Assembly: GCA_902561795.1 (NCBI GenBank) | Contig: CACERG010000001.1 | Span: forward strand, 1 to 64,000 | DNA length: 64,000 nucleotides | Reading direction: 5' to 3' | DNA from: an uncultured Bacteroidota bacterium | GTDB lineage: Bacteria > Bacteroidota > Bacteroidia > Flavobacteriales > Flavobacteriaceae | Shown: piece by piece, positions 1 to 64,000 of the stretch | How positions within the stretch are numbered: position 1 is the first letter of the stretch | Layout of the letters: every line of letters begins with the position of its first letter | The notes under the pieces: model-generated | Told to the model about the DNA's origin: nothing | The model's database searches: none | Seen by the model: the letters and a program-made list of their open reading frames with translations, nothing else | Made by a program: the position numbers and the translations under genes

Positions 1-1224
1 ACCTTTAATAGTTTGACTCGTATTACTAAAAATGAAAAAGTAAATTCTTTAAGTGTTAATGGAGATTTTGAATTTAAGATAGATAAAAAACATGCTTTTG
101 CATATGGATTTGAAGGCGTTTATAATGATGTTAATTCGTTTGCCTCAAAAAAAGATCTAATTATTGAAGAAAATGTCATAACAGGTTTTACTCCAGCCCT
201 TCCATTTACCACACGTTATCCTAGTAAGGGTAGTTCTTATAGAAGTTATGCTGTATATATAAATTGGGTCTGGGATCTTAATACTCAATTGACTTTAAAT
301 GCAGGACTTAGATTAACCGATACTTCTTTACAAGGAGAGTGGAAAGAGTATTATAACATAAATGCATTATTATCCTCGGTAAAATTAAATTCTGAGGCAT
401 TAACAGAAACTTTGTCTCTTATTTACAGACCAAGTATAAAAACAAAATGGAAAGCAATAATTTCAAACGGTTTTAGAAACCCTAATATTGACGATGTTGG
501 AAAAATCAGAGAAAACATGGGGTATCTAATTGTTCCAAATCCTATGCTTTTACCTGAATATGCCTATAATTTTGAATTGGGACTTACTAAATACTTAAAT
601 AAAGAAAAGAATTATATCTCAATTCAAGGTTTTACCACACTAATCTCTAGACATATTGGACGAAATAATTACCCCATTTTTTCTGATCAAACAACAAGCA
701 GCAACAATACTATTTTATACAACGGTGAAGAGTTAATCACCTTAGCGAATAATAATTTAGGTAATCGATATATGTTAGGAACATCATTAGATGGTAATAT
801 ATTTTTTACGGATAAAATTTCATTAAAAGGAGACTTTAATATTATTAATGCATTAAAGAATGATCAATACGGTCCTCTCCCATCGATTTCTCCAGTTTTT
901 CTTAATTTATTTCTCAACTATGAAAAAGAGAAATGGTTTGCAAGTTTAAGATACCAATACAGCGGAAGCAAAACCCCAGAAGAATACAGTCTAGGTGGTG
1001 AAGACGGTTTAGAAGAAACTCCCATTATATCTGAGTCTCAAGGAATTTATGCAGGTACACCTGCATGGTCTGAACTGTCTTTTTTAACTCAATTTAGCTT
1101 GAATGAAAATGGAAAAATAACAATTGGGCTGGAAAATATATTCGATGTTCATTATAGAAGTTTTGCATCAGGTGTATCTGCACCAGGTAGAAATTTAAGA
1201 TTAGGTTTAAATCTAAAATTCTAA
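1..1224 (+). CDS. TonB-dependent receptor, C-terminal part (5' truncated by window edge)
   Basis: The reading frame is open from the first base of the window, so the signal peptide, plug domain and early barrel strands lie upstream. What is visible is the C-terminal half of a 22-stranded outer-membrane barrel: alternating amphipathic strands, the family motif SNGFRNPNIDDVGKIRE around codons 155-172, and a typical barrel end (ENIFDVHYR, then RNLRLGLNLKF with terminal Phe, the sorting signal for the Bam machinery). Proteins of this family import siderophores, haem or other large ligands using TonB energy. No SusD-like gene follows, so I do not call it a SusC. The substrate cannot be read from this fragment. 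It ends 134 bp before ileS. Confidence 0.9.
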   Translation, partial: TFNSLTRITKNEKVNSLSVNGDFEFKIDKKHAFAYGFEGVYNDVNSFASKKDLIIEENVITGFTPALPFTTRYPSKGSSYRSYAVYINWVWDLNTQLTLNAGLRLTDTSLQGEWKEYYNINALLSSVKLNSEALTETLSLIYRPSIKTKWKAIISNGFRNPNIDDVGKIRENMGYLIVPNPMLLPEYAYNFELGLTKYLNKEKNYISIQGFTTLISRHIGRNNYPIFSDQTTSSNNTILYNGEELITLANNNLGNRYMLGTSLDGNIFFTDKISLKGDFNIINALKNDQYGPLPSISPVFLNLFLNYEKEKWFASLRYQYSGSKTPEEYSLGGEDGLEETPIISESQGIYAGTPAWSELSFLTQFSLNENGKITIGLENIFDVHYRSFASGVSAPGRNLRLGLNLKF

Positions 1225-1358
1225 ACCACTTGTAACAAAAAAAGGCCTTGGTATGGGGACATATTTTCGAGTTAAATTAATTAATTTTGCAAATTGTTAT
1301 ATTATTACATTTACTTTTCTTTCTTAGGGTTTTGAAAAGCAACTAAAATATTTCATAG

Positions 1359-4300
1359 GTGAAATTCAATGAGTACGATAAACTAGATTTACCCAAAATA
1401 GCCAAGGAAATACTTGCAGACTGGAAGGTTAATAAAACCTTTTTAAAAAGTATAAAAAGCAAGGAGGGTAAACCAGAATTTATATTTTATGAAGGCCCCC
1501 CATCTGCAAATGGTCTCCCTGGTATTCACCATGTCATGGCCCGTACAATTAAGGATATTTTTTGTCGCTTTAAAACCCAAAAGGGATTTAAAGTAGATAG
1601 GAAAGCAGGATGGGATACTCACGGACTTCCAGTTGAACTTGGAGTCGAAAAAGAATTAGGTATCACAAAAGAATCAATTGGAAAAAATATTTCGGTTGAA
1701 GATTACAACCTAGCATGCAAAAAAGCAGTAATGAAATATACAGATATTTGGAATACGCTTACAGAAAGAATAGGTTATTGGGTCGATATGAGAGAACCCT
1801 ACATTACCTATAAATCCAAATATATGGAAAGTGTTTGGTGGTTAATTAAACAAATTCATGAAAAAGGGTTTCTTTATAAAGGTTATTCTATTCAGCCATT
1901 TTCTCCGATGGCCGGTACAGGTTTGAGTTCACACGAACTAAATCAACCTGGAACTTATCAAGAAACTACAGATACAACCGTTACTGCGCAGTTTAAGACT
2001 ATTCCAGAAAGCCTTCCTGAAGAAATAAAAGATGAAATAGCCCTTTATATTCTTGCTTGGACTACTACTCCATGGACATTACCCTCAAATACAGCTCTTA
2101 CAATCGGTAAGAAAATAGATTATTTGATTATTCGCACTTTTAATCAATATACATACAAGCCCATACGGGTTCTTATTGCTAAAGATCTAATAAAAAAACA
2201 ATTTGGCGAAAAGTTTATTGAATCTCCAAGTGTAGATAACTATAAACCTAGTGATAAAAAAATACCCTATAAAATAGAAAGCGAACATAAGGGCTCTGAG
2301 CTCCTAGGAATTAGATATGAAAAAATTTGGTCGGAATCCCCAGTACCAATTGAGAATTCCGAAAATGCATATCGTATAATTTCAGGAGATTTTGTTACAA
2401 CTGACGAGGGAACAGGAATTGTACATACTGCCCCTACATTTGGTGCAGACGATGCCAAAGCAGCAAAGGAAGCAAATCCAGAAGTACCTCCCCTTTTAGT
2501 CTTAGATGAAAATGATAATAAAGTACCTTTAGTAGATATGCAAGGAAGATTTAGAAATGAAGTTGGGCATCTAGGGAATCGCTTCGTTAAAAATGAATAC
2601 TATCCAGATGGCACAGCACCTGAACGTTCTGTAGATGTTGAAATTGCAATACAACTAAAAAAAGAAAATAAAGCCTTTAAAGTAGAAAAATATGTTCACC
2701 CTTATCCAAATTGTTGGAGAACTGACAAACCTATCCTATATTATCCTCTTGACTCTTGGTTCATCAAAATAAGTGAAGTGAGAGAAAATATGACCGCTCT
2801 GAACAACGAGATAAACTGGAAGCCAAAGGCTACAGGTGAAGGGAGATTTGGAAATTGGCTCAGCAATGCAAATGATTGGAATCTGTCTCGATCCAGGTTT
2901 TGGGGTATTCCATTACCAATTTGGAGAAGTTCAGACGGAAAAGAAACAAAAGTAATTGGGTCACTAAAAGAATTATGTGAAGCTATTGAAATCTCTTTAA
3001 AAATTGGTATTATGAAGGAAAATCCTTTTAAAGATTTTATAGTTGGAGATTATTCAGATAATAACTATGAAAAAATTGACCTTCACAAAAACATAGTTGA
3101 TAAGATTATCCTGTCTAGCAGTAAAGGTGAACCTATGTTTAGAGAGTTAGACCTAATTGATGTATGGTTTGACTCTGGTGCGATGCCCTATGCACAGTGG
3201 CATTATCCTTTTGAAAATAAAGAATTAATAGATAATGAGATACATTTTCCTGCTGACTATATCGCTGAGGGTGTTGACCAAACAAGAGGATGGTTTTATA
3301 CACTCCATGCTATAGCTACTTTAATTTTTAATAAAAAGGCTTTTAAAAATGTTGTTTCAAATGGTCTTGTACTTGACAAAAAGGGTCAAAAAATGTCAAA
3401 GAGATTAAATAATGCCATTGACCCTTTTGAAACATTAGATAAATTTGGTCCCGATGCAACTCGTTGGTATATGATTTCAAACGCAAATCCATGGGATAAT
3501 TTAAAATTTGATATTGAAGGAATTGCTGAAGTTCAGCGCAAGTTTTTTGGGACTTTATATAACACTTATTCTTTTTTTAGCCTTTACGCTAATATTGACC
3601 AATTTGGTTTTAAAAATGAAGATCTTATTCCTAATACTGAGAGAACCGAACTCGACCAATGGATTTTATCAGAATTAAATAGTCTAGTTAAAGTTGTTGA
3701 TGATGCTTACCAGGATTATGAAGCGACAATTGCCTGCAGAGCAATTTCTGATTTTGTACAGGAAAAATTAAGTAATTGGTATGTTCGTCTTAGCAGAAGA
3801 AGATTTTGGAAAGGCAATTATGGACCAGATAAAATTGCTGCATATCAAACTCTTTACGAATGTTTATTAATAGTATCCCAGCTAGGTGCACCAGTTGCTC
3901 CATTTTTTATGGATCGATTATACCAAGATCTAACAAGAAATAAAAAAACCTCAGTACACCTATCTGAATTTCCAAATCAAAACCCAAGCTTTATAAATTC
4001 TGAGTTAGAATCACAAACTAATATTGCTAGAGAAATTACATCTTTAGGACTTTCTTTAAGGAAAAAACAGCAAATCAAAGTACGTCAGCCGCTACAGAAA
4101 ATGATAATCCCTGTAAAAAATGAATTACAAAAAAAACGTATTCAAAATACAATTGAACAATTAAAAAGTGAGATCAACATAAAAGAAGTTGAGCTGCTAG
4201 ATAACGCCAATGATATGTTAGTGAAGGATGTCCGTCCAAATTTTAAAATTATTGGCCCTAAATATGGTAAAGAAATGAAATCAGTTGTAGATGCTATAAA

Positions 4301-4748
4301 AAACCTTAATTCTCACCAAATAAATCTTCTAGAAGAAAAAAAAGAATTAAATATTTTCGTAAATAAAAAAAATATTATTTTAGATATAGGTGATATTGAT
4401 GTCTTTTACAAAGATATCGAAGGGTGGGAAGTGGCTAAAAATTCAGACATGACAATAGCTCTTGATATGACCATAACCCAAAAACTGAAAAATGAAGGTT
4501 TAGCAAGAGAACTTGTTAATAGAATTCAAAATCACAGAAAGGATCAAGGACTCGAGGTCACTGACAGAATTGATATTATTCTGAAAAATGAATCTGAACT
4601 GGAAAAAGCTATAAAAGAAAATATAAATTATATTTTAAGTGAAACATTAGCTAATACTCTTAAATTTGAATCAAATATTTTGAAAGGAACACCTGTAGAA
4701 TTTGATAATTTTAAAACTGAAATTCGTATTAAAAAGGTAAACTCATGA
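1359..4748 (+). CDS. ileS: Isoleucyl-tRNA synthetase
   Basis: Cytoplasmic class I aminoacyl-tRNA synthetase that charges tRNA-Ile. The 1129-residue protein shows the HIGH-region variant PSANGLPGIHH near residue 48-58, the editing (CP1) domain with TTWTLPSNTAL, WFDSG and the KMSKR loop at about 678-682 (GQKMSKRLNN), then the anticodon-binding domain and a long C-terminal extension. Length and extension match the long, eukaryote-like IleS usual in Bacteroidota; that type is generally associated with natural mupirocin tolerance (family knowledge, not tested here). The start is GTG at 1359. The stop overlaps the next gene by 4 bp (ATGA), so the DksA-like protein is translationally coupled. Confidence 0.97.
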   Translation: MKFNEYDKLDLPKIAKEILADWKVNKTFLKSIKSKEGKPEFIFYEGPPSANGLPGIHHVMARTIKDIFCRFKTQKGFKVDRKAGWDTHGLPVELGVEKELGITKESIGKNISVEDYNLACKKAVMKYTDIWNTLTERIGYWVDMREPYITYKSKYMESVWWLIKQIHEKGFLYKGYSIQPFSPMAGTGLSSHELNQPGTYQETTDTTVTAQFKTIPESLPEEIKDEIALYILAWTTTPWTLPSNTALTIGKKIDYLIIRTFNQYTYKPIRVLIAKDLIKKQFGEKFIESPSVDNYKPSDKKIPYKIESEHKGSELLGIRYEKIWSESPVPIENSENAYRIISGDFVTTDEGTGIVHTAPTFGADDAKAAKEANPEVPPLLVLDENDNKVPLVDMQGRFRNEVGHLGNRFVKNEYYPDGTAPERSVDVEIAIQLKKENKAFKVEKYVHPYPNCWRTDKPILYYPLDSWFIKISEVRENMTALNNEINWKPKATGEGRFGNWLSNANDWNLSRSRFWGIPLPIWRSSDGKETKVIGSLKELCEAIEISLKIGIMKENPFKDFIVGDYSDNNYEKIDLHKNIVDKIILSSSKGEPMFRELDLIDVWFDSGAMPYAQWHYPFENKELIDNEIHFPADYIAEGVDQTRGWFYTLHAIATLIFNKKAFKNVVSNGLVLDKKGQKMSKRLNNAIDPFETLDKFGPDATRWYMISNANPWDNLKFDIEGIAEVQRKFFGTLYNTYSFFSLYANIDQFGFKNEDLIPNTERTELDQWILSELNSLVKVVDDAYQDYEATIACRAISDFVQEKLSNWYVRLSRRRFWKGNYGPDKIAAYQTLYECLLIVSQLGAPVAPFFMDRLYQDLTRNKKTSVHLSEFPNQNPSFINSELESQTNIAREITSLGLSLRKKQQIKVRQPLQKMIIPVKNELQKKRIQNTIEQLKSEINIKEVELLDNANDMLVKDVRPNFKIIGPKYGKEMKSVVDAIKNLNSHQINLLEEKKELNIFVNKKNIILDIGDIDVFYKDIEGWEVAKNSDMTIALDMTITQKLKNEGLARELVNRIQNHRKDQGLEVTDRIDIILKNESELEKAIKENINYILSETLANTLKFESNILKGTPVEFDNFKTEIRIKKVNS

Positions 4749-5122
4749 GCAAGAAAACAAGATTTACAGATATTGAACTTAAGGAATTTAGAAGCCTAAT
4801 TGAGGAAAAGATTGAAAAAGCAAAAGCAGACTTAGATCTTTTGAAAAGCTCTTACATGAATGATGGTAATAATGGCACTGAGGATACTGCACCAACTTTT
4901 AAAGCTTTTGAAGAAGGATCTGAAACAATGTCAAAAGAAGCAAACACTCAACTTGCTCTTCGCCAAGAAAAGTTTATCCGCGACCTTAAAAATGCCCTAA
5001 TTCGGATTGAAAATAAGACTTATGGTATTTGTCGCGTAACTGGTAATTTAATAAATAAAAAACGCTTGTTTTTAGTTCCACACGCTACGCTAAGTATAGA
5101 GGCTAAAAATATGCAGAAATAA
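4745..5122 (+). CDS. TraR/DksA family zinc-finger-like protein
   Basis: A 125-residue protein with an N-terminal coiled coil (about residues 5-40), an acidic middle and the C-terminal DksA/TraR finger region CRVTGNLINKKRL followed by VPHATLSIEAK. In this Bacteroidota version the four-cysteine zinc site is degenerate: one Cys remains in CRVTG. DksA relatives bind the RNA polymerase secondary channel and tune ppGpp-dependent transcription; whether this short form does so is inferred from family only. It overlaps the ileS stop by 4 bp and is followed by lspA, an order typical of the phylum. Confidence 0.9.
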   Translation: MSKKTRFTDIELKEFRSLIEEKIEKAKADLDLLKSSYMNDGNNGTEDTAPTFKAFEEGSETMSKEANTQLALRQEKFIRDLKNALIRIENKTYGICRVTGNLINKKRLFLVPHATLSIEAKNMQK

Positions 5123-5136
5123 GTCCACGAAAGGCC

Positions 5137-5781
5137 CTGAATACAAACAAAACATATTTCGATAAATCATGGGCAGCAGGAATCATAATTTTAATCCTGT
5201 TACTTGATCAAATTACAAAAATTTATATCAAATTAAACTTCCCCTTATCTGGATACGGTATTTCACCAATTTTAGACTGGGAATATTTTAAAATTATTTT
5301 TGTAGAAAATAAAGGGATGGCTATGGGTACTAAAATCAATGATTTTATTCCATTTATTAACGAAAATACTGGAAAGTTGATTTTAACTATTTTCCGAATT
5401 GCTGCAATATCTGGCTTAGGTTATTGGTTATTGGATTCCATAAGAAAACAAAGTGGAGTTTTACTTTGTTGGGCCTTGTCATTTATATTTGCTGGTGCTT
5501 TGGGTAATATTATTGATTCCATTTTCTATGGTGTTTTGTTCTCTGATAGTAACGGTCAAATTGCACAGTTTTTCCCTGAAAAAGGATATGCTCCTCTTTT
5601 TTATGGCCATGTTGTTGACATGTTACAATTTCCATTAGTCGAATGGACGTGGCCCTCATGGTTACCCTATATAGGCGGTAAGGACTATTTATTTTTCCAA
5701 TACATATTTAACATTGCTGACACTGCAATAAGCACAGGGGTTGCAATATTGATTTTTTTCAATAAAAAAATCTTTGGCTGA
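5137..5781 (+). CDS. lspA: Lipoprotein signal peptidase (signal peptidase II), unusual start codon
   Basis: Inner-membrane aspartic protease that removes the signal peptide of prolipoproteins. The frame reads continuously from 5107, and conserved N-terminal elements (LLDQITKIYIK, FKIIFVENKGMAMG) lie upstream of the first ATG at 5317, so that ATG is not the true start. No ATG, GTG or TTG precedes them in frame; CTG at 5137 gives 214 residues, the normal family length, and is my best guess (ATA 5119 is the alternative). With CTG as residue 1 the catalytic aspartates are near 127 (GNIIDSIFYG) and 195 (FNIADTAIS). Four membrane segments are apparent. It starts 15 bp after the DksA-like stop and converges on the folate gene. 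The many lipoproteins in this window are its substrates. Confidence 0.88.
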   Translation: MNTNKTYFDKSWAAGIIILILLLDQITKIYIKLNFPLSGYGISPILDWEYFKIIFVENKGMAMGTKINDFIPFINENTGKLILTIFRIAAISGLGYWLLDSIRKQSGVLLCWALSFIFAGALGNIIDSIFYGVLFSDSNGQIAQFFPEKGYAPLFYGHVVDMLQFPLVEWTWPSWLPYIGGKDYLFFQYIFNIADTAISTGVAILIFFNKKIFG

Positions 5782-5786
5782 ATTTA

Positions 5787-6362
5787 TCAAAAAGTAAACT
5801 TTTTTATTCCTTCGGGATTAACACAAAAATCCATTCGAATATCTTCAGAACGCATGTCAACAATCTTGTCTACAGGGTCAAAAAAAGAAAGCCCGACCTT
5901 TATAGTATTTGTTTTACATAGAGATAAGAAATTATCATAAAATCCTTTCCCATAACCCAAACGATTTCCACTTTTATCCCAAGCTAACAATGGGAGAAAA
6001 ATTACATCAATTTGTTCTGGAGAAATTTTTATTCCTTTTTCAGGTTCTGCTATTCCTAAAGTATTAGTCTTAAGTTTTGTGATATCTGTCAATAAGATAT
6101 GTTCCAATTCTGAACCTTTAATTCTAGGCAAAATTACCTGTTTATCCTTTCCTTGTAGTAAAGTTAAAATTAAAGTAGTATCTATTTCAGCCTTTGCTTT
6201 TATTGGGAGGTATAGATGATAATAATCTAAATGCCATATTGGTAGTTTTAAACAATTATTTGCAATTGCAAAACTCATATCCTCATGTTCTTGATCAGAA
6301 AGAGCATGTCGTTTTTTTAAAAAAGATCTCCGAAGAGTTAACTTTGTTAAATCAGAATTCAT
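5787..6362 (-). CDS. 5-formyltetrahydrofolate cyclo-ligase
   Basis: Cytosolic enzyme that converts 5-formyl-THF to 5,10-methenyl-THF using ATP. At 191 residues it has the family length, starts with a basic N-terminus (LRRSFLKKRHALS) and carries the C-terminal signature LGYGKGFYDNFL with the phosphate-binding glycine loop. ATG start at 6362. It converges on lspA with a 5 bp gap and is divergent from uvrC, whose start lies 53 bp away. Confidence 0.93.
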   Translation of the reverse strand: MNSDLTKLTLRRSFLKKRHALSDQEHEDMSFAIANNCLKLPIWHLDYYHLYLPIKAKAEIDTTLILTLLQGKDKQVILPRIKGSELEHILLTDITKLKTNTLGIAEPEKGIKISPEQIDVIFLPLLAWDKSGNRLGYGKGFYDNFLSLCKTNTIKVGLSFFDPVDKIVDMRSEDIRMDFCVNPEGIKKFTF

Positions 6363-6415
6363 GAAATAATATTACTAATATATATATACCCAAAGAAAAT
6401 CAATATTTTCGTTTT

Positions 6416-8149
6416 GTGAAATTAGATTCTATTGAAATCCAGCTTAAAACTTTACCTCAAGTTGCAGGGGTATATCAGTTTTTCGATTCTAAAGAAAATA
6501 TAATATACGTAGGTAAGGCAAAAAACCTAAAAAAACGAGTTGCATCTTACTTTAGTAAAAATTTAGAAAATCATAAAACAAAAGTCCTTGTAAAAAAAAT
6601 TAAAAGAGTAGAAAACATTGTTGTAGAATCTGAAATGGACGCTTTACTTTTAGAAAATAATTTGATTAAAAAATATAAACCTCGGTATAATATTCTACTC
6701 AAAGATGATAAAACCTATCCTTGGATTTGCTTAGAAAAAACTCCCAAACCGAATATTTATATAACAAGAAATTTAAAAAATAAAAATGGTGAATATTTTG
6801 GCCCTTTTACTAGTGTAAAAAACTTAAAAATTCTTCTAAGGTTGATTAAAGAAATTCACCCATTTCTAAATCATGAATTAAATCATTTACTAAAAATTAA
6901 CTCTGAAGAATCGTCTATTTTATTATTTAAAAAGCATGAAAATTCCATAAAAGAATTAATAAAAGGAAATTTTAATTTCTGTATAACTCATTTCAAAAAG
7001 GAAATGAAAATAATGTCCGAAAATTTGAAATATGAAGAAGCTCAATTAGTAAAAGAAAAAATTCTAAGTTTAAAGAAATTTCAAGCTAAATCAACAATAG
7101 TAAACCCTAAAATTACTAATGTAGATGTATTTTCTATTGTTTCAGATGAAAACTATGGATATGTTAATTTTTTGCAAGTATCATATGGTGCTATCGTAAG
7201 ATCCTACACTCTAGAAATAAGAAAAAAACTGCAGGAAAGTAATTCAACCCTATTACAGCTTGGAATTATTGAAATAAGACAAAAGTTTTCCTGTAATGCA
7301 AAAACTATATTACTTTCTGAAAAAGTTAGCTTAACAAAAGAATTAAATCTAATTGTACCTAAACAAGGAGATAAAAAAAGCTTAGTGGATTTATCACTCA
7401 GAAATGCCAAATACTTTAGAATTGAACGCTTTAAACAGATCAAAATGTTGGATCCTGATAGTCATACCAAAAGAATAATGAATCAAATGAAAATTGATTT
7501 GAGGTTGCCTGAGGAGCCCTTTCACATCGAATGCTTCGATAATTCAAATATTCAAGGTTCAAATCCTGTGGCTGCATGTGTTGTTTTTAAAAAAGGTAAG
7601 CCAAGTAAAAAAGAGTATCGTCACTATAATATAAAAACTGTAGAAGGTCCTGATGACTTTGCTTCTATGGAAGAAGTAATTTTGAGAAGATATAAACGCC
7701 TACTGAATGAAAAAGCTTCACTTCCGCAACTTATTGTTATTGATGGTGGTAAGGGACAACTTTCTTCAGCATTAAAAAGTCTCGATTTTTTAGGTTTAAG
7801 AGGTAAGATTTCAATTTTAGGAATTGCTAAGCGCCTTGAAGAAATATATTTCCCTGGTGATAAAATTCCACTTTATTTAGATAAAAAATCTGAAACACTA
7901 AAAATATTGCAGCGAGCAAGAGATGAAGCACATCGATTTGGAATTGTATTTCATAGAAAAAAGCGCAGTAAAAATAGTATACAATCCAAATTAGATCAAA
8001 TACCAGGTATAGGGGAAGCTTCACGTCTAAAACTTTTAAGAGATCTAAAAACATTTACCCGGATAAAATCGGCATCAGAAAAGGAAATCATTGATATTTT
8101 AGGGAATAAAAAAGGGAAGAAAATATTTGAGACACTAAAAAAATATTAG
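6416..8149 (+). CDS. uvrC: Excinuclease ABC subunit C, lacking the cysteine cluster
   Basis: Nuclease subunit of nucleotide excision repair that makes both incisions around lesions bound by UvrB. In order: GIY-YIG nuclease (GVYQF at 18, IYVGKAKNLKKRV near 30-42), FGPFTSV at 129, a UVR/UvrB-binding motif near 190-215, the RNase H-like C-terminal nuclease (IECFDNSNIQGSNPVA, VIDGGKGQLSSA) and a C-terminal helix-hairpin-helix (IPGIGEASRLKLL). Start is GTG at 6416. The 577-residue length is slightly short. The region that normally carries the cysteines binding a [4Fe-4S] cluster (about residues 146-180 here) is shortened and has no cysteine between C105 and C189. All other hallmarks are intact, so I expect a functional enzyme. 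Confidence 0.95.
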   Translation: MKLDSIEIQLKTLPQVAGVYQFFDSKENIIYVGKAKNLKKRVASYFSKNLENHKTKVLVKKIKRVENIVVESEMDALLLENNLIKKYKPRYNILLKDDKTYPWICLEKTPKPNIYITRNLKNKNGEYFGPFTSVKNLKILLRLIKEIHPFLNHELNHLLKINSEESSILLFKKHENSIKELIKGNFNFCITHFKKEMKIMSENLKYEEAQLVKEKILSLKKFQAKSTIVNPKITNVDVFSIVSDENYGYVNFLQVSYGAIVRSYTLEIRKKLQESNSTLLQLGIIEIRQKFSCNAKTILLSEKVSLTKELNLIVPKQGDKKSLVDLSLRNAKYFRIERFKQIKMLDPDSHTKRIMNQMKIDLRLPEEPFHIECFDNSNIQGSNPVAACVVFKKGKPSKKEYRHYNIKTVEGPDDFASMEEVILRRYKRLLNEKASLPQLIVIDGGKGQLSSALKSLDFLGLRGKISILGIAKRLEEIYFPGDKIPLYLDKKSETLKILQRARDEAHRFGIVFHRKKRSKNSIQSKLDQIPGIGEASRLKLLRDLKTFTRIKSASEKEIIDILGNKKGKKIFETLKKY

Positions 8150-8213
8150 GCATTAAATTTTTTTCAATTGTATTCAACTAAATCTCAAATTATTGATTTG
8201 TTATCTTTGAGAG

Positions 8214-9011
8214 ATGATAAAAAATCTCTTTTTATATGTTTTTTTTAGTTTCCAAATTCTATGGGGTCAAATTAATAATAGTGAATTATTAAAAACAAAC
8301 CAATCATTCCAAGAAGGTGAATGGTTTCAACTAAGACTTCACTATGGCCCATTCAACGCTAGCTATGCAACCCTATCTTTGGAACGAGATACAATTAATG
8401 AGCACCCCGTATATCACGCTAAAGGATTTGGAGAAACAACAGGTTTAGCAAGCTGGTTTTTTAAAGTAGAAGATTATTATGAAAGTTATTTTGATGAAGA
8501 AACTGGACTACCATACAAGTTTATAAGAAATATTAATGAAGGAGGTTATACAAAGAATATAGAAATTGATTTTAATCATCAAGAAAAAACTGCTGTTGTA
8601 AATAACAAAAAAATAGGAGAGGTTAGCGAGCTTGAAATAAAAAATGGAGTGCAAGATTTAATATCATCTTTTTATTATTTAAGAAACTTTTACCCGAAAG
8701 ATGAAATAAAAGTGAATGAAAGTTTTGAGATAAACATGTTTTTTGATTTTGAAAATTATGTTTTTAGGTTAAAATATTTGGGTAAAGAAATTATCAATAC
8801 AAAATTTGGGAAAATTAAATGTATGAAGTTCAGGCCAATAGTTCAATCAGGAAGGGTTTTTGAGGAAAAAGAAAGTGTTACCTTGTGGGTTTCCGATGAT
8901 AAGAATCGTATTCCTGTTCGTATTAAAGCCGATATTCTAGTTGGTTCAATTAAAGCTGATCTAGAGAACTTCAAAAACTTAAAACATCCGCTTAAAATCA
9001 TTGTAAAATAG
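8214..9011 (+). CDS. DUF3108 domain-containing exported protein
   Basis: A 265-residue protein with a Sec signal peptide (about residues 1-19, ending LWGQ) and a beta-rich body matching the DUF3108 family: EGEWFQLRLHYGPFNASYA near the N-terminus, and late strands with VTLWVSDDKNRIPVRIKA. Members are periplasmic or outer-membrane-associated in Bacteroidota and have no established activity. A TAnnTTTG-like element (TATCTTTG at 8202-8209) lies only about 5 bp before the ATG, so the transcript may be nearly leaderless, though I see no matching -33 element. It stands 71 bp upstream of the M23 peptidase gene in an order common in flavobacteria. Confidence 0.85.
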   Translation: MIKNLFLYVFFSFQILWGQINNSELLKTNQSFQEGEWFQLRLHYGPFNASYATLSLERDTINEHPVYHAKGFGETTGLASWFFKVEDYYESYFDEETGLPYKFIRNINEGGYTKNIEIDFNHQEKTAVVNNKKIGEVSELEIKNGVQDLISSFYYLRNFYPKDEIKVNESFEINMFFDFENYVFRLKYLGKEIINTKFGKIKCMKFRPIVQSGRVFEEKESVTLWVSDDKNRIPVRIKADILVGSIKADLENFKNLKHPLKIIVK

Positions 9012-9082
9012 TTTAAAAAAAACGGGATAACTTTTCTTAATTCTTAAAAAAGAAACAAAATAAGTTAGGAAATTTATACAAA

Positions 9083-10378
9083 ATGAATAAGATGTATCGT
9101 GCTTTTAAGCTTATTTTATTTTTAGTTTTTTTTAGTTGTAAAAAAATACCACAAAATCAGAGTGATAAATTAAATATACCTTCTGAGGTAAAAGTACCTA
9201 ACTTATTATATGGTATCGATTTGAATCAATACAATTTTAAAACACAGAAAATCAAATGGGGTGATACTTTTGGAAAAATTTTAGAAGATAATGGTATTGA
9301 CTATCCCGAAGTTTACAAAATTCTTAAAGAAATTAAAGGGAAAGTAAATGTTAGAAAGCTTGCCACAGGTAAACCATACAGTTTATTTTTCTCAAAAGAC
9401 AGCACATTAACCCCTGAATATTTCGTTTACCACCCTGATCCAAAAGCTTACACTCTTGTCCATCTGAAAGATAGCTTATATGGAGATGTAATTAAAAAAC
9501 CTATTAAGAAAATAGAATTTGAAGTATCAGGAATGATAAAAAGCTCTTTATACGAAACAATGAAAAATATTGGAGTTAATGAAGAAATTACATATCATTT
9601 ATCCGATATTTATGCCTGGACTATAGATTTTTTTCGCTTACAAAAAGGGGACAAATTCAAAGTGATTTATACCGAAAAGTTTGTAGACGATTCAATATCA
9701 ATAGGCGTTGATCGTATAAAAGCTGCTTGTTTTGAACATAAGGGAAAAACTCTGTATGCTTTTGAATATGTTACAAATCCAAAAAAAGGAATAATCGACT
9801 ATTTTGATGAAAATGCGAAAAGTTTAAGAAGAGCTTTTCTCAGAGGTCCTCTTAAATTTAACAGAATTACATCGCGATACAACCTTCGAAGAAAAATATC
9901 CTATTATGGAAATAGGGTTAGACCTCACAAGGGAACTGATTTTGCCGCTTCGGTTGGTACTCCGATTTTAGCTACCGCAAATGGGACTGTTATAAAATCA
10001 AGATATTCAAGGGGAAATGGCAACTACGTTACAATAAAACATAACAATATTTACACAACACAATATTTGCATATGAAAAAAAGAAAAGCAAAAATTGGAC
10101 AATTTGTCAAGCAGGGAGATATAATCGGTTGGGTTGGTATGACAGGCAATACTTCGGGTCCCCATGTTTGTTACAGATTTTGGAAAAATGGACGGCAAGT
10201 AGACCCGTTTAAACAAAAACTACCAGATGCGAAACCTATTTCAAATGACTTAATAGCAAAGTATTCTAAACATATTATCCCCATTAAAACAAAATTAGAC
10301 TGTATAAAGTTTAATGACAACTCTAAGAGTGAAATTGCAGAAAATAAATCTAAACTATATGCCAAAAATTCTTCCTGA
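9083..10378 (+). CDS. M23 family metallopeptidase lipoprotein
   Basis: Predicted peptidoglycan endopeptidase. The N-terminus is a lipoprotein signal (hydrophobic run then VFFSC, Cys19). A middle OapA/LysM-like portion (KWGDTFGKILEDNGIDY, then KGDKFKVIYTE) precedes the LytM domain. The zinc-site motif HxxxD is present (RPHKGTDFA near 278), as is the histidine in QYLHMKK. The usual HxH motif reads GPHVCYRFW, so the second His, normally a zinc ligand, is Cys. I recall this variant in other Bacteroidota, and Cys can bind zinc, so activity remains likely. The 3' end overlaps pgi by 20 bp. Confidence 0.9.
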   Translation: MNKMYRAFKLILFLVFFSCKKIPQNQSDKLNIPSEVKVPNLLYGIDLNQYNFKTQKIKWGDTFGKILEDNGIDYPEVYKILKEIKGKVNVRKLATGKPYSLFFSKDSTLTPEYFVYHPDPKAYTLVHLKDSLYGDVIKKPIKKIEFEVSGMIKSSLYETMKNIGVNEEITYHLSDIYAWTIDFFRLQKGDKFKVIYTEKFVDDSISIGVDRIKAACFEHKGKTLYAFEYVTNPKKGIIDYFDENAKSLRRAFLRGPLKFNRITSRYNLRRKISYYGNRVRPHKGTDFAASVGTPILATANGTVIKSRYSRGNGNYVTIKHNNIYTTQYLHMKKRKAKIGQFVKQGDIIGWVGMTGNTSGPHVCYRFWKNGRQVDPFKQKLPDAKPISNDLIAKYSKHIIPIKTKLDCIKFNDNSKSEIAENKSKLYAKNSS

Positions 10379-12014
10379 TAAGCCTTTATCTAAACTTGAT
10401 TCTTATAAATCATTAAAAGCTTATCAAAAACAAATTTCAGCAGTAAGCATTAAAGAACATTTTAAGAAAGAACACGATCGACTAAAATACACATGGTTGG
10501 ATTGGGAGAATATTATCGTTGATGTTTCCAAAAATAGAATCGATAAAAAAGGGTTTAATCTACTTATTAAATTAGCTAAAGAGGCAGGGCTTGAAAAAGC
10601 AATTAAAGCTCAATTTAAAGGAGAGAAAATAAATACTACCGAAAACAGAGCTGTTTTGCACACTTCCCTAAGAAATTTAGATAATAGTCCAATTTTTTTA
10701 GATGATAAAGATATAATTCCTGAATTAAGAGCGATGCAACAAAAAATGTATGTTTTTTGTGAAAAAATAATTAATGGTCAGTGGAGAGGATACACAGGAA
10801 AAAAGATTACTCATGTTATTAATATTGGTATTGGGGGGTCTGATCTTGGTCCTAAAATGGTAGTTGAGGCTTTAGCTAATTACAAAAATCATCTTGATAT
10901 TCGTTTTATTTCGAATATTGAAGGAGATCATCACAAAGAGATATTGAAAGGAATAAATCCAGAGACAACCCTTTTTGTAATAGTTTCTAAAAGCTTCAGC
11001 ACACAAGAAACAATAACTAATGCTAATAGTATTCGTAATTGGTTTTTAAAAAAAGCTCCTCAAAGTGCAATTGAAAAAAACTTTGTTGCAGTATCAAGTA
11101 ATGTTGAAAAAACAGTTTCTTTTGGAATTTCTTCCGATAATGTTTTCCCAATGAAAGATTGGGTTGGTGGTCGATTTTCTTTATGGAGTTCAGTTGGTTT
11201 AATTATTTGTTTGGCTATTGGTCCCAATCAATTCAGGGAACTTCTTGAAGGTGCTGGTAAAATGGATTATCATTTTAGAAATAATCCCTTTGAAAAAAAT
11301 ATACCAGTAATTCTTGGTTTAATTAGTATATGGTATAATAATTTTTGGGGTTCAGAAAGTCAGGCTATCATTCCATATACTCAATATCTCAGAAATTTAC
11401 CCGCATACCTCCAACAGGCCTTTATGGAGAGTAATGGTAAAATAGTAGGCCGTGATGGAAATTTAGTAAATTATCAAACTGGATCAATCATTTGGGGTGC
11501 TTCGGGAACAAATGCTCAACATGCTTTTTTTCAACTAATTCATCAGGGAACTAAGCTTATACCAACTGACTTTATATGTTTTAGAAAATCAATTAATGGT
11601 AATGAAGACCACCAAAACAAATTACTATCAAATTTTATTGCCCAAACAGAAGCGCTTATGAATGGAAAAAATGAAACTGAAGTTCTAGAAGAACTTAATC
11701 GTTTGGATATGGATCCCTTAGAACAAAAAAAAATAGCTCCATTCAAAATATTTGAGGGAAACAAGCCCACAAATACAATTTTAATTGACAAATTAACTCC
11801 AGCATCTCTTGGTTCGCTAATAGCAATGTATGAGCACAAAATTTATGTTCAAGGTGTGATCTGGAATATTTATAGTTATGATCAATGGGGGGTTGAATTA
11901 GGAAAACAATTAGCAAATAAAGTACTCGATGATATTGAAGGTAAAAGTAAAAATTCTCATGACCCTTCAACAAATAAACTTATTGAAATAATTAAAAAAG
12001 GGCCTGTTAATTAA
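10359..12014 (+). CDS. pgi: Glucose-6-phosphate isomerase
   Basis: Glycolytic/gluconeogenic enzyme interconverting glucose 6-phosphate and fructose 6-phosphate. The 551-residue protein has both family signatures: DWVGGRFSLWSSVGL (around residue 268) and the C-terminal GVELGKQLANKV, plus GIGGSDLGPKM for phosphate binding and GASGTNAQHAFFQLIHQG. I choose ATG 10359; the same frame is open further upstream inside the M23 gene, but family members begin near this Met. It overlaps the M23 stop by 20 bp (coupled) and its stop overlaps the convergent recJ stop by 8 bp. Confidence 0.96.
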   Translation: MPKILPDKPLSKLDSYKSLKAYQKQISAVSIKEHFKKEHDRLKYTWLDWENIIVDVSKNRIDKKGFNLLIKLAKEAGLEKAIKAQFKGEKINTTENRAVLHTSLRNLDNSPIFLDDKDIIPELRAMQQKMYVFCEKIINGQWRGYTGKKITHVINIGIGGSDLGPKMVVEALANYKNHLDIRFISNIEGDHHKEILKGINPETTLFVIVSKSFSTQETITNANSIRNWFLKKAPQSAIEKNFVAVSSNVEKTVSFGISSDNVFPMKDWVGGRFSLWSSVGLIICLAIGPNQFRELLEGAGKMDYHFRNNPFEKNIPVILGLISIWYNNFWGSESQAIIPYTQYLRNLPAYLQQAFMESNGKIVGRDGNLVNYQTGSIIWGASGTNAQHAFFQLIHQGTKLIPTDFICFRKSINGNEDHQNKLLSNFIAQTEALMNGKNETEVLEELNRLDMDPLEQKKIAPFKIFEGNKPTNTILIDKLTPASLGSLIAMYEHKIYVQGVIWNIYSYDQWGVELGKQLANKVLDDIEGKSKNSHDPSTNKLIEIIKKGPVN

Positions 12015-13698
12015 AATTTATGTCTCTAAGTTTAAACTGGAGATTTACCATACCATTATAGTGATTTTCATCAAGTGTATAAAGTATTGAAAATGTGTCT
12101 GTCTCTTTTACTTTTTTAAGCATATGTCCCAAACCGAATCCTATCCCTTGGAAATGTTTTTGATTAGAGTCTAAAACATCTAATCGTAAATGTGTTTTAT
12201 CAGTTCCCACTAAACGACTTGAACCACTGTCTCTGCAATTATGAGTTGCAAAGACAGGATTCATATTTTTGAGACCAAATGGTCTCATCTGATTTATAAT
12301 TCGTAATAATTTTGAATTTAGATCACTGAACTCAACTTCTAAATCATATTTAATCTCTGGCTCTTTTAATTCAGGTGATAAATTTTTACTAACATAAGTT
12401 TCAAAAGCCTCTTTAAATGGATTAAGTTGTTCAGTATTTAATGTTAATCCCGCTGCATATTTGTGCCCTCCAAATTGAAAAATATGCTGTTTACATGCTT
12501 CAAGTGCTTCATAAACATCAAATCCGTGAACAGATCTTACAGAACCAACCATTAAATCTTCTGACTTAGTTAAAACTACAGTCGGGCGGTAATAATGTTC
12601 AATTAATCTTGATGCAACAATCCCAATAACACCCTTATGCCAAGAAGAGTGGTAAACAACTGTAGAATAATTTTTTGTAATATCTTCTAACTTTATTTGT
12701 TGTAAAGCTTCATTTGTTATTCTTTCTTCAGTGCTTTTACGTTCTGTATTAAAAAACTCTATAGTCCTAGCTATGGAAAGAACTGCTTTTTGATCTTTAC
12801 TGGTCATCAATTTTACAGCGTTAATACCGTGATCCATTCTGCCAGCAGCATTAATTCTTGGTGCGACAATAAAAGCTAGATCAGATACATTTATTGGTCT
12901 CGTTAAGGCTTTAATAAAAATTTTAAACCCAAGACGAGGATTCTCTCTTAATTGTTTCAAACCCAAAAACATCAATGTTCTATTTTCACCAACTAGGGGT
13001 ACCAAGTCTGCTGCAATAGCAGTTGCTACCAGATCAAGATAAATAATTAACTCACTATCAGAAAGTCCAAGGTGATTATTAATTGCCTGTACTAATTTAA
13101 AACCGATTCCACATCCACAAAGATCCTTGAATGGATAATTACAATCTGTTCTTTTGGGATCTAAAACTGCTACTGCATCAGGTAATATTTCTTCAGGCAT
13201 ATGATGATCACATATTATAAAATCAATCCCTAATGAACTTGCATATTTTACTTTTTCAACAGCTTTTATTCCACAATCAAGAGCTATAATTAATTTGACA
13301 CCTTCAGAATTAGCATAGTTAATAGCCCTTTCTGAAATTCCATAACCTTCAGAATATCTATCCGGAATATATGGCTTTAAATCAGTGATCTTATCATTTA
13401 AATATGAAATAATTAGTGATACAGAAGTTGTTCCGTCTACATCATAATCGCCCAAGACCATTACTTTTTCATTTTTATCGATAGCTTGTTTTATTCGGTC
13501 AACAGCGATTTGCATGTCTTTCATTAGAAAAGGATTATAGAGGTGGTTCCACTCAGGACGAAAATAGTCCTTTGCGCTGTCAAAATTATTAATACCTCTT
13601 TGAATCAAAAGTTTTGAAACGATATCGCTAACTCCTAGGACATTAGAAAGTTTTTTAACATTTTCAATTTGTGGTTCAGGAATTTTCCCCCATTTCAT
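12007..13698 (-). CDS. recJ: Single-stranded-DNA-specific exonuclease RecJ
   Basis: 5'-3' exonuclease acting on single-stranded DNA in recombination and mismatch repair. DHH-family motifs are visible in order: VLGDYDVDGTTSVS (motif I), IALDCGI, the DHH box CDHHMPEE, LCGCGIGFK, and in the DHHA1 domain FGGHKYAAGLTL; a C-terminal OB-like domain follows. 563 residues is normal for the phylum. It sits 4 bp downstream of rsmI on the same strand and is probably co-transcribed with it. The stop overlaps the pgi stop. Confidence 0.95.
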   Translation of the reverse strand: MKWGKIPEPQIENVKKLSNVLGVSDIVSKLLIQRGINNFDSAKDYFRPEWNHLYNPFLMKDMQIAVDRIKQAIDKNEKVMVLGDYDVDGTTSVSLIISYLNDKITDLKPYIPDRYSEGYGISERAINYANSEGVKLIIALDCGIKAVEKVKYASSLGIDFIICDHHMPEEILPDAVAVLDPKRTDCNYPFKDLCGCGIGFKLVQAINNHLGLSDSELIIYLDLVATAIAADLVPLVGENRTLMFLGLKQLRENPRLGFKIFIKALTRPINVSDLAFIVAPRINAAGRMDHGINAVKLMTSKDQKAVLSIARTIEFFNTERKSTEERITNEALQQIKLEDITKNYSTVVYHSSWHKGVIGIVASRLIEHYYRPTVVLTKSEDLMVGSVRSVHGFDVYEALEACKQHIFQFGGHKYAAGLTLNTEQLNPFKEAFETYVSKNLSPELKEPEIKYDLEVEFSDLNSKLLRIINQMRPFGLKNMNPVFATHNCRDSGSSRLVGTDKTHLRLDVLDSNQKHFQGIGFGLGHMLKKVKETDTFSILYTLDENHYNGMVNLQFKLRDINFN

Positions 13699-13702
13699 AA
13701 AT

Positions 13703-14371
13703 CTATTTTTTTATTCCTTCAACAACGATTACAAATTCACCTTTAGGATGGTTCGCTTCAAAAAATGACTTTACTTCTTCTAAAGTACCACTATATGTCT
13801 CTTCGTATATTTTTGAAATTTCTTTTATTACTGCTAATCTACGTTCACTCCCAAAAAAGGGAATCATCTGTTCAAATAGCTTTAAGAGTTTATGTGGAGA
13901 TTCGTAAAGAACAAGTGTTCTTGATTCTTTTGCCATATTTTTTAATCTAATAATTCGTCCTTTTTTATGAGGCAGGAATCCTTCAAAAATAAAACGATCA
14001 CATGGGATTCCACTTTGAACTATTGCCGGTATTAATGCGGTTGGACCAGGTAAGCATTTTACTTTTATCCCTTCTTCTAAAGCATGTCGAACTAACAAAT
14101 ATCCAGGGTCTGAAATAGCTGGTGTGCCAGCATCAGAAATAATTGCAATCGTTATTCCTTTTTTGAGTTTATCTATAATTATTGAAGTTTTATAATGCTC
14201 GTTTTTGAGATGATAACTTTCAACACGTTTGGATATATCATAATGATTTAAAAGTATCGAACTGACCCTGGTATCTTCAGCTAAAATAAGGTCTGCCTCC
14301 TTTAACAAACGTAAAGCTCTTAACGTGATATCCTCTAAATTACCAATAGGAGTTGGTATTAAATAAAGCAA
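13703..14371 (-). CDS. rsmI: 16S rRNA (cytidine(1402)-2'-O)-methyltransferase
   Basis: SAM-dependent tetrapyrrole-methylase-fold enzyme that 2'-O-methylates C1402 in the ribosomal P site. The 222-residue protein shows IPTPIGNLEDITLRAL at the N-terminus, AEDTRVSSILL, ISDAGTPAISDPGYLLV, GPTALIPAIVQSGIP and the C-terminal PKGEFVIVVEG, all typical. It stands upstream of recJ with a 4 bp gap, and 33 bp downstream of an unknown gene on the same strand. Confidence 0.95.
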   Translation of the reverse strand: MLYLIPTPIGNLEDITLRALRLLKEADLILAEDTRVSSILLNHYDISKRVESYHLKNEHYKTSIIIDKLKKGITIAIISDAGTPAISDPGYLLVRHALEEGIKVKCLPGPTALIPAIVQSGIPCDRFIFEGFLPHKKGRIIRLKNMAKESRTLVLYESPHKLLKLFEQMIPFFGSERRLAVIKEISKIYEETYSGTLEEVKSFFEANHPKGEFVIVVEGIKK

Positions 14372-14404
14372 GCTAATATTATTATAATTTCAATTTAGGA
14401 TATC

Positions 14405-15082
14405 TCATGATTTAAAACTTTTCTGTAGAACAGTTAAAAAACGATCTGCAATATCTTCTTTTCCTTTCCAATTATTATATTCAATTTTTACTTTGGAGCT
14501 AATTAAATTAGATACCTCTGACCAAGAACCTAAAGTTAATGTTTGATTAAGAACACGCTCGTAATTATTTCTATCTCCATCAAAAAGATGCTTAATAAAG
14601 GCTAATCGTTCATTATTATCAACGCTTAGTTTTTTTGAGAATTGGTCATTAATATTTTTTTTGTCATTTGAAATGTCTTTTTCAGTATCTAATTTGTTTT
14701 TAATACTATCATTCTTTTTTGACATGAAAGTTGGTGGAGTTCCGACAGATTCAAAAAGCTTTTCATATGTTTCGGGTTCTGGCATTTCAGTAACCATATT
14801 TTTTATTGTCTCCATCATTGGCGCTACCTCCATATCATCATCTTTTGTCTTTTCTTTATTCGTATCTTCTGTGAGAGAACTTATTACCTCATCAAGCTTT
14901 TTTTGATGCCTTTCCCAAAGGCTTTGATCAATTTCTTCCTGATCAATTAGCATTTTTTGAAAAATAGAAAGCTCATAAATTTTTTGAATGGCATCATGTG
15001 TTTTCTCATCATCCCAATTGGATTGATCTTTAATAATATTTGTTGCCCACTGAACCAATGCAGTTTTAATTTTTTCAGTCAT
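14405..15082 (-). CDS. Hypothetical protein, acidic, conserved-looking C-terminus
   Basis: I do not recognise a named domain in this 225-residue protein. It has no signal peptide or membrane segment, a helical N-terminus (about 1-70), a low-complexity charged middle (Lys/Asp/Asn-rich, about 70-150) and a more ordered C-terminal block starting NERLAFIKHLFDGDRNNYERV and ending in an aromatic, charged helix. I recall similar C-terminal blocks in Bacteroidota proteins of unknown function lying between rsmI and tdk, as here. The middle looks like a flexible linker. It is divergent from tdk and upstream of rsmI/recJ on the same strand. Confidence 0.75.
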   Translation of the reverse strand: MTEKIKTALVQWATNIIKDQSNWDDEKTHDAIQKIYELSIFQKMLIDQEEIDQSLWERHQKKLDEVISSLTEDTNKEKTKDDDMEVAPMMETIKNMVTEMPEPETYEKLFESVGTPPTFMSKKNDSIKNKLDTEKDISNDKKNINDQFSKKLSVDNNERLAFIKHLFDGDRNNYERVLNQTLTLGSWSEVSNLISSKVKIEYNNWKGKEDIADRFLTVLQKSFKS

Positions 15083-15168
15083 CTGATATATAGTTTAAAG
15101 CCATCTTTATTAATACCTTTGGATAATTGATTCATAACAAACCTTAGATTAATTTTGAAAATTACAAA

Positions 15169-15771
15169 ATGTTTTTAGAAAACACCTTAATGACTAATGA
15201 ACAATTTGGCTGGATTGAAATAATTTGTGGCTCAATGTTTTCTGGTAAAACTGAGGAGCTAATTCGTAGATTAAATCGTGCAAAATACGCAAAACAAAAA
15301 ATTAAAGTTTTTAAACCAATTATTGATTCTCGTTTTAAAAAGGATTTTGTTTTTTCTCACGATAGAAATCAAATTGAATCAAAATCTGTATCAAATTCCT
15401 CTGATATAAAAATCAAAGCTAAAGATTACGATGTTATTGGGATTGATGAGGCTCAGTTTTTTGATAATGGAATAGTTAAAATATGTAATGATTTAGCTAA
15501 TGAGGGTATTCGGGTTATTGTGGCGGGCTTAGATATGGACTACAAGGGTGATCCCTTTGGCCCTATGCCTAATCTTATGGCAATTGCAGAATATGTAACT
15601 AAACTTCATGCCATATGTGCAGAAAGTGGAAATTTAGCAAATCATAGTTATAGAATTTCTAATGATAAATCATTGGTTCATCTAGGACAAAAAGAAAGTT
15701 ATATGCCTCTTTCAAGAGTAGAATTTCAAAAATTGATTCAGAAAAATAAACACACAAAAAAAAAGACTTGA
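15169..15771 (+). CDS. tdk: Thymidine kinase
   Basis: Type II (tetrameric) thymidine kinase of nucleotide salvage. The P-loop is GSMFSGKTEEL, the Walker B/lasso start is IGIDEAQFFDN, and the substrate region holds AGLDMDYKGDPFGPMPNLMAIAE as the family expects. The structural zinc site is reduced (only one Cys in AICAESGNLANHS), as in other Bacteroidota homologues. ATG 15169 gives 200 residues; an ATG seven codons later is possible. The stop TGA overlaps the TTG start of alr by 4 bp, so the two are coupled. Confidence 0.95.
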   Translation: MFLENTLMTNEQFGWIEIICGSMFSGKTEELIRRLNRAKYAKQKIKVFKPIIDSRFKKDFVFSHDRNQIESKSVSNSSDIKIKAKDYDVIGIDEAQFFDNGIVKICNDLANEGIRVIVAGLDMDYKGDPFGPMPNLMAIAEYVTKLHAICAESGNLANHSYRISNDKSLVHLGQKESYMPLSRVEFQKLIQKNKHTKKKT

Positions 15772-16856
15772 ATCAGCTTAATATTTATTTATCAAATTTG
15801 GAGCACAACTATAAATTTCTTAAAGGAAATTTGAATACTAGAACTAACCTTATAGCTGTTGTAAAAGCTTCAGCTTATGGAAGCGCATTACCAGCAATTA
15901 CAAAACGGCTGGAAAAATTAGGGGTTAATACCTTTGCAGTAGCTTATTCAGATGAAGGAAAGATTTTAAGAAAAAATGGAATCAAGTCCCGAATTATGGT
16001 CTTTTATCCCCAACCCTCAGGACTTGATGACATTATTGATAATAAATTAGAAGCCTGCTTATATAGTGTCAACATATTAAAAAAATTTCATGAAAAATTG
16101 ATCCTTAAGAAATTAAGAAATTTCCCTGTCCATATTAAATATAACACTGGCCTTAATAGGTTAGGTTTTAAGCCAAGTTATTTTGACTGGATTGTAAAAC
16201 AACTTAAAGATGATACTTTTACACTTAAAAGTATATATTCCCATCTAGCCGTGTCTCAGGCTAATAGAGAAATAGAATTAAATAAAAAACAAATTGAATC
16301 ATTCTTAAAACTTAGAAATAGACACATTGCGATTTCTGAACAAAATCCAAAGTTTCATCTTTTAAATAGCTCAGGATTATTTAACTTTCCTGAGTTTCAA
16401 TTTGATGCTGTAAGATGTGGTATAGCACTTCATGGATTCGCAAACCGTTCAGAATGGGACAAACAACTTAAGCCTATAGCTGAATTAATATCATCAATAA
16501 GTCAAATCCACCTTGTCAAAAAAGGGGAATATGTCGGTTATGACTTTGGATATAAAGTCAATGAAGAAAAAAAGATTGCAACAATTCCACTAGGTCATGC
16601 GGATGGAATAAATAGACAACTTGGAAATCATAAGGGGAAAGTTTTAATTAATGGAAAAATTGCACCTATTGTTGGAAATATTTGTATGGACATGTTCATG
16701 ATTGACGTAACCAAAATTTCATGTAGTGAAGGAGACAAAGTTTATATGTTTGGAAATCAAAACTCTGTTTCAGATCTAGCACAAAGTGCTAATACAATAA
16801 GTTATGAACTCCTAACTGCTATAGGTCCAAGAGTAAAAAGAGTAATTTATGATTAG
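15768..16856 (+). CDS. alr: Alanine racemase
   Basis: PLP enzyme that makes D-alanine for peptidoglycan. The PLP lysine is K33 in AVVKASAYGS (usual form VVKADAYGHG), the motif HIKYNTGLNRLGF lies mid-protein, and the second catalytic region has YVGYDFGYKV, IPLGHADG and GNICMDMFMIDVT. At 362 residues it is a stand-alone racemase, not the MurF-Alr fusion of some Bacteroidota. Start is TTG at 15768, overlapping the tdk stop (TTGA). About 100 bp separate it from asd. Confidence 0.93.
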   Translation: MNQLNIYLSNLEHNYKFLKGNLNTRTNLIAVVKASAYGSALPAITKRLEKLGVNTFAVAYSDEGKILRKNGIKSRIMVFYPQPSGLDDIIDNKLEACLYSVNILKKFHEKLILKKLRNFPVHIKYNTGLNRLGFKPSYFDWIVKQLKDDTFTLKSIYSHLAVSQANREIELNKKQIESFLKLRNRHIAISEQNPKFHLLNSSGLFNFPEFQFDAVRCGIALHGFANRSEWDKQLKPIAELISSISQIHLVKKGEYVGYDFGYKVNEEKKIATIPLGHADGINRQLGNHKGKVLINGKIAPIVGNICMDMFMIDVTKISCSEGDKVYMFGNQNSVSDLAQSANTISYELLTAIGPRVKRVIYD

Positions 16857-16955
16857 AAAAATATTCATCAAATAACAAAACAATAATATTTGTTATAAAT
16901 GTCCACAGATGTTGTCTAAAACGCATTAAGTAGTAATTTTAACAAAATTTAATAA

Positions 16956-17945
16956 ATGAGAATAGCTGTTGTAGGGGTAACAGGTATGGTAGGAAAAGTT
17001 ATGTTAGACGTTTTAACAGAACGCAATATTCCAATCAGTGAATTAATACCAGTTGCATCTGAAAAATCAATAGGAAAAACTATTTTATTTAAAGGGGAAA
17101 ATTTGAGGGTTGTCGGATTAGCGGAAGCACTAAATACTCAGCCAGATATAGCTTTGTTTTCTGCTGGTGGAGATACTTCTTTGGAATGGGCTCCAAAATT
17201 TGCAGAAAATGGAACAACTGTGATTGATAATTCGTCAGCTTGGAGAATGAAAAAAGATATAAAACTTGTTATTCCAGAAATTAATGCATCCAAATTGACT
17301 TCAACTGATAAAATAATCGCTAATCCAAACTGTTCAACTATTCAAATGGTTATGGCAATAGCCCCTTTACACAAAGCTTTTAAAATCAAACGTTTGGTTA
17401 TTTCTACTTATCAGTCAATTACAGGTACTGGAGTAAAAGCGGTTGAGCAACTTGATAATGAAATGTATGATAAGATAGGAGAGAAAGCCTACCCTTATCA
17501 AATCCACAAAAATGCACTTCCACAGTGTGATGTTTTTCTTAAAAATGACTACACTAAAGAAGAAATGAAATTAGTTCAAGAAACTCATAAAATTTTAGAA
17601 GACTCTTCAATAGGAATTACAGCAACAGCAATAAGAATTCCAGTAGTAGGAGGTCATAGTGAGTCAGTAAATATTGAATTTGAATTAAAATATGATATAA
17701 AAAAAGTAAGAACAATTTTAAATGAAACGATTGGAGTGGAGGTAATTGATGATCCAAAGAAAAATTTGTATCCTATGCCAATTAATGCAAAAGGAAAAGA
17801 TGAAGTTTTTATTGGTCGTATAAGAAGAGATGAATCAATAGAAAATGGTTTAAATCTCTGGATTGTTTCAGATAATTTAAGAAAGGGAGCTGCAACCAAT
17901 ACAATTCAGATAGCTGAATATTTAATTCATAAAAACATAGTCTAA
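16956..17945 (+). CDS. asd: Aspartate-semialdehyde dehydrogenase
   Basis: NADPH-dependent enzyme producing aspartate semialdehyde for lysine/diaminopimelate, threonine and methionine. It begins with the dinucleotide motif VVGVTGMVGKVM; the active-site cysteine is in NPNCSTIQMV, and the GGHSESVNIEF segment carries substrate-binding residues. 329 residues is the family length. With alr it supplies both D-Ala and DAP routes for the cell wall. The 73 bp gap to the next gene shows nothing notable. Confidence 0.95.
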   Translation: MRIAVVGVTGMVGKVMLDVLTERNIPISELIPVASEKSIGKTILFKGENLRVVGLAEALNTQPDIALFSAGGDTSLEWAPKFAENGTTVIDNSSAWRMKKDIKLVIPEINASKLTSTDKIIANPNCSTIQMVMAIAPLHKAFKIKRLVISTYQSITGTGVKAVEQLDNEMYDKIGEKAYPYQIHKNALPQCDVFLKNDYTKEEMKLVQETHKILEDSSIGITATAIRIPVVGGHSESVNIEFELKYDIKKVRTILNETIGVEVIDDPKKNLYPMPINAKGKDEVFIGRIRRDESIENGLNLWIVSDNLRKGAATNTIQIAEYLIHKNIV

Positions 17946-18024
17946 GTTCACTATTGTATTACACAAAGAAATTTTAATGCGATTAGTTAAAAAAATTAAT
18001 AAATTTGTCAGCTAAATAGTGCAA

Positions 18025-18543
18025 ATGGAATTAAAGGAATTCACATTACCTTTTGTAGGATTAAAACAAGGCAAACACAACTTTTCATTTGCAATAGACA
18101 ATAAGTTCTTTGAACATTTTGGGTTTGATGATTTTCACAAAACAAAACTTGAAGGTAAATTAGTTTTGGACAAAAAACCTTCACTCTTAGAGTTACACTT
18201 TGATGTCAAAGGCGAGGTAATTTTATCATGTGACGTTTCAACCGAGTTATTTAGCCACATTGTAAAATCCAACTATGATATGATTGTCAAATTCGGTGCA
18301 ACTAGAGAAACTGATCCAGATGAAATTTTAATTATTCCCGAAGGGAGTTATCAGATTAATGTTGCGCAATATTTTTATGAAATGGTTGTTTTATCTATAC
18401 CTTTAAAAAGAGTACATCCAGGTATTAAAAATGGAACATTAAAAAATGAAATTTTAAGCAAATTAGAACAGTTAGATCCACAAAATAAAAAACCTGCTAT
18501 TAGTAAAGACCCACGCTGGGAGAAGTTAGAAAGTTTATTATAA
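18025..18543 (+). CDS. DUF177 (YceD-type) protein upstream of rpmF
   Basis: A 172-residue cytosolic protein of the DUF177/YceD family: N-terminal [18 protein letters not shown], a central [10 protein letters not shown] segment, [18 protein letters not shown] and the conserved C-terminal KRVHPG and [11 protein letters not shown]. Family members are tied to 23S rRNA/large-subunit biogenesis and lie next to rpmF almost universally, as here. A GTG at 18019 could add two codons; homologues I recall begin Met-x-x-Leu-Lys-Glu-Phe, so I prefer ATG 18025. Only 11 bp separate it from rpmF. Confidence 0.92.
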
Positions 18544-18554
18544 AAATTAAAACC

Positions 18555-18752
18555 ATGGCACATCCAAAAAGAAAAATTTCCAAGACAAGAAGAGATAAAA
18601 GAAGAACTCATTATAAAGCTGCTGACCAACAGATTTCGACATGTTCGAAAACTGGCGAAGCACATCTTTATCATAGAGCTCATTGGCATGAAGGTAAACT
18701 TTATTACAGGGGTAAAGTACTTATTGATGCTACTGAAACTGAGACTGCATAA
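18555..18752 (+). CDS. rpmF: 50S ribosomal protein L32
   Basis: A 65-residue basic protein starting [19 protein letters not shown], the L32 N-terminus, with [17 protein letters not shown] and YYRGKVLI as in other Bacteroidota L32 proteins. Only one cysteine remains of the zinc ribbon, as usual in the phylum. It follows DUF177 by 11 bp and precedes fabH by about 120 bp. Confidence 0.97.
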
Positions 18753-18871
18753 TCATTAATAGATCCTAATTATAAGCTTGATTCATAAAAAACCTTTTAT
18801 GTTATTTTATTTTGATTGCATTAAAAAACTATTTTCATCACCTTAATTTCGCTATAAAAGCAGACGACTAA

Positions 18872-19876
18872 ATGCACCTAAAGGGGAAAAAAATCCTTAA
18901 AGCAGCAATAACAGCTGTTGGAGGATACACACCTAAAACAATCCTTTCTAATCATAAGTTAGAAACTATGGTTGATACCAGCGACGAATGGATTCGAAGT
19001 AGAACTGGCATAAAAGAGCGTAGAATCCTATTGGATGAAAATAAAGCTACGTCCTATTTGGCAATAAAAGCAGCTAAAGATCTTTTAAATAAAAAAAAAA
19101 CAACCGCAAATACTATTGATCTTGTGATTGTTGCGACAGTTACTCCAGATTTACATGTAGCAGCAACAGCAGCTTATGTTGCCTCATCAATAGGGGCAAA
19201 GAATGCTTTTGCATTTGATTTAAATGCTGCTTGTTCTGGTTTTCTTTATGGTATGAGTGTTGCAGCTGCATATGTAAATTCTGGTCAATATAAAAAAGTA
19301 TTACTGATTGGTGCTGATAAAATGTCCTCAATTGTTGATTACACAGATCGTACAACTTGTATAATTTTTGGTGATGGAGGGGGGGCTGTTTTATTTGAAC
19401 CCAGTTTAAATAAAAATGGTTGGGAAGACGAATACTTTAGAAGTGATGGTTCAGATAGAATGTCATTAAGAATCAAAGCAGGCGGCTCACTGCATCCTAC
19501 TTCGAAAGACACATTAGAAAAAGGGTGGCACAATATTCATCAAGATGGCAAAACTGTATTTAAGTATGCAGTCTCAGAAATGTCCAAAGTCACAAAAGAA
19601 ATTATGAAAAGAAACCAACTTGATAAAGAGAGTATTGACTATCTTGTTCCTCATCAAGCAAATAAAAGAATTATTGATGCAACGACTCAGCGTCTGGATT
19701 TAAACCCAAATAAAGTAATGATGAACATTGAGTATTTTGGGAATACTACTGCGGCAACCCTACCGCTATTGTTAAATGATTATGAAAATAAATTAAATAT
19801 AGGAGATAAGCTAGTTTTTGCTGCCTTTGGTGGTGGCTTCACATGGGGTGCAGCTTACCTTACGTGGGCATATTAA
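18872..19876 (+). CDS. fabH: 3-oxoacyl-ACP synthase III
   Basis: Starts fatty acid synthesis by condensing acyl-CoA with malonyl-ACP. The catalytic triad is visible: Cys in DLNAACSGFLYG, His in VPHQANKRI and Asn in NTTAATLP. The N-terminal AAITAVGGYTP and DTSDEWIRSRTGIKER and the C-terminal AAFGGGFTWGA are standard. 334 residues is normal. It begins the fabH-accB-accC run (19 bp and 10 bp gaps), linking chain initiation to malonyl-CoA supply. Confidence 0.96.
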   Translation: MHLKGKKILKAAITAVGGYTPKTILSNHKLETMVDTSDEWIRSRTGIKERRILLDENKATSYLAIKAAKDLLNKKKTTANTIDLVIVATVTPDLHVAATAAYVASSIGAKNAFAFDLNAACSGFLYGMSVAAAYVNSGQYKKVLLIGADKMSSIVDYTDRTTCIIFGDGGGAVLFEPSLNKNGWEDEYFRSDGSDRMSLRIKAGGSLHPTSKDTLEKGWHNIHQDGKTVFKYAVSEMSKVTKEIMKRNQLDKESIDYLVPHQANKRIIDATTQRLDLNPNKVMMNIEYFGNTTAATLPLLLNDYENKLNIGDKLVFAAFGGGFTWGAAYLTWAY

Positions 19877-19894
19877 ATTAAAATAAAATAAAAA

Positions 19895-20392
19895 ATGGAT
19901 ATAAAAGACATTCAAAACCTAATAAAATTTGTAGCCAAATCTGGAGCACAAGAGGTAAAGCTTGAGATGGAGGATATTAAAATAACTATCAAAACTGGAG
20001 GAAGATCAAATAATATAGAACCTAATGGAATTTTACAAAATGTAAATCCATTGTCAATATCAGCTGTTACCCCTCAATCTTCAGAAGTCCCTTTAAGTGA
20101 GTCTAAAGGTGCTGACCATAAAAAAGATGATTCCTCATCTGAAGATGACGGATTAATTACAATAAAATCTCCTATAATTGGTACTTTTTACAGGAAATCA
20201 GCCCCTGATAAACCCCCATTTGTTGAGGTTGGAGACACTATTAAGGAAGGTGAAGTTCTTTGTGTTATTGAAGCAATGAAACTTTTTAATGAAATTGAAT
20301 CTGAATTAGCTGGTACAATTGTCAAAATCCTTGTGGATGACGCTTCTCCAGTAGAATTTGATCAACCTTTATTTCTAATCAAACCCCATTAA
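19895..20392 (+). CDS. accB: Biotin carboxyl carrier protein of acetyl-CoA carboxylase
   Basis: A 165-residue carrier whose biotinyl lysine lies in CVIEAMKLFNEIESE. The N-terminal segment DIKDIQNLIKFVAKSGAQEV is typical AccB, followed by a low-complexity Ser/Pro/Asp hinge (about 55-85) and the C-terminal biotinyl domain beginning ITIKSPIIGTFYR. It is carboxylated by AccC, encoded 10 bp downstream. Confidence 0.96.
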   Translation: MDIKDIQNLIKFVAKSGAQEVKLEMEDIKITIKTGGRSNNIEPNGILQNVNPLSISAVTPQSSEVPLSESKGADHKKDDSSSEDDGLITIKSPIIGTFYRKSAPDKPPFVEVGDTIKEGEVLCVIEAMKLFNEIESELAGTIVKILVDDASPVEFDQPLFLIKPH

Positions 20393-20401
20393 GTCTTAAA
20401 A

Positions 20402-21742
20402 ATGTTCAATAAAATTCTAATTGCAAACAGGGGTGAAATAGCCATGAGAATTATCCGTACTTGCAAAGAAATGGGTGTAAAAACAGTAGCTGTTTATTCA
20501 AAAGCAGATACTGATAGCCTTCATGTTAGATTTGCAGATGAAGCCGTTTGCATTGGTCCTGCTGCTAGTAACGAATCTTACTTGAAAATGTCAAATATTA
20601 TTGCTGCAGCCGAAATTACAAATGCAGATGCTATACATCCTGGTTATGGTTTTTTATCTGAAAATGCAAAATTTTCAGAAATATGTGAGGAGCATAAAAT
20701 TAAATTTATTGGTGCCTCTCCGTCCATGATAAGTAAAATGGGAGATAAAGCTTCAGCAAAAAAAACTATGCAAGAGGCAGGTGTCCCAACTATACCAGGT
20801 TCAAATGGGATAATAGGAAGTTTTAAAGAAGCTGAAAAAATAGCATCTGAGATTGGCTATCCAGTAATGTTAAAAGCGACAGCCGGAGGTGGTGGAAAAG
20901 GAATGCGTGCTGTATGGAAGCCAAATGAACTTGAAAAAGCTTGGAATAGCTCAAGACAAGAGGCTGCCGCTTCTTTTGGAAATGATGGAATGTACATGGA
21001 AAAACTCATCGAAGAACCTAGGCATATAGAAATTCAAGTAGTTGGTGATTCAAGTGGAAAAGCTTGTCATCTTTCTGAAAGGGATTGTTCAATACAGCGG
21101 CGCCATCAAAAATTAACTGAAGAAACTCCTTCGCCATTTATGACATCAACACTGAGAAATAAAATGGGAGAGGCAGCAGTAAAAGCAACTGAATTTATTA
21201 AATATGAAGGAGCAGGTACAATTGAATTTCTAGTAGATAAAAATAAAAACTTCTACTTCATGGAAATGAATACAAGGATTCAAGTAGAACATCCTATAAC
21301 TGAGCAAGTAATAGATTTTGATCTTATTTGTGAACAAATTAAGGTAGCAGCTGGTGAAAAAATTTCAGGTAAAAATTACTTCCCTAAACTTCATTCTATA
21401 GAATGTAGAATCAATGCTGAGGATCCATTTAATGATTTTAGACCTAGTCCTGGAATGATAAGTACAATGCATTTCCCAGGAGGTCACGGTGTAAGACTAG
21501 ATACTCATGTTTATAGTGGTTATGTGATTCCTCCTAACTATGACTCGATGATTGCTAAACTAATCACCACAGCTCAAACAAGAGAGGGTGCAATACATAA
21601 AATGAAGCGTGCTCTAGAGGAATTTATTATAGAAGGAGTAAAAACAACTATACCATTTCATTTAAAATTAATGAGCGATCCAGCTTATTTGAGTGGAAAG
21701 TATACGACAAAATTTATGGAGGATTTTAAAATGGAGAATTAG
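20402..21742 (+). CDS. accC: Biotin carboxylase subunit of acetyl-CoA carboxylase
   Basis: ATP-grasp enzyme that carboxylates biotin on AccB using bicarbonate. The 446-residue protein has the N-terminal [13 protein letters not shown], the glycine-rich ATP loop [35 protein letters not shown] and the catalytic [11 protein letters not shown]. It consumes bicarbonate, so the SulP/carbonic-anhydrase unit a few kb away may be relevant to its supply (inference). It converges on a GNAT gene with a 5 bp gap. Confidence 0.97.
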
Positions 21743-21747
21743 TATTT

Positions 21748-22227
21748 CTAAATTTTAAGCTCCCAATACCCAATATCTATCCATTTTTTAAACTTATATC
21801 CCACAGACTCAAGTTGTCCTACTTTTTTAAATCCAAAATTCTCATGAAATAGAACACTCGAGTGATTAGGCAAAGAGATTCCAGCTAGAACCCTTCTAAA
21901 TCCCTCTTTTTTTAATGACTCTAAAAGTTTTGTGTAAAGTGCTGTTCCTATTCCATTTCGAAAATTATTTGGCTTTAAATAAATACTACTTTCGACCGTA
22001 TAGCGGTATGCTGATCTAGATTTCCATTTAGTAGAATATGCATAACCTAATAACTCATCTGCAGATTCATAAATCCACCATTTATTTTTTTCATTAGAAT
22101 TTATCCTCTCAATTATAATATTTTCATTTACAGGTTTTTCTTCAAAACTTATTACAGAATTTAAAATATAATGGTTATAAATTGAAGCAATAGCTTTTGC
22201 ATCCTTAGATTTTGCCTCACGGATCAT
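21748..22227 (-). CDS. GNAT family N-acetyltransferase (phosphinothricin-acetyltransferase-like)
   Basis: A 159-residue GNAT protein of the PAT/YncA group: N-terminal IREAKSKDAKAIASIYNHY and SFEEKP, the central SSIYLKPNNFRNGIGTALYTKLL with the acetyl-CoA loop (a variant of Q/RxxGxG/A), and C-terminal VLFHENFGFKKVGQLESVGYKF. Enzymes of this group acetylate small amines such as methionine derivatives or phosphinothricin; the physiological substrate here is unknown. It lies 13 bp downstream of the prolyl oligopeptidase on the same strand. Confidence 0.88.
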   Translation of the reverse strand: MIREAKSKDAKAIASIYNHYILNSVISFEEKPVNENIIIERINSNEKNKWWIYESADELLGYAYSTKWKSRSAYRYTVESSIYLKPNNFRNGIGTALYTKLLESLKKEGFRRVLAGISLPNHSSVLFHENFGFKKVGQLESVGYKFKKWIDIGYWELKI

Positions 22228-22240
22228 AGTGAATTAAATT

Positions 22241-24388
22241 TTACCCTTTTACTTTATTTTTGACCTTTTGAGGTAAAATTTTAAATCCCATGTTGAAAAG
22301 AGTAAATCCAAAGATATCTGCATATTGCTCAATTCTTTTTGATACAGGAGTTCCAGCTCCATGTCCAGCGTTGGTCTCTATCCGAATTAAAACTGGATTT
22401 TCTCCATTTTGTTTATTTTGTAGCTGGGCTGCAAATTTAAAAGAGTGTGCAGGAACCACACGGTCATCATGATCCCCAGTTGTAATTAATGTCGCAGGGT
22501 AATTTGTATCCTCTTTTACATTATGAACTGGAGAATAACTTTTTAAATAATCAAACATCTCCTTAGAATCTTCAGAAGTCCCGTAATCGTATGCCCAGCC
22601 TGCACCTGCAGTAAACTTGTGATAACGTAACATATCTAAAACTCCTACTGCAGGTAATGCGACCTTCATTAGTTCAGGCCTTTGAGTCATTGTGGCTCCA
22701 ACAAGTAAGCCCCCGTTTGAACCTCCCCTAATAGCAAGAAACTCTGGATTGGTAAATTTATTTTTTATTAGAAATTCTGCTGCTGCAATGAAGTCATTAA
22801 ATACATTTTGTTTTTTTTGTTGTGTTCCTGCTTTATGCCATTCTTTCCCATACTCTCCACCACCCCGGATGTTTGGAACAGCATAAATCCCTCCCTGTTC
22901 TAACCAAACAGCATTTGCTATATTAAAAGAAGGCCGGATACTTATATTGAAGCCTCCATAGCCATATAAAATGGTAGGGTTTTGGCCATCAAATTTTATA
23001 CCTTTTTTGTAAGTAATAATCATTGGAATTTTAGTTCCATCTTCTGATTTATAAAAAATTTGTTCTGACTTATAATCATTTGAATCAAAATCAATTTGGG
23101 GCTCCCAGTATTTTTTTGATGTTTTTGTTTTTGGATTATAAGAATATATTTGGCTAGGGGAATGGTAGTTTGTGAAACTGAAATATAAAACTTCTTGATC
23201 TTTTTTTCCACTCCAACCAGAGGCTGTTCCTAATCCTGGTAATTCTATTTCTCCCATATTTACTCCATCCATATCATATTGAATTACTTTCGTTATCACA
23301 TCAGCGATATAACGAGCAAAAAAATATCCACCTCCAGCAGTTGGTGAAAGAACATACTTCCCTTCAGGTATAAAATCCTTCCAGTATTTTTCATGTGGCT
23401 TTCTAGCATTAACCACTATAAGCTTTTGATTTGGTGCATTGCTGTTAGTCACTATATACAGACTTTCCCCATCTGAGTGTAATAAATAACTATCTGTTTG
23501 ATAGTTTTCATCTACTCTAATTAAGGGACTAGTTTTCAAATTCAAATTTAGGTCCTTTAAAAAACTGATATTGCCAGAAGTTGTTTTAGAGGCTGAAATA
23601 AAAAGGTACTTCCCATTATCAGAAACTTTTGCTCCAACATATCTGTGTTTTTGATCCTGTTCTCCACCATAAACTAATATGTCTTCAGATTGTTTAGTTC
23701 CTAACTTATGATAATATAATTTGTGCTGATCGGTCATGTCACTAAGCTCACTTCCTTTCGGTTTATCATAACTAGAATAGAAAAAACCTTCATCAAGTTT
23801 CCATTGTATTCCGCTGAATTTAACATCTACTAAGGTATCCCCAATAATTTTTTTATTAGTGGCATTCATAACTATAATTTTTCTCCAATCACTTCCCCCT
23901 TCGCTTATAGAATATGCAACTAAATCTCCTGTTTTTGAGAAGCTTAAGGTAGATAGAGAAGTGGTGCCATCTTTAGAAAAACTATTTGGATCTAAAAAGA
24001 CCTCAGTGTTATTTTTATTGTTTTCTCGGTAAAGAATAGATTGATTTTGAAGACCATCATTTTTGTAAAAATAGGTGTATTGTCCTTCTTTAAATGGTGC
24101 TGATATTTTTTCATAATCCCAAAGTTTTTCTAACCGAACCTTAAGATCATTTCTAAAAGGAATTTCATCTAAATATTTGAAAGTTTTATTATTCTGATTA
24201 ATTACCCAATTTTTGGTGTCATCAGAGTTATCATCTTCAAGCCAACGATAATCGTCAGTTACTGATTCATCAAAATAAATATCGGTTACTGGAATTTTTT
24301 TTGTTTCTGGATAACTATTTTTTTTATGGCTTTCATTACATGAAAGGAAAAGTAAACTCACAAAAATAAAATAGATGTATATCTTCAT
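22241..24388 (-). CDS. Prolyl oligopeptidase family serine peptidase (S9A), lipoprotein
   Basis: A 715-residue exported peptidase cleaving short peptides after proline. A lipoprotein signal ends in LLFLSC near residue 20, followed by an N-terminal seven-bladed propeller (start motif DDYRWLED) and an alpha/beta-hydrolase domain. Catalytic residues are Ser in RGGSNGGLLVGAT (about residue 557), Asp in TTGDHDDRVVP and His in NAGHGAG. I start at ATG 24388; an upstream TTG (24415) would put extra residues before the signal peptide. A terminator at 24417-24451 separates it from the preceding carbonic-anhydrase gene. Confidence 0.94.
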   Translation of the reverse strand: MKIYIYFIFVSLLFLSCNESHKKNSYPETKKIPVTDIYFDESVTDDYRWLEDDNSDDTKNWVINQNNKTFKYLDEIPFRNDLKVRLEKLWDYEKISAPFKEGQYTYFYKNDGLQNQSILYRENNKNNTEVFLDPNSFSKDGTTSLSTLSFSKTGDLVAYSISEGGSDWRKIIVMNATNKKIIGDTLVDVKFSGIQWKLDEGFFYSSYDKPKGSELSDMTDQHKLYYHKLGTKQSEDILVYGGEQDQKHRYVGAKVSDNGKYLFISASKTTSGNISFLKDLNLNLKTSPLIRVDENYQTDSYLLHSDGESLYIVTNSNAPNQKLIVVNARKPHEKYWKDFIPEGKYVLSPTAGGGYFFARYIADVITKVIQYDMDGVNMGEIELPGLGTASGWSGKKDQEVLYFSFTNYHSPSQIYSYNPKTKTSKKYWEPQIDFDSNDYKSEQIFYKSEDGTKIPMIITYKKGIKFDGQNPTILYGYGGFNISIRPSFNIANAVWLEQGGIYAVPNIRGGGEYGKEWHKAGTQQKKQNVFNDFIAAAEFLIKNKFTNPEFLAIRGGSNGGLLVGATMTQRPELMKVALPAVGVLDMLRYHKFTAGAGWAYDYGTSEDSKEMFDYLKSYSPVHNVKEDTNYPATLITTGDHDDRVVPAHSFKFAAQLQNKQNGENPVLIRIETNAGHGAGTPVSKRIEQYADIFGFTLFNMGFKILPQKVKNKVKG

Positions 24389-24416
24389 AATTATTAAACT
24401 TTGTTTCAATAACAAA

Positions 24417-24451
24417 ATCCCTTATTCACAAATTTAATATGAATAAGGGAT
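24417..24451 (-). terminator. Rho-independent terminator of the SulP/carbonic anhydrase unit
   Basis: A perfect 11-bp inverted repeat (24417-24427 with 24441-24451, arms ATCCCTTATTC/GAATAAGGGAT, 13-nt loop). Read on the minus strand it is followed by a short T-run. It lies 29 bp after the stop of the COG4337 gene and 29 bp before the peptidase start, so it marks the end of the SulP-COG4337 transcript. Confidence 0.7.
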
Positions 24452-24479
24452 AAGTTAAATTTAATTTCAAAAAGTCTTA

Positions 24480-24941
24480 TTAATTTGTAAATGGAAATGA
24501 AGAATGATGTAAATCAATTTTTAGTTCCCCTTTTGACAATTTATAACCAAATGTATACTCTACTTTAGCTTCAACACCTTGTAAATCTGTGAAAAAATAA
24601 TTCCCCATCGCGATAGCTCTGTTTTCTTCTAAAATAAAGCCAGTGTTCTCAAATCTCACATTTGTCCAAGGATTTATTGCAAATCCTTTATCTTCCTGGC
24701 ATGCTCTATCATCACCAGCAATAAAATATGACAATGCTTCTGATTTAGTTGGCCTAAATTGTTCTAACTCACATTTCGTAGGCTTGAATAAAACATCGCC
24801 TTGTTCAAAAGCATAACGATTATCAAGAAAATTGCTAGCATATTCTTCACATTCAGTTCTACTTTGTTTTAAAGATCCAATTTTTACAACACCGTCGCCC
24901 CATAATTTTTGAGCTTCTAAAACCTGTTCTCTAGTAATCAT
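24480..24941 (-). CDS. COG4337-type protein, probable iota-class carbonic anhydrase
   Basis: A 153-residue cytosolic protein with the NTF2/SnoaL-like fold pattern of COG4337: ITREQVLEAQKLWGDGVVKIG at the N-terminus (written here as residues 2-22), LFKPTK at 51-56, FRPTKSEALSYFIAG, DKGFAINPWTNVRFEN, AMGNYFFTD, EYTFGY at 128-133 and the hallmark LHHSS at 144-148. COG4337 members from Anabaena PCC 7120 and Bigelowiella natans were shown to be metal-free iota carbonic anhydrases; assignment here is by motif resemblance. It lies 74 bp downstream of a SulP transporter on the same strand, with a terminator after it, which fits CO2/bicarbonate conversion. No signal peptide is seen. Confidence 0.8.
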   Translation of the reverse strand: MITREQVLEAQKLWGDGVVKIGSLKQSRTECEEYASNFLDNRYAFEQGDVLFKPTKCELEQFRPTKSEALSYFIAGDDRACQEDKGFAINPWTNVRFENTGFILEENRAIAMGNYFFTDLQGVEAKVEYTFGYKLSKGELKIDLHHSSFPFTN

Positions 24942-25015
24942 TTTATATAATTTAAGTTAATCGTTCTTTTCATTGTGCAATTAATAATTAAATATAATTT
25001 CAATTTTTTTTAAAA

Positions 25016-26542
25016 CTAAAATAATTCGGCAAGATTTTCTGGATTTTTGTATTCGCCTTTTTCCGATATAATTTTAAATTCAAAGTTCTTATTTTTTTGT
25101 TTTGCTAAAAAATCTTCAAAAATTTCAATTATATCATTATCTATAAATTTTGCTCCTCTTAAGTCTATTTCAAGGGATGTCGCTTCTGGTAATTTATTTA
25201 ATTCCTTTAATATTGATGCCTTATTAAAAAAAGTAACCTCTTCTGCTAATGTGATTCTAGTTTTACTTTTTCCCTCTGTTGAAATTGAATGTGAATTTTG
25301 GAAACTATTAATTAATATAATTACTATTCCTAGAATTAAACCTAGACCAATACCTATCAAAAGATCAGTGAAAACGATCCCGATAATAGTAATCAAAAAT
25401 GGAAGAAGTTGTTTCCACCCTAATCTATACATTGTAACAAATAAGCTTGGTTTTGCAAGTTTATATCCCACGATAAAAAGTATAGCTGCTAGTACAGATA
25501 ATGGAATTTGATTAAGTAATGCAGGAATGAGAAGAATGGATATTAACAAAAAAAATCCATGAATGATAGCAGACATTTTTGTTTTACCTCCAGATTGAAT
25601 ATTTGCGGAACTTCTCACAATAACTTGAGTTACCGGTAAACCTCCTATTAAACCAGAAATAAAATTCCCCGTCCCTTGAGCAATGAGCTCTCTATTCGTA
25701 GGTGTTATTCGTTTATCTGGATCTAATTTGTCCGTTGCCTCGACACATAAAAGTGTCTCTAGACTTGCAACCAGAGCTATTGTAAATGCTGTTATCCAAA
25801 TTTCAACTCTTGTGATGCCTTGAAAGTTTGGAAAACTAAATTGACCAAAAAACGAATTCATATCCTCAGGAACCGGAACTGATACCAAAAGTTCTGACTG
25901 AATCGCCCAATAATTATTCCCTTTTGTGAAAACTACATAAATAATCCCAACTATAACGGCAACTAGTGGTCCTTGGATTAGTTGAAAAATCTTCCCTTTT
26001 TTACTCAAAATATTTGACCAAAGCAATAATATCCCCATACTTACAATAGCAATTAATGTTGCTCCAGGATTTATATAATTTAAAGCCTCTAAAATTCCAG
26101 GAAATTCTTCTCCTGGACTTTGATAACCAAAAAAATGTCTTACTTGTTTAATAATGATTATGATACCTATACCTGTTAACATTCCCCTTATAACTGATGA
26201 AGGGAAATAATAACCTATAACTCCTGCTCTAAGTATACCGAAGACAAATTGAATAAGTCCACCTAATACTACAGCTAGAAGAAAGTTTTGAAAGCCCCCT
26301 AGATCTCCAATCGCAGTAAAAACGATAGCCGCAAGTCCCGCAGCAGGACCACTTACTCCTATTTGAGAACCACTTATAATACCTACAATTATTCCGCCTA
26401 TTATTCCAGCAATTAGACCAGAAAATAGTGGGGCACCACTCGCTAAAGCAATCCCTAAACAAAGTGGCAGCGCGACAAAAAATACCACTATACTTGCTGG
26501 TATGTCGCTTTTTAAATTTGAAAATAAAATGGAATTTTTCAT
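25016..26542 (-). CDS. SulP family inorganic anion transporter with STAS domain
   Basis: A 508-residue membrane transporter (about 10-12 hydrophobic segments, residues 15-420) with the SulP N-terminal signature VALPLCLGIALASGAPL, GVSGPAAGLAAIV, and a C-terminal cytosolic STAS domain (SLEIDLRGAKFIDNDIIEIF). Family members carry sulfate or bicarbonate; some bacterial relatives are fused to, or encoded beside, carbonic anhydrases. The neighbour here is a probable iota-class carbonic anhydrase, so bicarbonate is the likelier substrate (inference). It is divergent from a BASS transporter across 152 bp. Confidence 0.92.
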   Translation of the reverse strand: MKNSILFSNLKSDIPASIVVFFVALPLCLGIALASGAPLFSGLIAGIIGGIIVGIISGSQIGVSGPAAGLAAIVFTAIGDLGGFQNFLLAVVLGGLIQFVFGILRAGVIGYYFPSSVIRGMLTGIGIIIIIKQVRHFFGYQSPGEEFPGILEALNYINPGATLIAIVSMGILLLWSNILSKKGKIFQLIQGPLVAVIVGIIYVVFTKGNNYWAIQSELLVSVPVPEDMNSFFGQFSFPNFQGITRVEIWITAFTIALVASLETLLCVEATDKLDPDKRITPTNRELIAQGTGNFISGLIGGLPVTQVIVRSSANIQSGGKTKMSAIIHGFFLLISILLIPALLNQIPLSVLAAILFIVGYKLAKPSLFVTMYRLGWKQLLPFLITIIGIVFTDLLIGIGLGLILGIVIILINSFQNSHSISTEGKSKTRITLAEEVTFFNKASILKELNKLPEATSLEIDLRGAKFIDNDIIEIFEDFLAKQKNKNFEFKIISEKGEYKNPENLAELF

Positions 26543-26694
26543 GCAATTTTATTCGAATTATTTTAAATATTTTAACAGGTATGGTTATTAAAGAGGAGCA
26601 AAAATAAAAAAGAATCTTTTTATTCTAAAATTTATCGCCTTTTTTAAAAATGATTAAACCCTTTCAAAGTGCTACATTTATTATTTTTAATTGA

Positions 26695-27609
26695 ATGGTT
26701 ATGACTCGATTTACTAATGCATTCCCATGGATTGTTTCAATTTTCGCTTTTTTGGGTTTATTACATCCTCCATTGACAACATGGTTTAGTGGATCATTAA
26801 TAACACTTGGTTTAGCAGGAATAATGCTTGGGATGGGTCTTACATTAAAAAGTTCTGATTTTATTGAAGTACTAAAAAGTCCTAACTGGGTAATTACAGG
26901 GTTAATACTTCAGTTTCTTATTATGCCTTTTTTAGGATGGGGAATTGCCAAGATTTTTGATTTACCTCCTCTTTTTGCCGTAGGTATGATTTTAGTTTCA
27001 TGCTGTCCTGGCGGAACAGCTTCTAATGTAATTTCATATTTGTCTAAAGCTGAAGTTGCTCTCTCAGTGTGTATGACTGCCTGCTCAACGATGATTGCAA
27101 TTTTTATGACCCCCTTTTTAACTCTTAAACTTTCTGGAAGTTATCTCGATATATCTGCAATGGGACTATTTTACAGTACTCTTAAGGTAGTTTTAATTCC
27201 TATTTCAATTGGTATAATTTTAAACAAGTACTTATCAAATTATGTTTCAAAAGTTTTACATTATGCTCCACCTTTAGCTGTTTTATTAATATGTCTTATT
27301 GTAGGCAGTATTGTAGGGCAAGGAAAAGATGTTATTTTGGAATCAGGATTCAAACTTTTAGTTTCATTGATTTTACTCCACCTTTCAGGCTTCATTATTG
27401 GTTTTTTAATAAGTTTGATTGCATTTAAAAACTTAAAAGTTGCCAAAACGATATCTATAGAGGTAGGAATGCAAAACTCAGGTCTAGGAGTTGTTCTTGC
27501 TCGTGAAAACTTTACTAGCCCTTTGGTAGCTATACCAGCTGCATTATCCAGTCTTGTCCACTCTCTTTTAGGAAGTTTTTTTGTGAGCATTTTTAAAAAT
27601 AAAAATTAA
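26695..27609 (+). CDS. Bile acid:sodium symporter (BASS) family transporter
   Basis: A 304-residue inner-membrane protein with about nine to ten hydrophobic segments and the BASS motifs LGMGLTLKSSDF, CCPGGTASNVISYL (crossover region) and EVGMQNSGLGVVLA. Family members use sodium to import organic acids; bacterial ones include pantothenate and keto-acid carriers, so the name should not be taken as bile acid specificity. It is divergently arranged with the SulP/COG4337 unit. Confidence 0.9.
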   Translation: MVMTRFTNAFPWIVSIFAFLGLLHPPLTTWFSGSLITLGLAGIMLGMGLTLKSSDFIEVLKSPNWVITGLILQFLIMPFLGWGIAKIFDLPPLFAVGMILVSCCPGGTASNVISYLSKAEVALSVCMTACSTMIAIFMTPFLTLKLSGSYLDISAMGLFYSTLKVVLIPISIGIILNKYLSNYVSKVLHYAPPLAVLLICLIVGSIVGQGKDVILESGFKLLVSLILLHLSGFIIGFLISLIAFKNLKVAKTISIEVGMQNSGLGVVLARENFTSPLVAIPAALSSLVHSLLGSFFVSIFKNKN

Positions 27610-27633
27610 TTGCTCCTAAATATTTCTAATTAA

Positions 27634-28656
27634 TTAGTTTTGATTGACAGGATCATTAAATTTTTTACGATTCAAGAAAATTTCTCCTGCTGTATGAAGT
27701 GCTTTTTTAAAAGAATTATGATTCGCCTCTCCCTGGCCAGCAATATCATATGCAGTACCGTGATCAGGAGATGTTCTAACTCTATCGAGTCCTGCAGTAA
27801 AATTGACACCTTCACCAAATGATAATGTTTTAAATGGAATCAGCCCTTGATCATGATAAATAGCAAGTACAGCATCAAATTTTTGGTGTGATAGACTTCC
27901 AAAGAATCCATCCGCTGGAAAAGGTCCATAGATTCTAATACCATTATCGTATTGAGCTTTTACCAATGGTCTTAAAAAATCCTCCTCTTCTTCCCCAATA
28001 ACTCCATAATCACCTGCATGCGGATTAATACCTAAAATTGCAATTTTTGGTTCAGAAATATTAAAATCACTTTTTAAGCTATGTTCTAGAATTTTAATTT
28101 TTTTTGTGATTGTTTTTTCTGTAGCAAATTCATTTACTTTTGCTAAGGGGATGTGATCAGTTACAAGTGCAAGCTTTATTTGATCAGATACCATAAACAT
28201 CAAACTCTCACCCTTAATTTCTTTATCCAAATAATCAGTGTGACCTTTGAATTGAAAACGATTCGATTGAATATTTTTTTTGTTGATTGGTGCTGTAACT
28301 AAAATATCTATTTTATTTTTTATTAACCCCTTAGTCGCAGCTTCTAATGAACTAAAAGCAAAATTACCTGCAGTAGATTCAATTTTACCATAATTAATTG
28401 GAAAAGGATGATCCCAAATATCAATAACATTAAGGGAATTTTCCTGTACATCCCTAATATTTTTTACCCCTACAATCTTTGTATCTAATTTGTACTTCTC
28501 TCTTTCCTCAAAAAAATTTTGAGGGTGTGCAAAAGCAATAGGAATAAATTTGTTGAAAAGATTTTTTTCTCGAAAAGTTTTTAAAATTATTTCAAATCCG
28601 ATTCCATTAGGATCTCCTACAGAAATTCCGACTTTAATTTTTGGCGATTCAGACAA
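27634..28656 (-). CDS. pdxA: 4-hydroxythreonine-4-phosphate dehydrogenase
   Basis: NAD-dependent enzyme of pyridoxal-phosphate biosynthesis. The 340-residue protein starts with VGISVGDPNGIGFEI, has TAPINKKNI, the metal-binding FKGHTDYL, GINPHAGDYGVIG, IYHDQGLIPFK and the C-terminal RTSPDHGTAYDIAGQGEA, all PdxA hallmarks. It is divergent from the riboflavin synthase gene with 49 bp between starts. Confidence 0.95.
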   Translation of the reverse strand: MSESPKIKVGISVGDPNGIGFEIILKTFREKNLFNKFIPIAFAHPQNFFEEREKYKLDTKIVGVKNIRDVQENSLNVIDIWDHPFPINYGKIESTAGNFAFSSLEAATKGLIKNKIDILVTAPINKKNIQSNRFQFKGHTDYLDKEIKGESLMFMVSDQIKLALVTDHIPLAKVNEFATEKTITKKIKILEHSLKSDFNISEPKIAILGINPHAGDYGVIGEEEEDFLRPLVKAQYDNGIRIYGPFPADGFFGSLSHQKFDAVLAIYHDQGLIPFKTLSFGEGVNFTAGLDRVRTSPDHGTAYDIAGQGEANHNSFKKALHTAGEIFLNRKKFNDPVNQN

Positions 28657-28705
28657 GTGTGCTAGTTTTTTATTTTAATTTTGATGCAAATGTAATTAAA
28701 TATCA

Positions 28706-29293
28706 ATGTTTACAGGAATTATTGAAGCATTCGCGAAAGTTAAAACACTCAATAAGTTAGATGAAAATCTTCAAATAAAATTTGAATGTAACCTGGCAGA
28801 AGAATTAAAAATTGATCAGAGTGTTTCACATAACGGTGTCTGCCTTACTGTTGAAAAATGTGAGGGGAAGTACTATTCTGTTACTGCTATCAAAGAAACC
28901 TTAGATAAAACTAACCTTGGCTTTTTGCAAATTGGAGATTATGTTAACATTGAACGTTCTCTGAAAATTGGAGATAGATTAGATGGACATATTGTCCAGG
29001 GGCATGTAGATCAAATTGCAAAATGTATTTCCGCTGAGACGTTGGACGGAAGTTGGTTTTTTACATTTGAATACAATAAGAAGTCTGGTAATATGACTAT
29101 TGAAAAAGGATCAATAACAGTTAATGGAGTAAGTCTTACAGTTGTAAACTCTGAAGAAAATCGATTTTCAGTCGCTATAATACCTTACACATTTGAGCAT
29201 ACGAATTTTAAACAAATTGAAATTGGAAGTTTTGTTAATCTTGAATTTGATATGATTGGAAAATACATTGCTAAACTCCATTTAAAAGGTTAA
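28706..29293 (+). CDS. ribE: Riboflavin synthase (alpha chain)
   Basis: Dismutates two 6,7-dimethyl-8-ribityllumazine molecules to riboflavin. The 195-residue protein has the duplicated lumazine-binding repeats: MFTGIIE, VSHNGVCLTVE and GHIVQGHVD in the first half, SITVNGVSLTVV and a second barrel in the rest. The 49 bp leader leaves no space for an FMN riboswitch. A Na+/H+ antiporter gene follows after 29 bp. Confidence 0.95.
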   Translation: MFTGIIEAFAKVKTLNKLDENLQIKFECNLAEELKIDQSVSHNGVCLTVEKCEGKYYSVTAIKETLDKTNLGFLQIGDYVNIERSLKIGDRLDGHIVQGHVDQIAKCISAETLDGSWFFTFEYNKKSGNMTIEKGSITVNGVSLTVVNSEENRFSVAIIPYTFEHTNFKQIEIGSFVNLEFDMIGKYIAKLHLKG

Positions 29294-29322
29294 TTTTTTA
29301 TCTTTAGTAAAAACTAAATCAA

Positions 29323-30591
29323 ATGAATTTTCTAGAACTTGCAACTGTATTATTGTTACTTGCCTCAATTTTTTCAATTATAAATCTTCGCCTTTTAAAG
29401 CTTCCCCAGACAATAGGTCTAATGGTTTTGGCTATCGTTTTATCTGCTGTTGTCTTATTTGCAGGTTTAATTGAACCTGACTTATTAAAATTTGCAACCT
29501 CATTAACTGAAGAATTTGACTTCAGCGTTCTATTAATTGACGTGATGTTGCCTTTTTTATTATTTGCTGGTGCTATTAGTGTAAATGTTCATGAACTTTT
29601 AAAAGATAAGTTAACCATACTTTTGTTAGCAAGCTTTGGTGTTGTTTTCTCAACTTTTGTAGTTGGAACAGGTCTTTTTTGGTTAACACAACAATCACTT
29701 TTTGGGCTATCTGATCTAGGTTTAACTTATGTTGACTGTTTGCTTTTTGGTGCTCTAATAGCTCCCACAGACCCCATAGCGGTTTTAGCAATGGTCAAAA
29801 AAATGAATCTCTCCTCAATAACAGAAACTAGAATTGCCGGAGAATCACTTTTCAATGACGGAATCGGAGTAGTTGTTTTTTTGACTCTTCTAAGTATGAA
29901 GGCTGAAGGTATAGAAAATATTAGCCTTGCAAGCGTTGGGTCATTATTTGCTACAGAAGTTATCGGAGGAGTATTACTCGGTGCTATAATGGGATTTTTA
30001 GGCTTGAAACTGGTTAAATATATAGAAAATGAACATGTTGAATTGGAAGTTTTGATTACACTTTCTATGGTATTATTAGTTCCTGTAATTTCTCATATAT
30101 TTCATTTTTCTGCTGTATTAGGTGTCGTGGTTATGGGGCTTTTTCTTAATCAAAATATAGATGGTGACAAAAAGGCTGAGGGACTACAAAGAGTTATGGG
30201 TGACTACGTTTATAAATTTTGGCACCTTCTTGATGAAACGTTAAATGCAATATTATTTATCCTAATCGGATTAGAGGTAATTCCTATTTTGCAAAATTTT
30301 GATTTCTCTTATCTAATTATTGTTATTGTTATGATTGTGATAGTTGTTGTTTCTAGGGGAATTGGGGTATTTGTTCCAATAAAAATTCTTTCTATTAAAA
30401 AAAGTTTTGAAAAAAATACTGCACTTATCATAACATGGGGAGGACTCAGAGGGGGACTAAGTATAGCATTGGCATTAAACTTACCCAATAGCATTGGCGC
30501 AGGAAAAGACCTTATTTTAATACTTACTTATGGAGTTGTTTTATTTACAATTTTGGTTCAGGGATTGACCTTGAAAAAAATAGTTAAATAA
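29323..30591 (+). CDS. Sodium:proton antiporter (CPA1/NhaP type)
   Basis: A 422-residue integral membrane protein with about 12 hydrophobic segments. The CPA1 ion-binding motifs are clear: GALIAPTDPIAVLAMVKKM and AGESLFNDGIGVVVFL, with ITWGGLRGGLSIALAL near the end. It exchanges Na+ (or K+) for H+, sensible for a marine cell. The ribE gene lies 29 bp upstream. Its stop is directly followed by the promoter of the small leader unit at 30592. Confidence 0.93.
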   Translation: MNFLELATVLLLLASIFSIINLRLLKLPQTIGLMVLAIVLSAVVLFAGLIEPDLLKFATSLTEEFDFSVLLIDVMLPFLLFAGAISVNVHELLKDKLTILLLASFGVVFSTFVVGTGLFWLTQQSLFGLSDLGLTYVDCLLFGALIAPTDPIAVLAMVKKMNLSSITETRIAGESLFNDGIGVVVFLTLLSMKAEGIENISLASVGSLFATEVIGGVLLGAIMGFLGLKLVKYIENEHVELEVLITLSMVLLVPVISHIFHFSAVLGVVVMGLFLNQNIDGDKKAEGLQRVMGDYVYKFWHLLDETLNAILFILIGLEVIPILQNFDFSYLIIVIVMIVIVVVSRGIGVFVPIKILSIKKSFEKNTALIITWGGLRGGLSIALALNLPNSIGAGKDLILILTYGVVLFTILVQGLTLKKIVK

Positions 30592-30623
30592 TTTGAAAAC
30601 CATTAAAGTGGTAGTTATATTTG
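30592..30623 (+). promoter_or_regulatory. Bacteroidota-type promoter of the small leader unit
   Basis: TTTG at 30592-30595 and TATATTTG at 30616-30623, 20 bp apart, match the -33 TTTG / -7 TAnnTTTG promoter of the primary sigma factor in this phylum. A transcript would begin near 30630, just after the antiporter gene. This is the best promoter match I found in the window. Confidence 0.7.
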
Positions 30624-30669
30624 ATGTGAGTAGTTTATGCTGTGACAACAGTGATGTCTAACCAAATTT

Positions 30670-30680
30670 GAAAGGAGGTG
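30670..30680 (+). promoter_or_regulatory. Extended Shine-Dalgarno sequence, unusual for this phylum
   Basis: GAAAGGAGGTG is complementary over 11 nt to the conserved 3' end of 16S rRNA (CACCTCCTTTC), with the GGAGG core 5 nt before the ATG at 30684. Other genes in this window lack such a site, in line with the phylum, whose ribosomes normally hide the anti-Shine-Dalgarno. Confidence 0.8.
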
Positions 30681-30683
30681 TCT

Positions 30684-30746
30684 ATGTCTTATTATAATCA
30701 TTTAAGGAATTCGAGACAGCAGGTACCCAATTGCGGTCTGCTGTAG
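30684..30746 (+). CDS. Predicted 20-residue leader peptide or small protein
   Basis: ATG at 30684, TAG at 30744-30746. The peptide (start MSYYNHLRNS, end PNCGLL) is polar with one Cys and no run of a single amino acid that would suggest classical amino-acid attenuation. Support comes from the ideal Shine-Dalgarno spacing and from the hairpin overlapping its stop, not from homology. It may be a regulatory uORF whose translation sets the fate of the downstream terminator. Confidence 0.5.
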   Translation: MSYYNHLRNSRQQVPNCGLL

Positions 30747-30763
30747 CTTTCCTTATCTATTAC

Positions 30764-30792
30764 AAAAGCGGATCGATGGATCCGCTTTTTTT
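30764..30792 (+). terminator. Strong rho-independent terminator
   Basis: Perfect 11-bp stem AAAAGCGGATC / GATCCGCTTTT (30764-30774 with 30779-30789), loop GATG, T-run to 30792. It closes the small leader unit and lies immediately before the oxygenase ATG. Confidence 0.85.
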
Positions 30793-30798
30793 ATTGAA

Positions 30799-31749
30799 AT
30801 GAACAACATTCCTAAAGCAAACTTAGAAGATTTCACTTCTAAAAATTCAAAAACGAAAAAATTATTTGTCAAAAAAATTGGCATAGCATTTCAAGAAATT
30901 GGGTTTCTTGTCTTAAAAGGTCACTTCCTAAGCAGCTCACTTCAAGAAAATCTTTATAAGGAAATTCGTGATTTTTTTAATCTATCTGATGAAATCAAAT
31001 CATCATATGAAATTAAAGATGGAGGAAGTCAAAGAGGTTATACTGGATTTGGAAAAGAGAGTGCAGCTGGTAGGTCAGTTGGTGATTTAAAGGAGTTTTG
31101 GCATTTCGGTCAGGATTTAAATACAAAGAAATATCTCAAAAAAAAATACGCAGAAAATATAAAAGTTAAAGAATTAAAAAATTTTAATCACGTTGGCAAT
31201 TTAGCCTTTTTGGAATTAGAGAGAACTGCAAAATTAGTACTTCGAGCTTTAGCTATTTTTTTAAATCTAGACGAATTTTATTTTGACAAATTCGTTGATG
31301 GTGGAAATTCTATCTTAAGGGCAATACATTATCCTCCAATCAAAGAAAACCCAAAAGAAGCTGAACGGGCTGCAGCACACAGTGATATCAACTTGATTAC
31401 GTTATTAATGGGTGCTCAAGGTGGAGGTTTACAAGTTTTAAATCGAAAAAATCAGTGGATAGAAGCTGTTGCAGAAAAAGACGAATTGATAATTAATATT
31501 GGAGACATGCTCTCAAGATTAACAAATAATTTTTTCCCTTCTACTCTGCATCGAGTTGTAAATCCTCCAAAGAAATTTTGGGGTAGCTCCCGATATTCAG
31601 TCCCCTTTTTTATGCATCCAATACCAGAAATGCCATTGAACTGCTTACCTTATACTTCCAATAAGAAAAATTTAAAGAAATATGATGACATTTTAGCAGG
31701 CGAATTTTTAAACCAAAGATTAAAAGAACTAGGTTTAATCAAAAACTAG
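30799..31749 (+). CDS. 2-oxoglutarate/Fe(II)-dependent oxygenase, isopenicillin N synthase-like
   Basis: A 316-residue oxygenase of the IPNS-like family. The Fe(II) facial triad is visible as H194-x-D196 (AAHSDINLITLLMG) and H251 (STLHRVVNPP), and the 2-oxoglutarate-binding R265-x-S267 lies in SSRYSVPFF. The N-terminal DIOX_N part includes the IAFQEIGFLVLKGH segment. Relatives oxidise small molecules; the substrate is unknown. It starts 6 nt after a strong terminator, so expression probably needs read-through from the promoter at 30592 or an undetected one. I see nothing in the 142 bp after it. Confidence 0.9.
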   Translation: MNNIPKANLEDFTSKNSKTKKLFVKKIGIAFQEIGFLVLKGHFLSSSLQENLYKEIRDFFNLSDEIKSSYEIKDGGSQRGYTGFGKESAAGRSVGDLKEFWHFGQDLNTKKYLKKKYAENIKVKELKNFNHVGNLAFLELERTAKLVLRALAIFLNLDEFYFDKFVDGGNSILRAIHYPPIKENPKEAERAAAHSDINLITLLMGAQGGGLQVLNRKNQWIEAVAEKDELIINIGDMLSRLTNNFFPSTLHRVVNPPKKFWGSSRYSVPFFMHPIPEMPLNCLPYTSNKKNLKKYDDILAGEFLNQRLKELGLIKN

Positions 31750-31891
31750 GTTTATTAATTTACTTGAAGTAGGCTAGTTGACGAGGTGTGACCATCCTTG
31801 CCTTTAAGAGTGGTGAAACAAAACAAAATATCAATATTAAAATTTTAATTGCTTTAATAGTTTTAACTTATTTTATTTTGACTGAATAGGA

Positions 31892-33085
31892 TTAATAAAA
31901 AGTAGATTTCATTTCTTCATGTACACCCCTACCTAAAGCAGCTAAAAATGGGATTCCAATTTCGTCATATTCATAGATATCGTCGTTATAAATCATATTC
32001 TCATTAACTAAAATTGTTGCCGTGAGGAAGAATTCAATTTTATTTTTTTCATCTTTTATGTAGGCAACATCTGTTACCGTACCGTAAGCTTGCCCAACTT
32101 TATTAAATATTCTAATCTCAGGTATCATTGCGCCTTTTTTATCTCCATAAATAAAAAACTTACAATAACTATCCCAATGTTTTCCATCATTATAATTAGG
32201 ATCATTACTTTCTAATGTAGTTCTGCTCATCCAATGTCTTAAAAATTTATAATCCGCTTTAGTCAAATTGAAAAGTTCTTTTTCTGTAAAAGCTTCAGGG
32301 AAAATTATTCTTTTAAGAATACCCTCTAGGTTACGTATCGAAATTCTATTTTTTCTTTCAAAATTCATTGGTTCGAAGACAATGTTTTTGGACTTTATAT
32401 GTCCAATTCCCTTCAAATTACCCTCCAAATTATTTATTTTCAAATCAACCAAAGCACTTATGGAGGGCTGATGGTAAATAATTTTTTGATTTTCATTCAA
32501 AAAAGTAAATCCCCAAGTGTTAATATTATCTGCTCCAAAAAGAAATTTATGGTAAAGCCAAGTATTACTTAAACCTCTTTGAGCTAATTCTTTATTGATA
32601 TAGTCAGTACCTAAGAAATCGAAAAGATAATTATATGCATTATCGTCGCTAACTAAAAAAATCTTTTTTATTAGATGATTTATAGTTAGAATTCCTTTAA
32701 AATGAGTTGAATCCGTTTTAACCAAAATTTCCCCATTTTTGTCAGTTATAAAAAAAGGGGTGTCTCCAGAAATTTGAAGCCCATCTGATCTTAATTCATT
32801 TAATTTCTGAAGTGAAAGTATTGCTATTGGAAGTTTAGCTGTACTTGCAGGATAAAAATAACGGCCTTCATCAAGTTGAAATGTATTTTCTTTAAATGCA
32901 GCTTTACCGGAATCATCTCTTTTAATTTGAGTTAAAAGAATTTGTAGCTCGTGTTTTTCTTTATTTTTTAAGACTTTTTGTAACTCATCAATATTTTTGT
33001 TTAATACTTTATCTAAAACCGTAGGAGAAGTACTACAACTAATTATAAAAGAAATAGAAAAAACAATAATAAAATTTTTTATCAT
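31892..33085 (-). CDS. Beta-lactamase-like serine hydrolase, lipoprotein
   Basis: A 397-residue exported protein with a lipoprotein signal (FIISC, Cys17). The class A beta-lactamase fold motifs are S81-T-A-K84 (active-site SxxK), S146-D-D in place of the usual SDN, and K-V-G in FNKVGQAYGTV for the KTG box. Proteins of this Bacteroidota family are mostly not resistance enzymes; hydrolase activity on a cell-wall or small ester/amide substrate is possible. It is last in a minus-strand run with the nucleotidyltransferase, GHMP kinase and GH109-like genes (44 bp gap). Confidence 0.85.
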   Translation of the reverse strand: MIKNFIIVFSISFIISCSTSPTVLDKVLNKNIDELQKVLKNKEKHELQILLTQIKRDDSGKAAFKENTFQLDEGRYFYPASTAKLPIAILSLQKLNELRSDGLQISGDTPFFITDKNGEILVKTDSTHFKGILTINHLIKKIFLVSDDNAYNYLFDFLGTDYINKELAQRGLSNTWLYHKFLFGADNINTWGFTFLNENQKIIYHQPSISALVDLKINNLEGNLKGIGHIKSKNIVFEPMNFERKNRISIRNLEGILKRIIFPEAFTEKELFNLTKADYKFLRHWMSRTTLESNDPNYNDGKHWDSYCKFFIYGDKKGAMIPEIRIFNKVGQAYGTVTDVAYIKDEKNKIEFFLTATILVNENMIYNDDIYEYDEIGIPFLAALGRGVHEEMKSTFY

Positions 33086-33129
33086 AAAATCATTTTAAAA
33101 CTTTTATCATGTTATTTGGCTGAATATGA

Positions 33130-33969
33130 TTATAGTAGGTTAAAACTAGCTATGTCTTCAGCTGATGTTAAATCCAAAATGTTTTCTTTCCTAGAATAAC
33201 AAATAATTTGATTAGAATCCACTTCATTCATTAATCTAATTGCTTCTGGAAGTTCTTTTTCTTTTCGGATAGGGTGAATAGTACAGTTTTTCAAATATGG
33301 ATAAAGTTTCTGACCAAAAAAACTAAACATATTCATACTTACTCTTATTTCTCCTGAGGCATCCCTACATCTTTCAACAGTTTCAGAGTTAGGTTTTTCA
33401 ATTATTCGATTCAAATATCCTAGATCATTTATATCCATCACTGCAAATTTTTTAATACGTTCATCATCAAATTTCAATCCAGATCGAGCATAGCTAATTA
33501 AAGCATGCGGCGCACTTCTCGGTTTGATTAACTGTTGAAAGGCTTCTTTTGAATACAAATTATCTCCATTGCAGACAATAAAAGTCGTATTTAGTAACTC
33601 AGGATATTGATCTACTGTTTGTTCAATCGCATCAGCTGTACCTAATGGTTTTTCATAACCTTTTTTGAGATATTGTATTGCGATTTGGATTTTTATTCCT
33701 TCAAAAGAATTATTTTTTTGCCAAGTTTCTAACCATCTTTTAAAAGCCACGTTTTCTGGACTTGTAACCAAATAAATTTTAGTTATACCTGCTGCAACGG
33801 CATTAGATAATAAATAAAAAAGTAATGGTTTTTTGGATTTGCCAAGGGGGATTAAACTCTTGTGCACTTTTACTGCTAAATTCTTTTCATCTTCAGATAG
33901 TTGACTTTGAGATAGAGAACGTTTCATTCTAGAGGATGCTCCACCAGCCATAATAATTATATTTTTCAT
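33130..33969 (-). CDS. Sugar-phosphate nucleotidyltransferase
   Basis: A 279-residue NTP-transferase-fold enzyme. The nucleotide loop is IIIMAGGASSRMKRS at the N-terminus with a basic follow-up, VHKSLIPLGKSKKPLL carries the second conserved lysine, and TTFIVCNGDNLYS gives the metal-binding Asp. It would join a sugar 1-phosphate to a nucleoside triphosphate. Its start overlaps the stop of the GHMP kinase by 4 bp, so the two probably act in sequence: kinase makes the sugar 1-phosphate, this enzyme makes the NDP-sugar. Which sugar and base is not evident. Confidence 0.87.
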   Translation of the reverse strand: MKNIIIMAGGASSRMKRSLSQSQLSEDEKNLAVKVHKSLIPLGKSKKPLLFYLLSNAVAAGITKIYLVTSPENVAFKRWLETWQKNNSFEGIKIQIAIQYLKKGYEKPLGTADAIEQTVDQYPELLNTTFIVCNGDNLYSKEAFQQLIKPRSAPHALISYARSGLKFDDERIKKFAVMDINDLGYLNRIIEKPNSETVERCRDASGEIRVSMNMFSFFGQKLYPYLKNCTIHPIRKEKELPEAIRLMNEVDSNQIICYSRKENILDLTSAEDIASFNLL

Positions 33970-35024
33970 ATAGGGGTTGTTAAATTGATTTCATAGGCAG
34001 CTTTAGCTCCATTATTTAAAAAAGCTTTAATTACATTTTCTTTTGATTTTTCAGATACAATAGCTACCATACACCCACCTCCTCCTGAGCCAATAATTTT
34101 TGTTCCTAAAGCTCCTGCCTTTCTTGCAGCTTGCATTTGTAATTTCATTTTTTTAGGTGTATTTTGAATTCTTTCTTGTAATATTTTTTGATGAGAATCC
34201 ATCCAAGCTCCTAATTTCTCTAAATCCAAAGGACCTAGTTTTAGCATTTTTCTTGCCTTTTGTGTTAATATGTGATTAAAAATAGTTGCATACCAATGAT
34301 CCCGATATATTTCAGGTACAAATGCTAAATACTCATGATAATCAGCTTCATCTGCTTTGAAAATATCAAAATCTGGAACTTTTTTCTTTACTGCATTAAT
34401 CGATGCCTCGGCATAGGCTCTAGCATTTTGAAGAATGCTCAAGGTTTTTTTAGCAATTCCAGATTCAGCAATCACTAAACTTCCAATATCAGGATTTAGT
34501 CTCTCCATTTGAGTTGTTTTTGTATCTATATACAACAGGCCCTTTTGGGATATGGTGTATTGATCCATCAATCCTCCTGGTTGATTAAAAAATTCAGATT
34601 CTGCTTCGTAAGCCCATTTACCGATTTGCAGATCAGTAATCTCAGGTTTATGATCTTGTATTGAAATTAAAAAACGTATCCATGCAACCACTAATGCTGA
34701 AGAACTAGATATACCAGCATTAATAGGTATTTCACCATATATTTTAATATTATAACCCTGATTGAATAAAAAGCCTGCTCTTTTTAGTATGTCTAATGCA
34801 GAAAGAAAATAATCTCCATTTTTTATTTTATTGTATCTTTTATTGAGATCAATATTTATAACTTCTTTTATATCAATTAGTTCTAAAAAAAAGGATTTTT
34901 TATTTATTGGCTTGCCTTCAATATGGATAAATCTGTCAATGGTTCCTGCAATTACAGGCAAATTTAAATAGTCTTGATGGTCTCCAAAAAAACAAATACG
35001 TGCGGGTGCTTCAACTTTTATCAC
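33966..35024 (-). CDS. GHMP family sugar kinase
   Basis: A 352-residue kinase with the GHMP motifs: substrate-side ARICFFGDHQDYLNLP (galactokinase-like GEHTDY position reads GDHQDY), ATP loop INAGISSSSALVVAW, GGLMDQYTISQ with the likely catalytic Asp, and C-terminal GSGGGGCMVAIV. It resembles bacterial sugar-1-kinases of salvage pathways (fucose, galactose, heptose types). The 4-bp overlap with a nucleotidyltransferase gene and the upstream secreted GH109-like gene suggest salvage of a sugar released outside the cytoplasm (inference). Confidence 0.88.
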   Translation of the reverse strand: MIKVEAPARICFFGDHQDYLNLPVIAGTIDRFIHIEGKPINKKSFFLELIDIKEVINIDLNKRYNKIKNGDYFLSALDILKRAGFLFNQGYNIKIYGEIPINAGISSSSALVVAWIRFLISIQDHKPEITDLQIGKWAYEAESEFFNQPGGLMDQYTISQKGLLYIDTKTTQMERLNPDIGSLVIAESGIAKKTLSILQNARAYAEASINAVKKKVPDFDIFKADEADYHEYLAFVPEIYRDHWYATIFNHILTQKARKMLKLGPLDLEKLGAWMDSHQKILQERIQNTPKKMKLQMQAARKAGALGTKIIGSGGGGCMVAIVSEKSKENVIKAFLNNGAKAAYEINLTTPI

Positions 35025-35038
35025 TCTTATGTGTAAAA

Positions 35039-36439
35039 TTAGGATACAATTGCTAAAGGATTTGTTTTACTCCAAGCCCCTCTTGTAAAGTCTGGAAATT
35101 TTTGAGGCATTCCTCCCTGAGTCACAGAGGCCTCACTTAAAGGGGAAACAGCACTCCAAAAACATCCCTCATACACATTTTGATCCAGGGGCATCCCTTC
35201 CCTTAAGCATTCTATAATACGGTATCGCATTATAAAATCCATACCCCCATGGTCACCGACATGATTTTTTTCTCTCAAATTACCTATTCTTTTAAATAAA
35301 GGGTGTTCATATTTGGCATATAGAGTTTCTAATTGATCGCCTTGTGCCCAAGTATGATGATCTTTATTTGCTCCAGGAACACCTCCCTCTAATGCAACCC
35401 TAGTTGGATAGCCCGCTAATGTACCTTTTGTCCCTTGGATGAGATTAAGTCTAGAATAAGGCCTGGGGCTTGTTTCGTCCCACTGAACCATTATAGTTCT
35501 TCCTAAATTTGTCTTAATAATTGATGTATTTAAATCTCCACCTTTATAATCTAGATTATTCCACTTGTGCCCTTTAGCATAATTTTTTTGAGCATATAAC
35601 TTCCTCCCAATGGCTGGAGTAGAGAATGAAACAATTGTGTTAAATTGATCTTCTCCTCTAGAAAGATTCATGTATTGCGCAACAGGTCCTAATCCGTGTG
35701 TGGGGTAAAGATTCCCATTTCTTTTTGAATAATGATGCGTTCGCCAAGAACCGGTTCCCCTCTGTTGTTCTTCCATTTGAAAACGAAGCTCATGAATATA
35801 AGCTGCTTCTGCATGAAGTAAATCGCCAATTATTCCTTTACGGCATAAATTAAGATATAAAAGTTCCTCTCTTCCATAATTAACATTTTCCATCATCATG
35901 CAGTGCTTTTGTGTTTTTTCTGAGGTATTCACTATTTCCCACATTTCTTTAATTGTAACCCCTATAGGAACCTCGACAAATGCGTGAGCCCCATTTTTCA
36001 TAGACTCAATTGCCATTTTTGCATGATTATTCCAGTTAGTAGCAATAATTACTGCGTCTGGCTTAATGTCTACAAGCATTTTTTCCCATTGATCTTCACT
36101 CCCAAAATACCTTGCTATATTTTGATGTCTTTTGGAATCAATTTCTTTACAAGATGAAACTGACTTATCTACCAAATCTTCGTAAAGATCTGCTATACCA
36201 ACAATTTCTGTGCCTTCTATCGCTGCAAATTGTTCGATGTGACCTGAGCCCCGAGCTCCAACACCTATAACTGCTATACGGACAGTTTCTAGTTTTGGTG
36301 CTGAAAAATCTCCCATATATTTACCCCCGGAAGATGTTTTTTCATATTCGTCATAGCAAGCTAAATTTACCGCACTGTAAATGGAGGCTGCTGTAAGGCT
36401 AGATTTTTTTATGAAATTTCTACGATTCAAATTTTTCAT
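35039..36439 (-). CDS. Gfo/Idh/MocA protein of GH109 (alpha-N-acetylgalactosaminidase) type, Tat-exported
   Basis: A 466-residue protein with a twin-arginine leader (NRRNFIKKSSLTAASIY), then a Rossmann domain (VIGVGARGSGHIEQF) and the GH109 pattern: IIATNWNNHAKMAIESMKNG, AFVEVPIGVTIKEMW, HCMMMENVNYGREELL, GDLLHAEAAYIHELR and YPTHGLGPVAQYM. GH109 enzymes use bound NAD+ to cleave alpha-GalNAc. The match to this family is strong over the whole length, but GalNAc specificity is inferred. It is first in a minus-strand unit with a GHMP kinase 14 bp downstream. Confidence 0.88.
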   Translation of the reverse strand: MKNLNRRNFIKKSSLTAASIYSAVNLACYDEYEKTSSGGKYMGDFSAPKLETVRIAVIGVGARGSGHIEQFAAIEGTEIVGIADLYEDLVDKSVSSCKEIDSKRHQNIARYFGSEDQWEKMLVDIKPDAVIIATNWNNHAKMAIESMKNGAHAFVEVPIGVTIKEMWEIVNTSEKTQKHCMMMENVNYGREELLYLNLCRKGIIGDLLHAEAAYIHELRFQMEEQQRGTGSWRTHHYSKRNGNLYPTHGLGPVAQYMNLSRGEDQFNTIVSFSTPAIGRKLYAQKNYAKGHKWNNLDYKGGDLNTSIIKTNLGRTIMVQWDETSPRPYSRLNLIQGTKGTLAGYPTRVALEGGVPGANKDHHTWAQGDQLETLYAKYEHPLFKRIGNLREKNHVGDHGGMDFIMRYRIIECLREGMPLDQNVYEGCFWSAVSPLSEASVTQGGMPQKFPDFTRGAWSKTNPLAIVS

Positions 36440-36559
36440 CTGTTTTACTTTACAAGGTTTTCTGTTTAATTAAAAATAGTTAAATCTTTTAGATTTCAAG
36501 TTTATTAAATTTCCAAGCGCAATCTTTTACAAATAATTTTTACTTTTAAAAAAAAAATC

Positions 36560-36649
36560 ATGGGAGTTGGTGGCATTTTTTTTGGCAGTCTTGGTCTTTG
36601 CTTAGTTATAGCTCTAATTATTGAAATAAAAGAACGACATATAAAATAA
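36560..36649 (+). CDS. Possible 29-residue single-pass membrane peptide
   Basis: ATG at 36560, TAA at 36647-36649. After a Gly-rich start it has one hydrophobic helix (FGSLGLCLVIALII) and a charged tail (EIKERHIK), a positive-inside arrangement. It is followed 4 nt later by a second mini ORF of the same kind. The A-rich upstream region fits initiation in this phylum. Coding is inferred from architecture only. Confidence 0.35.
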   Translation: MGVGGIFFGSLGLCLVIALIIEIKERHIK

Positions 36650-36653
36650 CTTT

Positions 36654-36761
36654 ATGGGTTATTTCATAAGAAATATTTTGGTTTATGGTGCTATTGCTGT
36701 TGTTTTGTGGATGCTATATAGTGGTATAAGAGGTTTGTCTAAAAAGAAAAAAAATGATTGA
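36654..36761 (+). CDS. Possible 35-residue single-pass membrane peptide
   Basis: ATG at 36654, TGA at 36759-36761. One hydrophobic helix (NILVYGAIAVVLWMLYSG) is followed by a strongly basic tail (LSKKKKND). It lies 4 nt after the 29-codon ORF and converges on a lipoprotein gene. The rest of the 360-bp gap between 36439 and 36800 shows no other gene. Confidence 0.4.
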   Translation: MGYFIRNILVYGAIAVVLWMLYSGIRGLSKKKKND

Positions 36762-36799
36762 TTTTAGCTAAATCCCAATTGCATTTTTTTAATCTGTAA

Positions 36800-37177
36800 T
36801 TATTTAACCCTTATACCTTCAACATCAAACATTCCCATCATAGAGCCTGAAATATCATCCTCATCTATACTTAATTCAAAATTTAAGTTGTACGCGGCTA
36901 TTGTGGCATCTATATAAACCATATTATCATCAACGGAAGTAGATGTTACTTCCCATAAATATTCAGAGGCAGTTGGATCCTCAGAATTTGTTTGAAGTTC
37001 GGCAGCATATCCATTATCATCCTTTTTAATTACCAACTTTAAAGGCCAATCACCAACTTGAGGCACATCAAATATTGTTACATCATATATGCCAACATAA
37101 GGATCAACTATAACTTTTTTTTGGGTTCCACAGGAAGCTATAATAAAAAGAGCTGTAAAGAGTAATAATTTTTTCAT
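36800..37177 (-). CDS. Small lipoprotein of unknown function
   Basis: A 125-residue protein with a lipoprotein signal (ALFIIASC, Cys16) and a beta-rich, acidic body starting VDPYVGIYDVTIFDVPQVGDW and ending with GSMMGMFDVEGIRVK. The pattern resembles small lipocalin-like domains that bind or chaperone ligands at the membrane, but I do not recognise a named family. It is divergent from the metallo-hydrolase gene (80 bp). Confidence 0.75.
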   Translation of the reverse strand: MKKLLLFTALFIIASCGTQKKVIVDPYVGIYDVTIFDVPQVGDWPLKLVIKKDDNGYAAELQTNSEDPTASEYLWEVTSTSVDDNMVYIDATIAAYNLNFELSIDEDDISGSMMGMFDVEGIRVK

Positions 37178-37257
37178 TTAAAATAGTTTTTAATGGATAA
37201 TGTTTTATTCTAAAATAGCTAATTTGTAGTTAATAACATAATTGTCTTCTCAACTTT

Positions 37258-38187
37258 ATGGCTTACAAAAAAAACATATCTAATTTTTTTAAAATAGCGA
37301 TAATATATTTAATGATGGTCTCAGGTCATGGCCAGGAATATCAATATAAAACATACTTAAAGGTTTTAGGGACTGTCCAAGACGGAGGTTCTCCTCACAT
37401 TGGTTGTGAAAAAAGTTGTTGTAAAGATTTAAGTTTAGAAGAAAAAAAACAGAGGAAAGTAACCTCCCTAGAGTTATATCAAAGTGGAACGGATAAAAGT
37501 CTTTTATTTGAAGCTTCACCTGATATAATTTCACAATGGAATTTAATGAATTTCCCTGCTAGTGGAATATTTATAACCCATGCACACATGGGCCATTATT
37601 CTGGATTACTTCATCTAGGAAAAGAGGCCTTGTCGAGTAAAAATATACCAGTTTATGTAATGCCCAAAATGTATAATTTTCTAAGCAAAAATGGGCCTTG
37701 GAGTCAGCTAATAAATCAGAAAAATATTTTACTAAAAAAACTTCATGAAAATAAAACTGTTCAAGTTCTTAATAAAGTGAAAATTATACCAATTTTGGTA
37801 CCGCACAGAGATGAATTTTCAGAAACTGTTGGATACAAAATTATTGGTCCCAAAAAAAAGGTGCTATTTATTCCAGACATTGATAAATGGTCGCTTTGGA
37901 ATAAAAATTTAATCTCTGTTTTAAAAGAAGTTGATCTTGCTTTTTTAGACGCAACTTTTTTTAATGCCGAAGAAGTAAACTACAGGCCAATATCAGAAAT
38001 ACCACATCCATTAGTTCGTGAGACAATAAAATATTTAGAAAATGAAACTAAAGAAATTAAAAATAAAGTTTATTTCATACATATGAATCATACAAATCCT
38101 CTTTTAGATCCAAATAGCGATTCCACTAAATTGGTTGTTAAACAAGGCTTCAACGTTGCTAGGATTGGTCAAGAATTTGAACTCTAA
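37258..38187 (+). CDS. Exported PqqB-like MBL-fold metallo-hydrolase
   Basis: A 309-residue protein with an N-terminal signal peptide (to about residue 25) and a metallo-beta-lactamase fold. The beginning VLGTVQDGGSPHIGC and the first metal motif THAHMGHYSGLLHLG resemble PqqB-related hydrolases; the motif reads HxHxGH rather than HxHxDH, so the Asp that holds the second metal is missing. Later metal-site histidines are seen in VPHRDEF and IHMNHTNPLL. No pqq genes are nearby, so PQQ synthesis is unlikely. It lies about 65 bp upstream of the PSD1 operon on the same strand and may belong to it. Confidence 0.82.
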   Translation: MAYKKNISNFFKIAIIYLMMVSGHGQEYQYKTYLKVLGTVQDGGSPHIGCEKSCCKDLSLEEKKQRKVTSLELYQSGTDKSLLFEASPDIISQWNLMNFPASGIFITHAHMGHYSGLLHLGKEALSSKNIPVYVMPKMYNFLSKNGPWSQLINQKNILLKKLHENKTVQVLNKVKIIPILVPHRDEFSETVGYKIIGPKKKVLFIPDIDKWSLWNKNLISVLKEVDLAFLDATFFNAEEVNYRPISEIPHPLVRETIKYLENETKEIKNKVYFIHMNHTNPLLDPNSDSTKLVVKQGFNVARIGQEFEL

Positions 38188-38254
38188 CAGTTTTCTTTTC
38201 GATTAAATTTTTTATCTTAGAATTTATCAGTTTGATTGGGATATAGATTTGAAA

Positions 38255-41200
38255 ATGTTATTAAGGACATCTTTTTGTTTGATTTTAGTTTTTGTTTTAT
38301 CAAAGTGTTCCGTTGATATTCCAAAAGAGGTTGCTATAGAAATAGAGAGTCTGCCTGAGAGTATCGATTTCAATTATCATGTAAAACCAATTCTTTCAGA
38401 TCGATGTTATGCTTGTCACGGTCCTGACGCAAAAACTAGGAAAGCAGGCCTTAGACTGGATGTAGAATCTGTAGCATTCTCTAAGCTTCAAACTAATAAC
38501 CATGCATTTGTAAAGGGAAGTATTTATAGGAGTGAAAGTATCCACAGGATTTTAAGTGATGATCCTGATATTCAGATGCCACCTCCAGAATCAAATCTAA
38601 ATTTGTCAAACAGAGAAAGAGCAATTCTCATAAAATGGATCGATCAGGGTGCAGAATGGAAAGACCATTGGGCATTTCTCCCACCGGAAAGAAAATTTCC
38701 TTCACAAGAATCTCAACAGTTTTTTTCTAATCAGATTGATCAATTTGTTTACGATAAGCTAAAAGAAAAAAAATTAGGTTTTGAACCGATTGCAGATAAA
38801 GAAACCTTAGTTCGTAGATTAACTTTCGACCTTACTGGATTACCCCCTACAATAAAGCAAATAAATAAATTTCTAAGTGATACTCTTAATGGGAGTTATG
38901 AAAGATTAGTAGACCGTTTGATGAGTTCTAGTGCCTTTGCTGAAAGATTAACCCTTGATTGGCTAGATCTGTCTCGTTATGCAGATTCTCATGGTCTGCA
39001 CGCCGATGGTCTCAGAACAATGTGGCCATGGAGAGATTGGGTAATCAAAGCTTTTGAGGATAACATGCCTTACGATCAATTCGTCACACTTCAATTGGCT
39101 GGCGACCTTCTGCCTAATGCAACAAGAGAACAAAAATTAGCTACTGCTTTTAATAGAAACTCACCTATGACTGCCGAAGGAGGAGTTATTGATGAGGAGT
39201 GGAGATTACATTATGTTTTTGATAGAACAGAAACATTCAGCACAGCTTTTTTAGGACTCACGGTGGCATGTGCTAAATGTCATGACCACAAATTTGATCC
39301 TATTTCGCAAAAGGACTACTATCAACTAAGCGGATTTTTTAATAACATTAGAGAATTAGGAATGACTGGAGACGACGGTAATTATGGTCCATTGCTTTAT
39401 CTTCCTAATGATGATCAAGAAGAAAATCTTGATGAATTAAATAAGATTGTAAATAAAACGAAATTTAAACTTGATTTAACAAAAAAGGAGCTTTCTGATT
39501 TATATAAATATGTGAATGATCTTCCATCCAAAAATCAAATTGATAAAAACCTTATTGGATATTATCCTTTTGACAAAATCAATCCTGTCAAAACAAAAAA
39601 GAATTCACAATATATTATCTCGGAAAAATCCTCATTAAAGCCAGACTACTTTATACTTGATGAAAATAGAAATGTTAAAGCTAGAAAGTCACCAAAATTG
39701 GTTAAAGGTGTAAGTAGAAAGGCATTAGAATTTAGCGGTGATTATGATCGTGTAAGAATAGAAAATGAGATTCCTAGTTTTGAATGGACAGATCCATTTT
39801 CGATTTCAATGTGGGCTCAAACATATCAGAAAAAAGAAAATTCAAGGCAATTTCTTCTTGGCACAACAGGAGGAAAAAATAATTGGTGGCGCGGTTGGGA
39901 TTTTTATCTTGACGACAAAAATTATGTCAATTTAAGATTGATAAATATTGCCCCTGGTAATATGATCCACATAAGATCTAAGGAAAATATAAAAGTTCAC
40001 GAATGGAATCAACTTGCATTTTCCTATGATGGTACTGGAAAAGCTAAAGGTGTTAAGATATATAAAAATGGCAGAGCCTTTGATTTTATAACTAAAATCG
40101 ATAACCTCTCTAAATCAATCAAACCGGTTACAGCTAGTGGATTAAAACTTGAAAAAAGACCAATATTAATAGGTAAAACATATGAGGGTTCAACTGGTGA
40201 TAATGGTCTTTTCATGGGTAAAATGGATGATATCCGAATTTATAAAAAGGAGCTCACTGATTTGGAGATGAGAATTTTGTATAATCAACATTCTAAAACA
40301 AAAGATAAATATGAACAAGAATTAATAAAAGAGTATTGGATAAAAAACAATCCCAAATATACAAGTCTTAAAAAAGAATTACTTAAGAATTTAAGCTCTT
40401 GGAGAGAAAAAATCGAACCTGTAGTTGAGGTTATGGTAATGGAAGAAATGCCGAAGCCAAGAAAAACTTTTTTATACAACCGAGGTAACTATAATGAACC
40501 ATCAAAAATTGTTAAAACAAATACTCCTGAAATACTCCCAAAGATGAAAGATGGGTACAAAAAAAATAGATTAGGCCTAGCCCGTTGGCTTTTTCAAGAT
40601 GATAATCCGCTAACATCGAGAGTGGCCGTTAACCGCTATTGGCAACTTATTTTTGGAAACGGTTTGGTTTCGACACCTACTGACTTTGGAGTACAAGGTA
40701 GTTTACCATCACATCCTGAATTATTAGACTGGCTCTCTTTGTATTTTATTGATAAAAACTGGAATATAAGAGATTTAATTAAAATAATTGTGAGCTCAAG
40801 GACTTATAAACAAAAGTCTCTTTTTGGAAAAGAAAAAAACTCAATTGATCCCAACAATATATACTTGTCTAGAGCAAGTAGTCATCGCCTTCCAGCAGAA
40901 ATGATAAGAGATAATGCACTAGCTTTAAGTGGGTTGTTATCAAAAAAAGTCGGTGGTCCAAGTGTAAAACCTTACCAGCCAAAAGGCTTATGGAAAGAAA
41001 AAAATACATTTTCTCTTAGACTTTTAGAATATAAAGAGTCTAAAGGAGAGGATTTATATAGAAGAGGAATGTACACATTTATAAAAAGAGGTTCTCCTCC
41101 ACCCTCATTAATAACCTTTGATGCTACATCAAGAGAAATTTGTACAATAAAAAGAGAAAAAACATCTTCTCCCTTGCAATCACTAGTGCTTTTAAATGAC

Positions 41201-41515
41201 ACTCAATTTTTTGAGGCCTCCCGAGTATTTGCTGAGCGAATTATTTCACAATCAAAAAATGACTTAAGTGACCAAATTATATACGGTTTTAGATTAGCAA
41301 CTTCAAGATTTCCTAAAGACTCTGAAGTTAAACTATTAAAAGAGCTTTATTTAAATAAGCTTAGTTTTTACAAAAAAAATAAAGGTGAAGCTTACAAAGT
41401 AATTAGTATTGGAGCCTCAAAAACAAAATTTAATAAAAAGGCGCCTCAAGTTGCTGCAATGACAATGGTTGCCAACACTCTTCTAAATCTAAATGAATCT
41501 TACTATAAATATTAA
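38255..41515 (+). CDS. PSD1 protein: cytochrome c, DUF1549, LamG-like and DUF1553 domains
   Basis: A large exported protein (about 1086 residues, lipoprotein-like signal ending LSKC). Domains in order: planctomycete-type cytochrome c near 45-125 (haem motif CYACHGPD, axial-Met region DIQMPPPES), DUF1549 near 155-370 with a second CxxCH (CAKCHDHKFDP), a LamG/concanavalin-like insertion near 420-680 (YYPFDK, SRKALEFSGDYDRV, GKMDDIRIY) and DUF1553 near 770-1060 (TSRVAVNRYWQLIFGNGLV, SPLQSLVLLNDTQF). Such proteins are plentiful in Planctomycetota and Verrucomicrobiota, often in glycan clusters, without a proven activity. ATG 38255 is preferred over TTG 38249. Next gene starts 3 bp after its stop. 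Confidence 0.92.
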   Translation: MLLRTSFCLILVFVLSKCSVDIPKEVAIEIESLPESIDFNYHVKPILSDRCYACHGPDAKTRKAGLRLDVESVAFSKLQTNNHAFVKGSIYRSESIHRILSDDPDIQMPPPESNLNLSNRERAILIKWIDQGAEWKDHWAFLPPERKFPSQESQQFFSNQIDQFVYDKLKEKKLGFEPIADKETLVRRLTFDLTGLPPTIKQINKFLSDTLNGSYERLVDRLMSSSAFAERLTLDWLDLSRYADSHGLHADGLRTMWPWRDWVIKAFEDNMPYDQFVTLQLAGDLLPNATREQKLATAFNRNSPMTAEGGVIDEEWRLHYVFDRTETFSTAFLGLTVACAKCHDHKFDPISQKDYYQLSGFFNNIRELGMTGDDGNYGPLLYLPNDDQEENLDELNKIVNKTKFKLDLTKKELSDLYKYVNDLPSKNQIDKNLIGYYPFDKINPVKTKKNSQYIISEKSSLKPDYFILDENRNVKARKSPKLVKGVSRKALEFSGDYDRVRIENEIPSFEWTDPFSISMWAQTYQKKENSRQFLLGTTGGKNNWWRGWDFYLDDKNYVNLRLINIAPGNMIHIRSKENIKVHEWNQLAFSYDGTGKAKGVKIYKNGRAFDFITKIDNLSKSIKPVTASGLKLEKRPILIGKTYEGSTGDNGLFMGKMDDIRIYKKELTDLEMRILYNQHSKTKDKYEQELIKEYWIKNNPKYTSLKKELLKNLSSWREKIEPVVEVMVMEEMPKPRKTFLYNRGNYNEPSKIVKTNTPEILPKMKDGYKKNRLGLARWLFQDDNPLTSRVAVNRYWQLIFGNGLVSTPTDFGVQGSLPSHPELLDWLSLYFIDKNWNIRDLIKIIVSSRTYKQKSLFGKEKNSIDPNNIYLSRASSHRLPAEMIRDNALALSGLLSKKVGGPSVKPYQPKGLWKEKNTFSLRLLEYKESKGEDLYRRGMYTFIKRGSPPPSLITFDATSREICTIKREKTSSPLQSLVLLNDTQFFEASRVFAERIISQSKNDLSDQIIYGFRLATSRFPKDSEVKLLKELYLNKLSFYKKNKGEAYKVISIGASKTKFNKKAPQVAAMTMVANTLLNLNESYYKY

Positions 41516-41518
41516 TTT

Positions 41519-42976
41519 ATGAATTGCAATCACAACCACGATAATTCAAATTACTCTAGAAGAGATTTTTTGACAAAAACTACTCTTGGTATAGGCGGAA
41601 TTAGTCTAGCTAGCATGCTAAATACAGAAAATATTTTTGCATCAGAAAAAATTAAATCATACAGACCAAACAATATAGGGTTACCTCATTTTGTCCCCAA
41701 AGTAAAACGAGTAATTTACCTTTTCCAAAGTGGAGCACCTTCGCAACTTGATTTATTTGATCACAAGCCCCTTTTAAATAAAATGAATGGTGAAGAAATT
41801 CCTGAAAGTGTTTTTGGTGGTCAAAGGTTAACTGGAATGACTGCAGGTCAAAATTCGTTCCCTTTGGCAGGAAGTCAATTTGAATTTAAACAACACGGAA
41901 ATAGTGGAGCATGGATTAGTGATTTGATGCCTCATATAAGTAAAATATCCGATGAACTTTGTTTTATTAAATCTATGCATACTGAGGCTATAAATCACGA
42001 TCCTGCAGTGACTTTCATTCAAACAGGTTCTCAGATTCCAGGAAGACCTTCTATTGGTTCCTGGTTAAGTTACGGGTTAGGAAGTGATAACAAAAATCTT
42101 CCTGGATTTGTAGTTTTAATTACTAAGGATAAATACGGACAGCCTCTTTACTCAAGATCATGGGGGAATGGATTTTTACCATCACAGCATCAAGGAGTTC
42201 AATTCAGGTCTGGAAAAAATCCAGTATTATATTTAGACAACCCACCTGGAGTAACAAAAGGTTTAAGAAAGGAACAATTGGATTTTCTTTCAAAAATGCA
42301 AAAAGATCGATATTCAGATATTGGTGACCCTGAAATTTTATCTAGAATTAGTCAATATGAAATGGCTTTTAGGATGCAAACTTCTGTTCCTGAAGTGATG
42401 GATATTTCTAATGAACCAAATTCTATTTTCGAAATGTATGGTGAAGATTCCCGAAAACCAGGAACCTTTGCAGCAAACTGTTTACTTGCAAGAAGATTAA
42501 TTGAAAAAGATGTTCGCTTTGTACAGCTCTATCATCAAGGATGGGACCACCACGGAGATCTTCCAAAAAATATAAAAGTTCAATGCAAAGAAACTGATCA
42601 ACCTACTGCTGCTCTGATTAAAGATTTAAAACAAAGAGGCCTTTTAGAGGACACTCTTGTTATATGGGGAGGGGAATTTGGAAGAACAAATTATTCTCAA
42701 GGGCAATTAACAGAAACAAATTATGCAAGAGATCATCATCCTTCGTGCTTTACTATTTTTATGGCAGGTGCTGGAATTAAAAAGGGTATAACCTATGGTA
42801 AAACTGACGAATTCGGATATAATATTGTTGAAAATCCGGTTCATATTCATGATTTTCAAGCAACCCTTATGCATTTAATGGGAATTGATCATGAAAAATT
42901 TACATTTAAATTTCAGGGAAGACGCTATCGATTAACCGATGTTCACGGTAATCTTGTAAAAGACATACTAAGTTAG
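41519..42976 (+). CDS. DUF1501 domain protein, Tat-exported
   Basis: A 485-residue member of DUF1501, an alkaline-phosphatase/sulfatase-fold family. A twin-arginine leader (SRRDFLTKTTLGIGGIS) is followed by KRVIYLFQSGAPSQLDLFDHKP, MHTEAINHDPAVTFIQTG, GRPSIGSWLSYGLGS, the metal-site like GWDHHGDL, WGGEFGRTNYS and ARDHHPSCFTIFMAGAG. DUF1501 genes nearly always partner a PSD1 gene, as here. Function unproven. It is coupled to the PSD1 gene (3 bp gap) and to the next gene (2 bp gap). Confidence 0.93.
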   Translation: MNCNHNHDNSNYSRRDFLTKTTLGIGGISLASMLNTENIFASEKIKSYRPNNIGLPHFVPKVKRVIYLFQSGAPSQLDLFDHKPLLNKMNGEEIPESVFGGQRLTGMTAGQNSFPLAGSQFEFKQHGNSGAWISDLMPHISKISDELCFIKSMHTEAINHDPAVTFIQTGSQIPGRPSIGSWLSYGLGSDNKNLPGFVVLITKDKYGQPLYSRSWGNGFLPSQHQGVQFRSGKNPVLYLDNPPGVTKGLRKEQLDFLSKMQKDRYSDIGDPEILSRISQYEMAFRMQTSVPEVMDISNEPNSIFEMYGEDSRKPGTFAANCLLARRLIEKDVRFVQLYHQGWDHHGDLPKNIKVQCKETDQPTAALIKDLKQRGLLEDTLVIWGGEFGRTNYSQGQLTETNYARDHHPSCFTIFMAGAGIKKGITYGKTDEFGYNIVENPVHIHDFQATLMHLMGIDHEKFTFKFQGRRYRLTDVHGNLVKDILS

Positions 42977-42978
42977 TT

Positions 42979-44025
42979 ATGAAAAAAACAAGGAGGCAGT
43001 TTTTAAAAAAATCAGGATTAGCGGCAGGGATAATAATAAATCCATTTAAAAATATTTATCCGATTACAAAAAAAGTAATTTATAAAAATCCTATTGTTGG
43101 GCATGGCGACTTTAAATATAAAGTTGACAGAAACTGGGGTGTCCAAGACCCTTCTAAATATCCCGTTAATGATTGCCATGAGATGGTTTTAGATAAGAAA
43201 AATCGAATTTTCATGACCACTACACATCCCAAGAATAATATCTTGATATATGACCGTAGAGGTAAAATATTAGATGCTTGGGGAAAAGAATTCCCTGGAG
43301 CACATGGCCTTACTCTAAATGATGAAGGTGGTGAAGAGTTTTTATACATTACTGATCCTGAGACACATAAAGTTTGTAAAACTACATTAAAAGGGAGGAA
43401 AATCTTTGAGCTTGACACTCCAAAAGAGATTAGCAGTTATAAGAAGAAAGCTCAGTTTAAACCAACCGAAACCGCCATCGCACCTAACGGTGATATTTAT
43501 GTAGCTGACGGATATGGTCTTGATTTTATAATCCGCTATGATTCAAATGGGAATTATATTCAACATTTTGGTGGAAAGGGGAAAGAAAATAATCATTTTG
43601 ATTGCTGTCATGGAGTAACTTTAGATTCTCGTGACGGAAATAATAGCTTACTGATTACTTCACGCACTGCAAATTGTTTTAAGCGTTTTACTTTAGATGG
43701 AAAATATATCGAAACTATAAATTTACCATCATGTTTTATATGTAGACCTGTACTTAAAAATGGTAATTTATATTTTGCCGTAATTGTTACAAGAGACTGG
43801 GGGACTTATGACGGAATGTTGGCAATCTTAGACAAAAATAATACAGTTGTATCAATGCCAGGAGGAAATAAGCCAAAATATGATGGTTCGTCTTTAATCT
43901 CACCAATATACGATCAAAAAACTTTTTTTAATCCACATGATGTGTGTGTAGATAATGATGAAAACATTTATGTGCCACAATGGAATTCTGGGAAAACCTA
44001 TCCACTAAAATTGACTAGAGTATAA
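42979..44025 (+). CDS. Six-bladed beta-propeller (NHL-type) protein, Tat-exported
   Basis: A 348-residue propeller with a twin-arginine leader (TRRQFLKKSGLAAGI). Repeats carry histidines at equivalent places: NDCHEMVLD, GAHGLTLND, CCHGVTLDS and NPHDVCVDNDENIYV. This recalls the zinc-binding His pattern of peptidylglycine amidating lyase-like propellers, so a metal-dependent lyase or a scaffold role are both possible. It lies between the DUF1501 gene (2 bp gap) and the DUF2231 gene (4 bp gap), so it is almost certainly co-expressed with them. Confidence 0.85.
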   Translation: MKKTRRQFLKKSGLAAGIIINPFKNIYPITKKVIYKNPIVGHGDFKYKVDRNWGVQDPSKYPVNDCHEMVLDKKNRIFMTTTHPKNNILIYDRRGKILDAWGKEFPGAHGLTLNDEGGEEFLYITDPETHKVCKTTLKGRKIFELDTPKEISSYKKKAQFKPTETAIAPNGDIYVADGYGLDFIIRYDSNGNYIQHFGGKGKENNHFDCCHGVTLDSRDGNNSLLITSRTANCFKRFTLDGKYIETINLPSCFICRPVLKNGNLYFAVIVTRDWGTYDGMLAILDKNNTVVSMPGGNKPKYDGSSLISPIYDQKTFFNPHDVCVDNDENIYVPQWNSGKTYPLKLTRV

Positions 44026-44029
44026 TCTT

Positions 44030-45388
44030 ATGTATTTATTTGAAATAACAAATTTTTTTGGCAGGTTCCACCCTTTACTTGTTCACTTACCTATCGGTTT
44101 TTTAATAATTTCTATTATACTAAGTGCATTTAATCAAGTAAATAATTTTAGTTACACTCGGGTTTTACGTATAATTTGGTTTTTGAGTTTTATAAGTGCT
44201 TTTTTTTCAGCCCTTATGGGATGGCTTTTGTCACAAAATGGGTATTATATAGAAGAACAATTATTTTTACACAAGTTAACAGGATTTATTTTGGTTTTTT
44301 TGAGTGGATTGGGATGGATATTTCAATTTCTTAACATACCAAAGTTTTTAAAGAAATTTAATAATGCTCTAATCTTAGTATTTTTAATAGTTGTTGGTCA
44401 TCTCGGGGGCAATCTAACACATGGCGAAAGCTATTTATTTGAATATGCCCCTGAACCAATTAAAACAGTTTTGATTTCTGAAACAAAACAAAAAAAATTT
44501 GAAGAGGTGCCACTAGATTCTATAGGAGTTTATAAAGACTTAATACATCCTATTTTCTTATCAAAATGTATCGCGTGTCATAATAATAATATTGCAAGAG
44601 GAGGTCTTAACATGAGCACTACAGCAAGTCTTTTTAAGGGAGGTAGAAGTGGTCCTTCGATTGTGGCTAATAATCTTAAAAAAAGTCTTGTATTCAATAG
44701 AATAACTAGATCTCAAGATAATAATCAGTTTATGCCTCCAACTGGAACTCCGCTTACTTATGATGAAATCAAATTATTGGAATGGTGGATAAATCAAGGA
44801 GCTTCTTTAAAAACTTCTCTTACTGATGTAAAACCTGATTCTAAAATTCAATCATTACTTTTTAAAAATTACTCTATTGATTTAAGCAAAAAACCATGGT
44901 ATGAAATAGTAAAATTACCGGCAATTGATGAATCGGTATTCAATGAACTAGATAAACACAATTTCAGCTGTAAAAAACTTTCTTCAGAAAATTCACTTTT
45001 AGATATTCGTTATAATGGTTCTCAAATTCAAGAAAAAGACCTTTTAACTTTAGAGAAATATGCCACATATATTACTTGGTTAAACCTAGGGGAAAGCAGA
45101 TTAAAGGATAGCCATATTAAGTTTATATCCAAAATGAAAAATTTAACACGTTTATCACTTCAAAAAAATAATTTGAAAACAGATGCGCTAAAACCTCTTT
45201 TAAATCTAGATCATTTAGAAATTTTAAATCTGCACAGCACTAAGGTTGATGAAGAAATTTTTGAACTGATTGAAAATTCAAAGTCTTTAAAAAAAGTGTT
45301 TCTATGGAATACACTGGTTACTTCAAAAGAAATAAATAATCAAAATCAAAAATATGAAGGAATTGAAATTGTCGGAAACTTAGAATAA
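44030..45388 (+). CDS. DUF2231-cytochrome c-leucine-rich-repeat fusion protein
   Basis: A 452-residue membrane-anchored protein. Residues 1-135 hold four hydrophobic helices with the DUF2231 signature RFHPLLVHLPIGF. A planctomycete-type cytochrome c domain follows (about 165-265; haem motif CIACHNNN, distal Met in QFMPPTGTPLTYDE, and LEWWINQGAS). The C-terminal portion (about 335-450) has leucine-rich repeats (TWLNLGES, LTRLSLQKN, LEILNLHSTKVD). It could pass electrons from the PSD1 haems to the membrane, with the repeats as a docking surface (inference). It is last in the four-gene unit; its stop overlaps the convergent PIG-L stop by 9 bp. Confidence 0.88.
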   Translation: MYLFEITNFFGRFHPLLVHLPIGFLIISIILSAFNQVNNFSYTRVLRIIWFLSFISAFFSALMGWLLSQNGYYIEEQLFLHKLTGFILVFLSGLGWIFQFLNIPKFLKKFNNALILVFLIVVGHLGGNLTHGESYLFEYAPEPIKTVLISETKQKKFEEVPLDSIGVYKDLIHPIFLSKCIACHNNNIARGGLNMSTTASLFKGGRSGPSIVANNLKKSLVFNRITRSQDNNQFMPPTGTPLTYDEIKLLEWWINQGASLKTSLTDVKPDSKIQSLLFKNYSIDLSKKPWYEIVKLPAIDESVFNELDKHNFSCKKLSSENSLLDIRYNGSQIQEKDLLTLEKYATYITWLNLGESRLKDSHIKFISKMKNLTRLSLQKNNLKTDALKPLLNLDHLEILNLHSTKVDEEIFELIENSKSLKKVFLWNTLVTSKEINNQNQKYEGIEIVGNLE

Positions 45389-46162
45389 TCCGTTTTTAAC
45401 CTTTTTTGAAGACATAAATTGCCTTAAATAAATCCTTTTCCCAAATGATTTTCTATCCTCTTTCATTTTCATAACAACTTCAGCTGGGTATTGACTTTCG
45501 TGGCATAACAAAGATTGATAAGCTTTATCATATTGATCCCAAGTGAAAGGTATCTGTACATTTAAAAATGATCTTTCCTGGCCTCTCAAGGTTTTAACTT
45601 TTTGAGAACCCAGCATATCACTAGGTACACCAAAGAAATATAATTTCATAGAATTTTTCCATTTTTGTGATACGAATACTTGAGTTACTGAAGCGCCTAC
45701 TAATCTGTGATCCATATGAGTTGTAACACCATCAGGTCCCCAAGTAATTATTGCGTCAGGCTGAACATTATCGATAATATTTTTTAATTCTATAATTAAC
45801 TTTTGAGCATGAGGAACGTGTCCATCAAAGCCTTCAGCTGCCTTAAGCTGATCATGATAATCTAAATGAATCAATTTTACTCCCAAAATATCAGCAGCAC
45901 AAATCATTTCCTTTCTTCTAATATTTGCTAAACCGTCGCCTGCTTTGTTGTCATTATATTCATTTACACCAAGCCTACCATCAGTAGCAATGACTAAAGT
46001 TACTTCAACACCTTCTTCTACCAATTTTACTAGTAAGGGTGCTACTGATTGCTCATCATCAGGGTGAGCAAAAATTGCCAGCAATTTTTTAGGTTCATTT
46101 TGAGCGCTTAGCATGTAAACATTTGTTATTAAAAAAAACAAACCCAGAATTATTTTTTTCAT
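45380..46162 (-). CDS. PIG-L family deacetylase, exported
   Basis: A 260-residue LmbE/PIG-L protein with a Sec signal peptide (to about residue 20). The zinc motif AHPDDE lies at 32-37 and the second site is in VTTHMDHRLVGAS. Family members remove acetyl groups from GlcNAc-containing molecules. In this region, full of glycan genes, a deacetylase for amino sugars is plausible. It is convergent with the DUF2231 gene and divergent from the exported oxidoreductase (54 bp). Confidence 0.9.
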   Translation of the reverse strand: MKKIILGLFFLITNVYMLSAQNEPKKLLAIFAHPDDEQSVAPLLVKLVEEGVEVTLVIATDGRLGVNEYNDNKAGDGLANIRRKEMICAADILGVKLIHLDYHDQLKAAEGFDGHVPHAQKLIIELKNIIDNVQPDAIITWGPDGVTTHMDHRLVGASVTQVFVSQKWKNSMKLYFFGVPSDMLGSQKVKTLRGQERSFLNVQIPFTWDQYDKAYQSLLCHESQYPAEVVMKMKEDRKSFGKRIYLRQFMSSKKVKNGLF

Positions 46163-46216
46163 AGTACTTACTTAGTTTTTAATGGTTAAATTAACGTTAA
46201 TGAATTTAATAAAAAT

Positions 46217-47335
46217 ATGCGAGTTTCTTTTTTTTTAAAACTATACTACTCTTTTTTAATTTTTATGATAAGTCATCCATTAAAGGCAGTTGATTTTGAA
46301 TATCCAAAAAAAAATGTTCTTCGTTTAGCTGTTATTGGGTTAGTTCATGATCATGTGAATTGGATTTTAAATAGAAAGCAAAGCGATGTAAAAATAGTTG
46401 GTATTGTGGAAACAAATTTTAAATCCATAAACCGGTATAAAAAACGCTATAATATCCCCGATAGTCTATTTTTTGATAGTTATGAATCTCTTTTACAAAA
46501 TGTTGAAATAGATGCTATTTCTGCTTTCAATTCAACTAAAGAGCATCTTGATGTAGTAAAATATTTTGCTCCTAAGGGTATTCCAATCATGGTAGAAAAA
46601 CCAATGGCAACGAATTATAATGAAGCTAAAGAAATGGCTGAAATTGTTGAAAATTACAAGACCCCATTGCTAGTGAATTATGAAACATCCTGGTATGAAA
46701 CCACTTATGAGGCCAAAACCCTTTTGAATCTGGGTAGTTTTGGATCACTTACTAAAATAGTTTTCAATACCGGACATCCTGGTCCAAGAGAAATTGGGTG
46801 TACGCCAGAATTTCTTTCTTGGTTGACAGATCCCATTCTAAACGGGGCTGGAGCACTCACTGATTTTGGATGTTACGGTGCAAATATTACAACCTGGTTA
46901 TTAAATGGTGAAACTCCAATAAGTATTAGTTGTGTTGCCAAACAAACTAAGCCTGAGCTTTACCCAAATGTAGATGATGATACTACAATTTTATTGGAAT
47001 ACACCAATCAACAAGTTATCATACAGGCCTCTTGGAATTGGTCACATAATAGAAAAGATATGCAGCTATATGGAACAAAAGGTTTTATAGATTGCCAAAA
47101 TAGTGATCAAATGGAATTTATGGAAAATGAAAATATAGGAGGACAAAAATATATTCCTTCACCTATACCAAAAAATATAAAAGATCCATTTAGATTACTA
47201 TATGAGGTTGTCTTTGATGATAAAAAACTAGAGCCTTTTTCTTTATATAGTGTAGAGAATAATTTGATTGTTTCTAAAATTTTAAGCCTTGCTTTGAAAG
47301 CTTCTGTTACAAAAAAAACTCAGTTTTGGGAGTAG
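46217..47335 (+). CDS. Exported Gfo/Idh/MocA family protein
   Basis: A 372-residue protein with a Sec-type signal peptide (to about residue 25) and a Gfo/Idh/MocA body: VEKPMATNYNEAKEMAE (the conserved EKP), GPREIGCTPEFLSWL, GAGALTDFGCYGANI and a C-terminal substrate domain. The dinucleotide loop is unusual, AVIGLVHDHVNWI, lacking a clean GxGxxG. The signal has no twin arginines, so a folded NAD-bound export is not obvious. It may be a non-redox or GH109-like hydrolase. It precedes gluconokinase by 64 bp. Confidence 0.82.
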   Translation: MRVSFFLKLYYSFLIFMISHPLKAVDFEYPKKNVLRLAVIGLVHDHVNWILNRKQSDVKIVGIVETNFKSINRYKKRYNIPDSLFFDSYESLLQNVEIDAISAFNSTKEHLDVVKYFAPKGIPIMVEKPMATNYNEAKEMAEIVENYKTPLLVNYETSWYETTYEAKTLLNLGSFGSLTKIVFNTGHPGPREIGCTPEFLSWLTDPILNGAGALTDFGCYGANITTWLLNGETPISISCVAKQTKPELYPNVDDDTTILLEYTNQQVIIQASWNWSHNRKDMQLYGTKGFIDCQNSDQMEFMENENIGGQKYIPSPIPKNIKDPFRLLYEVVFDDKKLEPFSLYSVENNLIVSKILSLALKASVTKKTQFWE

Positions 47336-47399
47336 TTTTTGTTTTACGTTAAACATATCTACAAAAAAAACTTAAAGACTGGTTTTATAACTTTAACCT

Positions 47400-47888
47400 A
47401 TGAAAAATATAATTATTTTGATTGGTGTGAGTGGGAGTGGTAAAAGCACTCTTGGGAAAGCACTATCGGAAAAGCTTGGTATATTATTTATTGATGGAGA
47501 TGATTTTCATAGTCTAGATAATATTGAAAAAATGAAAAAATCTATACCACTAAATGACAAAGATCGAAAACCGTGGTTAATTAAACTTTCTAAAAAAATA
47601 TTTGAAAGTCACAAAAATGGGGTTGTCGTCGCCTGTTCGGCACTAAAAGAAAAGTACCGTGAACTATTAGTTAGATTTGTCCCCAAAAAAAATATAATCT
47701 GGGTAGTTTTGGATTGTGAAATTAAAGAGTTAAAAGAAAGAATGCAAAAAAGAAACCATTTTATGCCTGTCGACTTACTTGAAAGCCAAATAAAAATATT
47801 TGAGAAACCAAAAAATGCTTTTTATCTAATCAGCTCTTTGAAAATCGAAGAACAAATAAAAAAAATACACTGTGAGCTTGGAAAGTAA
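47400..47888 (+). CDS. gntK: Gluconokinase
   Basis: A 162-residue cytosolic kinase that makes 6-phosphogluconate. The P-loop is IGVSGSGKSTLGKAL, followed by FIDGDDFHSLDNIEKM, PWLIKLSKK and CSALKEKYRELL, all GntK hallmarks. The next gene, 6-phosphogluconate dehydrogenase, overlaps it by 17 bp and uses its product. Confidence 0.94.
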   Translation: MKNIIILIGVSGSGKSTLGKALSEKLGILFIDGDDFHSLDNIEKMKKSIPLNDKDRKPWLIKLSKKIFESHKNGVVVACSALKEKYRELLVRFVPKKNIIWVVLDCEIKELKERMQKRNHFMPVDLLESQIKIFEKPKNAFYLISSLKIEEQIKKIHCELGK

Positions 47889-49296
47889 AAAAACAGAATG
47901 GGGAATTGTTGGTATGGGTCCAATGGGTATTAATCTGAGCAGAAATTTTGCTTCAAATGGATATAGTTTATCACTATATAACAGACATCTTAAAGATAAA
48001 GAAGAACAAATAGCCCTAAAACAAAAAAAGAAATTCCCAGAGCTTAAAGATGCCTTAGATTTTGAATCACTGGCTAATTTTGTTTCTTCAATAATGCGTC
48101 CCAGGAAAATAATAATTTTAATAACAGCTGGATCAGCACTGAAAATATTTTTAAAAAATCTAATCCCTTTATTATCAGAAGGTGACATTATTATTGATGG
48201 TGGAAATTCCCACTATAAAGAGACTGAAAAAATTAATTTACACCTTAGTAAAAAAAAGATTTATTTTTTGGGAATGGGTATTTCAGGTGGTGATAAAGGT
48301 GCTTTAAATGGCCCTTCATTAATGCTTGGTGGAGATAAAGAAGCATATAAATTTGTAGCCAAGGATCTAGAGAATGTGTCTGCAAAAAGAGTTGAAGGAA
48401 AGCCTTGCTGCGCTTATCTAGGTAACCTAGGTGCTGGTCATTTTGTTAAAATGATACACAATGGTATTGAATATGCAGAAATGCAATTAATTGCTGAAAT
48501 TTTTTCTCTTTTGATGGAAGCCTTCCAGGGTAAAATAAATAATATCCAAAAAGAATTGGAGAGTTGGCAAAAAAGTTCAAGTGATAGTTACCTGCTAGCA
48601 ATTACATCAGAAATTCTTACATATAAAGAAGATAATGATTTTTTTATAAATAAAATTATTGATACTGCCTCAACCAAAGGTACTGGTGCTTGGGCTGCGG
48701 AAAGTGGAATCTCAATAGGCTATCCTAATAGTTTAATGATCGCTGCATTACAAGCTAGATTTACTTCCAAAATGAAAACTAAACGGGAAAACCTTTCTAA
48801 AACCATCACTCTTAAAAAAGAAGGTGCTAAAATTTCAATAAAAAAATTAAAAATTATTTACGATATATGCCGCCTAATTAATCATCACCAAGGCTTTGAA
48901 ATGATAAAAAATTCAAGCCAAATTTATGGCTGGAATTCAGATTTACATGTGATTGCTCATTTGTGGTCAGAAGGTTGTATTATAAAATCTGCATTAATGA
49001 AAACGTTAGAGAAGGAGTTTAAAACTAAGGCTTCGATTTTGGAAATGGATGTTTTTAAAAAAAATATAATGGAAGCTCAAACTAATTGGAATTCAATTCT
49101 AAACTATGCTGCTGCAAGACTGATTCCAATTCCATGTATTTCTTCATCTTGGAATTTTTTAGTTTCTATGACTCAAGAAAAAAGCAGTGGTAATATAATT
49201 CAGGCACAAAGAGACTATTTCGGAGCTCACGGTGTTATGACTTTAGATAATAAAGAAGGTGAAATTATAAATGGCCCTTGGAGAAATAAAAATTAA
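47872..49296 (+). CDS. gnd: 6-phosphogluconate dehydrogenase, decarboxylating
   Basis: A 474-residue enzyme oxidising 6-phosphogluconate to ribulose 5-phosphate. The NADP loop is IVGMGPMGINLSRN; substrate residues are in IDGGNSHYKET, ISGGDKGALNGPSLM and the catalytic Lys of GHFVKMIHNGIEYAEM; the C-terminal Arg/His appear in QAQRDYFGAHGV. Start is GTG 47872 (or TTG 47878), inside gntK, so the two are translationally coupled. Its stop overlaps the convergent sulfatase stop by 4 bp. The chain around GAHGVMTLDN departs from the common GAHTYxR, suggesting a divergent lineage. Confidence 0.94.
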   Translation: MSLESKKTEWGIVGMGPMGINLSRNFASNGYSLSLYNRHLKDKEEQIALKQKKKFPELKDALDFESLANFVSSIMRPRKIIILITAGSALKIFLKNLIPLLSEGDIIIDGGNSHYKETEKINLHLSKKKIYFLGMGISGGDKGALNGPSLMLGGDKEAYKFVAKDLENVSAKRVEGKPCCAYLGNLGAGHFVKMIHNGIEYAEMQLIAEIFSLLMEAFQGKINNIQKELESWQKSSSDSYLLAITSEILTYKEDNDFFINKIIDTASTKGTGAWAAESGISIGYPNSLMIAALQARFTSKMKTKRENLSKTITLKKEGAKISIKKLKIIYDICRLINHHQGFEMIKNSSQIYGWNSDLHVIAHLWSEGCIIKSALMKTLEKEFKTKASILEMDVFKKNIMEAQTNWNSILNYAAARLIPIPCISSSWNFLVSMTQEKSSGNIIQAQRDYFGAHGVMTLDNKEGEIINGPWRNKN

Positions 49297-50696
49297 TTTA
49301 TTTTCCCAACAGGGCGTACCTCTTTACCCTTTGTACCAGTCAATTTGTCTCCAAGAATTGTTCTAATTGAATCTGCTATTTTAGAAATTTTTATCACAAT
49401 TTCTGGGTGTTTTGAAGCTAAATCGATCCGCTCTTCAGGATCTTTCTCTAAATCAAATAGAGCTGGGTATTTCATATTATTCATTTCATATGGAATTGGA
49501 AAACCATCATTTGTACCAATCCTACCATTAAGTGAACGATAAGTATGAGGTACGTAAAGTTTCCAATTTTTGTGTCTTACAGCATGCAGTTCATTAACCC
49601 TATAATAAAAAAAGAAATTTTCATGAGGTGACTGAATTGTATTACCTGTCAATAAAGGAACAAGTGAAGTACCATCAATTTTATTTTTAGGTGATTGGCT
49701 ATGGGTAAATTCGACTAATGTAGGTAACCAATCAATTCCCATAGCAGGTACATCAATTTTTGTATTTGCTTTTATTTTATGTGGATAATATACGATACCT
49801 GGAACTCGATGACCACCTTCCCAATTAGTTCCTTTACCTTCCCTAAAAATACCAGCAGATCCTGAATGTCCACCATAAGAGAGCCATGGCCCATTGTCAG
49901 AAGTAAAAATTATTATAGTATTCTCTTCTAATTTTTCCATTTTAAGAGTTTTTAAAATACGCCCAACTGAATAGTCAATTTCATTGATTACATCACCATA
50001 TAATCCTCTTTTCTGTGTCCCTATGAATTTGTCAGATGCAAATAAAGGAACATGCGGTTGGGGATGGGGCAAGTATAGAAAAAAAGGATTGTTTTTATTA
50101 CGCTTTATGAAATCAATTGCTTTATCAGTTAAAGCATTAGTTAAAAAAGTTTGATCATTTAAAACTTTAATAGGTTTGTCATTTTCATATAACTTTATAT
50201 CTGGAAAGTTAAATACTGTTCCCTGTTCAGGGTGTTTTGGCCACATGTCATTAGAATACAATATCCCATAAAATTCATCAAAGCCATGTTTTAAAGGATT
50301 AAACTCAGGAGCATCTCCCAAATGCCATTTTCCAAAAATTGCAGTAGAATATCCTTTTTCTTTTAAAAGCTCAGCAACAGTTGTTTCATTAGGATTAAGG
50401 CCCACTTTTGAGCCCGGACTATAGGCATTGAAAATTCCAATTCTGTCAGGATAGCAACCTGTTAGAATTGATGCCCTAGATGCTGAACATACAGGTTGAG
50501 TAGCGTAATATGAAGTAAAATAAGCACCATCTCTAGCCAATTTATCCAAATTTGGCGTTAATATATCGTTTGCTCCATAAACTCCTACATCACCATAACC
50601 TTGGTCATCTGTAAGAATAAAAATTACATTTGGAGAATGGTATGAGTTGCAGTATACAAGAAAAAATAAAATTATATGTGCAAAAAAAAATTTCAT
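49293..50696 (-). CDS. Sulfatase (formylglycine-dependent), exported
   Basis: A 467-residue type I sulfatase with a hydrophobic N-terminal signal (possible lipoprotein, LVYC). The metal-site Asp pair is in FILTDDQGYGD, the formylglycine motif is C70-S-A-S-R74 (PVCSASRASILTG), then GKWHLGD, TSDNGPW and the DLEKDPEERIDLA tail. It would remove sulfate esters from algal glycans; the substrate is not evident. The maturation enzyme is not in this window. Confidence 0.93.
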   Translation of the reverse strand: MKFFFAHIILFFLVYCNSYHSPNVIFILTDDQGYGDVGVYGANDILTPNLDKLARDGAYFTSYYATQPVCSASRASILTGCYPDRIGIFNAYSPGSKVGLNPNETTVAELLKEKGYSTAIFGKWHLGDAPEFNPLKHGFDEFYGILYSNDMWPKHPEQGTVFNFPDIKLYENDKPIKVLNDQTFLTNALTDKAIDFIKRNKNNPFFLYLPHPQPHVPLFASDKFIGTQKRGLYGDVINEIDYSVGRILKTLKMEKLEENTIIIFTSDNGPWLSYGGHSGSAGIFREGKGTNWEGGHRVPGIVYYPHKIKANTKIDVPAMGIDWLPTLVEFTHSQSPKNKIDGTSLVPLLTGNTIQSPHENFFFYYRVNELHAVRHKNWKLYVPHTYRSLNGRIGTNDGFPIPYEMNNMKYPALFDLEKDPEERIDLASKHPEIVIKISKIADSIRTILGDKLTGTKGKEVRPVGKIN

Positions 50697-50726
50697 CTCG
50701 CTCTAATTATTAATAATAGTTACAAA

Positions 50727-50743
50727 ACAAATCACACATTTGT
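50727..50743. promoter_or_regulatory. Inverted repeat upstream of the sulfatase gene (possible operator)
   Basis: ACAAAT-cacac-ATTTGT, a perfect 6-bp dyad with 5-bp spacer, lies about 30 bp before the sulfatase start codon in a very AT-rich gap. The size suits a dimeric regulator, but in such AT-rich DNA a chance occurrence is quite possible. The gap 50697-50930 shows no gene. Confidence 0.22.
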
Positions 50744-50930
50744 CTTTTGAATTTAATTTAGTGAAAAAATAATATGATTTTATAATATTAATAAATCACA
50801 TTTATCACTATAATCTTAAAATAAGTTAAAATATTTAATACAATCCATATTTTATGTACCTAATTATTAAATACTCAATAAAAAGTGAATTTTTTACAAT
50901 TTCTTAATATAATTTTCTGTGAATTGCATT

Positions 50931-50938
50931 TATCTTTG
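50931..50938 (+). promoter_or_regulatory. Candidate -7 promoter element
   Basis: TATCTTTG fits TAnnTTTG and would start a plus-strand transcript near 50945 that ends at the terminator at 51050-51076. I see no convincing TTTG at the -33 position, so this is a weak call. Confidence 0.35.
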
Positions 50939-50988
50939 AATAATAAAAAATGTAAAGCCTATTTAGTTGCATTTTTTTTAAATACAGG

Positions 50989-51063
50989 ATGCTTTTTTCA
51001 TCATTAAAAGCCTGGTATTTATTCTTTGTTAATTTATTCATTTGTTTAGCCGCCTCTTTTTAG
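50989..51063 (+). CDS. Possible 24-residue hydrophobic peptide
   Basis: ATG at 50989, TAG at 51061-51063, the stop lying inside the terminator hairpin. The peptide starts MLFSSLKAW and is almost wholly hydrophobic after the single Lys (YLFFVNLFICLAASF), one short membrane helix. A candidate promoter upstream and a real terminator immediately after make an independent small transcript plausible. Coding is not proven. The 3' end is antisense to the end of the 108-residue membrane gene. Confidence 0.3.
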   Translation: MLFSSLKAWYLFFVNLFICLAASF

Positions 51064-51364
51064 AGGCGGTTTTTTTATTGGCACCTTTATTATCGTATTT
51101 GATACTTATAAAAAACTCTAATAAAACTGATACAAAATAGACTCCAAAAAATGGCAGAATATATATGTAGTAAAATAGTGAATCTGAAAAAAGAATATTT
51201 AAATATTCATCTGTGTTTGAATAATACTCTACTTTTTTAGTAGTGAGGTCATAAATTAATCCGGCACAAATTATTATTAAATAGAGAATTAAAGTAACCC
51301 TGATAGGCCAGTAGTAATTTGGCTTTAAATAAGAAAATGAAAAGTAAAATAATATTTTTTTCAT
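51038..51364 (-). CDS. Hypothetical membrane protein, two helices
   Basis: I do not recognise this 108-residue protein. It has hydrophobic helices at about 23-37 (VTLILYLIIICAGLI) and 65-88 (YYIYILPFFGVYFVSVLLEF), a tyrosine-rich loop between, and a very basic C-terminus (KKTASKKRRLNK). The last 13 codons coincide with the antisense terminator hairpin, which explains the Ala-Ser-Lys-Lys-Arg-Arg tail. It lies 56 bp downstream of the FAD oxidoreductase on the same strand. Confidence 0.6.
   Translation of the reverse strand: MKKILFYFSFSYLKPNYYWPIRVTLILYLIIICAGLIYDLTTKKVEYYSNTDEYLNILFSDSLFYYIYILPFFGVYFVSVLLEFFISIKYDNKGANKKTASKKRRLNK
51050..51076 (+). terminator. Rho-independent terminator, plus-strand orientation
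   Basis: Perfect 8-bp GC-rich stem (51050-51057 CCGCCTCT with 51062-51069 AGAGGCGG), TTTT loop and seven Ts at 51070-51076. The T-run is on the plus strand only, so it ends a plus-strand transcript although the flanking annotated genes are on the minus strand. Confidence 0.8.
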
Positions 51365-51420
51365 CCTTAAATGTACGTAAGTTTAAAAACATAGTTAATT
51401 AGATTTATAATTAAACTTTT

Positions 51421-52548
51421 TTAATCCAATAAAATATCTGCTACGCTTTTGCCTACATAACTTCCTATTGCAACACCCATTCCAGAAGACTTAATACCTA
51501 CAGCAACAGAATTTGACTCTTTTCTTATAATTGGAATTTTACTTTTCCCAAAGGCCATTATTCCAGACCATTCCATATCAATCTCAATTTTATGTTTAGG
51601 AATAATAAATTTTTCTAGGTCAGTAGTTAGCTTGTTTTTTATTTTTTTATTTATCCCAAATTCGATTGTTTCCTCTTTTTTAAAATCTAAGTTTCGCCCT
51701 CCACCAAATAATATTCTGTTTTCAATATTTCTAAAATAATAAAACCCCCGATCGTAATGAAATGACCCTTTTATATTGAGTTTTGAAAATGGCTTTGTCA
51801 AAATTATTAATCCTCTGCCTGGTATAATATTAAAATTTGGTAAAATTTGAGTTGCAAATGCATTGTTGCAAATTGCTAATTTATTACACGTAAGATTAAA
51901 TTTTTGATTTTTTAAACTTATTAAAAGCTCATTTTTATTTGATTTAGACTCAAAATCTGACAATTCTGTATTTGAAAAAAAAGTGATGTCTTCCTTATTT
52001 AACTTTGTTCTCAGAACTCTCATTAATCTACCAGTATTTAGCTGTCCTTCAAAAGAATTTTGAACCAAATGATTTACAATGTCCGTGCTAAATCCAAATT
52101 TTTTAATTTTCTTATTATTAATAGTAAAAACATCCTTTGAAAAAAAAGGCTTTAATATTGAATTTATATGATCTATCTGATTTAGTTTTTTTGGATTTTT
52201 ATCAAAAAAAAGTTCATAGCCTCCATCCCATTTTAAATCCATTTTATGGTCTCCAACAGTTTCCCTTAACATGGAAAGACCGTCCAAACGCATTTTAATA
52301 ATTGATAATAATTTTTCTTCTCCAAGCTCACTTTCATCCTCAATTAATTCAGAAAGAGATCCAAAACATGCAAAGCCTGCATTCTTGGTACTTGCCCCGG
52401 ACGAAAATAATCCACGTTCAAGAATTGCAATTGATGCAGTAGGATTATTTTTTCTAAAGTGAAGAGCACAAAAAATACCAGTGATTCCTCCTCCAAGTAC
52501 AACTAAATCATAATGCAATAATTGTGTTTTTTCCCAGTAACTAATCAT
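51421..52548 (-). CDS. FAD-dependent oxidoreductase (DAO family)
   Basis: A 375-residue D-amino-acid-oxidase-family protein with the N-terminal FAD loop VVLGGGITGIFCALHF, then LERGLFSSGASTKNAGFACFG (a glycine-oxidase-like flavin-contact region), IIPGRGLIIL, and a C-terminal VGIKSSGMGVAIGSYVGKSVA. It would oxidise an amine or amino acid; relatives occur as sarcosine/glycine oxidases or GamS-like proteins. No signal peptide. It follows the GH3 gene by 67 bp on the same strand. Confidence 0.87.
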   Translation of the reverse strand: MISYWEKTQLLHYDLVVLGGGITGIFCALHFRKNNPTASIAILERGLFSSGASTKNAGFACFGSLSELIEDESELGEEKLLSIIKMRLDGLSMLRETVGDHKMDLKWDGGYELFFDKNPKKLNQIDHINSILKPFFSKDVFTINNKKIKKFGFSTDIVNHLVQNSFEGQLNTGRLMRVLRTKLNKEDITFFSNTELSDFESKSNKNELLISLKNQKFNLTCNKLAICNNAFATQILPNFNIIPGRGLIILTKPFSKLNIKGSFHYDRGFYYFRNIENRILFGGGRNLDFKKEETIEFGINKKIKNKLTTDLEKFIIPKHKIEIDMEWSGIMAFGKSKIPIIRKESNSVAVGIKSSGMGVAIGSYVGKSVADILLD

Positions 52549-52615
52549 TTGAGTTCAATGTTTTTATCATTTCGTTGTTATAAATTAAAATATTAAATAT
52601 AAAGTGGTTAAAATT

Positions 52616-54562
52616 TCAAAAACTTAGCCCGTGACCATAATCATAAAGAGGATTTTTAAGATCAAATGGTACATCTTCATCTTGCTCTAAAACACTTTTC
52701 ATTGATGAGGGTAGTTGGATGGGTAATTTCCCTGTAGGTAAGAATTCTCCGTAAATCAGCTCAAGAATGATTTTTTCATCAACGTCAAAATCTGCAATTA
52801 TAGCTTCTGAGTACGGTTCAATTTTACTAATAATTGCTGGCCTTTTTAAATTTAAAACTATTACGGTAGGTTTGGATTTAAATAATTTAATCATTTGATT
52901 AACATCACTTTCTAAAAAATCAAGATCTCCACCTCCAATCATTTTTTCCATTAAATATTCTGAGTCTTTACCGTAATTTGGAGATTTTACTTTTGCAATA
53001 ATTATATCCGCGTTCTCTAAACTATATGATTGAAATAAACTATTTGGATAGAAATCAAATCCATGAAAATAAACTTTAGCCTCTTTTTTTAATGGTAATA
53101 ATTTTTGGTTATTTTTTAAAAGAACAAGTGATTTTTTTTGTGCTTCAATTCCTTTATTTAGATTTTCCTGATTATTGAAAACAGTTAAAACTTTTAAATC
53201 AAGATATGGGTTGTCAAATAATCCTAATTGAAACTTTTGCTTCATTATTCTTTTTACAGATTCATTGATTCTGGTTAAACTTATTTCACCTTTTTTTATA
53301 AGTTCACTTAATTCATTTGATAAGGATTCTCCGCCAATCATATCAATCCCTGCATTAAATAGTTTTTTTAATCTTTGATCAGTGTTTAAATGCTCTACTC
53401 CGTGAGCTGATGCGGGCTTGAAAATGATCCCTAGCGGTTTTAAATCTGTAATAGTAGCCCAATCTGTACAAATTATACCCTGGAAATTATATTTTTCTCT
53501 TAGTAGTCCAGTTATAATATCTTTATTGTAACCAGCTCCTACATCCTCAGATGTGATTCCTTTTGGTATGCTGTAATATGGCATAACTGAGGAAACTCCG
53601 GCATTAAATGCCGCCTCAAAGGGTTTTAAGTGTTTATCAAATTCACCTCCGGGATAAGTTTGAATTCCTGGAGGAAAATGAGTATCGTTTCCGTCTAAAG
53701 GTGTTCCTGCGCCTGGAAAATGCTTTACCATTGAAGCTACAGAATTAATCCCTATCGAATCGCCTTGTATTCCTTTCACATATGCTGCAGTAAGTTTGGA
53801 ATTAATTGAAAAATCTTCTCCAAAAGTACCATCTACTCTTACCCATCTAGGTTCAGTTGAAATATCTGCCATAGGACCTAAAGCAACTCTAATTCCAATG
53901 GCTTTATACTCTTCTTTAACAATTTTAGCGTGCTCATAAACTAATAAACTGTCTTGAGTTGCACCTAATCCTAAAGCAGAAGGCCATTTGGAGAAATATG
54001 GGGTAAATATTGAAGCTCCAAAAGTATTTGGTACCCCATGTCGAGGATCAGAGGCTATTGTGATAGGAATCCCTAATCTAGATCTTTCGCCTATTTCTTG
54101 AATCTTATTGTGCCATTTTAACATATTCTCTTTAGAATGAGATGCTCTAATATTAAAATGGTTCATTTTTTTTAAAATCAATTTTTCAGATGACGCCCCC
54201 ATCAAAAAGCTAAAGGGATTAAATAAGTTTGGAACCTCCATCAGACTTCCATCTGCATTTACTCCTATCATATTAATAAATACGGATCCTGCTTTCTCTT
54301 CAATTGTCATTTGGTTCAATAAATCCTCAACTCTTTCTTCAATCGTATTATTAGGATTCTCGTATGGATCAAGTCTTCCGTTTTTATTTAAATCTCTTAA
54401 AGAATTTCCATCAACATTAATAATTGGGGCTTTATCTCCTAAAAGATCAAAGTTCTTTGTGGAATCAAGCTTCCACTTAATTGAGAAAAATATATAGATG
54501 GTTATCAACAAAAGAAATATTGTTGATATTGTCAATAAAAAAAGTTTAACAATTCTTTTCAT
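52616..54562 (-). CDS. Glycoside hydrolase family 3 (beta-glucosidase type), membrane-anchored
   Basis: A 648-residue enzyme with an N-terminal membrane helix (about 5-28, not a lipobox), an EF-hand-like loop DLNKNGRLDPYENP at about 57-70, and the GH3 barrel: DPRHGVPNTFG, GPMADISTEPRW, VKHFPGAGTPLDGNDTHFPPG, and nucleophile D367 in GIICTDWATITDL, then the second alpha/beta domain with KGEISLTRINESVKRIMKQKF (written here as neighbouring blocks). It probably releases glucose from beta-glucan oligosaccharides. A GH16 gene stands 1.2 kb away, so laminarin is the likely polymer. Confidence 0.9.
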   Translation of the reverse strand: MKRIVKLFLLTISTIFLLLITIYIFFSIKWKLDSTKNFDLLGDKAPIINVDGNSLRDLNKNGRLDPYENPNNTIEERVEDLLNQMTIEEKAGSVFINMIGVNADGSLMEVPNLFNPFSFLMGASSEKLILKKMNHFNIRASHSKENMLKWHNKIQEIGERSRLGIPITIASDPRHGVPNTFGASIFTPYFSKWPSALGLGATQDSLLVYEHAKIVKEEYKAIGIRVALGPMADISTEPRWVRVDGTFGEDFSINSKLTAAYVKGIQGDSIGINSVASMVKHFPGAGTPLDGNDTHFPPGIQTYPGGEFDKHLKPFEAAFNAGVSSVMPYYSIPKGITSEDVGAGYNKDIITGLLREKYNFQGIICTDWATITDLKPLGIIFKPASAHGVEHLNTDQRLKKLFNAGIDMIGGESLSNELSELIKKGEISLTRINESVKRIMKQKFQLGLFDNPYLDLKVLTVFNNQENLNKGIEAQKKSLVLLKNNQKLLPLKKEAKVYFHGFDFYPNSLFQSYSLENADIIIAKVKSPNYGKDSEYLMEKMIGGGDLDFLESDVNQMIKLFKSKPTVIVLNLKRPAIISKIEPYSEAIIADFDVDEKIILELIYGEFLPTGKLPIQLPSSMKSVLEQDEDVPFDLKNPLYDYGHGLSF

Positions 54563-54615
54563 AAAATGAAAATTTAAATTTTTATTACAAAAGTTGGTTT
54601 TTTATTTAAAAAACT

Positions 54616-54708
54616 TTAACCGTAATAAATGCCTACTATAATTCTATAGGCAAGATAAATTCCAGTGATTGTCCAAATCCACCACCTATTTTTCATGTAC
54701 CAATCCAT
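54616..54708 (-). CDS. Possible 30-residue membrane peptide upstream of the GH3 gene
   Basis: ATG at 54708, TAA at 54616. It begins MDWYMKNRWWIW and contains a hydrophobic helix (TITGIYLAYRIIVGIYYG), an aromatic-rich single-pass pattern seen in small Bacteroidota membrane proteins. It ends 53 bp before the GH3 start on the same strand, so it could be the first cistron or a leader. Coding is inferred from composition. Confidence 0.4.
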   Translation of the reverse strand: MDWYMKNRWWIWTITGIYLAYRIIVGIYYG

Positions 54709-54833
54709 CAAAAAATAATTAAGGTTTATTTAAAGATATACAATAATATATATTTTGATATTGTAATTTTATTGAATAGTTCTTTTAACTAATTAAAACT
54801 GGTCAATTTTTAATGACTAACTAATAACCTAAA

Positions 54834-55634
54834 ATCAAATTTAAAATCACCTATTCTATCTTTTTAAGATTAACCTATTTCACTTTTAGTTTTATATATC
54901 TATTCGGGCTAAAATTAAATGCCCAGAATGATGAAATTAAAAAACATTTAGAATTTTCAGGGAATATAAATTTAACTAATAATGGTTTTTCCTTTATTCC
55001 ACTATTTTCACTTGGAAAACCAGCAGCAACAGTCAATCTGTCTGTTACAGGTAAGCGTTTTAGTTTTGATCCTCAGCTTAGATTTGATCTTGACGGACTG
55101 AAACCTTGGTCTTTATTATTTGGATGGAACTACAAGCTATTAAAAAAGAATCGCCTTTTGTTTCGTTTAGGGACAAGTTTCGTTTACGCTTTTACTAAAT
55201 TGAATTATACAAGAAATTCTGAATCAGTGGATATTTTAACACCGCAAAGGTTTTTCATTTTAAATTCTTTACTTAACTATAAAGTCTCTAAAAAAATAAA
55301 TTTTACTCTATTCTATATTAATGGTCAAGGCCTCGAAAAAAGAGATCAAAGTAATCAAGCAAATTTTGTAACAATAAGGACAGGAGTAAATAATCTATCA
55401 TTGACTGATAGTATACATATAAATTTCAATCCAGAAATATATTTTCTTCAAATTGATAATAATAGTGGTTTTTATTTTGCAAATACTTTTACACTGAAAC
55501 ACAAAAAAATTCCTTTCTTTATTTCTTCAACTTTAAACCAAAGTATTAGCACTTCCATTAATGCTAAACCCTTTGATTGGAATATTGGAATTAATTATTC
55601 ATTTAGATCTACATATAGTAAAAAACAAAATTAA
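54834..55634 (+). CDS. Putative outer-membrane beta-barrel protein, non-standard start
   Basis: The frame is open from 54828 and encodes a clear signal peptide (FTFSFIYLFGLKLNAQ) followed by amphipathic strands (PQLRFDLDGLKPWSLLFGW, LLFRLGTSFVYAF, FYFANTFTLKHK) and a barrel-like end. About 266 residues. No ATG, GTG or TTG precedes the signal peptide; ATC at 54834 (then KFKITYSIF) gives the best N-terminus. Starting at the first TTG (55158) would delete the signal and half of the barrel. I do not recognise a family; the barrel lies between the GH3 and GH16 genes and may serve oligosaccharide passage (inference). Confidence 0.65.
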   Translation: MKFKITYSIFLRLTYFTFSFIYLFGLKLNAQNDEIKKHLEFSGNINLTNNGFSFIPLFSLGKPAATVNLSVTGKRFSFDPQLRFDLDGLKPWSLLFGWNYKLLKKNRLLFRLGTSFVYAFTKLNYTRNSESVDILTPQRFFILNSLLNYKVSKKINFTLFYINGQGLEKRDQSNQANFVTIRTGVNNLSLTDSIHINFNPEIYFLQIDNNSGFYFANTFTLKHKKIPFFISSTLNQSISTSINAKPFDWNIGINYSFRSTYSKKQN

Positions 55635-55710
55635 ATACCATCTTAAAATTTTTTAAAAAATTTTGATCTTATGATTTAAAAGACGGAAGTTTACAAAAAC
55701 ACTCTTTTAA

Positions 55711-57240
55711 TTGAAAAAAACTAGCTCACCTCTGCAAACCATATTATTTATTTGTTTTTTACAGCTTTTCTCTTGTAGTGAAAACGATGAAACCGAATCT
55801 AATAGTGCAAGCAATACCATACCTCAAAGTGAAAATAATATAGATTCAGCTACAACTACACCAGAAATTTTAAGTTTCAACCTAAATGACGGAATAATTA
55901 ATTTTGAAGATAACTTAGTAAATTTCTCAGAACAAAATATTCAGCCCGATAACAGAATTTCAGGGAACTGGGGGAGGTTTGGAGGAATAAGTTCAACCAA
56001 TTTGTCTTTAGAATATGACGAAAATCCTAATATTGATAACATCAATAATTCAACAAAAGTTATTAAAATTAAAGAACCCTCAGGAATTCAATCATGGGCT
56101 GGTTTTTATTTCGTTTTAGAAGAAAAAATTAATTTCCCCGAAGGAAGAGAGGCTATTTCAATTCTATTTTACTCTCCTAAACCGGGACATAAAGTTCTTT
56201 TAAAATTAGAAGACGGTTTGCCAAATGGAACTCCAGGAAAAAAAACTACAGGTGATCTTTTCGCAATAACTACAACAACTGGTTGGGAAACACTAATTTT
56301 TAATATTCCCGAATTTGATGGAAGAAACAACATCTACAATACTATCACTTTCGTTCTAGGTTATGATATTTCAAATCAGTCAGAAGTAAATTACTATATG
56401 GATAATATTCAATTTTCGAATCCTATTCAAATTATTGTTGACCAATTAAATATAGACTCAAGTGAACAAGTGACTAGATATTCAGGTTACCAACTAGTAT
56501 GGAATGATGAATTCAACTATGAGGGCGCACCTGTAGAAGATAAATGGCACTATCAAGTAATCCCTATTTTAGAGGGTGGATGGGCTAACAATGAAAAACA
56601 GCATTACACAAATAGAAGAGAAAATTCTTATGTCTCAAATGGGACACTAAAAATCGTAGCAAAAAATGAAATATACGATTATGAAGGGATAACAAAATCA
56701 TACACATCAGCTAGACTAAATTCAAAGTTTGATTTTCAATATGGTCGAATAGATGTAAGAGCAAAACTCCCTAAATCAGTAGGTACTTGGCCAGCTATAT
56801 GGACTCTAGGGACAAATGTGGGTGAAATTGGAAATTATCATGGAAACCAAGATGGTAATGTAGGTTGGCCTGAATGCGGCGAAATAGATATTATGGAACA
56901 AAACGGCTCTAATAAACAAATACTTTATGGCACGTTCCATTGGGCCGACAATTCAAGCCAGCAAGCCTCTTACGGCTTAACAAAAGATATCAATTCATTA
57001 GGTATCACAGATGTGACTAACGAATTTCACCTATACTCATTAGAGTGGACTACCGGAATTCTCAGAATTTATGTTGATAATTTACTCATCTGTGAATTAA
57101 TGAATAATGACTCTGTCCCTTTTGATAATCCGCATTACTTAATTTTGAATGTTGCCATGGGAGGCACATTAGGCGGAGATATTCTAGGAGATTTTATTCA
57201 AGACTCCATGGAAATAGATTTTGTTAGATTTTATAAGTAA
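55711..57240 (+). CDS. Glycoside hydrolase family 16 lipoprotein (laminarinase-like)
   Basis: A 509-residue secreted enzyme with a lipoprotein signal (LQLFSC, Cys22), a linker rich in Ser/Thr/Asn, a beta-sandwich module at about 60-245 (carbohydrate-binding-like), and a C-terminal GH16 domain. The catalytic motif is E391-x-D393-x-x-E396 (WPECGEIDIMEQNG), with NEKQHYTNRREN and the WAGFYF/WTTG aromatic residues expected for beta-1,3-glucanases. Start is TTG at 55711. It would cut laminarin outside the cell; the GH3 glucosidase nearby would finish the job. Confidence 0.92.
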   Translation: MKKTSSPLQTILFICFLQLFSCSENDETESNSASNTIPQSENNIDSATTTPEILSFNLNDGIINFEDNLVNFSEQNIQPDNRISGNWGRFGGISSTNLSLEYDENPNIDNINNSTKVIKIKEPSGIQSWAGFYFVLEEKINFPEGREAISILFYSPKPGHKVLLKLEDGLPNGTPGKKTTGDLFAITTTTGWETLIFNIPEFDGRNNIYNTITFVLGYDISNQSEVNYYMDNIQFSNPIQIIVDQLNIDSSEQVTRYSGYQLVWNDEFNYEGAPVEDKWHYQVIPILEGGWANNEKQHYTNRRENSYVSNGTLKIVAKNEIYDYEGITKSYTSARLNSKFDFQYGRIDVRAKLPKSVGTWPAIWTLGTNVGEIGNYHGNQDGNVGWPECGEIDIMEQNGSNKQILYGTFHWADNSSQQASYGLTKDINSLGITDVTNEFHLYSLEWTTGILRIYVDNLLICELMNNDSVPFDNPHYLILNVAMGGTLGGDILGDFIQDSMEIDFVRFYK

Positions 57241-57269
57241 ATTAAACTCCTATTTATAAAAAATTCTAA

Positions 57270-57467
57270 ATGAAAGATTATATAATTCCTATTTCTATTC
57301 TGATTTCTTCTTTAATTATTGGGTTTGCAATCTTGGGGTCTAGTCAGACGGAGCGTTTCGAACATATTGAAAATAATGTTGTGTTCGATAAAAAAACTGG
57401 TACTACCTACTATACTGATAAAAAACAATATTTAGATAAAAAAGGAGATCGTTATCAATATGATTAA
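57270..57467 (+). CDS. Small single-pass membrane protein
   Basis: A 65-residue protein with one N-terminal helix (IIPISILISSLIIGFAIL) and a charged, tyrosine-rich tail (FDKKTGTTYYTDKKQYLDKK). The FDKKTGTTY pattern appears in small Bacteroidota membrane proteins of unknown function as I recall. It follows the GH16 stop by 29 bp and converges on a minus-strand gene. Confidence 0.65.
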   Translation: MKDYIIPISILISSLIIGFAILGSSQTERFEHIENNVVFDKKTGTTYYTDKKQYLDKKGDRYQYD

Positions 57468-57480
57468 CTAAAACAACAGA

Positions 57481-57954
57481 TTAAAACTTATCACCTATAA
57501 CACTGTTAATTGGTGAAAAACTGCTGTTTAGATCGTTAAAGCCTTGAATTACCCTGTCTTTTAATCGAACTGTAAGATTTAATGACTTGCCTGACTTTAA
57601 TATTTTCAAAAAATCTTCTAGTTCATATTTTTCACTTGTAACTAAATCCTTCATCTCAAAGATTTGATATTTTCCATTTTCAATTGTTGAATTAGAAGGC
57701 TTAAATTTTCTTTCGGATATTTCAAATAGAATATAATATTCTTGATCTTCATGAAAAAGATTACCTTTTAATGAAAGATCTAATCCTAATTTTTTAGAAT
57801 TAGATAACACTAATGAAAGAGTATCCTGCTTTTTATATGTAAACTCTATTTGTCCAATTGCCTCGCTTTTTCTTTTTGAACTATTGATTGTGTACTCCCA
57901 CTGCGAGTGCGCATTAATTGTAAGAAATAAAAAAAGAACTATAAATTTTTCCAA
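57481..57954 (-). CDS. Small secreted protein, unknown function
   Basis: A 157-residue protein with a Sec signal peptide (ending NAHSQ) and a predicted beta-rich body (WEYTINSSKRKSEAIGQIEF). No named domain recognised. It is monocistronic-looking between the convergent 65-residue gene (13 bp) and the oxidoreductase gene (85 bp downstream of that gene's stop). Confidence 0.65.
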   Translation of the reverse strand: MEKFIVLFLFLTINAHSQWEYTINSSKRKSEAIGQIEFTYKKQDTLSLVLSNSKKLGLDLSLKGNLFHEDQEYYILFEISERKFKPSNSTIENGKYQIFEMKDLVTSEKYELEDFLKILKSGKSLNLTVRLKDRVIQGFNDLNSSFSPINSVIGDKF

Positions 57955-58039
57955 AAATTTTAATATTAAATAAAATCAAATATACCTAATATGGCATACT
58001 TAAAATATTTGATTCAAATTTAAAATATGCATGTCTTCT

Positions 58040-59053
58040 TCAGTTAAATTCATCTTTCAAATAAACAACTCTTTTTTCTTGCAATGATTTTTTTGCCGCT
58101 AGTGAAATATGCAATGAATTTAATCCTGCACTAATTCCGTTTGGCATCTCCCTTTTTTCTATTAAGCAAGAGATAAATTCTTTAATAATTGACCTGTAAG
58201 AATCAGCATAACGTTCTAAAAAAAATCCTATTGGTCTTGGTGTGTGGATTCCATTTTTATCTGCAATAAGATGATTATCCGGTAACTGATTGTTTGTGGC
58301 ACACATTCCCAAATCTCCAAAAACTTCAACTCTTTGATCATAGCCATAGACTGCTTTTCTACTATTGTTTATAGTTGCAATCGATCCGTTCTCAAAATTT
58401 AAGGTAGTCACAGCAGTATCAACATCTCCTAAATTTTTTATCTGTTTATCACCAAAAACACTGCCTGTAGAATAAACTGATTCTACCGGATTTTCATTTA
58501 AAAAGCATGCCATGTCAAAATCATGTATCGCCATATCCAAAAATAAACCGCCGGATGTTTTTAAATAATTAATATCAGGTGGTGCCGGATCACGACTTGT
58601 AATTCCAATAATTTGTGGTGTCCCGATAGTTCCATTTTTAATAGATTTTTTTATTTTTTGCATGCTTTTATCATAACGCCTATTAAATCCAACCATAAAT
58701 GGAACCTTTGAATCTTTAATCGAATCTTTTATCAATTTTACTTTTTTAAATGATAGTTCTACTGGTTTTTCACAAAAAATTGCTTTGCCAGCTTTAAGAG
58801 CAATATTTATATGTTCTATGTGAAAAGAAGTTGGCGAAGAGATAATTATTGCATCAATTTTGGAATCTCTAACCATTTTATCATAATGATCATAAATTTT
58901 AGCATCAGACCTTTCTTTTACCCATTTTTTGTTTTCTGGATTCAAATTCGAAACTCCTGAAATAGTTGCTTGTTTTATATTTAAATTGATATTGTCAAAA
59001 TGAATTTTACCCATGCGCCCCAAACCAACTATTCCAAATCTCAAGTTTCTCAT
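58040..59053 (-). CDS. Inositol 2-dehydrogenase-like Gfo/Idh/MocA oxidoreductase
   Basis: A 337-residue cytosolic oxidoreductase with a clean dinucleotide loop IVGLGRMGKIHFDN, the EKP motif FCEKPVEL, GFNRRYDKSMQ, a substrate-side DMAIHDFDMACFL (the catalytic Asp/His pair) and RQ-rich tail. It closely resembles myo-inositol 2-dehydrogenases (IolG); scyllo-inositol or another polyol is equally possible. It is divergent from the acyltransferase fusion (68 bp). Confidence 0.88.
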   Translation of the reverse strand: MRNLRFGIVGLGRMGKIHFDNINLNIKQATISGVSNLNPENKKWVKERSDAKIYDHYDKMVRDSKIDAIIISSPTSFHIEHINIALKAGKAIFCEKPVELSFKKVKLIKDSIKDSKVPFMVGFNRRYDKSMQKIKKSIKNGTIGTPQIIGITSRDPAPPDINYLKTSGGLFLDMAIHDFDMACFLNENPVESVYSTGSVFGDKQIKNLGDVDTAVTTLNFENGSIATINNSRKAVYGYDQRVEVFGDLGMCATNNQLPDNHLIADKNGIHTPRPIGFFLERYADSYRSIIKEFISCLIEKREMPNGISAGLNSLHISLAAKKSLQEKRVVYLKDEFN

Positions 59054-59067
59054 ATTGTAAAATTAGA

Positions 59068-59075
59068 TATTTTTG
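59068..59075 (+). promoter_or_regulatory. Candidate -7 promoter element for the acyltransferase-SGNH gene
   Basis: TATTTTTG matches TAnnTTTG 46 bp before the GTG start; a weak -33 like TTTC lies 18 bp upstream. Confidence 0.35.
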
Positions 59076-59121
59076 CGTCAACTTTATTTTCATATTCTTT
59101 GTACAACTTATTTAAATAAAA

Positions 59122-60519
59122 GTGCATAAGTTAAACTTGATGGTTAAAAAAGAGACAAACTTTAAAAAAGCTTTAAGCGAATACTACAAAAAAATTATTA
59201 CCGGTAATTTTAATTCTTATCAAAAGGTGAGAGTTTTTTCAGCTAGAGCCCTAAAAAAAATTTTTTCTTTAAATAAATATACCTTAATTGGAACTGAAAA
59301 TCTTCCTACGAAATCGGGTGTTGTATTTATTTACAACCATATCTCAAATAATGACGAATATTTACTAAAAAAAGACTTTCAAATAACTTTAGATAGCCAT
59401 TTTATTAGCAGTATGATATCCTATAATTATTACAAATCACCTGGCGTAAGGATTATACGTCATAGTTTACCTAATGAAAAAGAACATGCCATTTACTATA
59501 ATAAATTTGACTACATAAAAGTATATTCCAAAAATTATCTGCCAGAAAATATTTCAAAAAATAAAATAAATGATGCTAAAAAGGAATTTTATAAAAAAGC
59601 TAAGGAGACCTTGGCAAAAGGTGAAAATCTAATAGTAAATCCTGAAGGGATTTCATCTTCTACTGAAATGTCTCCATCTGATTTTAAAGCTGGAGTATTT
59701 AAAATGATTATCCGTTCAGGATTGGATCCATTTGTTGTACCGTTGATTATGACAAACTTTGACAAACTTAATTCTGAAACTATCTATAGATGTGAAATTA
59801 AAAAACCTTTCCGTCTTTCAAGTGTTGTAGATAACTATGATGATAGAAAAAAATTAGATAATTTTTTAATCGATTTAAATATTAATTATAGAAATTGGGT
59901 TAACGATCTTAGAAAATTTAATGAAGGGTATGATCAGGAAATAAAAAAATTGATCTTGAAAAAAGATAAACTTATTTCAAAAACAAACATTGTTGCCTTC
60001 TATGGCAGTTCTTCATTCAGACTTTGGAATAATTTAAATGAAGATTTTAAACCCCATAACGTACTAAATTTCGGATTCGGTGGAGCTTTTATTGAAGATT
60101 GTATTAGATATTTTGATAAGCTTTTTTCTAATATAAATCCAATTGTATTTGTCCTTTATGTTGGAGGTAATGATCTTTCTTTAGAATATTCTAATAGAAA
60201 AATTATTTCCTTGTTTAAAAACCTTTTAAAAAAAATAAAATCTCAATTCCCAAATGCTAGAGTTATATCTGTTTCAATTAAACCCAGCTATCACAGAATT
60301 GATAAGTTTAACCAAATAAAGCAGTTAAATACTCTTATTGAAAAGGAATTAATGAAAAGTGATAAAAATTACTACATAGATATATTTAAATTATTTTTAA
60401 ATAAAGACAAAAAAATAATTAAGTCTTACTTCCTTAAAGATAATTTGCACTTAAGTAGCAAGGGTTACAAGGTATGGAAAAAGGAAATACTAAAGGTTTT
60501 AAATAGAGAGGATTTTTGA
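59122..60519 (+). CDS. Fused LPLAT acyltransferase and SGNH hydrolase
   Basis: A 465-residue protein joining two lipid-acting domains. Residues about 30-235 are a lysophospholipid acyltransferase (PlsC) domain: NH73-x4-D78 (YNHISNNDEY) as catalytic motif and NPEG at 173-176. Residues about 288-460 are an SGNH hydrolase: block I FYGSSSFRLW (nucleophile S297), block II GFGGAF, block III YVGGNDLS (N350) and block V D440-x-x-H443 (DNLHLSSKGY). Both catalytic sets are complete. No signal peptide or membrane helix is apparent. The enzyme could transfer and remove acyl groups on the same lipid or a carbohydrate. Start GTG 59122 has an A-rich upstream; ATG 59140 is the alternative. Confidence 0.85.
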   Translation: MHKLNLMVKKETNFKKALSEYYKKIITGNFNSYQKVRVFSARALKKIFSLNKYTLIGTENLPTKSGVVFIYNHISNNDEYLLKKDFQITLDSHFISSMISYNYYKSPGVRIIRHSLPNEKEHAIYYNKFDYIKVYSKNYLPENISKNKINDAKKEFYKKAKETLAKGENLIVNPEGISSSTEMSPSDFKAGVFKMIIRSGLDPFVVPLIMTNFDKLNSETIYRCEIKKPFRLSSVVDNYDDRKKLDNFLIDLNINYRNWVNDLRKFNEGYDQEIKKLILKKDKLISKTNIVAFYGSSSFRLWNNLNEDFKPHNVLNFGFGGAFIEDCIRYFDKLFSNINPIVFVLYVGGNDLSLEYSNRKIISLFKNLLKKIKSQFPNARVISVSIKPSYHRIDKFNQIKQLNTLIEKELMKSDKNYYIDIFKLFLNKDKKIIKSYFLKDNLHLSSKGYKVWKKEILKVLNREDF

Positions 60520-60574
60520 TTGAATTTTTCCCTAATAATAAACAATTGTTTAATTATTTGTGAAAAACCATTTT

Positions 60575-60694
60575 TTAAAAACTAAAAAATTTGACCATAT
60601 ACCACTTGATGGTTTCTAGCCAAGAGTACTTGTCAAATCTCACTCTTTGCTCCCGAACATCAAAATAAATATGCTCTTTTCTTTTAAATTTCAC
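60575..60694 (-). CDS. Possible 39-residue basic protein
   Basis: GTG at 60694, TAA at 60575. The peptide begins MKFKRKEHIYFDVREQRVRF and ends with WYMVKFFSF; composition is that of a real protein (mixed charge, aromatic) and the frame is open a further 17 codons upstream. No homology recognised; it could be a remnant of a larger gene. The remainder of 60520-60778 shows no other gene. Confidence 0.25.
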   Translation of the reverse strand: MKFKRKEHIYFDVREQRVRFDKYSWLETIKWYMVKFFSF

Positions 60695-60778
60695 GTGAAC
60701 TATTTTTTCTAAACTTAGACAAAATTGTATTTTTATCCAAATTTTTTATTATTTGTTTAATTTTACAAAACAAAAAAA

Positions 60779-60892
60779 GTGAAAATAAAAAAAATAGCAT
60801 TCATCTTACTCGCTTTAACTCTATTTTTAACTTCATGCGAAAAAGATGACGAAAGCCAATCTTATGATCCTATTCCAAACGAAGGCTACTAA
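60779..60892 (+). CDS. 37-residue mini-lipoprotein
   Basis: GTG at 60779, TAA at 60890-60892. A textbook lipoprotein signal (KIKKIAFILLALTLFLTSC, Cys20) is followed by only 17 acidic residues (EKDDESQSYDPIPNEGY). The Asp/Glu residues after Cys resemble surface-export signals of Bacteroidota lipoproteins. Small lipoproteins of this size are easily missed. It lies 67 bp upstream of a membrane gene on the same strand. Confidence 0.6.
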   Translation: MKIKKIAFILLALTLFLTSCEKDDESQSYDPIPNEGY

Positions 60893-60959
60893 ATTTATGA
60901 GGGGGTTTTTTCTAACCAATTTGTATATTTAGTTTAAACTAATTAGAAATCAAACTTAA

Positions 60960-61364
60960 ATGAAAATCAAAACAATTTTTAAAATAAACATGGTGATAAT
61001 TACATTGCAAGTGTTGCCATTAATTATTTCATTATTTTCTCCTGAATTCAAAATAATGCTAATGACAGACGCCTTTGGAGAAGGTCCTTCAAAAGATGCT
61101 GTAGTTATGTTTGAGCAATTTGCTTTAGTCTTAGGGCTTACTGTTATTGGTATAATTATTTTTTTATATGGGTCACTCTCATTCAATGATGAAGGTACTT
61201 TAAAAAGGTTATCTCTTTTATTTTTTGCGTTGGCAGGTTTTTTTGCACTTCCTGACTTAATAAATGTTTTAAGTGGACAACCAACAGCACCCCTGCCAGT
61301 TATAATTCTCGGGTTAATAAGTATGGGACTTTTTTATTATGGCTCGAAAAAAGGAACTATTTAA
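60960..61364 (+). CDS. Hypothetical membrane protein, about four helices
   Basis: A 134-residue integral membrane protein with hydrophobic segments near residues 10-27, 53-70, 84-97 and 110-127 and a short loop between the first two (MTDAFGEGPSKDAV). No named family recognised. It converges on the GH99/71-like gene with a 22 bp gap. Confidence 0.7.
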   Translation: MKIKTIFKINMVIITLQVLPLIISLFSPEFKIMLMTDAFGEGPSKDAVVMFEQFALVLGLTVIGIIIFLYGSLSFNDEGTLKRLSLLFFALAGFFALPDLINVLSGQPTAPLPVIILGLISMGLFYYGSKKGTI

Positions 61365-61386
61365 AGAGTTTTCGGAAGTTTCCAAA

Positions 61387-62646
61387 CTAAAGATCATCTA
61401 ATATTTCTTTAGCGTTTTCCGTTTGAAGCGAAACTAGATAATAAAATACCTGATCAAGTTTTTTATTAATAAGAGTATTATTTTTATACTCCTTCCGCAT
61501 TAAATAAAGGGTTATTGGAAGATCTAGATCTTCCTTTTTAAATGGTACCCCAACAAACTCTTGAATTATTGACAAAGGTTCAAACTGATATTCAACTGAA
61601 GGTTCAATAGCTGTCCCCTCACCCCAATCATTCCAAGTTATAAGTTGAATAAAATCTACACCTGAAGCTGTTGATTTTTCAAGTGTTTCTCTAAGTAGAT
61701 TACCATCTCTAGGTAAAATATCACTTTGCCCAGTTTTATCCCAGCCTCCTTCTTCATAGAATTCTCTAAATTCAAAAATTCCTGATCCCCCCAAATAATC
61801 AAATTGTTTGCCATAATTATAAAAATCGTCACTTTGAGCCTCGCCAACCCAAGAATAAACACCATCCACAATCGTATTCAAGTTATAATATTGTGGATGA
61901 TAAGCTAGCGGGAAAAAATAAAAATCAGTTTTAATTTCAGAAAATGCGTTTTCCCAATCATCGTTTGAGGTTAATGTAATAGGTCCAAAATTTAAAAGAA
62001 TTGGTTTATTTTCAATATTTACGTAATGGCTTTTTGGAAAATAATTTTTTTCAATGTAAAGTAAATCTTCTTTGGCTAAACCTGCTTTACTCCCGTAGCC
62101 TTGATCAAGAATACTTTTTATTGTTCTATCCTCATAAACTATTGCAAAATCTAATCCTACTTTTTCACACATTGCTATAACAGCGTTTGAAGCAATAAGT
62201 AGTTGAGGATAATCGTTAAATTGAGATTGACCATAGAAATCAATTAAAATACCGTCGATACCTGACAACTTCATGCAGATCATAGCGTATTCAAGATAAT
62301 GCTCATCACTACTATCATAGGGTCCTATTAAAGGGTAGTAGTGGGAGGCTATTGACCTTTGGCCATTTATAAATTCCTCTGGATTTTTATTTGCCATTGT
62401 CCAATGGTTCCCCCAATATCCACTTAGCTCTGGTGTTTGAAACCAAGGCATGTAATGGGCATAGACTGGCGTTTTAATTGTTTTATTTACAGAAATAGGT
62501 TCAAATTCAATAATATTAAATTCTACGTCCTCAGATTCGGCTAGACTTTTATCTTGACAAGAGTAGTTAAATATTATAATAGCTAGGAAGCTAAATAAGT
62601 ATATGAGAAAAGTACATTTTGACAAATGAAATGGTCCACTTTTCAT
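61387..62646 (-). CDS. Glycoside hydrolase family 99/71-like lipoprotein
   Basis: A 419-residue secreted protein with a lipoprotein signal (IFNYSC, about Cys30). The body matches the GH99/GH71-type TIM barrel: VYAHYMPWFQTPELSGYWG, MCMKLSGIDGILIDFYG (written here in part), PILLNFGP, SWVGEA, and the C-terminal WNDWGEGTAIEPS that carries catalytic acids. GH99 acts on alpha-mannans and GH71 on alpha-1,3-glucans; the substrate here is not decided. It is downstream of the DsrE gene on the same strand (49 bp). Confidence 0.82.
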   Translation of the reverse strand: MKSGPFHLSKCTFLIYLFSFLAIIIFNYSCQDKSLAESEDVEFNIIEFEPISVNKTIKTPVYAHYMPWFQTPELSGYWGNHWTMANKNPEEFINGQRSIASHYYPLIGPYDSSDEHYLEYAMICMKLSGIDGILIDFYGQSQFNDYPQLLIASNAVIAMCEKVGLDFAIVYEDRTIKSILDQGYGSKAGLAKEDLLYIEKNYFPKSHYVNIENKPILLNFGPITLTSNDDWENAFSEIKTDFYFFPLAYHPQYYNLNTIVDGVYSWVGEAQSDDFYNYGKQFDYLGGSGIFEFREFYEEGGWDKTGQSDILPRDGNLLRETLEKSTASGVDFIQLITWNDWGEGTAIEPSVEYQFEPLSIIQEFVGVPFKKEDLDLPITLYLMRKEYKNNTLINKKLDQVFYYLVSLQTENAKEILDDL

Positions 62647-62695
62647 AAGTTATTCTTTAAATTTTAGCTTTAAAACTTAATCAAAAAAATAGATA

Positions 62696-63217
62696 TTATT
62701 GCATTAGTGCATACCCATTTAATTGATAGTTTAAAAGAACACTAGAACCAGAAAGAGCCTCTGGAATATTTTCATTTATGTCAGTTGATTTAATTTTCCT
62801 GTAAGCAGTTGCTTGAGAACAAACAAATAGTTTTACTCCATATTGAGATAGAAGCTCTATAACCTTTGTATTTGGATTTTTTGTGCCAAATTTCTTTTCA
62901 TATGCGTCATCGGATAAGACTATTGTAGTTGCTTGTCCTTGAATGGTTGCTACAATATCAACATTCTCTTTTTTGATATTTTTACATCCAAGCATGTTTA
63001 TAGCATGGGCAATTCCATTTAATCCCTTATTTATTCCTTCTCTTTTTTCGCTTGAGGTAATCTTGTAAACCGCTTTATAATGTAAGTTTTCGTCTGGTTG
63101 AACAGCAATATTTTCTGAATACTTTATTTTTCCATACCCTTTAATTACAGGAGTTACCCAATCTTGGGAGTAGAAAATTGATGGAATTAAAAAAATTAAG
63201 CAAATTGTTTTTTTCAT
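62696..63217 (-). CDS. DsrE-like protein, exported
   Basis: A 173-residue protein with a Sec signal peptide (ending IFYSQ) and a DsrE/DsrF-type domain: HYKAVYKIT, INMLGCKN, IVATIQGQATTIVLSDDAY, NPNTKVIELLSQYGVKLFVCSQ. The conserved Cys in LFVCSQ is the position of the DsrE active cysteine. Cytosolic DsrE carry sulfur; the exported ones in Bacteroidota have no established role. Confidence 0.85.
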   Translation of the reverse strand: MKKTICLIFLIPSIFYSQDWVTPVIKGYGKIKYSENIAVQPDENLHYKAVYKITSSEKREGINKGLNGIAHAINMLGCKNIKKENVDIVATIQGQATTIVLSDDAYEKKFGTKNPNTKVIELLSQYGVKLFVCSQATAYRKIKSTDINENIPEALSGSSVLLNYQLNGYALMQ

Positions 63218-63280
63218 GACTCTTTGTTTGATATTAATTTAAATATAGGTTAAAAGAATGGAGATCTTAAACATCTATAT

Positions 63281-63303
63281 AAAAAAACCCTCAAGTTTGA
63301 GGG
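63281..63303 (-). terminator. Rho-independent terminator after the window-end gene
   Basis: Minus-strand reading: 6-bp stem CCCTCA/TGAGGG with AACT loop (63298-63303 with 63288-63293), then seven Ts (63287 down to 63281). It lies 25 bp after the stop of the gene at 63329 and separates it from the DsrE gene. Confidence 0.7.
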
Positions 63304-63328
63304 GTTTTGATTGTTAAAGGACTCTTTT

Positions 63329-64000
63329 TTATTGGAATCTTTTTACTGTATTGGTAGTATAAGATTGAATATAATCTACTTTTCCTCTAGAGGAAATATA
63401 CTCTTGGAAAGCTTTTGTTTTTTGAATTTTACGTAAGGTCACTTGAACATCATTTGGGCTTTTACCATATATGACTAGGCCATGAGTAGCCCCAGGGGTA
63501 CCTCCAACTTCATAGCTTACTAGTCCTATTCTTCTATCGCCAAGAATTTTTTCAGCTGCTTTTGCATTTTTATCCCATGCTTTTTTGAATTTAGCAGGTT
63601 CATAAACTTTAACATCATAAACTCTTGCCGAAAGATTTTTTTTCCAATCTCCTTCTGTAAAAGCTAATATTGATCCCATTGCATTATCGACTGTATTTGG
63701 ATACGTATAATTACTCATTCTCTCTCCATAAAGGGCCCATTCCTCGTCTGACCTTTTTCTTTCTGTTCCCCAATTTTCAGGATCGCCAAAGACCACTATT
63801 CTGTGTGTTACTCCGTTTTTAAATCCAACTGATTGAAGCATAACACCTCCTGATTTCCATTTTTCACCACCAGCAAAGTCAGAAAATGTTTCCACTACAC
63901 TTGATTCATAACCCCTTTTAACATTAAGGTTATAAATACGAAGTGACCCTTGAGCAATAAGGCTGAAACTAAATAGTAAAGCCAATAAAAAAATAGTTTT
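63329..64000 (-). CDS. Secreted protein of unknown function (start beyond window edge)
   Basis: The frame stays open to the end of the window and encodes a signal peptide there (KTIFLLALLFSFSLIAQG), so the start codon is just outside. The mature part, about 210 residues, has two internally similar halves (IYNLNVKRGYESSVV... and VYDVKVYEPAKFKKAWD...), the look of a duplicated ABM/dimeric-barrel-like fold. HRIVVFGDPENW and HGLVIYGKSP are the matching strands of each half. No family recognised with certainty. A terminator follows. Confidence 0.7.
   Translation of the reverse strand, partial: KTIFLLALLFSFSLIAQGSLRIYNLNVKRGYESSVVETFSDFAGGEKWKSGGVMLQSVGFKNGVTHRIVVFGDPENWGTERKRSDEEWALYGERMSNYTYPNTVDNAMGSILAFTEGDWKKNLSARVYDVKVYEPAKFKKAWDKNAKAAEKILGDRRIGLVSYEVGGTPGATHGLVIYGKSPNDVQVTLRKIQKTKAFQEYISSRGKVDYIQSYTTNTVKRFQ

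Follow-up and report, generated by a model that had tools for sequence, protein, structure and literature searches.

A free-standing predicted gene was identified in the window, the 64,000-nucleotide stretch of an uncultured Flavobacteriaceae contig that was analysed, and its RNA of about 160 nt probably acts, in a reading held with modest confidence, as a micro-mRNA combined with an RNA switch that is read out by ribosomes with an exposed 16S tail. The element carries no annotation here and is better described as an RNA gene standing on its own than as the leader of an oxygenase gene, and the mechanism proposed for it is plausible. According to parts of PMC9976891, the 16S tail is hidden by bS21, bS18 and bS6, reporters with a strong Shine-Dalgarno (SD) sequence gain translation upon bS21 loss or mutation, and rpsU, the gene for bS21, is an autoregulated extended-SD gene in Flavobacteriales, where genome scans described in the same parts limit SD-dependent control to rpsU. 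Scans of annotated genes would presumably overlook an unannotated 20-codon ORF. With a second conserved gene of the extended-SD kind that carries its own competitor of the tail, the question of specialised bS21-free ribosomes would become directly testable, with small-genome marine bacteria as the test ground, the element being found in ocean flavobacteria. Among the papers listed by literature searches, with preprints and most subscription journals outside their scope, none describes the element in its title or abstract beginning.

The element lies on the plus strand, downstream of riboflavin synthase and Na+/H+ exchanger genes, and every part named by the original prediction is present, as read directly from the sequence. 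The claimed TTTG-N20-TATATTTG promoter, of the Bacteroidota type, occupies 30592-30623, with the -33 box TTTG at 30592-30595, a 20 nt spacer and the -7 box TATATTTG at 30616-30623, which would place the transcription start near 30630 and the predicted transcript, about 160 nt long, between approximately 30630 and 30792. A 5' hairpin, GCUGU-GACA-ACAGU, with a GACA loop (30639-30652) precedes the extended SD GAAAGGAGGTGT (RNA GAAAGGAGGUGU) at 30670-30681. The 20-codon ORF MSYYNHLRNSRQQVPNCGLL with its stop codon spans 30684-30746, its ATG at 30684 being spaced 5 nt from GGAGG and 3 nt from GGAGGTG, and it contains the purine run UAAGGAA (30703-30709), an alternative partner of the anti-SD-like segment in the open state described below. 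The hairpin announced over the ORF end and stop codon is formed by 7-bp arms, ACAGCAG at 30716-30722 and CTGCTGT at 30738-30744. The predicted downstream segment able to pair with the SD core is likewise present, as a cis anti-SD-like pyrimidine segment TTTCCTTATCTA (RNA UUUCCUUAUCUA) at 30748-30759 that resembles the 16S 3' tail and whose pairing is widely kept. The 11-bp terminator stem follows at 30764-30789 with a GAUG loop and a T-run to 30792; the stem covaries, and a 6 nt gap separates the T-run from the ATG (30799) of the neighbouring DIOX_N / 2OG-Fe(II) oxygenase gene (30799-31749, plus strand, assigned by Pfam), outside the element. Folding of the window's own element, a single sequence, gave a z-score of -2.35, with 4 of 200 shuffles equally good. 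Adjoining the oxygenase, a Beta-lactamase2-fold serine hydrolase gene occupies 31892-33085 on the minus strand (Pfam E 2.3e-14), scoring 18.9 bits, far under the class A beta-lactamase cut-off of 200.

The comparison across flavobacterial genomes suggested by the original prediction confirmed that the observed parts are real. A DNA similarity search over 60 relatives matched 34, of which 33 belong to the genus and the last, from another genus, matched weakly and over a short stretch; 34 loci were taken from the 33 genus genomes, G019 contributing two pieces. AAGGAGG, an open 20- or 21-codon ORF, CTTATCTA and the terminator are kept in all 34 loci, and this conservation of the parts excludes a chance origin of the element. 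A TAnnTTTG -7 box is visible by eye in the 34-locus alignment (L021 is cut) and in most of the distant members inspected, L203 reading TAATTTTA. The first covariance model, R1, which includes the terminator, matches 34 of 38 genus genomes, among them all seven near-complete ones, the four missed genomes being 56-82% complete. R1 also produced matches in 20 other genomes among 395 of the order, which were rejected as terminators or as loci with nothing recognisable. Its replacement without the terminator, R2, matches 17 of 397 Flavobacteriaceae genomes from 9 of 237 genera, with one match each in assemblies of 1.3-2.2 Mb, and across the same 395 order genomes it recovered the window's own copy only; the filters were strict in both R2 scans and may have let distant copies slip by.

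Scanning GTDB contigs with the pattern GACAACAG-N17-27-GAAAGGAGGTG returned 100 stretches, of which 79 were scored as members by a script that demands TGTGACAACAG, 76 of them complete. One further member, L061, is cut at the contig start and falls outside the 79. Among the 21 script non-members, 10 of 16 are antisense 16S ends once L061, L142 and L149-L151 are set aside. Titles were listed for 80 of the 100 stretches, and those belonging to members name Flavobacteriaceae, Flavobacteriales, Flavobacteriia, Bacteroidetes, Arcticimaribacter, Crocinitomicaceae or Cryomorphaceae, mostly as MAGs. Two alignments were drawn up, A2 with 53 sequences, near-identical copies and copies with N being left out, and A3 with 36 of these 53; constancy of the hairpin loop and SD is built into both, because the search pattern required GACAACAG and GAAAGGAGGTG. 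Conservation of the SD rests on the 34 similarity-fetched loci and on the model-found copies, which vary, carrying GGACAACAG with AAAGGAGG (L202, L203), GAGAGGAGG (L197, L199) or GGAAG (L201). The 5' hairpin is paired in all A2 cells, though GACAACAG belonged to the A2 search pattern; independent support comes from compensatory changes, CUGC/GCAG in both L008 and L024 as well as GUUGU/ACAAC in L013, with one broken pair in L029. The suggested Rfam search (4227 families) brought no known RNA family to light, with no match above the gathering threshold in the window and only sub-threshold matches in other copies, the best at E 0.23, in L194, L202 and L188. Identity with the genome's 6S RNA was ruled out: 6S-Flavo (RF01685), found in 33 of 38 genus genomes, sits elsewhere (G000:C2).

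The 16S 3' end of the genome itself reads ...GGAACACCUCCUUUCUAGAG (L205); among the 38 genus genomes the 16S-end pattern TTGGATCACCTCC matched none and GCTGGAACACCTCC matched five. Against this tail the strong complementarity claimed for the SD holds, its length being 12 contiguous nt in the window copy rather than the 11 nt first given, and the match extends to 14 nt in relatives with UAGAAAGGAGGUGU, provided that the 16S tail includes the 3' A. Duplex energies, calculated on a tail including a 3' A that mature 16S may lack and with a program different from that of PMC9976891, are -21.9 kcal/mol for the window, -23.2 and -23.4 for two variants found in relatives, -17.6 for genus g166 and -21.0 for the SD of rpsU with the same tail. 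One passage of PMC9976891 gives an extended SD as 9-13 consecutive bp at less than -13 kcal/mol, and the element pairs over 12 nt at -21.9 kcal/mol. As background, the median SD duplex over the window's 55 ATG ORFs of 100 codons or more is -2.4 kcal/mol; the best of these, an SD-like match of -18.4 kcal/mol at 63841, was rejected, as it precedes an internal ATG of a longer ORF.

The motif GAAAGGAGG-N3-10-ATG occurs at 91 sites in the 38 genus genomes against 50 for a reversed control (hand sum). By spacer, 35 of the 91 are the element, in 34 genomes (by eye); 11 fetched sites were verified as rpsU, more share the rpsU spacer, and the remainder are scattered. The genome that holds the window is 81% complete and has no such site apart from the element. 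The comparison with rpsU, which the original prediction had invoked, stands: extended SDs recur at two places in the genus, the element and rpsU. The genus rpsU carries GAAAGGAGGT(G), and its leader is apparently short, as judged from the promoter position. The element does not itself encode bS21, its ORF having 20 codons and rpsU being a separate gene in the genus.

The ORF is kept in length across lineages. Among 82 copies counted as distinct sequences (L057 and L075, which contain N, and L074, which has no ATG, are outside the count), it has 19-21 codons in 81, namely 20 in 56, 21 in 23 and 19 in 2, with 25 in the remaining L063. The other two frames close early, at codon 6 in 63 of 82 copies and at codons 1-4 in 71 of 82, and gaps inside the ORF of the A2 alignment are multiples of three. 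For the two largest peptide clades pN/pS is 0.48 and 0.56, and for two smaller ones 0.79 and 0.70; in shifted frames seven of eight values are higher, with one lower (0.44, in a smaller clade). The 73 distinct peptides drift widely between lineages, with little in common beyond the first residues. The anti-SD-like core starts 2-9 nt past the stop codon in 76 of 77 distinct ORFs, and the segment, outside the ORF, ranks among the better-kept parts. Possibly decaying copies, or assembly errors, are seen in L074, without a start codon, and in L063, whose 25-codon frame has no stop; L201 may also be decaying, its SD core and terminator being altered, and L200 of the same genus keeps an intact copy.

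Two mutually exclusive folds are predicted for the RNA, both widely kept and near-equal in energy, with some controls not passed. The closed state was tested as the SD paired with the anti-SD-like segment, GGUGUC with GGUACC, UGUCU with AGACA, the hairpin and the terminator, and it forms standard pairs in 97.8% of A2 cells, compared with 41.0-52.5% when the partners are slid. Its covariation is mostly located in the terminator (A2, 53 sequences). The SD helix is paired in 97.2% of A2 cells with one compensatory cell, SD invariance limiting covariation there. For the two helices at the start codon, pairing reaches 95.3% and three pairs are double-changed (8 of 500 shuffles), but slid by -1 and +1 these helices show five, against three in register. 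The open-state helix between the anti-SD-like segment and the ORF purine run is 87.7% paired and has 18 double-change cells versus 5.1 in shuffles; its double-changed pairs are unremarkable (158 of 500 shuffles), a slide of -1 giving five versus four. Four pairs of the ORF-end hairpin were counted on A2, and they form in only 77.4% of cells.

In 67 of 81 copies the duplex of the SD with the segment beats mononucleotide shuffles (mean z -1.5, a modest value), as does that of the ORF with the segment in 74 of 81 (mean z -1.3), while the window's own copy has a weak SD:segment duplex (-6.7, z +0.4). Constrained folding of 81 copies, leaving out L063 and starting inside the 5' hairpin, gave a median closed-minus-open energy of 0.9 kcal/mol (range -16.1 to 7.6), with the folds within 5 kcal/mol of each other in 66 of 81 and the closed fold lower in 33 of 81; for the window's own copy the open fold is lower by 6 kcal/mol. 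The divergent L202 and L203 can form both folds with different letters, through AAUCAU/AUGAUU beside the SD and GGAAUG/CAUUCC in the ORF.

The original prediction offered two readings of the element, an attenuator governing read-through into the oxygenase and an independent small RNA that binds the 16S 3' end, and the genomic setting favours the latter. An attenuator would agree with the presence of the oxygenase at 37 of the 76 complete copies, but the gene was not found with the other 39 (tblastn, E <=1e-3, stretches of at most 8 kb), 35 of which have at least 1.5 kb of downstream sequence available; the genus member L034/L099 is also without it. The next gene is on the opposite strand in 17 of the 39 oxygenase-free copies. 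In 8 of the 76 complete copies the upstream gene is divergent and the downstream gene convergent, so the element stands alone there between two opposite-strand genes. Neighbours elsewhere include an esterase-like gene, an etfA-like gene and glycosyltransferases (by eye), and the promoter-like and terminator ends accompany the element while these neighbours change. Within the genus, the gap from the T-run to the oxygenase ATG is only 0 to about 18 nt and no promoter was seen in it by eye; this speaks for attenuation, and because no promoter fits in the gap, the oxygenase of the genus is possibly reached by read-through in addition. A candidate antiterminator, joining the 3' arm of the ORF hairpin to a terminator arm, is paired in 79.3% of cells versus 22.7-46.1% when slid, yet it is no better than shuffles (152 of 500), and in 13-14 of 32 sequences its middle pairs do not form. 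Since the linkage is not conserved and the tested antiterminator helix is not above shuffles, read-through control of the oxygenase is not the general function of the element, and a transcription attenuator is a very improbable account of it. In six loci (L079, L107, L112, L132, L133 and L136) the oxygenase ATG lies 54-73 nt past the terminator loop with a TAnnTTTA-like box between (by eye), perhaps an own oxygenase promoter, for which the window's genus has no room.

In the mechanism proposed for the micro-mRNA and switch, the closed fold would pair the anti-SD-like segment past the stop with the SD, and further helices would tie GGUGUC and UGUCU around the start codon to the ORF; in the open fold the segment would pair with the ORF purine run, leaving the SD free. 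Tail-exposed ribosomes, for example those lacking bS21, could pair with the SD over 12-14 nt and so go on to translate the 20-codon ORF; on reaching the stop codon, the ribosome would mask the anti-SD-like segment that follows it. Translation would report, and might be limited by, the pool of tail-exposed ribosomes. The sequences establish the gene, its conservation and its independence from its neighbours, the SD match and the two alternative pairings; from there we infer transcription and translation of the element, its dependence on bS21 and its output, the bS21 link in the model deriving from F. johnsoniae. The element may thereby serve as a sensor of ribosome state, and it would fit a second target of tail-exposed ribosomes, equipped in cis with a tail-like competitor. 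The element is also put forward tentatively, as a proposal with an appreciable but minority chance of being correct, as an RNA dedicated to sensing the exposed 16S 3' tail as its ligand: a bistable micro-mRNA with its own tail mimic competing for the SD and reading out bS21-free ribosomes. If this sensor reading is true, the element would add a further SD-dependent gene to a group in which only rpsU was held to be controlled in this way.

Two further explanations compete with a micro-mRNA that is also a switch. A trans-acting sRNA is unlikely: here the tail-like segment, freed by ORF translation, would pair with the extended SD of rpsU and tune bS21 synthesis, or the SD of the RNA would titrate free 16S tails, the peptide being incidental. 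Retention of the RNA parts while the peptide drifts through 73 distinct forms would agree with it, as would the near-identical SD on the apparently short leader of the genus rpsU and outgroup copies such as L076, which has CACUCCUUUCUAA against a 16S of CACCUCCUUUCUAG. Pairing of the segment with the rpsU SD, or with any SD, nevertheless follows automatically from the cis complementarity and is not independent evidence, and the kept ORF length also counts against the trans-acting reading. Somewhat less likely still is a plain micro-mRNA for a functional 20-residue peptide, with the SD providing strong translation only and the folds incidental. Such a peptide would account for the kept frame and length, for pN/pS below 1 in the four clades measured and for the kept ends: all 73 distinct peptides have S or F as residue 2, and 66 of the 73 finish with L or F. 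Against it stand the small common ground between the peptides of different lineages, the anti-SD-like segment that lies outside the ORF and is nonetheless among the better-kept parts, and the inhibition of SD recognition in the class that parts of PMC9976891 report.

Each known system resembles the element in part. Like rpsU, which occurs in the same genus, it has an extended SD against the 16S tail with an AUG a few nt downstream; unlike rpsU with its apparently short leader, it encodes no ribosomal protein and carries a cis anti-SD-like segment and a terminator. Erm-type leaders and FourU thermometers likewise have two folds, in one of which a cis anti-SD sequesters the SD, and erm-type leaders also contain a short ORF, whereas the element needs no downstream regulated gene and its proposed ligand is the ribosome's own 16S tail, which this class of bacteria is reported to hide. 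SgrS and rnTrpL are dual-function small RNAs with a small ORF, and the element is likened to them by description, as a short terminated predicted transcript with an ORF and a possible RNA function. Rfp18 of Flavobacterium psychrophilum is a conserved structured flavobacterial small RNA (PMC9723704), unlike the element in that, compared by description, the relevant part of that paper places it among transcripts typically without coding potential.

The GAUG terminator loop was considered as a special trait of the element and rejected, the same loop being seen in terminators of other genera. C-GATG-G or similar loops occur in other Flavobacteriales (L036, L038, L039, L050 and L052), and the loop may reflect a general preference, the examples having been found with a model favouring it; the other two script-found terminators of the window are without a GATG loop. 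Among viral contigs the pattern matched four times, three of the matches resembling ordinary SD-led genes and the fourth being L209.
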